The notes under the pieces were generated by a model, which had not been told where the DNA came from, ran no database searches, and saw only the letters and a program-made list of their open reading frames with translations. A program made the position numbers and the translations under genes. Source: Bacteroidota bacterium (lineage in GTDB: Bacteria; Bacteroidota; Bacteroidia; Flavobacteriales; Flavobacteriaceae). From it: a stretch of 36,146 nt of DNA. Every line of letters begins with the position of its first letter. Position 1 is the stretch's first letter. The stretch is taken from the NCBI GenBank assembly GCA_024280145.1, contig JAJRQR010000037.1, forward strand, positions 1 to 36,146. The letters are read 5' to 3'. This document shows positions 1-36,146 of the stretch, piece after piece.

Positions 1-47
1 AAGATATAAAATTTTAAAATAAAGCTTGTCAAAAAAGAAAAGGATTG

Positions 48-55
48 TATATTTG
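48..55 (+). promoter_or_regulatory. Bacteroidota -7 promoter element TATATTTG for the tRNA gene
   Basis: TATATTTG matches TAnnTTTG; TTG at 26-28 lies 19 nt upstream as a -33 element; tRNA begins about 10 nt downstream. Confidence 0.7.
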
Positions 56-65
56 CAGTCGATAT

Positions 66-139
<74 letters not shown>

Positions 140-143
140 TAAG

Positions 144-176
144 AAAAACTTCATCAGAAATGGTGGAGTTTTTTTG
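144..176 (+). terminator. Putative intrinsic terminator after the tRNA
   Basis: AAAACTTCATC-agaaatg-GTGGAGTTTTTTT; stem includes G-T pairs, followed by a T-run. Confidence 0.5.
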
Positions 177-199
177 TTTTAATCATTTTCTTTTTAGAC

Positions 200-207
200 T
201 ATCTTTG
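200..207 (+). promoter_or_regulatory. -7 promoter element TATCTTTG upstream of era
   Basis: Exact TAnnTTTG match 44 nt upstream of the era ATG. Confidence 0.6.
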
Positions 208-250
208 CAGCAGATCAATCAATTTTTTTGTAAATAATAAAAACAACGCA

Positions 251-1132
251 ATGTCCCACAAAGCAGGATTTGTAAATATTATCGGAAACCCAAACGTAGG
301 TAAAAGCACCTTAATGAACGCTTTTGTTGGCGAACGACTGTCTATAATTACTTCCAAAGCACAAACCACACGTCACCGAATTTTAGGAATCGTAAATGGG
401 GAAGATTTCCAGATGATATTAAGCGACACTCCTGGAATTATTAAGCCCGCATATCAGTTACAGGAAAGTATGATGGGTTTTGTGAAATCTGCTTTCGAAG
501 ATGCCGATGTATTAATTTATATGGTAGAATTGGGCGAAAAAGAGTTAAAAGATGAAGCTTTTTTTAATAAAATCACCAATGCTAAAATCCCAGTATTACT
601 TTTAATTAATAAGATTGATAAAGGTAATGAAGAGTTGCTTTCTGAAGCAATGAATTTATGGTCTAAAAAAGTGCCAAATGCACAAATATTTGCTATTTCA
701 GCTTTAGAAAATTTTGGAGTCCCAGAAGTGTTTTCAAAAATAATTGAAGTGCTTCCAGAGTCCCCACCTTTTTATCCAAAAGACCAGTTAACAGACAAGC
801 CAGAACGTTTTTTTGTAAATGAAATCATTCGTGAAAAAATTCTAATACATTATAAGAAGGAGATTCCATATTCTGTTGAAATCGATACAGAAGAATTCTT
901 TGAAGAAGAAACCATCATCCGAATGCGAAGCGTTATTATGGTAGAACGTGACACTCAAAAAGGAATCATCATTGGTCATAAAGGTACTGCCATCAAAAGA
1001 GTAGGAGTAGAGGCTCGAAAAGATTTAGAAAAATTCTTCGGAAAGAAAGTGCACATGGAATTATACGTAAAAGTAAATAAAAATTGGCGTAGTAACGAAC
1101 GACAGTTGAAACGTTTTGGGTATAACCAGTGA
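251..1132 (+). CDS. era: GTPase Era
   Basis: [43 protein letters not shown]-terminal KH region IIGHKGTAIKRVGVEARKDLEKFFGKKVHMELYVKV. Confidence 0.97.
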   Translation: MSHKAGFVNIIGNPNVGKSTLMNAFVGERLSIITSKAQTTRHRILGIVNGEDFQMILSDTPGIIKPAYQLQESMMGFVKSAFEDADVLIYMVELGEKELKDEAFFNKITNAKIPVLLLINKIDKGNEELLSEAMNLWSKKVPNAQIFAISALENFGVPEVFSKIIEVLPESPPFYPKDQLTDKPERFFVNEIIREKILIHYKKEIPYSVEIDTEEFFEEETIIRMRSVIMVERDTQKGIIIGHKGTAIKRVGVEARKDLEKFFGKKVHMELYVKVNKNWRSNERQLKRFGYNQ

Positions 1133-1273
1133 TCGTATCTAGTAGGGTTATTATAAATGATTTCAGTTAGAAAGGGAACTGAGTGTTTGCTTTTCGTAAA
1201 CGTATCGAAGTGCAGTCTTTAGTAAAAAAAATCCGTGTTCCTATTTATTAGTGAGAATCCGTGAAATTAGTGC

Positions 1274-1798
1274 CTAAACACAATCCTCCCGTTCCTTAAC
1301 ATCTCTCAAATCTAGCGTGTCTTCCAAAAATCCACAAAGCTGTTTCATTTCTTCTTTTCCTTTTTCTTTTCCCATTCTTCCAGCAAAATATAGAAAAACC
1401 CAGATAGCAACCAAAGCAACCATAATTCCTAATTGCATTCCATAACCAAGTTTTAAAGACCAATTGGAATATGCCCAAGCTCCCACCACAATAAAAAGAA
1501 CAATTACAGCAAAATGAAAAAACATAAACATCGTCCAAACAGATGGTTTTGGTCCAAATAATCCTTTCAATTCACTTTTTTTATCATCTATTTCTTCAAT
1601 TTCTAAATGAAGCTGTGGAGACCAAAAATGTTGTTTGCTCTTTGGAATTCGAATAAAAACGTGATTATCAACTCTTGAAACTACAAAGTCCTTTTGTTCC
1701 TTCTTACTCTTTTCAAAGGTTTCCAAGGCATTCTCATTATTTTGATCAATTTCCAGTTTGAATCTTGGTCGTAATAAAATCTCGTTTTCTAAGCTCAT
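1274..1798 (-). CDS. Hypothetical membrane protein with two predicted TM helices
   Basis: ORF with hydrophobic stretches MFMFFHFAVIVLFIVVGAWAY and LGIMVALVAIWVFLYFAG. Confidence 0.75.
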   Translation of the reverse strand: MSLENEILLRPRFKLEIDQNNENALETFEKSKKEQKDFVVSRVDNHVFIRIPKSKQHFWSPQLHLEIEEIDDKKSELKGLFGPKPSVWTMFMFFHFAVIVLFIVVGAWAYSNWSLKLGYGMQLGIMVALVAIWVFLYFAGRMGKEKGKEEMKQLCGFLEDTLDLRDVKEREDCV

Positions 1799-1850
1799 AA
1801 AATGAATAGTTTGGAGTGTAATTTAGAGTTTTTTCTTCAATTTTAAACCC

Positions 1851-1858
1851 TACCTTTG
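1851..1858 (+). promoter_or_regulatory. -7 promoter element TACCTTTG upstream of der
   Basis: Exact TAnnTTTG match 93 nt upstream of the der ATG. Confidence 0.6.
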
Positions 1859-1943
1859 CAGCGAAATAATAAGGCTTAAAAAAGTCCTGTTATTTAGGAG
1901 CCTTGCAGAAAATTTCAAGGCGACATTTTTCAAATAAAAAGTT

Positions 1944-3244
1944 ATGAGTATAGTTGCCATTGTAGGAAGACCAAACGTAGGAAAATCTACCTTATTTAAT
2001 AGATTAATTCAACGTCGTGAAGCGATTGTAGATGCAGTAAGTGGAGTTACAAGAGACCGTCATTATGGGAAAAGTGATTGGAATGGAAAAGAATTTTCAT
2101 TAATAGACACCGGAGGTTATGTAGTTGGAAGTGATGATGTTTTTGAAGCTGAAATCGATAAACAAGTAGAATTAGCGATAGATGAAGCGGATGCTATTGT
2201 TTTTATGACCGATGTAACTTCAGGCGTAACAGGAATGGATGAAGATGTTACTAAATTGCTTCGTAAATCAAACAAGCCTGTTTTTTTAGTAGTAAATAAA
2301 GTGGATAGTGCTAGTCGTACCAATGATGCAGTAGAATTTTATTCTTTAGGTTTCGATAAATATTATATCATGTCTAGTATCAATGGTTCTGGAACAGGAG
2401 AATTACTAGACGATTTAGTAAAAGCACTACCAGATACAGTTGAAGAAGAAGCAAGTGAATTGCCAAGATTTGCAGTTGTAGGAAGACCCAACGCAGGAAA
2501 ATCGTCTTTTATAAATGCCTTAATAGGAAAAGATCGCTACATCGTAACCGATATTGCTGGAACCACACGCGATAGTATAGATACCCATTACAACCGTTTT
2601 GGATTCGATTTTAACTTGGTTGATACTGCCGGAATTAGAAGAAAAAGTAAAGTAAAAGAAGATTTAGAATTTTATTCGGTAATGCGAAGCGTCCGTGCCA
2701 TTGAACACAGCGATGTTGTAATTGTTGTTTTGGATGCCACTCGTGGATTTGATGGACAAGTACAAAATATTTTTGGTTGGCTCAGAAAAATAATAAAGGA
2801 GTTGTGATTTTGGTGAACAAATGGGATTTGGTTGAAAAAGATCATAAAAGTGTGAAGGAATATGAAACTAGAATCCGACAACAATGCGAACCTTTTACCG
2901 ATGTTCCTATTGTATTTATTTCAGTATTAACCAAACAACGAATTTTTAAAGCCATTGAAACTGCGGTTGAAGTATTTAAAAACCGAAGCAAACGTATTAA
3001 AACAAGTGAGCTTAACGAGGTAATGCTTCCTGTAGTAGAAAACTACGGACCACCAGCTTATAAAGGGAAATACGTAAAAATTAAATATATTATGCAATTG
3101 CCATTGCCTTATCCAAGTTTTGCATTTTTCGCAAACCTTCCACAGTACGTAAAGGAACCCTATAAACGTTTTTTAGAAAATAAACTTAGAGAGAAATTCG
3201 ATTTTCACGGAGTTCCAATTACCGTTTATATTCGGAAGAAATAG
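1944..3244 (+). CDS. der: Ribosome biogenesis GTPase Der (EngA), split by an apparent -1 frameshift near 2770-2774
   Basis: Two GTPase domains ([28 protein letters not shown]) and a KH-like C-terminus. Adding one T to the T5 run at 2770-2774 restores ...[29 protein letters not shown]. Confidence 0.93.
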
Positions 3245-3269
3245 TTACCTCTTGATTTTCGATATGTCA

Positions 3270-3289
3270 CACTGAGCGCAGTCGAAGTG
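3270..3289. repeat. Dispersed quasi-palindromic repeat CACTGAGCGCAGTCGAAGTG, copy 1
   Basis: Same core (TGAGCGnAGTCGA) recurs at 3338-3360 and 12970-12992. Confidence 0.8.
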
Positions 3290-3337
3290 CTGATTAATCT
3301 AAGATGAAATTTTTATATGGTCTAGTCGAAAGTGGTT

Positions 3338-3360
3338 GCTGAGCGAAGTCGATGTACAGC
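3338..3360. repeat. Dispersed repeat, copy 2 (GCTGAGCGAAGTCGATGTACAGC)
   Basis: Core TGAGCGAAGTCGA. Confidence 0.75.
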
Positions 3361-3472
3361 CAAAGTGCAAAATGGCCATAATCACATTTTTACAATAATT
3401 TTAAGCCCCACTAAAACAAAATTGTTTTAAATTCGTTTTTGAATCATCAATCAACTAACAATCAATAACGAA

Positions 3473-6259
3473 ATGAAAAGACTTCTGTTTATTTTAGCAC
3501 TTTTTTGTGCTTCAAACATTTCTTTTGCTCAAAATAAATCCTTTCAGCTTTCAGGAACATTGCTTTCCGAGGAGGATAATTCTCCCTTAGAATCCGCTAC
3601 CATTTATCTGGAAAGAGTAAAAGACAGCACCTTAGTTACCTACACAATTTCAGATAAAAACGGTCACTTTTATATTGAAGAAAAAACTTCTGACACCCAT
3701 CTAAACCTCTATGTTTCTTATGTTGGTTATTTAACTCACGTTGAAAAAATTGCAATTAATTCCGAAGAAATCGTACTTCCACCAATTATTTTAAAACCGA
3801 ATACCAATCAGTTAGATGAAATAATCATCAAATCACGAGCACCGATTACCATTAAAAAAGACACTTTAGAATTCAATGCGAAATCCTTCAAAACTAAAAA
3901 AGATGCGAATGTAGAAGACTTACTGAAGCAATTGCCAGGAGTTGAAGTTGACGCAGACGGAAAAATAACCGTCAACGGAAAACCCGTAAATAAAATTTTG
4001 GTGAATGGGAAACCATTTTTTGGGGATGATCCAACTATTACTACAAGAAATTTATCGAAAGATATTATTGAAAAAGTGCAAGTAACCGATACCAAAACCA
4101 AATCGGAAGCATTTTCTGGTGAAGAAGGCGACAAGGATAATAAAACGATTAATTTAACGATTAGCGAGGATAAAAACAAAGGGGTTTTTGGACGAGTTGC
4201 AGCTGGAGGTGGTACGGACGAGCGTTACGAATATGCAGGAATGATCAATGTTTTTGATAACGAAAGAAGAATTAGCGTATTGGCAGGAGGAAATAACACC
4301 AATTCTCCTGGTTTTAGTTTGGGGGAAATTCAGAAAATGTTTGGAAATGGAAGATCTATGACTATGAATTCTAGCGGAAGTTTTAGTATTGATGGAAGAT
4401 CTTTTGGAATGGGAGAAGGAATTGTAACTTCCAACACAGTTGGTGCTAATTATGCAGATGAATTTGGAAAAGGATTTGATGTAAATGCAGATTATTTTTA
4501 TTCGGGAAGTAACTCGGAAAATGAAACGGCCACCCAAAGAGAAAACATATTGCCCGACTCCCGTTATTTTACAAATTCCGTTTCAAAATCGGATAATAAT
4601 AATGATACGCAAAGTGTGAATATGGGTTTTGATATTGAGTTGGATTCTACTTTTCTAATCAATATTAAACCTTCATTTGTCTATAATAAAAGTAAAACCA
4701 ACTTTTCTTCAAGTGAAGAATCTTTGAATGAATTTAACGAACTTACTAATAAGTCAATTAGTTCTTCTTTTGTTGAATCTACTGGAAAAAATGTCAAAAA
4801 TAACTTAGATATTACCAAGCGTTTTGGAAACAGAGGTGCTTTTTTTCGTTTTGGAATGACGAATGAATTTAACGATAGTGATTCCGATGATTTCCTTAAA
4901 TCTGAAACGAATACTTTCGGTGATAATCCGACAGAATTGATAAGAGATCAGTTTACAAATGGTGCAAAAAACTTAAATAGTTTCTTCTCATCCTTAACGT
5001 ATAGATTGCCCCTAGTTTCCGAAAAATTATTCTTAGATTTTAAATATAGCCTTCGTGATGACAAAAGAGAAGACAGGAAAAGCACTTTCGATTTTGATGA
5101 AAACACACTAGGTTATACCTTGTTTAATGAAGAGTTAAGTACAGATTTTATTTATAAAAACAAACGGATTACACCAGGTATGGCAATGCGGTATGAACAA
5201 GAAAAATGGTCGGTAAGTGTTAATGCAGGTTATGTTTTTAGAACCTTAGAAAACCAAGATTTATTACGACCCGAATTAAGTTTAACAAGAGATTTTGAAG
5301 CGTTAGAATTTGGCGGTTATTTTAATATGAGATTCAATCCAAAAACTTCACTCTATACGGGATATAGTAAAAACAACACACCGCCACAATTGTCACAATT
5401 ACAGCCTTTTGTAGATGTTTCTGACCCATTGAATACGGTAACAGGAAATCCAGATTTGGAACCTTCTAACAACCATTCTATTTATCTTGGGTTTAATAGT
5501 TATGATTTTCAGAAAGGCACCGGGTTTTATAGTTATGCCAATTTAAATTTTGTTGAAAATGATGTGATTTCAAAAACAAGTATTGATGAAAATTTAATAA
5601 AAAATACCACTTACACCAATGTAGATGGCAATTATCGAATAGATTTAAGTTTAAGTTATAGTAAGAAAGTTAAAATTGACAGTCTTCGAAATGTGAAATT
5701 TAGTTTAGGTGCTTACGGAAATATGAGCAAAAACATCAATTTTAATAATGAAGTAAAGTATGCTTCGCTCAATACTTCAGTAACTCCAAATGCTAGAATA
5801 ACTTTTACTTGGAATGATGTTTTAGAAATTGCACCTTATTATAATGTTGCCATTTCAAAAACCAGATTTGATATTGATACTTTTGAAGACCAAAACTTTT
5901 TACGTCACAGCGCTGGATTAAAAACAGCAACGTTCCTTCCTAAAAAGTTTGAGTGGCGAAATGATATAAAATATATTTATAACCCAGATGTAGCTCCAGG
6001 TTTTCAGAATAGTTCGTGGTTTTGGAATGCTTCACTCGCCTACAGCGTTTTAAAAGACACTGGAATTGTCACATTTAAAGTCTATGATTTATTGAACCAA
6101 AACACCAATGCGCAACGTACTGCAACCGCAGATTATATTCAAGATTCACAAAGCACGGTTTTGCAGCAATATTTTATGTTGAGTTTTAGTTGGAAATTTA
6201 ATAGCCTTGGAAAAAAAGCAAATTCAAATGATGGGAATATGTTTATGATAATTGATTGA
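3473..6259 (+). CDS. TonB-dependent-receptor-like outer membrane beta-barrel protein with N-terminal carboxypeptidase-regulatory-like domain
   Basis: Signal peptide, FQLSGTLLSEEDNSPLESATIYL regulatory-like domain, plug-like DVEDLLKQLPGVEVDADGKITVNGKPVNKILVNGKPFFGDDP, long barrel. Confidence 0.88.
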   Translation: MKRLLFILALFCASNISFAQNKSFQLSGTLLSEEDNSPLESATIYLERVKDSTLVTYTISDKNGHFYIEEKTSDTHLNLYVSYVGYLTHVEKIAINSEEIVLPPIILKPNTNQLDEIIIKSRAPITIKKDTLEFNAKSFKTKKDANVEDLLKQLPGVEVDADGKITVNGKPVNKILVNGKPFFGDDPTITTRNLSKDIIEKVQVTDTKTKSEAFSGEEGDKDNKTINLTISEDKNKGVFGRVAAGGGTDERYEYAGMINVFDNERRISVLAGGNNTNSPGFSLGEIQKMFGNGRSMTMNSSGSFSIDGRSFGMGEGIVTSNTVGANYADEFGKGFDVNADYFYSGSNSENETATQRENILPDSRYFTNSVSKSDNNNDTQSVNMGFDIELDSTFLINIKPSFVYNKSKTNFSSSEESLNEFNELTNKSISSSFVESTGKNVKNNLDITKRFGNRGAFFRFGMTNEFNDSDSDDFLKSETNTFGDNPTELIRDQFTNGAKNLNSFFSSLTYRLPLVSEKLFLDFKYSLRDDKREDRKSTFDFDENTLGYTLFNEELSTDFIYKNKRITPGMAMRYEQEKWSVSVNAGYVFRTLENQDLLRPELSLTRDFEALEFGGYFNMRFNPKTSLYTGYSKNNTPPQLSQLQPFVDVSDPLNTVTGNPDLEPSNNHSIYLGFNSYDFQKGTGFYSYANLNFVENDVISKTSIDENLIKNTTYTNVDGNYRIDLSLSYSKKVKIDSLRNVKFSLGAYGNMSKNINFNNEVKYASLNTSVTPNARITFTWNDVLEIAPYYNVAISKTRFDIDTFEDQNFLRHSAGLKTATFLPKKFEWRNDIKYIYNPDVAPGFQNSSWFWNASLAYSVLKDTGIVTFKVYDLLNQNTNAQRTATADYIQDSQSTVLQQYFMLSFSWKFNSLGKKANSNDGNMFMIID

Positions 6260-6325
6260 GGAATTATGTTTATTTGTTGAATTGTTTGTGAATAATCCAC
6301 TCATTAAATCATTCATTCATTAACA

Positions 6326-7120
6326 CTACCAACCACCACTAGCACCGCCGCCGCCGAAGCCACCGCCGCCGAAGCCACCGCCAAATCCACCACTGGATCC
6401 TCCAAAGCTTCCGCCACCACCACCAAATCCGCCAGAACGTCCCATACTGCTTAGAATGATAATATCAAGTAAGCTTCCGCCACCGCCACGACCACCTTTT
6501 CCCCCTTTACCTCTACTAAAGATTATAATAAAAATTATTATAAAAAATATAAAAGGTAAGTAGTTTGAAATTGAAGTATCATCAGAGAAATCTCGATTTT
6601 CATCAAATTCACCCATCAACATTTTAAATATGGCATCGGTGCCTTTATCCAATCCTCCGTAATAGTCATCTTGTTTAAATTGTGGAATAATGATGCGTTC
6701 GATAACTTGTTTGGCATCTCTATCGGAAATAATACTTTCAATTCCGTAGCCCGTATTAATGTCTATTTTACGGTCATTTCTAGCAAGTAACATTAAAATT
6801 CCGTTGTCTTTTCCGTCTTGACCAATCCCCCATTTTTGTCCCCATTTAGTTCCAAGAAAAGAAATATCTTCTCCTCGGGTAGAGCCAATAATAATTACCA
6901 CAATTTGTGTGGAAGTAGAATCTGAATACCGAATTAATTTTTGTTCTAAAGCCGATTTTTCAGTTGCAGAAAGCAAACCAATATAATCGTATAATGAAGT
7001 TTGAGCTTGTGTGCTTGAAGGTTTTTTAGGAATGTCATATTGAGCAATTCCAACTGATGTAAAAAACAATAAACCAATAAGCGTAAATAGGAACGATTTT
7101 TTTAAATGTAAATTATTCAT
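6326..7120 (-). CDS. TPM domain-containing protein with glycine-rich C-terminus
   Basis: Likely start MNNLHLKKSF inside the 278-aa ORF; signal peptide; DYIGLLSATEKSALEQKLIRYSDSTSTQIVVIII...GRNDRKIDINTGYGIE-like TPM motifs; TM; GGGGSFGGSSGGFGGGFGGGGFGGGG tail. Confidence 0.88.
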   Translation of the reverse strand: MNNLHLKKSFLFTLIGLLFFTSVGIAQYDIPKKPSSTQAQTSLYDYIGLLSATEKSALEQKLIRYSDSTSTQIVVIIIGSTRGEDISFLGTKWGQKWGIGQDGKDNGILMLLARNDRKIDINTGYGIESIISDRDAKQVIERIIIPQFKQDDYYGGLDKGTDAIFKMLMGEFDENRDFSDDTSISNYLPFIFFIIIFIIIFSRGKGGKGGRGGGGSLLDIIILSSMGRSGGFGGGGGSFGGSSGGFGGGFGGGGFGGGGASGGW

Positions 7121-7559
7121 TGGTTCCTTTAGATATAGTGTTTGGGAGTTCATCAATGTCATCTGACATATATGGAAAGTATTTTTTTAGTTGTTCCCCA
7201 GCTTTTAAAATACCATCGACTAATCCTTGTTTTGGATTTCCGTTTTTAAAATGTTCGATTATGATATTGATGGTAGATTCCCAAAAATTATCCGGTACTT
7301 TTTCATTGATTCCTTGATCGCCCATAATAACTATAGAATGATCTTCAACCGCAACATAAATAAGTACGCCGTTTCGGTTACTGGTGTTATACATTTCTAG
7401 TTTATTGAAAACTTCTTCAGCACGCGAAAAAGAATCCTTTTTACAATGAGGCTCTAAATGTACCCGTATTTCACCTGAAGTATTAAGTTCAGCTAAACGT
7501 ATAGCTTCCACAATTTCGGTTTCATCGTTGGGAGTTAAAAAGGCTTCGACTTCTGTCAT
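7113..7559 (-). CDS. TPM domain-containing protein
   Basis: NTSGEIRVHLEPHCKKDSFSRAEEVFNKLEMYNTSNRNGVLIYVAVEDHSIVIMGDQGINEKV; adjacent to LemA and a second TPM gene. Confidence 0.88.
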   Translation of the reverse strand: MTEVEAFLTPNDETEIVEAIRLAELNTSGEIRVHLEPHCKKDSFSRAEEVFNKLEMYNTSNRNGVLIYVAVEDHSIVIMGDQGINEKVPDNFWESTINIIIEHFKNGNPKQGLVDGILKAGEQLKKYFPYMSDDIDELPNTISKGTNE

Positions 7560-7571
7560 GTTAATTCAGAA

Positions 7572-8168
7572 TTAAAATTCAACAACAGGAGCGTCTTCGG
7601 TTCCTTCTTTTGCTTTAAAATATTCCATTTCTTCAAATTTTCCGATAAAATTATTCACAATATTATTTGGGAATACTTTTAAATGTTGGTTGTAAGGTCT
7701 TACAGCTTCATTAAAACGATTTCGTTCCACATTAATACGGTTTTCGGTTCGTTCTAGTTCATTGATAAGTTCCTTAAAATTTTCGTTTGCTTTAAGATCT
7801 GGATAGCGTTCAAAAGTTGCTAATAACCTTGATAAAGCAGAGCTCAATCCACTTTGTACTTGGTGAAATTGCTCCATTTGAGCAGGAGTGATGTTACTTG
7901 GGTCTATGGTGATAGAAGTAGCTTTACTTCTAGCTTCAATAACTTTGGTAAGGGTTTCTTGTTCAAATTCTGCATAACCTTTGGCAGTATTTACAATGTT
8001 TGGAATTAAGTCTGCTCTACGTTGGTAAGAACTTTCAACATTTCCCCATTGAGCAGTTGCTGTTTCTTGTAGTCTTATTCCTGTGTTGTAAAATTTTGGA
8101 CCAATAGAATATCCTATGATTGCAAGTATGGCAACAACTGCGATTATAATAATAGCTGATTTTTTCAT
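7572..8168 (-). CDS. LemA family protein
   Basis: N-terminal TM, WGNVESSYQRRADLIPNIVNTAKGYAEFEQETLTKVIEARSKA, RNRFNEAVRPYNQHLKVFPNNIV. Confidence 0.95.
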   Translation of the reverse strand: MKKSAIIIIAVVAILAIIGYSIGPKFYNTGIRLQETATAQWGNVESSYQRRADLIPNIVNTAKGYAEFEQETLTKVIEARSKATSITIDPSNITPAQMEQFHQVQSGLSSALSRLLATFERYPDLKANENFKELINELERTENRINVERNRFNEAVRPYNQHLKVFPNNIVNNFIGKFEEMEYFKAKEGTEDAPVVEF

Positions 8169-8178
8169 TTTTGTTGGT

Positions 8179-8507
8179 TTATAAGTGTTTTTTAATTTTT
8201 AAAAGTTCGGTTTTTACGGTTTCTAATTTCCGAATTAATTCAAAATTATCTAAAATCTGATGTTTTTTTTCTTTTAAATGAATTTTTGCACCTTCCAGAG
8301 TAAACCCTCGTTCTTTTACTAAATGATAAATAAGTTCGAGGTTTTTAATATCTTCTTGGGTGAATTTTCGATCGCCTTTGGCATTTTTTTCGGTTTGATT
8401 ACATCAAATTCTTTTTCCCAAAAACGGATTAATGAAGTATTAACTGAAAAAGCTTTGGCAACTTCTCCAATTCCATAATATCTTTTTTCTGATAATTCTA
8501 CGTGCAT
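8179..8507 (-). CDS. MerR family transcriptional regulator, frameshifted in the homopolymer at 8384-8390
   Basis: KRYYGIGEVAKAFSVNTSLIRFWEKEFDVIKPKK; adding one base to the 7-nt run restores ...KPKKNAKGDRKFTQEDIKNLELIYHLVKERGFTLEGAKIHLKEKKHQILDNFELIRKLETVKTELLKIKKHL ending at 8179. Confidence 0.85.
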
Positions 8508-9484
8508 TAATCCAAGGATTGATTTTCTTGTTGTGCTTTTTCTAATAATTCAGCAAATTCGGCTGCAGAAAGATTTCCGTAGTAGAAATTTAAAGGATTG
8601 ATTCGTTGTTCATCTTTAAATATTTCATAGTGAAGATGAGGTGCTTGCGACCTTCCTGAAGTCCCTACAAACCCAATTAAATCACCACGTTTTACCTTCT
8701 GACCTTTTTTTACATTGTACTTGTAAAGATGCGCATATAAACTCACATATCCAAAACCATGATCAATTCTAATATGCCTTCCGTAGCCAGTAGAATTTCG
8801 GTCGGCACGAATAACTTTTCCATCACCAGAAGCATAAACAGGCGTTCCTCTTGGAGCGGTAAAATCCATTCCCCAATGAAATTTTCTAATTTTTGTAAAA
8901 GGATCGGAACGATAACCAAAGCCAGAAGCCATTCGAGTTAAATCTTCGTTTTTAACGGGTTGAATGGAAGGGATTGCCTTTAATAATTTTTCTTTTTCTT
9001 CAGCTAATTGTGCGATTTCATCTAAAGATTTTGATTGAACCACAATTTGTTTTTGAAGAATATCAATTCGTTTATTGGTTGAAATAATTAGGTTTGAATT
9101 ATCAAAACCTTCTAAATCACGATACCTATTAATTCCTCCAAAACCTGCTCTTCGTTGCTCTTCAGAAATGGGATCGGTTTCAAAATAAACTCTGTAAATG
9201 GAATTGTCGCGATCCTCCACATCGGAGAGTACTCTTTCAGCTAAGTCCATTTTTTTATTTAAAAGCTCAAACTGTAAATGCATATTTTCCAGTTCTCTTT
9301 TTAATGCTTTTTCTTTTGGAGTTTCAATGTAAGGGAGGTTTAAATAGATGATTAAAAGCAGAAATCCACTTAATAACATACCTAATAAACTAAGAAAGAA
9401 AATCTTTGTTTTCCTGCCTTTTTTATGTTTTATTTTGCGATACGACAAAGTCTCACTATCGTAGTAATATTTTACTTTAGTCAT
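8507..9484 (-). CDS. M23 family metallopeptidase
   Basis: [38 protein letters not shown]...[21 protein letters not shown]...[11 protein letters not shown]-terminal TM and coiled coil. Confidence 0.95.
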
Positions 9485-9601
9485 ACGTTAAAAAATCTTA
9501 TTTTTGCTCATTGGGGATAGCGGTTTGTTTAAAAACGAAAGACAAATATAGAAATTGTATCCGCTTTTGCCTAATTAAGCTTTTTATAAAACATTTAACT
9601 T

Positions 9602-12225
9602 ATGACTTCCAAGGAAATACGTTCCAAATATTTAGATTTTTCAGTTCAAAATCTCATACAATTGTTGAATCTGCCCCGATGGTAATTAAAGATGATCCAA
9701 CTTTAATGTTTACAAATGCGGGGATGAACCAGTTTAAAGAATATTTTTTAGGAAATAAAGCAATTACAAACAAACGCGTTGCCGATACTCAAAAATGTCT
9801 TCGTGTTAGTGGAAAGCATAATGATTTGGAAGAAGTAGGAATGGATACTTATCACCATACCATGTTCGAAATGTTAGGAAAGTGGAGTTTTGGTGATTAT
9901 TTTAAGAAGGAAGCGATTGAATGGGCCTGGGAGTTTTTAACGGAAGAATTAAAGATTGATAAGAACTCATTATACGTGACCATTTTTGAAGGTGACAAAT
10001 CTGAAGGTTTAGAAAGAGATACTGATGCATATAATTTCTGGAAAAACTTATTGCCAGAAGATAGAATAATCAACGGAAACAAAAAAGACAATTTCTGGGA
10101 AATGGGAGCCCAAGGTCCTTGTGGTCCTTGTAGCGAAATCCACGTAGATATTCGTCCAGAAGCAGACCGTTTAAAAGTTCCAGGTGTAGATTTGGTAAAT
10201 CAAGATCATCCTCAAGTAGTAGAACTTTGGAACTTGGTTTTTATGCAGTTCAACCGGAAAGCAGATGGTAGTCTTGAAAATTTGCCAGCGCTTCATGTGG
10301 ATACAGGAATGGGTTTTGAACGCCTTTGTATGGTGATGCAAAACACACAAAGTAATTACGATACGGATGTTTTTACACCCTTAATTCGTGAAATTGAAAC
10401 CATTACCAATAATGTATATGAAAATCCAAAAGCAACCGATGATAAAGTAGATATTGCTATTCGGGTAATTGCAGATCACGTAAGAGCTGTGGCATTTTCG
10501 ATTGCAGATGGACAAATACCAAGTAATACTGGAGCAGGTTATGTAATAAGAAGAATTTTACGTCGCGCTGTTCGGTATGGGTTTACCTTTTTAGGAACCA
10601 AAAAACCGTTTATTTATCAGTTAGTTGAAACCTTAAGCAAACAAATGGGAAGCGCTTTTCCTGAGCTAAAACGTGAGAAGAAATTAATTTCAATCGTAAT
10701 AAAGGAAGAAGAACATTCCTTTTTAAGAACCTTAGATCAAGGATTAATATTGCTTGAAAATGTTATAGAAAATGCAGACTCAAAAATGATTTCTGGTCAG
10801 AAAGCTTTTGAAATGTACGATACTTTCGGTTTTCCAAAGGATTTAACTGCTTTGATATTAAGAGAGCGAGGGCTTGATTTAAACGAAGCAGAATTTGATA
10901 CAGAACTTCAGAAACAAAAAGATAGATCTAGAGCTGCAACCAAAGTAGAAACTGGAGATTGGGTTGTGTTGTTAGAAGATGATGTACAGGAATTTATAGG
11001 ATACGATTACTTAGAAACTAAAGTAAAAATAGCACGTTACCGAAAAACAAAAACAAAAAAACACGGTGAGTTTTATCAAGTAGTATTTAATCTAACGCCG
11101 TTTTATCCGGAAGGAGGAGGGCAAGTTGGAGATAAAGGATATTTAGAATCTTCACATGGAGATTTAGTTTATATCGTTGATACTAAGAAAGAAAATAATC
11201 TGGTAATTCATTATATTAAGAACCTACCAAAAAATGTAAACGATAGTTTTAAAGCAGTTGTAGATTTAAAAACAAGATCATATACAGAGGCAAATCATAC
11301 GGCAACGCATTTGTTACATCAGGCATTAAGAAGTGTATTAGGAGAACATGTGACACAAAAAGGATCAATGGTTCACAGTCGTGGATTGCGTTTTGACTTT
11401 TCACACTTTAGTAAGGTAACTTCAGAAGAATTAAAAGAAATAGAAAATTTTGTAAATGCTCGTATTAGAGAAGGATTACAATTGGAAGAAAAGCGAAATA
11501 TTCCATTTCAATTAGCTATAGATGAAGGAGCGATGGCACTGTTTGGTGAAAAATACGGTGATACAGTAAGAGCTATAAAATTTGGAAGTTCTACGGAGCT
11601 TTGTGGGGGAACTCACGTTAAAAACACCAAAGATATTTGGCATTTTATCCTTCTTCATGAAGGGGCAGTAGCTTCTGGTATTCGTCGTATTGAAGCAATT
11701 ACTGGAGGGTACGCGAAAGATTATTTTATTTCGAATTCAGATACGTATAAAAAAGTAACTAAGTTGTTACAGAATACAAAAGATCCAATAAAAAGTATCA
11801 CAACTATTCAGGAAGAAAATTCAAGCTTGAAAAAGCAGATTCAATCTTTATTGAAAGAGAAAGCGAAGCATTTAAAATTAGAACTTAAGTCTGAAATTTC
11901 TGAAATAAACGGAATCAATTATTTAGCAAAAGAAATAGATTTAGATGCGAATGGAATTAAAGATTTGTCATTTGAATTGGGAGGCGAAATTGATAACCTG
12001 TTTTTATTACTCGGAACCAAACAAAATGGAAAAGCATTATTATCGTGTTATATTTCAAAAGACTTAGTGGCTTCAAAGACATTAGACGCAGGTAAAATAA
12101 TTAGAGATTTAGGAAGATATATTCAAGGTGGTGGAGGTGGTCAGCCCTTCTTTGCAACAGCTGGTGGTAAAAACCCTGATGGGATTGCGGAGGCTTTAGC
12201 TCAAGGGGAGACTTATGTAATTTAA
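9602..12225 (+). CDS. alaS: Alanine--tRNA ligase, apparent frameshift at the T-run 9637-9641
   Basis: True start is ATG 9602 ([13 protein letters not shown]...), not the ORF-track 9511. Adding one T to the T5 run joins [13 protein letters not shown] to [48 protein letters not shown] at the C-terminus. Confidence 0.95.
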
Positions 12226-12228
12226 TTG

Positions 12229-12275
12229 CTCGCAAAGGCGCCAAGCCACAAAGAATGACTTTGCGCCTTTGCGAG
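12229..12275. repeat. Inverted repeat with 13-bp perfect arms, CTCGCAAAGGCGC / GCGCCTTTGCGAG
   Basis: Arms 12229-12241 and 12263-12275; loop contains an inner CAAAG/CTTTG pairing. Confidence 0.9.
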
Positions 12276-12320
12276 AAAAAATTGAGAGAAAAGATTGAGA
12301 GAAAAGAAAACAAGAGAAAC

Positions 12321-13277
12321 ATGAAACTCCAAACAAAAATACCTTTAACATCCCAAGAAAACCAAATAGATTACAATTCTAAGGTTTTACTTATGGGGTC
12401 GTGTTTTGTAGAGAATATTGGAGCGAAATTGGAGTACTTTAAATTTCAAAACCTTCAAAATCCGTTTGGGATACTTTTTCAACCTTTGGCGATTGAAAAA
12501 CTAATCATTCGTGCTTTGGAAACTAATTATTTTAAAGAAGAAGGTGTGTTTTTCTTCCAAGAGCAATGGCATTGTTTTGAGGTGCATTCGGTTTTGAGTA
12601 ATTCAAATAAAGAAGCATTAATTACACAATTAAACCTGAATTTAAAAAGCTTAAAAGAGTATCTAGAAAATGCTTCACATATTGTTTTTACTTATGGAAC
12701 TTCTTGGGTTTATAAGCATAATGAAAGCAATACGGTAGTTGCCAATTGTTATAAAATTCCGCAGAAAAATTTTACTAAAAAGCTACTTTCAGTAGAAAAA
12801 ATTTCAGCTTCAATAAACAATACTCTTTCAAAAATAAAAAAGGTTAATCCTAAAGTTACTTTTATTTTAACTGTTTCTCCCGTTCGGCATTTAAAAGACG
12901 GATTTGTTGAAAATACCGTGAGTAAGTCTCATTTAGTTTCAGTAATTTATAATATTACTAAAGGGAATAGGTCATTGAGCGGAGTCGAAATGTTTCCTTC
13001 CTACGAAATCATGATGGATGAATTACGTGATTATCGTTTTTATAAAGAAGATATGATTCATCCTAACTCTACTGCAGTTCAAATTATATGGGAAGCATTT
13101 AATGAAACTTGGATTTCTTCAGAAACACAATCCCTTCAGAAAGAAATAGCGAGCATTCAAACAAGTTTGCAACACCGACCTTTCCATCCTGAAAGTGAAG
13201 AGCATCAATTGTTTTTAAAGAAGTTAAATGCTAAGATAAGTACCCTTCAGAAAAAAATAAAACACCTAAAATTTTAA
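12321..13277 (+). CDS. GSCFA domain-containing protein
   Basis: LMGSCFVENIGAKLEYFKFQNLQNPFGILFQP, HIVFTYGTSWVY, TVSPVRHLKDGFVENTVSKSHL, FPSYEIMMDELRDYRFYKEDMIHPN. Confidence 0.92.
   Translation: MKLQTKIPLTSQENQIDYNSKVLLMGSCFVENIGAKLEYFKFQNLQNPFGILFQPLAIEKLIIRALETNYFKEEGVFFFQEQWHCFEVHSVLSNSNKEALITQLNLNLKSLKEYLENASHIVFTYGTSWVYKHNESNTVVANCYKIPQKNFTKKLLSVEKISASINNTLSKIKKVNPKVTFILTVSPVRHLKDGFVENTVSKSHLVSVIYNITKGNRSLSGVEMFPSYEIMMDELRDYRFYKEDMIHPNSTAVQIIWEAFNETWISSETQSLQKEIASIQTSLQHRPFHPESEEHQLFLKKLNAKISTLQKKIKHLKF
12970..12992. repeat. Dispersed repeat, copy 3, inside the GSCFA CDS (GGTCATTGAGCGGAGTCGAAATG)
   Basis: Core TGAGCGGAGTCGA read through in frame as RSLSGVEM. Confidence 0.8.
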
Positions 13278-13280
13278 GAA

Positions 13281-13327
13281 TACGGCAATTGCCCTATTGT
13301 ACAAGGTTGAGTTTCGGCGCATTTTTG
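13281..13327 (+). promoter_or_regulatory. Composite promoter/operator P1: TACGGCAATTGCCCTATTG + CATTTTTG
   Basis: Motif starts 13281; -7-like box 13320-13327 (offset 39); ATG at 13358 (77 nt). See finding on the five-copy element. Confidence 0.75.
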
Positions 13328-13357
13328 CCATATATAAACTAATAAATAACTCAACTT

Positions 13358-13861
13358 ATGAAAACGATTAAAAAAACAATTTACGTAACACTTTTATGTC
13401 TTTCGGTAATTTTAGCATCTTGTAGTAGTAGCGATGATAGTGGAGATGGTGGTGATGGAGGAACCGGAGGTGAAGAATTTTTAACTGCTAAGGTAGATGG
13501 TAGTAATTTTGCAGCGGCTCAAACTCCTGCTGTAATTGTAGGAGCAACATCTGGGAATGGATTAATGACATTCCAAGGAGGAACAAATGAAGGGAACACG
13601 ATTAGAGGATCTGTATTTAATTACAATGGAGAAGGGACTTATACAACTGGAGACAATATTACAAATGTAAATTCACTGTCATACATTACTTTACCTAATA
13701 ATTTATGGAATTCAACTTTTGATATTGGTTCGGGAACTATTACTATTACATCTGATGACGGAACAACAATAGAGGGGACATTTTCTTTTGAAGGTTTTAA
13801 TGCTGACGATAGTTCAACAAAAACTATTACTGAAGGAAGTTTTAAAGCGACTATTGAATAA
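13358..13861 (+). CDS. Putative lipoprotein of unknown function
   Basis: Signal peptide with lipobox-like LASCSSSDDSGDGGDGG; TAKVDGSNFAA... followed by a beta-rich sequence. Confidence 0.75.
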   Translation: MKTIKKTIYVTLLCLSVILASCSSSDDSGDGGDGGTGGEEFLTAKVDGSNFAAAQTPAVIVGATSGNGLMTFQGGTNEGNTIRGSVFNYNGEGTYTTGDNITNVNSLSYITLPNNLWNSTFDIGSGTITITSDDGTTIEGTFSFEGFNADDSSTKTITEGSFKATIE

Positions 13862-13908
13862 TATTTTAAGATATTTAAGAAAATCTCAGAGTTGAGGTTT
13901 TTACGTGG

Positions 13909-13948
13909 AAACCGGGAAGAAACAGTATGTTTTTTTTCGGTTTTTTTT
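13909..13948 (+). terminator. Putative intrinsic terminator
   Basis: AAACCGGGAAGAAA-cagtatg-TTTTTTTTCGGTTTTTTTT. Confidence 0.55.
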
Positions 13949-13989
13949 ATGTAGAAAATTAGTGACTTATATTTATTTTATTAATTAAA

Positions 13990-14036
13990 TACGTCAATTG
14001 CCTTATTGATATCCTTTTATAATAATTTCATCTTTG
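13990..14036 (+). promoter_or_regulatory. Composite promoter/operator P2: TACGTCAATTGCCTTATTG + CATCTTTG
   Basis: Motif starts 13990; -7-like box 14029-14036 (offset 39); ATG at 14060 (70 nt). Confidence 0.75.
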
Positions 14037-14059
14037 ACTAAAGTAATTGAACCTTTATT

Positions 14060-15031
14060 ATGAAAAACTCAATATTACTTAGATCAATTTTTATTATAGG
14101 AATAATTTTATTTACTACCAATACTATTGGTCAATCAGCAGGCATTCAAAAACTTTTAGATAAACCAGAAAAAATGTATAGTAAGACATTTGTTTATGGA
14201 AGAACTGGTGATTCTAAATACATTAGAAAATCACAGATTAAAAAAGGATATGTGACAGCAGAAGATTATGTGATGCCTAAAAAAGTAGGGATTTTGACTT
14301 TTGTGGTGAATGACAGAAGTTCATCATCATCTTATACTGCTGGAGGTTGGAAACACTCAACCACAGCAAAGGCAACAAAAGACGGAACAAGTATGGTTGC
14401 AAACGAAATCTACTTCAATGTAATTAAAGGAATGAAAGATTCCTTTAATAATAAAGGGATGAATTTACTTGAGCCTTCAGAATATTTAGATACGGAAGTT
14501 AAACAAGATTTATATTATAACTATGAGTTAAAAAACCCAAAAATTCTTACTATGTTTTCTGGTATCACGGGATCTGGAAATTCAGGGCCAGTAATTGGAT
14601 ACCGTGCAATGCCTTTAGAAAGTTTTGGTCTTAAGGCTGCAGGTAAGCAAATTGAAGCTCGAGATGCCTTTTTTAATCAACTTGAATTAGACGCTATTTT
14701 AATAGTAGAAATAGTAATGTCCATTACTGGAAATGCAGTTTATAGTATTAAATCAAATTTATTATATAAAAACCCAGCAAGTGGTACTGAAACTTTTTAT
14801 ACTGACTATAGTGAAAGTATTAGTGTGAAATTGGGAACAAACCTTTATGATAAAAATCCTGAATACAGCGATGTTTTTATAACAGAAGAAGTAGAATACA
14901 AAAACAAAAAAGGAAAAACAAAAACCCGAAATGAAGCAGTTGGTTTAGACCCAAACCTTTATAAATTAATAAATGCTGTAGTTGGCGCCAATGTTGAAAA
15001 TTTAGAAAAGTTTGTGTTAGGAAAAAAATAA
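14060..15031 (+). CDS. Hypothetical secreted protein
   Basis: Signal peptide SIFIIGIILFTTNTIGQS; no family recognised with confidence. Confidence 0.75.
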   Translation: MKNSILLRSIFIIGIILFTTNTIGQSAGIQKLLDKPEKMYSKTFVYGRTGDSKYIRKSQIKKGYVTAEDYVMPKKVGILTFVVNDRSSSSSYTAGGWKHSTTAKATKDGTSMVANEIYFNVIKGMKDSFNNKGMNLLEPSEYLDTEVKQDLYYNYELKNPKILTMFSGITGSGNSGPVIGYRAMPLESFGLKAAGKQIEARDAFFNQLELDAILIVEIVMSITGNAVYSIKSNLLYKNPASGTETFYTDYSESISVKLGTNLYDKNPEYSDVFITEEVEYKNKKGKTKTRNEAVGLDPNLYKLINAVVGANVENLEKFVLGKK

Positions 15032-15086
15032 TTAAATGCTCTAAACCATTTATGTTAGATTGTAATTATGGGGATATTTTACAATC

Positions 15087-15115
15087 AAAAACCTCATACT
15101 TAGTGTGAGGTTTTT
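15087..15115 (+). terminator. Intrinsic terminator
   Basis: AAAAACCTCATAC-tta-GTGTGAGGTTTTT. Confidence 0.75.
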
Positions 15116-15130
15116 CTTATATTTATAATT

Positions 15131-15829
15131 ATGTTGAAACCGTTTTTTACTCCAAATAAAAATAACAGGGCTTTATGGTTGAATGCTTTGTTTCTGTTAG
15201 TGTTATTGTTTACTAATAATGCAGATCCAATAGCCATTGTATTAGCGTATTTTTTAGAAACTATTATAATTGGTATTCTTCATGTGGTTAAACTATTTTT
15301 GGTGATTAAACATGGTAAAAAGGATGAAAAAGCAACTTCATTAGAATCTGGCTACGGATTGATTTTATTTTTTATTTTTCATTATGGTTTTTTTGTTGGA
15401 GTTCAATTAATTTTATTTTTTAGTTTTATTAGTAAGGAAATTTCAAATATTCCTGATTTATTTTCATTAGAATCGGGTATACTATATGTATTAGTTTCAA
15501 TTGGAGTTACGAACATTTCCTATTTTTATAATAACTTTTTAGTGCCTAAAAAATATTTAGATTACACTCCAAAATCAATTTTCTTTAAACCTTATGTTCG
15601 GATTATTATCCAGCAATTTGTGGTGATTTTATCAGCTTTTTCTTTGGTGGTTTTTCCAGGAGGAATGGTTCCTGCAATTTTAATTATAGTATTTAGATTA
15701 TTGGTGGATTCAATTATGGTTTCTTTTAAAAAGGATTCGAAAAGCTTTGATAGTTTTGTTAAAAGCAAATCAAGTTCTTATGAACATTACGAAGAAATGA
15801 AAAGGAAATACCAAGAATTTTCTGAATAA
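15131..15829 (+). CDS. Multi-pass membrane protein, DUF6498-like
   Basis: Several TM helices; ALWLNALFLLVLLFTNNADPIAIVLAYFLETIIIGILHVVKLFLV. The family name is from memory. Confidence 0.6.
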   Translation: MLKPFFTPNKNNRALWLNALFLLVLLFTNNADPIAIVLAYFLETIIIGILHVVKLFLVIKHGKKDEKATSLESGYGLILFFIFHYGFFVGVQLILFFSFISKEISNIPDLFSLESGILYVLVSIGVTNISYFYNNFLVPKKYLDYTPKSIFFKPYVRIIIQQFVVILSAFSLVVFPGGMVPAILIIVFRLLVDSIMVSFKKDSKSFDSFVKSKSSSYEHYEEMKRKYQEFSE

Positions 15830-15856
15830 AAAATAAAAAATTTAAATTATTAAAAA

Positions 15857-16258
15857 ATGTACTTTCTTTTTTTACAAAATACTGACATAGATATTCTTAA
15901 TTGGGCTTTTACTTTAATGGTAGCCTTGTTTCCAGCCTTAATTATAACAGTTGCTTTGTTTCTTTTTCATATAATAGTAGGAGTTGTATTATCGAACAAC
16001 AACATAGTAAAAAAATCAATTTTAAAGAAAAGAGCCTATACCGTTTTAGCAGGACTGTTCTCGGTTTTAGCCTTACTTGTTTGTTTAAAATGGGAATATT
16101 GGTCGAGTATCGATATGATAATTCCGTTTTTAATTTTCGGGTTTTTATTTAATAGAAAAGCCATACAAAACAAAGAAAATACCAAATACACCAATAGTAT
16201 TTTTGGTATTTTAATATTAGTTGTATTACTTGCAATCGTTTCAATTATATTCAGATAA
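15857..16258 (+). CDS. Hypothetical membrane protein
   Basis: About four hydrophobic helices across 133 aa. Confidence 0.65.
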   Translation: MYFLFLQNTDIDILNWAFTLMVALFPALIITVALFLFHIIVGVVLSNNNIVKKSILKKRAYTVLAGLFSVLALLVCLKWEYWSSIDMIIPFLIFGFLFNRKAIQNKENTKYTNSIFGILILVVLLAIVSIIFR

Positions 16259-16307
16259 AGAACTACAAATACCTAGTAGATAATTTTAAATTTTTAAATC
16301 CCTTATT

Positions 16308-17000
16308 ATGAAAATGTATTTTTTTATTTTTATTATTCCTTTAAATAGTATCATCTCACAAGACTGCTTTTCTGGCGATTGTGATAATGGTTATGGTGTT
16401 AAAAAATATACTGATGCTACTTATTCTGGCTTTTGGCAAAATGGCTCTCAGAATGGTTTAGGTTTGCTAAAATACATAAACGATGATGCTTATGTGGGGG
16501 AATTTAAAAATAAAAAATTTGATGGAGATGGTGCTTTTTTTAAAGCTAATAACGAAAAATATTTTGGTGAATTTAAAGAAGGAATGCAAGATGGAATTGG
16601 AGTTTATCAAAATGTAGAAGGCAATACTTGGGCTTACCATTGGACAGATTCAAAGCCTGGAGAGCAATTTACTTTTGACGAAGATCCCAAAAACCCACCA
16701 AATTGTACAGGTAATTGCGTAAATGGCTATGGAAAACTTGATGGAAATGAGAGTGAATTTATACAAGCGATTTTTGAAAATGGAATTGCTACTTACGGAC
16801 AAATATTTACAGCTTCATCTGTTTATATGGGCTATATTAAAAACAACCAACCAGAAGGTTTTGGCATTATGGCAACCGCTGAAGGAAAGTATTTTGGTTA
16901 TTTTAAAGACGGAAAAAAACACGGTTTAGGGATTTCAGTTAATTTAAAAGATGAGGTTTCTCCAGGAGAATGGGATACAGGAAAGCTTGTTGAAAACTAA
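16308..17000 (+). CDS. Secreted MORN-repeat protein
   Basis: DCFSGDCDNGYGVKKYTDATYSGFWQNGSQNGLGLLKYINDDAYVGEFKNKKFDGDGAFF; repeated YxGxFKxGxxxGxG units. Confidence 0.85.
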   Translation: MKMYFFIFIIPLNSIISQDCFSGDCDNGYGVKKYTDATYSGFWQNGSQNGLGLLKYINDDAYVGEFKNKKFDGDGAFFKANNEKYFGEFKEGMQDGIGVYQNVEGNTWAYHWTDSKPGEQFTFDEDPKNPPNCTGNCVNGYGKLDGNESEFIQAIFENGIATYGQIFTASSVYMGYIKNNQPEGFGIMATAEGKYFGYFKDGKKHGLGISVNLKDEVSPGEWDTGKLVEN

Positions 17001-17105
17001 TTTGAGTTTTAATATTACCCAGTATATTAAAAAAAAATATTTGTAAAAAGGTCAATGTTTATATTAAAATATTTTTCTTAGATTGAAGTATCAAAATTTT
17101 TCGTA

Positions 17106-19054
17106 ATGAATAAACCTACCTTATTAATTTTAATTTTTATTATTACGACATCTGTATTAGCTCAAAATCCTTCAAATAAAATAGATAGTTTACTTCAAAT
17201 TGCTGAAACTACTAATGATTCGATACGACTACGAGTGCTTAATAAAGTTGGATTCTATTATATATTCAATAAACCTTCCGAAGCAAAAAAAATATTAAAA
17301 CCTGCAATTCTTGAAGCAAAAAAAAAGCAAAACTATTTTTCGGAAGCAGAGCTTACTAATACCTACGGAATTTATTTTGATGTTACGGGAAAATCAGATT
17401 CAGCAAAATATTATTTTGAAAAAGCACTGAATATTAGTAATAAAAAAAACATAGCTATACTAAAAAGTATGGTGACCAATAATTTGGGAATGTTTAATTG
17501 GAATAAAGGAGAGTACCAAGCTGCATTGGACTATTTTTTTCAAGCCTTAGAGTTAAATAACGGGAATACTACCAATATTCGTGACGGAATTTACCTTAAT
17601 AACATTGGACTTATTTATCAAGAAATGGGGCAATATGATAAGGCATTAACTTATCATAAAAAGGCTTTAAAAATAAGAGAAGAACACCAAGTTACAAACG
17701 AAATTCCAGCCTCCTTAAATAATATTGCCATTAATTTAAAAGAGAAAAAACAGTATAAGGAAGCTCTAAAGTATGCTGAACTTGCAGTAAAAAAAGCAAA
17801 AGAGGTGAAATCGTTACAAATATATTATGAAGCTTTAAACACCATGTCTAATATTTATATGTTAACCAATAAATATAAAGAAGCACTTCCCATATTAAAG
17901 AAGATAAATATTGAAAGAAACTCCTTAACCATAGAACGTACTGCAAATTTATCAACTATATCAAATATAATCGAATCGTATAATAAGCTTCAGCAACCAA
18001 AAAAGCCTTGCCTTTTATACAGGAAGGGTTTGCTTTTATAAAAGAGTTTCCAGGTCTTAAGAACCATATGGTTACTTTTTATAAAAATACTTCCGAAACC
18101 TATTTTAGACTTCAAAACACAACTAAAGGGAGTGAGTATTTTTTAAAAAGTTTTCAACTTAAAGACAGTATTTTTTCATTAAAAAATGCAGAACGAATGG
18201 CAAGTTTAGAAACCAAATTTAAAATTGCCGAAAATGAAAAAAAATTAGCAGAAACTCGCGCGAACCTCGCAGAATCAGAATTAGAAGTAGAACAAAAAAA
18301 CATTATGATTTTTGGATCTTTGGGCTTTGCACTAATTCTTGGTTTGTTAGGATATTTTATTAATAACCAACAAAAACTTAAAAACCAACAGCTAAAAAAA
18401 GAAAACGAATTAAAAACCGCCTTAGCTAAAATTGAAACCCAAAATCAATTACAAGAACAACGACTTCGAATTTCAAGAGATTTACACGATAATATTGGTT
18501 CGCAACTCACATTTGTAATCTCATCTTTAGATAATTTAAAATACCGTTTAAAAGAAGGTGAAACAGCAGATAAAATATCAAAAATCAGTGGATTTACCAC
18601 CAATACTATTTACGAACTTCGTGATACTATTTGGGCAATGAACAAAAACGACATTACTTTTGAAGATTTGCAAACTCGAATTTCAAACTTTATAGATCAA
18701 GCAAATGTTGCTTCAGATAAAACTGAATTTTCATTTACAATTAATCCGAATACCAATCAAGATTACACCTTCACTTCACTTCAAGGAATGAATTTGTATC
18801 GAATTATTCAAGAGGGAATAAATAATGCTTCAAAATATGCAAAAGCTTCAAAAATTTCTGTACAGATTAGTGAATCTGATAATTCTTTTCAAGTAGAAAT
18901 TAGAGACAACGGAATTGGTTTCGATATAGAAAATACTGAAATGGGGAACGGAATTCTGAACATCAGGAAAAGAGCAAAAGACCTAAACGGGAAGGTAAAA
19001 ATAGCTTCAAAAATAAATAATGGAAGCTCTATCCTTATTGTGTTTCCTTCATAA
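17106..19054 (+). CDS. TPR-containing sensor histidine kinase (HisKA_3/NarL-type), copy 1, frameshifted at A-run 17999-18004
   Basis: Signal peptide, TPR array, TM (IMIFGSLGFALILGLLGYFI), RISRDLHDNIGSQLTFVISSLDNL, HATPase DNGIGFD. One extra A joins ...YNKLQQPKK to ALPFIQEGFAFIKEF. Confidence 0.88.
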
Positions 19055-19055
19055 A

Positions 19056-19102
19056 TACGGCATCTGCCTTATTCTTTTGTAATGCTCTTTTTAATAAATT
19101 TA
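19056..19102 (+). promoter_or_regulatory. Composite promoter/operator P3: TACGGCATCTGCCTTATTC + TAAATTTA
   Basis: Motif starts 19056; -7-like box 19095-19102 (offset 39); ATG at 19126 (70 nt). Confidence 0.7.
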
Positions 19103-19125
19103 CAAATTCATAGTTACCACAAATA

Positions 19126-19362
19126 ATGTCCTATTTCATTGTATTTTATACTATTGTTAGTGTTGGATTGTTCTTATATTTCATAAAAATAAAAAGTTCA
19201 ATTGTAACGCAACATTCAAGAAAAATTCTTTCTTTAGAACAGGAAATTTCTATGCATAAAACTCAAATAAAATTTAGGTATAAAGGCTTACAGAAATACA
19301 ATTTTCAAATTTATAATTTAAACGATTCTTTAAGGGTTCAGTCAGAAATCAAACTGAATTGA
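19126..19362 (+). CDS. Small single-pass membrane protein (78 aa) with possible coiled coil
   Basis: ORF directly downstream of P3 and 23 bp upstream of the second kinase; N-terminal TM YFIVFYTIVSVGLFLYFI. Confidence 0.6.
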   Translation: MSYFIVFYTIVSVGLFLYFIKIKSSIVTQHSRKILSLEQEISMHKTQIKFRYKGLQKYNFQIYNLNDSLRVQSEIKLN

Positions 19363-19385
19363 GTACTTTTAACTTATAATAAGAC

Positions 19386-21353
19386 TTGATGATTCTAAAA
19401 AAACTTCTTTCAATATTACTATTAATATTTTGTGTTCAATTTTCTTTAGCACAGAAAACAGTTGCTAATATTGATAGTTTGTTGGTGGTTTTATATACTT
19501 CAAAAAACGACACAACCAAAGTAATTTTATACCAAGAAATTGCTGCTCATTATAATATTACACATTTAGATAGTGCAAAGGCTTTTGCTGAAAAAGGAAT
19601 TGTATTAGCAAGAAGTTTAAATTTTACAAAAGGGCAATGGATGAACTTAAATGTCCTTGGAAATTACTACGAAAGAAAGACTAATTATGAGGAAGCTTCA
19701 GTAAAATACGAAGAAGCCCTACTGATAATTGAAAATACAAACGATACAAAAGGTTTTGCAGTAGTGTTGAATAATATTGCTACCATTCATATAAGAAAAG
19801 CGGAATATGATGAAGCACTTAATAATTTATTTAATGCTCTAAAAGCGGAAGAAAAATTAAACAGCCAAAACGGAATTGCTCAGGCATACAACAACATAGG
19901 CGTGGTATATTACTATATACAGGATTTTGATAAAACCACCATGTACCTAACAAAAGCATTAGAAATACAAGAAAACTTAGGTAATTATGATGGACTAATA
20001 AACGGTTATAATAATGTAGGTGCAATTTTGGATTATCAGAAAAAATATGATGATGCTATTACTTCTTACGAGAGAGGTTTGGAAATAAGTAAAAAGATTA
20101 ATGATAAAAAAATGGAGGCAACTCAGCTTTCAAACATAGCTTTGGCTTATTCCAATAAAGGAGATTTTAACAAAGCAGAAGACTTTTTTGAGCAAGCAAT
20201 AGCAATTAAAATTCAAATAAAAGACGATAATGGTTTGGCAGCTTCTTATGCCTCGTTTGGGGAATCGTTATTAAATCAAAATCAGCTTTCAAAAGCCAAA
20301 GAGATACTAAACAAAGGCTTAGAAATTTCGGATGTAAAAGGAATAAAGCTAGCTAAAAAATTAATTTACGCCAGCCTTTCCGAAATAGCTAAAAAGCAAA
20401 ATGATTATAAACTTTCTAACGAATATCTTACTAAATTTATTCAGGTTAAAGATTCTATTTTAAATGAGAATAATGCAAAAATAATTGCTGAGGTAGAAAC
20501 CAAATACGAAACTGAGAAAAAGGAAAACGAAATCCTTCAACAAAGAGCACAATTAGCAGAAAAAGAATTGGAAGTAAAACAGAAAAACTACATCATCTTC
20601 GGGTCATTAGGTTTAGCAATTGTTTTAGCTTTGTTAGGATATTTAGTTTACAACCAGCAGCGTTTAAAGAATAGACAACTTCAAAAAGAGAATGATTTAA
20701 AAACAGCTTTAGCAAGAATTGAAACTCAAAATAAACTCCAAGAAGAACGCCTTCGTATTTCTAGAGATCTACACGATAATATAGGCTCACAGCTTACTTT
20801 TATTATTTCGAGTATTGATAATTTAAAATACGGGTTTAAAGATATGGGCGACAAATTATCCAATAAATTAGTTGGAATTAGTTCGTTTACAACCCAAACT
20901 ATTTACGAACTTCGGGATACGATTTGGGCAATGAATAAAAACAATATTACTTTTGAAGACCTACAAACTCGCATCACAAATTTTATTGATAATGCAAAAA
21001 TGGCTTCCGAACAGACCAAGTTTACTTTTAAAATTGACGAGGTTGTAAATAAAGAAAATACATTTTCATCGGTTCAAGGAATGAATATCTATCGTATTAT
21101 TCAGGAGGCTGTAAATAATTCTATTAAGTATGCAAAGTCATCAGAAGTTAAAGTGATGATTTCAGAAAATAATGGCTTTCATATTGAAATTACCGATGAC
21201 GGAATTGGTTTTGCTGAAGATCAAGTAGAGCTAGGAAACGGAATTAATAATATGAAAAAACGCGCAAGAGATTTAAATGCGTCTTTCGCTATTTCATCTT
21301 CAGTAAAAAAAGGAACAGCTATTACAGTTGTTATTCCAGAAAAAGCTATCTAA
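19386..21353 (+). CDS. TPR-containing sensor histidine kinase (HisKA_3/NarL-type), copy 2
   Basis: Signal peptide, TPR array, TM (YIIFGSLGLAIVLALLGYLVY), RISRDLHDNIGSQLTFIISSIDNLKY, TDDGIGF, GTAITVVIP. Confidence 0.93.
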   Translation: MMILKKLLSILLLIFCVQFSLAQKTVANIDSLLVVLYTSKNDTTKVILYQEIAAHYNITHLDSAKAFAEKGIVLARSLNFTKGQWMNLNVLGNYYERKTNYEEASVKYEEALLIIENTNDTKGFAVVLNNIATIHIRKAEYDEALNNLFNALKAEEKLNSQNGIAQAYNNIGVVYYYIQDFDKTTMYLTKALEIQENLGNYDGLINGYNNVGAILDYQKKYDDAITSYERGLEISKKINDKKMEATQLSNIALAYSNKGDFNKAEDFFEQAIAIKIQIKDDNGLAASYASFGESLLNQNQLSKAKEILNKGLEISDVKGIKLAKKLIYASLSEIAKKQNDYKLSNEYLTKFIQVKDSILNENNAKIIAEVETKYETEKKENEILQQRAQLAEKELEVKQKNYIIFGSLGLAIVLALLGYLVYNQQRLKNRQLQKENDLKTALARIETQNKLQEERLRISRDLHDNIGSQLTFIISSIDNLKYGFKDMGDKLSNKLVGISSFTTQTIYELRDTIWAMNKNNITFEDLQTRITNFIDNAKMASEQTKFTFKIDEVVNKENTFSSVQGMNIYRIIQEAVNNSIKYAKSSEVKVMISENNGFHIEITDDGIGFAEDQVELGNGINNMKKRARDLNASFAISSSVKKGTAITVVIPEKAI

Positions 21354-21358
21354 ATTTA

Positions 21359-21405
21359 TACGTCAATTGCCGTATTGTAGCATCGCTAATAATTGGTGAG
21401 ATTTG
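21359..21405 (+). promoter_or_regulatory. Composite promoter/operator P4: TACGTCAATTGCCGTATTG + GAGATTTG
   Basis: Motif starts 21359; -7-like box 21398-21405 (offset 39); ATG at 21429 (70 nt). Confidence 0.75.
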
Positions 21406-21428
21406 AGTACTAATCAAATCTACTAATT

Positions 21429-22961
21429 ATGAAAATTCAATTCACTTTTTTATTTCTTTTATTTTTTATTGGAAATGGATATTCTCAAAAATGTTCAGAT
21501 TTTAAAGATTGCTTAAATAAATACGACAATACCAATAATAATGAAGATCAAGTAAAGTATGCAACCAAAGCAATTAAATATGCAAAAAAGGATGCTAGGA
21601 AACTAGCTAAAGCCTATTATTATAGAGGAATAGCCTATTATTATTTAGTGTCTGACGAGCTCAAGCCAAGTGAGATTAAAAAAGCTGAAAATGACTTGTT
21701 GGCTGCGGTAGAAGTAGATCCAACGTATTATTGGTCGTATAGCTGGCTTGGATCTGTTTATGGAAACTTAACAGAAGAATACGAAAAAGGAATTGCTAAT
21801 TATAATAAATATATAAGCAATAACCCCAAGGCTGCATTTCCTTATAGAGATAGGGCTTCTATGCATAAATATTATGGAAAAACAGACTTAGCATTAAAAG
21901 ATTATGCAAATGCGTATGAATTGTTAGTTAGTAAAGAGAATACACTCGAAATTAATGAGAAAAAAAGAAGTAAAATAATCTTGGATTATGTTAAAATTAT
22001 TCAAGAACAAAACAATGAAACGGTCTATACTCCTGAAACACTTGCAATACTTGAATCGGCTTTAACATTAGCACCTTCACAACCTTATGTTATGGGAGAA
22101 TATGCTTTGGCTTGTTTTGATAATGACGATGTTTCAAAAGCATTATATATAGCAAGAAAAACTATTGAAAAGGAGAAATCGTTAAAAAGTTATGAGTATA
22201 AAAACTCCGGTGCTTCGTTTGTATTAGGTTTTATGGATTTTGAAAACAAAAATTATAAATCTGCAGCAACTAGTTTATCAGTAGCTTATGCTAATAGAAA
22301 AAAAGCACATCCTGCAGTTTCATTTTACTCAGCAGTTGCAGACCACACCTATTACGCAACAATAGCAACTAATCTTTGGTCTGCCAATATTAATAAGATT
22401 AAAGAAAAATATAATGAGTCTATAAAATTAAGCGAAGGAACCAAATTCGAATATCTAATTGAAAACGCTAAAATGCATATAGATGAAATAGATAACCCTA
22501 CTAGTAGCGCTGGAGAAAGTGAAAATCAAGAACATAACTTTAAGCAGTTTTTGGTGAATTTTAATCAGTTACCATCAAGCTATACGCTGGATTATAACAC
22601 ATTACAGGGTAGAGATATCACAGGTTTAGCCATTACGAAAAAATATTATCCCTATATAAAAAATGTTAGCGCAATTGGTCAAATTAGTTCTTGTGATAAT
22701 GGCTATGTTTTCTTAATCATGCTTAAAACGGTTATAAAAAATACCGAAACCATTAGTTTTACTACACTTACTACTGATTTAAGAGGAAATGAAACGGAGT
22801 CAAAAAATATTACAAATTCACAAATAGATATGGGGAATGTAACCATTTATGGTAATTTTTCAATGAGTATAAATGGAAGTAATTATACTATAAATTCTGA
22901 AAAAGAATATATCGCAACTGGTAAAAAAGATACAGAAACTATCAACGGAAGCTGTAATTAA
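21429..22961 (+). CDS. Secreted TPR-repeat protein
   Basis: Signal peptide FLFLLFFIGNGYSQ; AKAYYYRGIAYYYL, AAVEVDPTYYWSYSWLGSVYGNL, DLALKDYANAYEL. Confidence 0.8.
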   Translation: MKIQFTFLFLLFFIGNGYSQKCSDFKDCLNKYDNTNNNEDQVKYATKAIKYAKKDARKLAKAYYYRGIAYYYLVSDELKPSEIKKAENDLLAAVEVDPTYYWSYSWLGSVYGNLTEEYEKGIANYNKYISNNPKAAFPYRDRASMHKYYGKTDLALKDYANAYELLVSKENTLEINEKKRSKIILDYVKIIQEQNNETVYTPETLAILESALTLAPSQPYVMGEYALACFDNDDVSKALYIARKTIEKEKSLKSYEYKNSGASFVLGFMDFENKNYKSAATSLSVAYANRKKAHPAVSFYSAVADHTYYATIATNLWSANINKIKEKYNESIKLSEGTKFEYLIENAKMHIDEIDNPTSSAGESENQEHNFKQFLVNFNQLPSSYTLDYNTLQGRDITGLAITKKYYPYIKNVSAIGQISSCDNGYVFLIMLKTVIKNTETISFTTLTTDLRGNETESKNITNSQIDMGNVTIYGNFSMSINGSNYTINSEKEYIATGKKDTETINGSCN

Positions 22962-22974
22962 AAAACATATAAAA

Positions 22975-25812
22975 ATGAAAACTAAAACACTATTAATACT
23001 AGTATTGTTAAGCACTTTTTTACTAAAGGCTCAGGATATAAACCCTCAAATCACAGAATTTTTAGGATTCTATGATAATGATAACGTTTCTGAAATGGAA
23101 AGAGTTTCAGAAGAAATTATTAAAATAGCTCCAGATAATTACGTTGGCTATGCTTTTGTAGCTTACACTTCAGCTGTTAAAAATGATTTGGTTACCGCTG
23201 AAAAATACATGAAAGCTGCCAGAAACCTTAACCCTGTAGATGGAGCATCTTACGGAATTTCCTCATACATTCAATTTTTAAAAGGAAACACTTCCGAAGC
23301 TGAAAAACTAATGGAGTTTTCTTTTCAAATTAAAGGAAGTGATCAAGCACTAACAGCAACTCTAGATGATATTAACCTAATTGAAAGAATTTCAGGTAAA
23401 GACATGACCGCTTTAAAAGAAATTACAAAAACAGCAGATGCAAAGTACAATCAATCTCCTGCGATGATGCAACAATATTATGAATGTTTTCAATATTGGT
23501 CTCAAGGAAAATTATGTGATTTGTCCCGAGTAAACTCTTATTTTTCAGGATTGCAACCTACTAATAATATGGTGATGGCAATTACAGATTATTACAAAGC
23601 AATTAATTATTATGGAGCTCAGAATTGGACAGAAGCAAAGGAAGCTTTTTATACTTATTTAAATAATCCAATTGTAATTAACACAGTAGATGTTGCTTAT
23701 TCTAAGGCTCAAAGTTATTATTACTTAACTGAATATAACAATTCAGATTTAGACTATAATGGAATGCTTAATTCAGCTAACAAAGGTTTAAAAGCATTAG
23801 AAGAAATCGAATTTCCAACCAATTTAAAATGTCAATTATTACATAAAAAAGTATTGGCATTAGCAAGATTGGGGAAACAAGATGAGGAATTAATAATTGC
23901 AAGACAACTACTTGAAGATGCTAATAAACTTGAATTTTTATTAATGCAAGCGCAAGCAAATAACACCATTGGTGGTTAGTATTTGATGTCTGCACAATCA
24001 GACTCCCGTAAAAAAGCATTTTCCTATCTCCAAAAAGCCTACAGTCAGGCAATTAAATTAAATGATGAAGTATTAATTAACACTATTTCAGGAAATTACT
24101 CCATTGCTTTGTGGCAACAGGGTAGAAAAGAACAAGCTATAGAAGTTGGAAACAAATCATTTGATTTTTATAAGAAACAAAAAGACTATTCTGGAGCTCA
24201 ACTTACGGTGAATAATCTTGGGTTTATGAGTTTTATTTCTGGAGATTATATAAACGCATCAAAGCTATTTAATAAAGCAGTGACGATTACAGAAAAGTAT
24301 AGTAAAGATCTTACTCCAGCATAACAATTGCAAGTAATGAATGAACATAGTAGTGCTTATGGCGGTTTAATTATGAGTTATCAGAAACTGAACGATGTAG
24401 CATCTCTTTTTAAAATACAAGACTTGAATCGAAGTAGATTATTACGACAAAAGTTAAATAAAAATGCGAAGGCTCAGACAATTTCCAATGCCCAAAAATT
24501 ATTAAAATCGGGCGAGGTCTTGTTATATTATTCTCCTGGAGGTCCTGGTGAAATGATTGTTTCGGTAATTACAAAAAATTCAGCTTCCATAGGGTATAAT
24601 TTTCCAATAGATAGTTGGATAGCTATTAAAAAACAGTTTATAAACAGAATAAATAAAAAACCCAACAGTATTAATGGATATGTGGCAAAAATGAATGAGG
24701 AAATAATTGATGGTCATATTATTTCTTATAATAGCAAAGAACAGGCGTTTAATGCAAAAGATTATGAGCAATTTGTGTCCCTAACACGTGAATTATTACA
24801 AAGTAGTGATGCTAGCCTTGCCAATTTGCAAAAAGATTTTTTAAAACAATGGTATCGTTTTTTAATTTCACCAATTGAATCTAAAATTCAAGGAAAGAAA
24901 ACACTAATCATAAGTGGTGAAGCTTCTCTTAATTTTCTTCCTTTTGAAGCTTTTGTTAGTCCAGATAACAAATATTTAATCGAAACCTATAACATTAAAT
25001 ATGTTCCTTCAGTTTCTGTTTGGGCTAGTTTGCAAAACAGAATATATAGTGATGATAGAAAGGAGCTCTTAGCAATGGGAGGAGCCACTTATCAAGACCC
25101 TAAATCATCTTCTTCAAGTGTGAGAGGAATAAATGATATTTACGATATTCAATCTCAAGTAACACAAAAAATTGCAAGTTCGAGTAATATTTCTACAGAG
25201 TTAAAAGCCCTAGGATTTGGCGGTGCGAATTATCTTCCGGGCACCTTACAAGAAGTTCAGAATTTACAGAAAATAATCCCAACTGCAACTGTTTTAATTG
25301 ATCAGGATATGAAAGAATCTGATATTAAAAGATTAAGTGCTTCAGGAGAGCTATCAAATTATAAATATATTCATATTGCTAGTCATGGATTTGCCTTGTA
25401 TAATATTCCAGAATTATCTGGTGTTATGATGACTCAACCCAACGGTGGTGATGGTAATGAAGATATGTTTTTACTGACACATGAAATAGCAAAACTTAAT
25501 TTGAATGCCGATTTAATGGTGTTAAGCGCTTGTGAAACTGCCTTGGGTAAAATATATAGAGGAGAAGGTGTTAACGGATTAAACTCTGCAATTCTTACCG
25601 CAGGAGCTAATAATACATTGTTAAGTTTATGGCCTGTTAATGATGCAGGAACCATGATATTTATGTCCTTAGTTTATGACAATTTATACAATCAAAATCA
25701 AGAAGTAGATGAGGCTGTAAATAATGCAAAAAGAAGATTATTAAATGGAGATGCAGGTGAAAATTTTGCAGCACCTTACATTTGGGCTCCTTTTGTTTTA
25801 AATGGAAAATAG
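22975..25812 (+). pseudogene. Secreted TPR-CHAT domain (caspase-like) protein interrupted by two in-frame stops (TAG 23977-23979, TAA 24322-24324)
   Basis: The three ORFs (22975-23979, 23983-24324, 24328-25812) are in one frame. N-terminal signal peptide and TPRs; C-terminal CHAT with IHIASHGFA (His) and LMVLSACETALGKIYRGEGVNGL (Cys). Confidence 0.85.
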
Positions 25813-25827
25813 TAAATCAAGTATTTA

Positions 25828-25874
25828 TACGTCAATTGCCCTATTTGATTTTATAAATTATAAAGTTATTTTTG
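25828..25874 (+). promoter_or_regulatory. Composite promoter/operator P5: TACGTCAATTGCCCTATTT + TATTTTTG
   Basis: Motif starts 25828; exact TAnnTTTG box 25867-25874 (offset 39); ATG at 25903 (75 nt). Confidence 0.78.
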
Positions 25875-25902
25875 AGTATCTTTATTCAACTAACTAATCA
25901 CT

Positions 25903-26553
25903 ATGAATATAAAAATTGCCATTGTAGATGATAATTCTTTTTTAATAACAGCAATTAAAGAAAAGCTGTCTTTTTTTGAAGATATTTCGATTAAACATTC
26001 CTCGTTTAATGGAAGTGATTTATTGACTAAATTAGGAGAAAATCATAATATAGACCTTGTGTTAATGGATATTGAAATGCCCGTTCTAAACGGAATTGAA
26101 GCAACTCAAATTGTAAAACAAAAATATCCACAAATAAAAATTATCATGCTTACGGCTTTTGATAATGATGAAAATATTTTCAATGCCATTAAAGCAGGAG
26201 CAGACGGTTATTTGTTAAAAGAAATCAATCCAGAAGATCTTTATAACGGAATTATAGAAACTTTAAATGGTGGAGCAGCAATGAATCCTTCTATTGCTTT
26301 AAAAACTTTAAAATTACTTCGGAACCCTATTGACATTTCAAATCCAAAAGATCAAGAAATAATCTCGCTGTCTAAAAGAGAAGTAGAAGTTTTAGAACAA
26401 TTAAGCAAAGGTTTAAGTTATACGATGATTGCAGATAATTTGTTTTTATCTCCAAGTACGGTAAGAAAACATATTGAAAACATCTACAAAAAATTGCAAG
26501 TTCACAGTAAAATTGAAGCGGTGCAAAAAGCAAAAAATCATAATATAATTTAG
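25903..26553 (+). CDS. NarL/FixJ (LuxR-HTH) family response regulator
   Basis: Receiver IAIVDDN...LVLMDIEMPVLNGIEAT...MLTAFD...GYLLKE; HTH LSKREVEVLEQLSKGLSYTMIADNLFLSPSTVRKHIENIYKKLQVHSKIEAV. Confidence 0.96.
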   Translation: MNIKIAIVDDNSFLITAIKEKLSFFEDISIKHSSFNGSDLLTKLGENHNIDLVLMDIEMPVLNGIEATQIVKQKYPQIKIIMLTAFDNDENIFNAIKAGADGYLLKEINPEDLYNGIIETLNGGAAMNPSIALKTLKLLRNPIDISNPKDQEIISLSKREVEVLEQLSKGLSYTMIADNLFLSPSTVRKHIENIYKKLQVHSKIEAVQKAKNHNII

Positions 26554-26599
26554 TTCAATTTCAAGAAAAATATTAAGTATATTTATCCAAACTTTTAAA

Positions 26600-26863
26600 A
26601 TGGAAAAGGATAAATTAAATTTAAGTGATATACTTGCCATAGAACGTACCCATTTAGCAAACGAACGTACTTTTTTAGCTTTTTTTAGGTCGTCTGTTTT
26701 CTTTTTAGGAACAGGAATTTCCATCTTACATATTAATTTTTTCGAAGACATTCCCTTCCTAGGTTGGGGTTTTGTTGTGCTTTCTCCTTTAATGTTTTTA
26801 TTTGGATTGTATCGTTTGGTTTCGGTAAGAAGATTTATTAAAAAAACAATTCAAAATTCATAA
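26600..26863 (+). CDS. DUF202 domain-containing membrane protein
   Basis: LAIERTHLANERTFLAFFRSSVFFLGTGISIL...; two TM helices. Confidence 0.85.
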   Translation: MEKDKLNLSDILAIERTHLANERTFLAFFRSSVFFLGTGISILHINFFEDIPFLGWGFVVLSPLMFLFGLYRLVSVRRFIKKTIQNS

Positions 26864-26922
26864 ATACTAAAATACCTTTTCTAAGGTTTTAATACCACAA
26901 TTAATTTTTAATATCCCCAATT

Positions 26923-27555
26923 ATGAAATCGATTCCTTTTTTTATTTTATTTATTGCATTTGGCTTTAATGTCAACGCGCAATGCACTTCCGGTGATTGT
27001 AAAAATGGCTTTGGAGTTTATAAATGGTCAGATGGCGATCGTTATGAAGGCGATTGGAAAGAAGGAAAATTTAATGGTAAAGGAAAATATTTTTACAGTA
27101 ATGGTTCCACATTTTCAGGTGTTTACAAACACGGAAAAAAACACGGAGAAGGCGTTTTTATTAAAAAAAACGGGGATGAATACGAAGGTATTTGGGAACA
27201 TGGAAAACGAGTTGTAAAAACTAACACTATATATAAAGATTGGTTACCTGGGAAATGGGAAGGTAAAGGCTATCAAGATGGAGGTAAAACCTGGAAAGTA
27301 GTTTTAAACTACGTAAATAAAGATGAGATTAAAATATCATATCCAGACTTTCCTTGTAGTGGTTTTTGGTATTTTGATAAGGAAAATGATCATCAGATTT
27401 TCTTCAAAGAAAAAATCACAAAAGGACAAAGTAATTGTCGCCCTAGAACAAGAGTTATTATAGAAAAAGCCTACAAAGACCAAGATGGAATTATGGGAGT
27501 TTATTTCTTTCAAGGAAGTAAACAAACGGCTTCAGCTAATATTGTAAAGAAATAA
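26923..27555 (+). CDS. Secreted MORN-repeat protein
   Basis: CTSGDCKNGFGVYKWSDGDRYEGDWKEGKFNGKGKYFYSNGSTFSGVYKHGKKHGEGVFIKKNGDEYEGIW. Confidence 0.88.
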   Translation: MKSIPFFILFIAFGFNVNAQCTSGDCKNGFGVYKWSDGDRYEGDWKEGKFNGKGKYFYSNGSTFSGVYKHGKKHGEGVFIKKNGDEYEGIWEHGKRVVKTNTIYKDWLPGKWEGKGYQDGGKTWKVVLNYVNKDEIKISYPDFPCSGFWYFDKENDHQIFFKEKITKGQSNCRPRTRVIIEKAYKDQDGIMGVYFFQGSKQTASANIVKK

Positions 27556-27556
27556 A

Positions 27557-28810
27557 TTACAAGTTAAAAGCTTTTTTAACTTCAGACATATAATCTAATT
27601 TTTCCCAAGTAAAAGTTTCCACAGTTTTAGTGATTTTCTTTCCATCACCTGAGTAAAAAGTAAGTTCTTTTTCTTCCGGTTTTCTTCCCATATGACCATA
27701 AGAGGCAGATTCTAAATAAATAGGGTTTCTAAGCTTTAATCTTTTTTCAATAGCTGCTGGTCGCATATCAAAAATACCTTCCACTACTTTAGAAATTTCA
27801 CTGTCTGTCATATTTACTTTAGCAGTATTATAAGTAACTACGTTTATTGAAGTTGGTTCAGCAACACCAATAGCATAACTTACTTGTACTAAAATCTCGT
27901 CACAAATACCTGCTGCAACCATATTTTTTGCAATATGACGAGAAGCATAAGCAGCACTACGGTCCACTTTACTAGGATCTTTTCCGCTAAAGGCTCCACC
28001 ACCGTGAGCACCTTTTCCTCCGTAAGTATCTACAATAATTTTACGTCCTGTTAAACCTGTATCGCCGTGAGGGCCTCCAATAACAAATTTTCCTGTTGGA
28101 TTAATATGATAGATAATATCATCGTTAAACAACGCTTGAATTTCAGCAGAAAGTTGAGAAACTACTCTTGGTATTAAAAGAGAAACTAAGTCTGATTTTA
28201 TTTTAGCCAACATTTTTTCATCTTCATCAAAATCGTCGTGTTGTGTCGATATTACAATCGTATCGATTCGTTGAGGTTTGTTGTCTTCACTATATTCAAT
28301 AGTTACTTGACTTTTTGCATCGGGACGTAAATAGTCAATGTCTTTTTCTTCTCTTCGTAAAGCTGCTAATTCAATTAAAATACGATGACTTAAATCTAAA
28401 GCTAAAGGCATATAATTAGCTGTTTCGTTGGTCGCATAACCAAACATCATTCCTTGGTCTCCTGCGCCTTGTTCTTCTCCTTCTGCACGATCTACACCTT
28501 GGTTAATATCTGATGATTGCTCGTGGATAGATGAAAACACACCACAAGAATTTCCGTCAAACATATATTCGCTTTTGGTATAACCAATTTTATTGATGAC
28601 ATCTCTAGCAATTTTCTGAACATCTAAATAGGTGTTACTTTTTACTTCACCAGCAAGTACAACTTGACCTGTAGTAACTAAAGTTTCACAAGCGATTTTT
28701 GATTGTGGATCAAACGCTAAAAAATGATCCACTAAAGCATCACTAATTTGGTCTGCTACTTTATCTGGATGTCCTTCAGAAACACTTTCTGATGTAAATA
28801 AATATGCCAT
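27557..28810 (-). CDS. metK: Methionine adenosyltransferase
   Basis: [86 protein letters not shown]. Confidence 0.98.
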
Positions 28811-28976
28811 AAATGGTATTCTTTTTTTAATTTTAATACTATAGTTGACGAAAGCTGCTTGGGGAAATTACAAACCGAAATTTTATTCGGTTAAAACTGC
28901 CTTTAGCATTTTTTATTCTGAAATAATTTCAGATTAGAGGTCGCAATCAGTCAAATTTTTCCTCTTTTTAGATATG

Positions 28977-28984
28977 CAAATGTA
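28977..28984 (-). promoter_or_regulatory. -7 promoter element TACATTTG for metK
   Basis: Minus-strand TACATTTG, an exact TAnnTTTG match, about 165 nt upstream of the metK ATG. Confidence 0.5.
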
Positions 28985-29011
28985 CACTTTTTCAGAAAAA
29001 TAAAAAGATTC

Positions 29012-29542
29012 TTATTGTTTAATTAATGTAGCTTTTTGTACCACCCCAATTGGATAAGAAAATACTTCAGGAGTTTCCTCATCTTGCCCGCCACTACTGT
29101 TTTTATTTTTTACATCGGTTGCGATAATTTCAAAATAAAGATGATCCTTTTCAAAGGTGACAAACGTGGTTAATAAGCTATCTTTAACTTCAAAAAGAAA
29201 ATACATTTTGTTATCAACTATTCTGCAATCTAGTAGTATTCCATTTAACTCATCCAATAAATAAATACCCTTTTCTTTGTCTTTTTCAATTAGTGCATAT
29301 TTTCTATATTGAATGGTATCTCCACTTCCGTAAACGAGCATATATTTGTAAACTCCGGTAGAATCTGATGGCAAAAAATGAAATTCCATCGGAAAAGTTC
29401 TAGAGGCATTTTCTCCATAAATTTGTAATTCACCTTTGTATATTCCAAAATAACTTTCTGGAAAAGATTCATTTTTACTTTCTTGTCCGAAGGAAAATTG
29501 AAAAAATAGAATTGAAATAAGGAGTATTGAAATTTGTTTCAT
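29012..29542 (-). CDS. Hypothetical secreted protein
   Basis: Signal peptide SILLISILFFQFSFGQ; no family recognised. Confidence 0.75.
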   Translation of the reverse strand: MKQISILLISILFFQFSFGQESKNESFPESYFGIYKGELQIYGENASRTFPMEFHFLPSDSTGVYKYMLVYGSGDTIQYRKYALIEKDKEKGIYLLDELNGILLDCRIVDNKMYFLFEVKDSLLTTFVTFEKDHLYFEIIATDVKNKNSSGGQDEETPEVFSYPIGVVQKATLIKQ

Positions 29543-29651
29543 TCTTTAATGTTGAAAATTTATAATTGTTTTTTCAAATATAAACCAATATATATTTTAT
29601 ACAGTTTATCTACAAGGATTAACTTATATTTACGCCTTTCTGAAAAAGTAC

Positions 29652-30757
29652 ATGAAGTTTAGTATACAATTAGTTCTTCTTTTTTTTTCAACATTAATGC
29701 TATCTCAGCAAAATGAAATGAAATATTTTTCACTTGATGTGGATTATTTTTATGGCTCTATAATTGAACATAATAGGGATATATCTCATCTGATAACTGG
29801 TCACCCAACAGGATTAATAGTTTCGTATAATCGAAAAACATATGGTTTTAGCGAATGGGAGGGACGTTATAATTATCCAGATTGGGGATTTACTTTTACC
29901 TATCAGGATATGAAAAATCAATTTTTAGGTGAAAATTATGCTGTTTATGGACATTATAATTTTTATTTTTTAAAAAGAAGTTTAGTGTTTGGAATGGGAC
30001 AGGGTATTGCCTATAACACAAATCCTTATGATCCTGAAACTAATTATCAGAATAACGCATATGGAAGCCGTTTTCTAAGTTCTACTTATTTAAGGTTTAA
30101 TTACGTGAAAGAAAATTTATTCAAAGGGTTAGGTGTTCATGCAGGGTTAGGTGTAATACATTATTCTAATGCAAATTTAAAAGCTCCAAATACAAGTACA
30201 AATACCCTTTTTTTAATGCAGGTATTAGTTATTTATTTGATGAGCAAAGTTATCCTGAATATATACCAGTAGGAAATTGGAGAAGTAATAATTATAGAGA
30301 GCGTTTTAAATATAATGTGGTGTTTAGGACAGGAATAAATGAAGCTGATGTTAATGGTTTGGGTCAATTTCCTTTTTTTACATTTTCAACATTTGTGGAT
30401 AAAAGAATTAATTACAAAAGCACATTACAAGCCGGAGTTGATGTTTTTTTCTCTGCTTTTTTAGAAGAACTTATCAATTATAGATACATTGCCTGTCCAG
30501 AAGATGGGCTATCAGGAGATGAAGATTACAGAAGAATAGGTGTCTTCTTAGGGCATGAATTCAGATTTAATAAAAACGCATTTGTTACTCAATTGGGATA
30601 TTATGTATATTGGCCTTATGAATTCGAAAGTAGAATTTATAATAGATTGGGGTTAAAAAGATACTTCTTAAAGGGTAAATTTTTTGGAGCAATAACTCTT
30701 CATGCACATTGGGCTAAGGCAGAAGCAGTTGAATTTGGGATAGGAGTAAGGTTATAA
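29652..30757 (+). CDS. Acyloxyacyl hydrolase / PagL-like outer membrane lipid A deacylase, frameshifted at T-run 30208-30214
   Basis: Beta-barrel with H-x-S-N-like HYSNANLKAPN motif. Adding one T restores ...NTLFFNAGISYLFDEQSYPEYIPVGNWRSNNYRERFKYNVVFRTG. Confidence 0.78.
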
Positions 30758-30762
30758 AAAAT

Positions 30763-31515
30763 ATGAGAAAAATTAAATATATTGTTTGTTTGCTACTTTT
30801 AATAGGGTGTGATTCTGAAAATGCAATTGATTGTTTTCAAGCATCAGGTGATATTATTGAAAAAGAGTTTACGGTAGGAAGATTTAGGAAAATTGTTGCA
30901 GGAAATGGAGTAAGTTTAATTATCTCTCAAGGTGAAACTAGTTCCGTAATTGTTCAAACTGGAGAAAATTTAATGAGGGAAGTTAGTGCCTATGTTATTA
31001 ATGATACGCTTCAGTTGGTTGATATGAATGGCTGTAATTTTGTTAGAGATTATGGGTTGATAAAAATTTTTGTAACTGCACCCAATGTTACAGAAATTCA
31101 TAATAGATCTGGATTAGATATTTATAGTCAAGGATTAATAGCATTTAATGAATTGGAATTAATTTCAGATGATCCTACGGGTACTGGTGATATTTCTGTA
31201 AATGGAGATTTTATTTTTGATAACTTAGATATTCATAAATTAACTATAAGAGCAAATGGGCTTTCTAAATTTTTCTTAAAAGGAAAGGCTGATGGTTGCT
31301 CTCTCATTATTTCAGATAGTGATGTGAGAATTGAAGCAGGAGAGTTAGAAATACAACACTTATTTCTTTTTCACAGAAGTACAAATAAAATGATTGTCAA
31401 TCCTCAAAAGTCAATAAGAGGAACAATAACTGGTTTAGGTGACGTTATTTCTAAAAATAGACCTCCTATAATTGATGTAGAAGAATTATATACCGGAAAA
31501 CTTATTTTTGAATAG
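30763..31515 (+). CDS. Head GIN domain (DUF2807) lipoprotein
   Basis: LLLIGCDSEN lipobox; GRFRKIVAGNGVSLIISQGETSSVIVQTGENLMREVSAYVINDTLQLVD. Confidence 0.82.
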   Translation: MRKIKYIVCLLLLIGCDSENAIDCFQASGDIIEKEFTVGRFRKIVAGNGVSLIISQGETSSVIVQTGENLMREVSAYVINDTLQLVDMNGCNFVRDYGLIKIFVTAPNVTEIHNRSGLDIYSQGLIAFNELELISDDPTGTGDISVNGDFIFDNLDIHKLTIRANGLSKFFLKGKADGCSLIISDSDVRIEAGELEIQHLFLFHRSTNKMIVNPQKSIRGTITGLGDVISKNRPPIIDVEELYTGKLIFE

Positions 31516-32206
31516 TCAACTCGGTAAATAAAGTTTCTAATTTTTTATCTTTTATAGTTTCAGCGATTGTTTTATCGTGAACTAAATTCCCTTTGTTTAA
31601 TATAATTACTCGGTCACATATTGCTTCTACCTCTTGCATAATATGAGAGGAAAACAAGACTGTTTTTTCACCTTCTTTAGCAACTTTTTTTATCAACTCC
31701 CTAATTTCTAATAACTGATTAGGGTCTAATCCTGTAGTAGGTTCATCTAAAATTAACACTTCTGGATTGTGCAACAAAGCATTCGCCAAACCTACTCGTT
31801 GTCTGTATCCTTTAGAGAGTTGCTCGATTTTTTTATGTGCTTCAGAAGAAAGTCCTGTTTGTTCTATAACTAGTTCAACTTGTGATTTATCAATTTTATA
31901 AACCTCGGCATTAAAACCCAAATACTCTCGAACATACATATCTAAATACAAAGGATTATGTTCAGGAAGGTAGCCAACACGTTTTTGAACATTGATTTTT
32001 TCATCGGTTACAGAAAATTCATTGACAAAAGCTGATCCTTCAAAAGAAGAAATATAAGTTGTTAAAATTTTCATCATTGTGGATTTTCCTGCGCCATTTG
32101 GACCAAGAAAACCAACAATTTCTCCTTTTTTTATAGAAAAAGAAACTGCGTTTAATGCAGTTTGTTTACCATAAATTTTAGTAATATTTTCTACTTTTAT
32201 TGACAT
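31502..32206 (-). CDS. gldA: Gliding motility-associated ABC transporter ATP-binding subunit GldA
   Basis: GFLGPNGAGKSTMMKILTTYI, LSKGYRQRVGLANALLHNPEVLILDEPTTGLDPNQLLEIRELI. Confidence 0.88.
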   Translation of the reverse strand: MSIKVENITKIYGKQTALNAVSFSIKKGEIVGFLGPNGAGKSTMMKILTTYISSFEGSAFVNEFSVTDEKINVQKRVGYLPEHNPLYLDMYVREYLGFNAEVYKIDKSQVELVIEQTGLSSEAHKKIEQLSKGYRQRVGLANALLHNPEVLILDEPTTGLDPNQLLEIRELIKKVAKEGEKTVLFSSHIMQEVEAICDRVIILNKGNLVHDKTIAETIKDKKLETLFTELTIQK

Positions 32207-32300
32207 ATTTTAACTTTAAAACAAAACTACATAAATAAAAAGTAAAAAAATGTAGGTTGTTTTTAATAATTAATTACATTAGCGACTTCAAAACGTAATA

Positions 32301-32372
32301 ATGAACAATTTATTTGCATTTAGTAATTTTTGGTATTTCTTTTTTAAAGAAACACCCGAGATTGTGATGTAA
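32301..32372 (+). CDS. Putative aromatic-residue-rich leader peptide MNNLFAFSNFWYFFFKETPEIVM
   Basis: 23 codons with 6 Phe, 1 Trp and 1 Tyr, immediately upstream of an intrinsic terminator and pheA; absent from the supplied ORF track because of its length. Confidence 0.75.
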   Translation: MNNLFAFSNFWYFFFKETPEIVM

Positions 32373-32396
32373 TTAATAAAAATAAATTATAAAATG

Positions 32397-32424
32397 GTCT
32401 CGGAATTATCCGAGACTTTTTTTT
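32397..32424 (+). terminator. Intrinsic terminator (attenuator) upstream of pheA
   Basis: GTCTCGGA-atta-TCCGAGAC (8-bp perfect stem, 4-nt loop) followed by T8. Confidence 0.9.
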
Positions 32425-32447
32425 ACTAAATTTTTAAAACAAAAGCT

Positions 32448-33320
32448 ATGAGCCTAAAAATTGCCATCCAGGGTATTGAAAGTTCTTTTCACGATATGGC
32501 TGTGAAAAAACTTTTTCCCAATGAAGAAATTGAATTAGTAATGTGTACTACTTTTGAGAAAGTTACTGAAGCAATTAATAATTATACAGCAGATTTTGGA
32601 GTGCTAGCTATTGAAAATACCATTGCAGGTTCTATTTTACCGAATTATAATTTAATTGACAATACTAATTTGGTGATTATGGACGAGGTTTTTTTAAACA
32701 TTCAAATGTATATTATGGCTTTGGAATCTGAAAGTATACATGATATTATTGAAATTCATTCACATCCAGTAGCCTTGCTTCAATGTAAAAATTATTTGCA
32801 GAAATTTCCGCCACATTTTAAAATTATTGAAGGTGCAGATACCGCTTCCGAAGCAAAAAAAATTAAAGATGGAAACCTTAAAGGAGTAGCTGCTATTGCC
32901 GGAAAACAAGTAGCCGAAAAATATGGCTTAAAGATTTTAGATAGTAGAATTCAGAATAATAGTGATAATCAAACCCGTTTCGTTTTAATTGGTAAAGAGG
33001 TGAAATCTCATTCTCAAGATGCTAATAAAGCAACATTAAAATTTATGTTGGATCATCGTGTAGGAAGTTTGTCAAATGTGTTGCAATTATTTAGTACTTT
33101 CAATATTAGTTTAACAAAAATACAGTCCCTACCAATCATTGGAGAACCATGGCAGTATGCTTTCTTTGTGGATGTTTTGTTTGAAGATTATAAACTGTTT
33201 AAAGATGTTATAAAGGTTTTAGAAAACGCTGTAAAAGAATTAAAAGTAGTCGGTGTTTATAAACAAAACCATGAAAATAAACCAAGTGAATTATTAAAAA
33301 ATCTAGAAAATGAAAAATAA
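32448..33320 (+). CDS. pheA: Prephenate dehydratase
   Basis: IAIQGIESSFHDMAV, FGVLAIENTIAGSILPNYNLI, NQTRFVLIGKE, C-terminal ACT domain LKFMLDHRVGSLSNVLQLFSTFNISLTKIQSLPI. Confidence 0.96.
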   Translation: MSLKIAIQGIESSFHDMAVKKLFPNEEIELVMCTTFEKVTEAINNYTADFGVLAIENTIAGSILPNYNLIDNTNLVIMDEVFLNIQMYIMALESESIHDIIEIHSHPVALLQCKNYLQKFPPHFKIIEGADTASEAKKIKDGNLKGVAAIAGKQVAEKYGLKILDSRIQNNSDNQTRFVLIGKEVKSHSQDANKATLKFMLDHRVGSLSNVLQLFSTFNISLTKIQSLPIIGEPWQYAFFVDVLFEDYKLFKDVIKVLENAVKELKVVGVYKQNHENKPSELLKNLENEK

Positions 33321-34380
33321 TAAAAACCTTAGAACTTGGTTAAATAATATGGGCTTGCAACATCCTTTGGTAATCGCAGGACCCTGTAGTGCAGAATCTG
33401 AAGCACAAGTTTTAAATATTGCACGCCAGCTTAAAAACACAGATGCAACTGTGTTAAGAGCAGGAATTTGGAAGCCAAGAACTCGTCCTGGTAATTTTGA
33501 AGGCGTAGGGGAGATTGGTTTAAAATGGATGAAAAAAGCAAAGGAAGAAACCGGCTTATTAACGGCCACCGAAGTTGCGAATCCTAATCATGTGGAACTA
33601 GCCTTACAAAACGATATTGATATTTTATGGATAGGAGCGAGGACAACAGTTTCACCATTTATTGTTCAAGAAATTGCGGAAGCCTTAAAAGGAACCGATA
33701 AAATAGTTTTAGTAAAAAATCCAGTAAACCCTGATTTAGCCTTATGGTTAGGAGCGGTTGAGAGATTATATACTTCAAATATTGAACGCTTAGGTGTGAT
33801 TCATAGAGGGTTTTCAACCTATGAAAAAACTAAGTATCGTAACAATCCAGAATGGCAAATTCCTATTGACTTACAAAATCAGTTTCCAGATTTACCATTG
33901 ATTTTAGATCCTTCGCATATTGCAGGTCGTAGGGATATTATTTTTGACTTGTGTCAAACCGCATTAGATCTTAATTTTGATGGATTAATGATTGAAACTC
34001 ATCACGATCCAGACAATGCATGGAGCGATGCAAGTCAACAAATCACACCAAAAGTTTTGGATCAAATCACTATTGATTTAAAAATAAGGAAAGAAGAAAG
34101 TGAGGCTTTAGAATATAAGAACAAGCTTGAAAATTTAAGAACTAAAATTGATGTTATTGATCATAAAATTTCTGAAATTATTGGGAAACGTATGCAAATT
34201 GCAGATGATATTGGAATTTTAAAAAAGAATAATAATGTAGCTATTTTACAAAATAAAAGATGGAATGAGATTTTAGGAAGAATGATATTAGAAGGAAAAG
34301 AGAATAATTTAAGCGAAGAATTTGTACTTAAAATATATAAAGCAATTCATCAAGAATCTATCAATCACCAGAAAAGATAA
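33310..34380 (+). CDS. Bifunctional 3-deoxy-7-phosphoheptulonate synthase / chorismate mutase type II
   Basis: VIAGPCSAESEAQVLNIARQL, LRAGIWKPRTRPGNFEGVGEIGLKWM, LDPSHIAGRRDII; C-terminal LRTKIDVIDHKISEIIGKRMQIADDIGILKKNNNVAILQNKRW. Confidence 0.96.
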   Translation: MKNNKNLRTWLNNMGLQHPLVIAGPCSAESEAQVLNIARQLKNTDATVLRAGIWKPRTRPGNFEGVGEIGLKWMKKAKEETGLLTATEVANPNHVELALQNDIDILWIGARTTVSPFIVQEIAEALKGTDKIVLVKNPVNPDLALWLGAVERLYTSNIERLGVIHRGFSTYEKTKYRNNPEWQIPIDLQNQFPDLPLILDPSHIAGRRDIIFDLCQTALDLNFDGLMIETHHDPDNAWSDASQQITPKVLDQITIDLKIRKEESEALEYKNKLENLRTKIDVIDHKISEIIGKRMQIADDIGILKKNNNVAILQNKRWNEILGRMILEGKENNLSEEFVLKIYKAIHQESINHQKR

Positions 34381-34427
34381 TGTAAAGAGCAATATAACTT
34401 AGATAATAGATTAAAATATTTATAATT

Positions 34428-35861
34428 TTAATCTATTATCTGAATAGTATCTAGTTTTAATTTATACCGGAGCCATTTTTCTAACTTTAATTTGTCATTC
34501 TTTCTTTCTTTTTTAGGATAGTTCTTTTTCCAAGTAATAGAAACAACTGGGATGGTATCTGTCGTTTTAAAGTCGGTTGTAATTTTATTGAAATAGCTTA
34601 ATTTTTCAATTTCTTCATAATTCATTTTAACCTCATTCCCTATTTCATGAAACCTAATTTCTTTTACTTTAGTATTGGTTATTTCATCTTCTAAAAATTT
34701 TATTCTAGCGTCCTTATCTTTAAGCAGTTGTTCGTTTTTTTCATATAATTTATCTAAAATATCAAATTTTAATTTCCCAGAAAGTTCTTGTGCTAAATCA
34801 CCACTTTGATCTGCTGCTTGATAAATTTGTAGAGTACTTTCCTTTAAATTATCTGAAACTTTCAACTCTTCTTTCCATCTGTTAATAGTGCTTTCTGGTA
34901 CTAACCTTCCAATTAAATAAACATCAATTTTATTTTTTTCGAAATCTTGATTCGACTTTAAAATTACTGCTCCATTGTATTTAATATTATTTTCAACAAA
35001 TGTTTTCGCTTTATTTTCAAAAACTTGAATTTTCAATAAATTTAAAAACAAAATAACACTTGGAATCATTACAATTATTGCTAAGGTTGTGGCAATTTGA
35101 GCAATTCGCTTTCTTCTTTTAGAATTTGCGTAGCGCACCATTGGAAACCTTAATAATTTGGCGATTAACAAGGTTGTTAAAGCAATAAAAACTGAATTTA
35201 TTGTAAATAAATACATCGCACCTCCTGCATAATTAAAATTTCCAATTGCTAGACCATAACCAACCGTACAAAGTGGTGGCATTAAAGCCGTAGCAATAGC
35301 AACTCCAAAAATTACACTTGCCATCGTACCTTTTTTAGTTTTGGCAACAATCAATGCCAAACCACCAAATATGGCAATAAGAACATCTAAAATTGTTGGA
35401 TACGTTCTTGCCAATAATTCTGGCGTTTCTTTAGTCAATGGTGAAATAGAAAAGTACAAATACGCCGTAATAACACTTAAGGTTATCATTACACCTAAAT
35501 TGATTAATGATCTTTTTAAAGTATCTACATCATTAATCGCAACGGATAGTCCCAAACCAACAATCGGTCCCATAAGAGGAGAAATTAACATTGCGCCTAT
35601 TACTACAGCAGTACTACTTACATTCAAACCAATTGAGGCAACAAATACGGAGAAAATTAGAATCCAAGCATTATGGCCCTTAAAGGATATGTCCTTTTTT
35701 ACTCCTTCAATAGTAGCTTCTCTGTCAGTTTCTTCGCGAATGTCTAATAATTCTACAAAGAATATCTTCAAACCTTGCCAAGCAGATTGTTTTACCTGCT
35801 CAAATTCTTTTTCTTCTGCAGCAATTTTATCTTCCTTTAAATTTTCTTCCGAAGTATCCAT
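34428..35861 (-). CDS. DUF389 domain-containing membrane protein
   Basis: SVFVASIGLNVSSTAVVIGAMLISPLMGPIVGLGLSVAINDVDTLKRSL; GVAIATALMPPLCTVGYGLAIGNF. Confidence 0.92.
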   Translation of the reverse strand: MDTSEENLKEDKIAAEEKEFEQVKQSAWQGLKIFFVELLDIREETDREATIEGVKKDISFKGHNAWILIFSVFVASIGLNVSSTAVVIGAMLISPLMGPIVGLGLSVAINDVDTLKRSLINLGVMITLSVITAYLYFSISPLTKETPELLARTYPTILDVLIAIFGGLALIVAKTKKGTMASVIFGVAIATALMPPLCTVGYGLAIGNFNYAGGAMYLFTINSVFIALTTLLIAKLLRFPMVRYANSKRRKRIAQIATTLAIIVMIPSVILFLNLLKIQVFENKAKTFVENNIKYNGAVILKSNQDFEKNKIDVYLIGRLVPESTINRWKEELKVSDNLKESTLQIYQAADQSGDLAQELSGKLKFDILDKLYEKNEQLLKDKDARIKFLEDEITNTKVKEIRFHEIGNEVKMNYEEIEKLSYFNKITTDFKTTDTIPVVSITWKKNYPKKERKNDKLKLEKWLRYKLKLDTIQIID

Positions 35862-36146
35862 CTAAGAATATTTTTTATTAAACTTTTCTTTTATTTCGCC
35901 CAACAGGTTTTTTATTTCCTGTTCTTTACTTTTAGGGTAAATCATTAAAACATCGTCTTTATCTACGATTATATAATCATTGATTCCATCTAAAACTACT
36001 AATTTTTCTTTGGAAGTGAAAATTACATTTCCTGAGGCATCTTCTAAATGCGTAATTGCCCTTACCAAAGTATTTTCATTTTCGTCCTTGTCTAACTTAT
36101 CGTATAAAGCTCCCCAAGTTCCTAAATCGTTCCAATCGAAAGTTGC
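35862..36146 (-). CDS. Mannose-1-phosphate guanylyltransferase, C-terminal part (truncated by window edge)
   Basis: Reading from the window edge: ATFDWNDLGTWGALYDKLDKDENENTLVRAITHLEDASGNVIFTSKEKLVVLDGINDYIIVDKDDVLMIYPKSKEQEIKNLL. Confidence 0.88.
   Translation of the reverse strand, partial: ATFDWNDLGTWGALYDKLDKDENENTLVRAITHLEDASGNVIFTSKEKLVVLDGINDYIIVDKDDVLMIYPKSKEQEIKNLLGEIKEKFNKKYS

Follow-up and report, generated by a model that had tools for sequence, protein, structure and literature searches.

Is the short open reading frame (ORF) rich in aromatic codons that precedes pheA in this flavobacterial DNA a leader peptide through which ribosomes control transcription of the gene? Ribosome-mediated attenuation is a textbook mechanism and is best known from Proteobacteria. 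We analyzed a 36,146-nt stretch of DNA (the window; positions 1-36,146, forward strand, of contig JAJRQR010000037.1, GenBank GCA_024280145.1) from the draft, incomplete genome of a marine Bacteroidota bacterium, placed by GTDB in the Flavobacteriaceae (Flavobacteriales, Bacteroidia). We are highly confident that its own pheA locus (L001) carries a classical, three-hairpin attenuator through which ribosomes control transcription of pheA-aroG/CM. The first-pass annotation had proposed this mechanism, and conservation, an arm-swap control and ribosome-masked folding now support it.

The leader and its downstream genes

The locus is composed of the following features:

32275-32282, plus strand: putative -7-like promoter element TACATTAG, read from the sequence as Bacteroidota TAnnTTTG type with one mismatch
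32301-32372, plus strand: leader ORF MNNLFAFSNFWYFFFKETPEIVM, ATG at 32301, stop codon TAA at 32370-32372, 23 codons
32314-32372, plus strand: predicted 1:2 protector hairpin, 32314-32342 with 32346-32372, -15.7 kcal/mol
32328-32345, plus strand: aromatic codon run F-W-Y-F-F-F, predicted ribosome stall sites; relatives keep the F-rich run but vary in W and Y
32356-32365, plus strand: segment 2, antiterminator 5' strand CCGAGATTGT with core CCGAGA (32356-32361), inside the leader ORF
32394-32403, plus strand: segment 3, antiterminator 3' strand, overlapping the terminator 5' arm
32396-32424, plus strand: intrinsic terminator (3:4) with 9-pair stem, 4-nt loop and T8, hairpin about -14.0 kcal/mol
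32448-33320, plus strand: pheA, prephenate dehydratase with ACT domain (PF00800, E 2.4e-52), the first gene proposed to be regulated
33310-34380, plus strand: DAHP synthase type I/chorismate mutase fusion (PF00793, PF01817), the second gene proposed to be regulated

The leader peptide contains 6 Phe, 1 Trp and 1 Tyr, and its stop codon lies only 75 nt ahead of pheA. The terminator is a perfect 8-bp stem (GTCTCGGA, 32397-32404, with TCCGAGAC, 32409-32416) followed by T8 (32417-32424); nine pairs are obtained when the flanking G-T is counted, and a terminator-like scan agrees. The positions given by the first-pass annotation for the ORF, the terminator, CCGAGA and the pheA start, and its peptide composition, proved correct to the base. 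The upstream neighbor of the leader, an ABC transporter gene (31502-32206, minus strand), is divergent, and on the minus strand no T tract follows the hairpin; the terminator therefore does not represent the end of another gene. Both downstream gene calls were verified by their domains (PDT and ACT; DAHP_synth_1 and CM_2), with the ACT domain of pheA being weak (PF01842, 23.4 bits, below the cut-off of 27). The second gene overlaps pheA by 11 nt. The functions of the two genes fit phenylalanine attenuation and were thus counted in its favor. Together, the locus holds an aromatic-rich ORF that is predicted to be translated, a terminator before the first gene and an antiterminator that excludes this terminator, as expected for an attenuator.

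We estimated from 5000 dinucleotide shuffles of 32207-32447 how often such elements arise by chance. An ATG-initiated ORF, 10-40 codons long and containing 8 or more aromatic residues, was found in 104 shuffles (2%), a perfect 8-bp, G+C-containing hairpin followed by T6 in 0/5000, and both together likewise in 0/5000. In DNA this rich in A+T, an aromatic ORF by itself is not very improbable; what is improbable is its occurrence together with the terminator, and that this pairing is conserved.

Elsewhere in the window, a SAM-II riboswitch (RF01726, 54.7 bits) is located at 28893-28970 on the minus strand, ahead of an S-adenosylmethionine synthetase-like ORF (metK, 27557-28810). Adjoining ORFs in differing frames at 1944-3244, 17106-19054 and 29652-30757 resemble single genes split by frameshift (candidates are GTPase Der, a TPR histidine kinase and an outer-membrane-like protein) and are perhaps assembly errors of the draft genome.

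Conservation and covariation among relatives

We compared pheA upstream regions from the same genus and family (120 Flavobacteriaceae loci, the window's own included) and from the wider class (30 loci), scoring a locus as positive if it had a leader ORF that starts with ATG and encodes 6 or more aromatic residues, with a suitably spaced terminator behind it. A leader and terminator precede pheA in 116/120 family loci and in 15/30 class loci, fractions that are approximate because the search was heuristic and used pheA matches with the better scores instead of sampling at random. The remaining 4 of the 120 family loci were negative in this automatic search. The aromatic codons of the leader, whose absence in relatives would have spoken against the first-pass reading, are thus kept in 116/120 family loci. 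Leader types vary by clade (NFWFFYF; YFWNGFYFYFFFKRGTGLF; NWFYFFFSKRNETLYV), while length, aromatic run and tail are kept. The cultured relative Ulvibacter antarcticus has the same leader, MKHLSTYFNFWYFYFMEKPGIVM. Flavobacteriaceae rarely use Shine-Dalgarno-led initiation, and the Bacteroidota -7 promoter element is TAnnTTTG. Most of the 116 relatives carry an element of the form TACTTTAGC/TACATTAGC/TACCTTAGC at a comparable spacing upstream of the leader ATG, and this element would be compatible with such a -7 element.

In the window, 32356-32365 pairs with 32394-32403 over 10 bp, G-U pairs included, forming a long hairpin capped by an inner helix with a predicted energy of -15.7 kcal/mol, compared with -14.0 for the terminator. 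The complementarity of CCGAGA to the terminator 5' arm, pointed out in the first-pass annotation, is thus borne out, and it recurs with different letters in relatives: terminator 5' arms and ORF tails occur as GTCTCG/CGAGAC, GTCCCG/CGGGAC, ACCCGG/CCGGGT, ATCCCG/CGGGAT and GTCCTG/CAGGAC. As controls we swapped terminator arms between sequence types and shuffled the tails. The best antiterminator helix has a mean energy of -9.8 kcal/mol in native loci versus -4.9 with swapped arms, and reaches -6 kcal/mol or below in 94% of native loci versus 35% with swapped arms. Among family loci, 108/116 reach -6 natively, compared with 8.7% of shuffled tails. These comparisons indicate that the ORF tail and the terminator arm covary between sequence types. 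Column-wise pair counting in two subclades found pairs not clearly above shuffles, a count that is uninformative because the core shows almost no variation in the subclade alignments. In a codon-gapless clade alignment the antiterminator is one base off in RVV-type leaders, and one structure string cannot score all rows.

Ribosome position and the amino acid sensed

The spacing from the last aromatic codon (first base) to the start of the antiterminator is 11-15 nt in 100/108 family loci. A ribosome reaches about 12-13 nt beyond the codon in its A site, and the conserved spacing would thus correspond to about the leading edge of a stalled ribosome. The leader stop codon comes after the end of the antiterminator in nearly all family loci; the antiterminator is therefore part of the coding sequence, and a ribosome that terminates translation covers it. 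We next folded the window leader with the ribosome footprint masked. With a ribosome at the stop codon, the model gives a probability of 0 for the antiterminator and 0.98 for the terminator. When nascent RNA is masked to A+12, the antiterminator reaches 0.998-0.999 for stalls at 32328-32343 and 0.94 for stalls at the Phe codons further upstream (32313 and 32319). Its probability falls to 0.48 at Lys 32346, and between 32352 and the stop it is 0. The first-pass suggestion that a stall at the last Phe codon may partly cover CCGAGA depends on the footprint: masked folding makes the last aromatic codon, 32343, the last permissive stall at A+12, while it is impaired at A+13/14. At equilibrium, the full leader with a stalled ribosome still folds mainly into the terminator (P about 0.9). 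Read-through in this model hence requires that the antiterminator forms first, during transcription, as in classical attenuators.

The first-pass annotation missed the 1:2 protector hairpin. Leaders of the family fold more stably than synonymous-codon shuffles (mean -10.2 versus -6.6, mean z -1.45, 70% below -1); the window's own leader is unexceptional in this respect (z only -0.5), and pair counting for the hairpin is weak. The predicted hairpin would complete the set of 1:2, 2:3 and 3:4 helices of the trp leader.

From the anatomy, its conservation, the complementarity and the predicted energies we infer a transcription start, coupled translation, read-through and a response to amino acids, as follows. 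Transcription would begin a short way upstream of 32301. When charged tRNA-Phe (and tRNA-Tyr) is plentiful, the ribosome would reach the stop codon and cover CCGAGATTGT, allowing the terminator to form and halting RNA polymerase ahead of pheA. A stall at any aromatic codon no later than 32343 would leave this segment free to pair with 32394-32403 before the terminator 3' arm is transcribed, and the polymerase would read through, so that the cell almost certainly raises enzyme output when charged aromatic tRNA becomes scarce. In an untranslated leader, the ORF would fold on itself (1:2), hide the antiterminator strand and favor the terminator.

Which amino acid does the leader sense? A variant of the same mechanism holds that Phe, Tyr and Trp are sensed equally, as the operon feeds three branches via DAHP synthase. 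The DAHP synthase/chorismate mutase gene indeed sits in the operon and FWYFFF holds all three aromatic residues, but there is only 1 Tyr versus 6 Phe. Phe and Tyr are present in every family leader, whereas Trp is absent from 34/116 of them and from 6/12 same-genus leaders. Furthermore, trpE has a Trp leader of its own: on contig C91 of the same genome (L152, minus strand, about 2113-1996), a WW leader peptide, MNKTILNNNWWQPLRNKIVIG, and a terminator precede trpE, with a sub-threshold match to Bacteroid-trp (32.9 bits, cut-off 49). We thus consider equal sensing unlikely. Since Trp is not conserved and trpE is served separately, the pheA leader is best read mainly as a Phe sensor, with Tyr second; of the mixed Phe, Trp and Tyr sensing suggested by the first-pass annotation, the conserved codons support the Phe and, secondarily, the Tyr part. 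A search for a second leader at hisG did not find this gene in the incomplete genome.

The Tyr content of the leaders differs between clades. A tyrA match (PF02153) above cut-off was found in 0/28 genomes of the clade of this pheA (at least 56% identity) and in 51/52 other genomes searched, in most of the positive ones about 1.2-2.5 kb downstream of pheA. Leaders contain on average 1.9 Tyr in the tyrA-less clade versus 3.4 in the others (p about 2e-9, by a test that ignores relatedness). Loss of tyrA with lower Tyr content is in effect one evolutionary event and is a lead only. The single other genome lacking tyrA (L061) keeps 3 leader Tyr and, as an independent case, speaks against the idea that the codons match the operon. 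A link between Tyr content and phenylalanine hydroxylase was dropped, as the enzyme is found in 30/40 genomes, in both groups. The host genome contains a hydroxylase-like gene. Six congeners have neither a hydroxylase nor a tyrA match. Formation of Tyr from Phe by a hydroxylase has been discussed in Dyella and in the Bacteroidetes member Echinicola (PMC7311316). Tentatively, we envisage a Bacteroidota-wide attenuator variant in which the antiterminator lies inside the leader frame just past a ribosome that has stalled on the final aromatic codon. Its sensed codons would follow the operon products, with Tyr codons declining where tyrA has been lost and Tyr comes from Phe hydroxylation or uptake.

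Two readings without a sensing ribosome have to be weighed against attenuation. The ORF and terminator could be real and yet serve constitutive partial termination or translational coupling without amino-acid sensing, given that the leader stop is just 75 nt from pheA and that all intrinsic terminators leak. This is very improbable, as the aromatic codons, the stall geometry and a covarying antiterminator are kept across the family. We give next to no credence to a metabolite-binding riboswitch or T-box with terminator and an accidental leader ORF: the 5' region is terminator-controlled and the window does hold a true riboswitch, the SAM-II element before metK, but aromatic codons, frame, ORF tail and terminator are conserved with no conserved aptamer-like core elsewhere, and the reading was rejected because no Rfam family matches the pheA leader at gathering score.

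Relation to known leader peptides

For the window locus alone, attenuation is an ordinary, expected result. The best novelty of the finding is the family-wide anatomy. An alignable Phe leader that is near-universal in Flavobacteriaceae, with about half of the other class loci positive, provides a natural set of variants, which could be used to examine the tuning of leader codons, of the ribosome footprint and of the competition between hairpins. No Rfam model covers the window pheA leader, and it would thus warrant a family of its own.

What is already known is attenuation as a kind and a pheA 5' element reported in Flavobacterium psychrophilum. Amino-acid operons of this species have been described as preceded by strong signs of leader-peptide attenuation, and a structured 5' element at pheA was reported that is conserved in other Flavobacteriaceae and has no Rfam hits (ISME Commun 2021, PMC9723704). 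Gene, bacterial family, the naming of leader-peptide attenuation and the lack of an Rfam hit are all shared with our locus; the main-text section on the element gives no three-hairpin anatomy. Judging from gene, family and description, the window leader is very likely the same element.

The Bacteroid-trp leader (RF01692; Weinberg 2010, PMC2864571) is likewise a Bacteroidota leader-peptide RNA for an aromatic amino-acid operon, but has Trp codons and trp genes; it does not match the pheA leader up to E 5 (gathering cut-off 49 bits). The Phe leader of Escherichia coli pheA (RF01859) shares a Phe-rich peptide, the choice between antiterminator and terminator, and the target gene with the window leader, yet the two have no sequence relation (15.7 bits, gathering cut-off 55). 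Unlike in E. coli, the antiterminator strand of the window leader lies inside the leader ORF, a detail that, along with the lower Tyr content in the tyrA-less clade, is possibly new.
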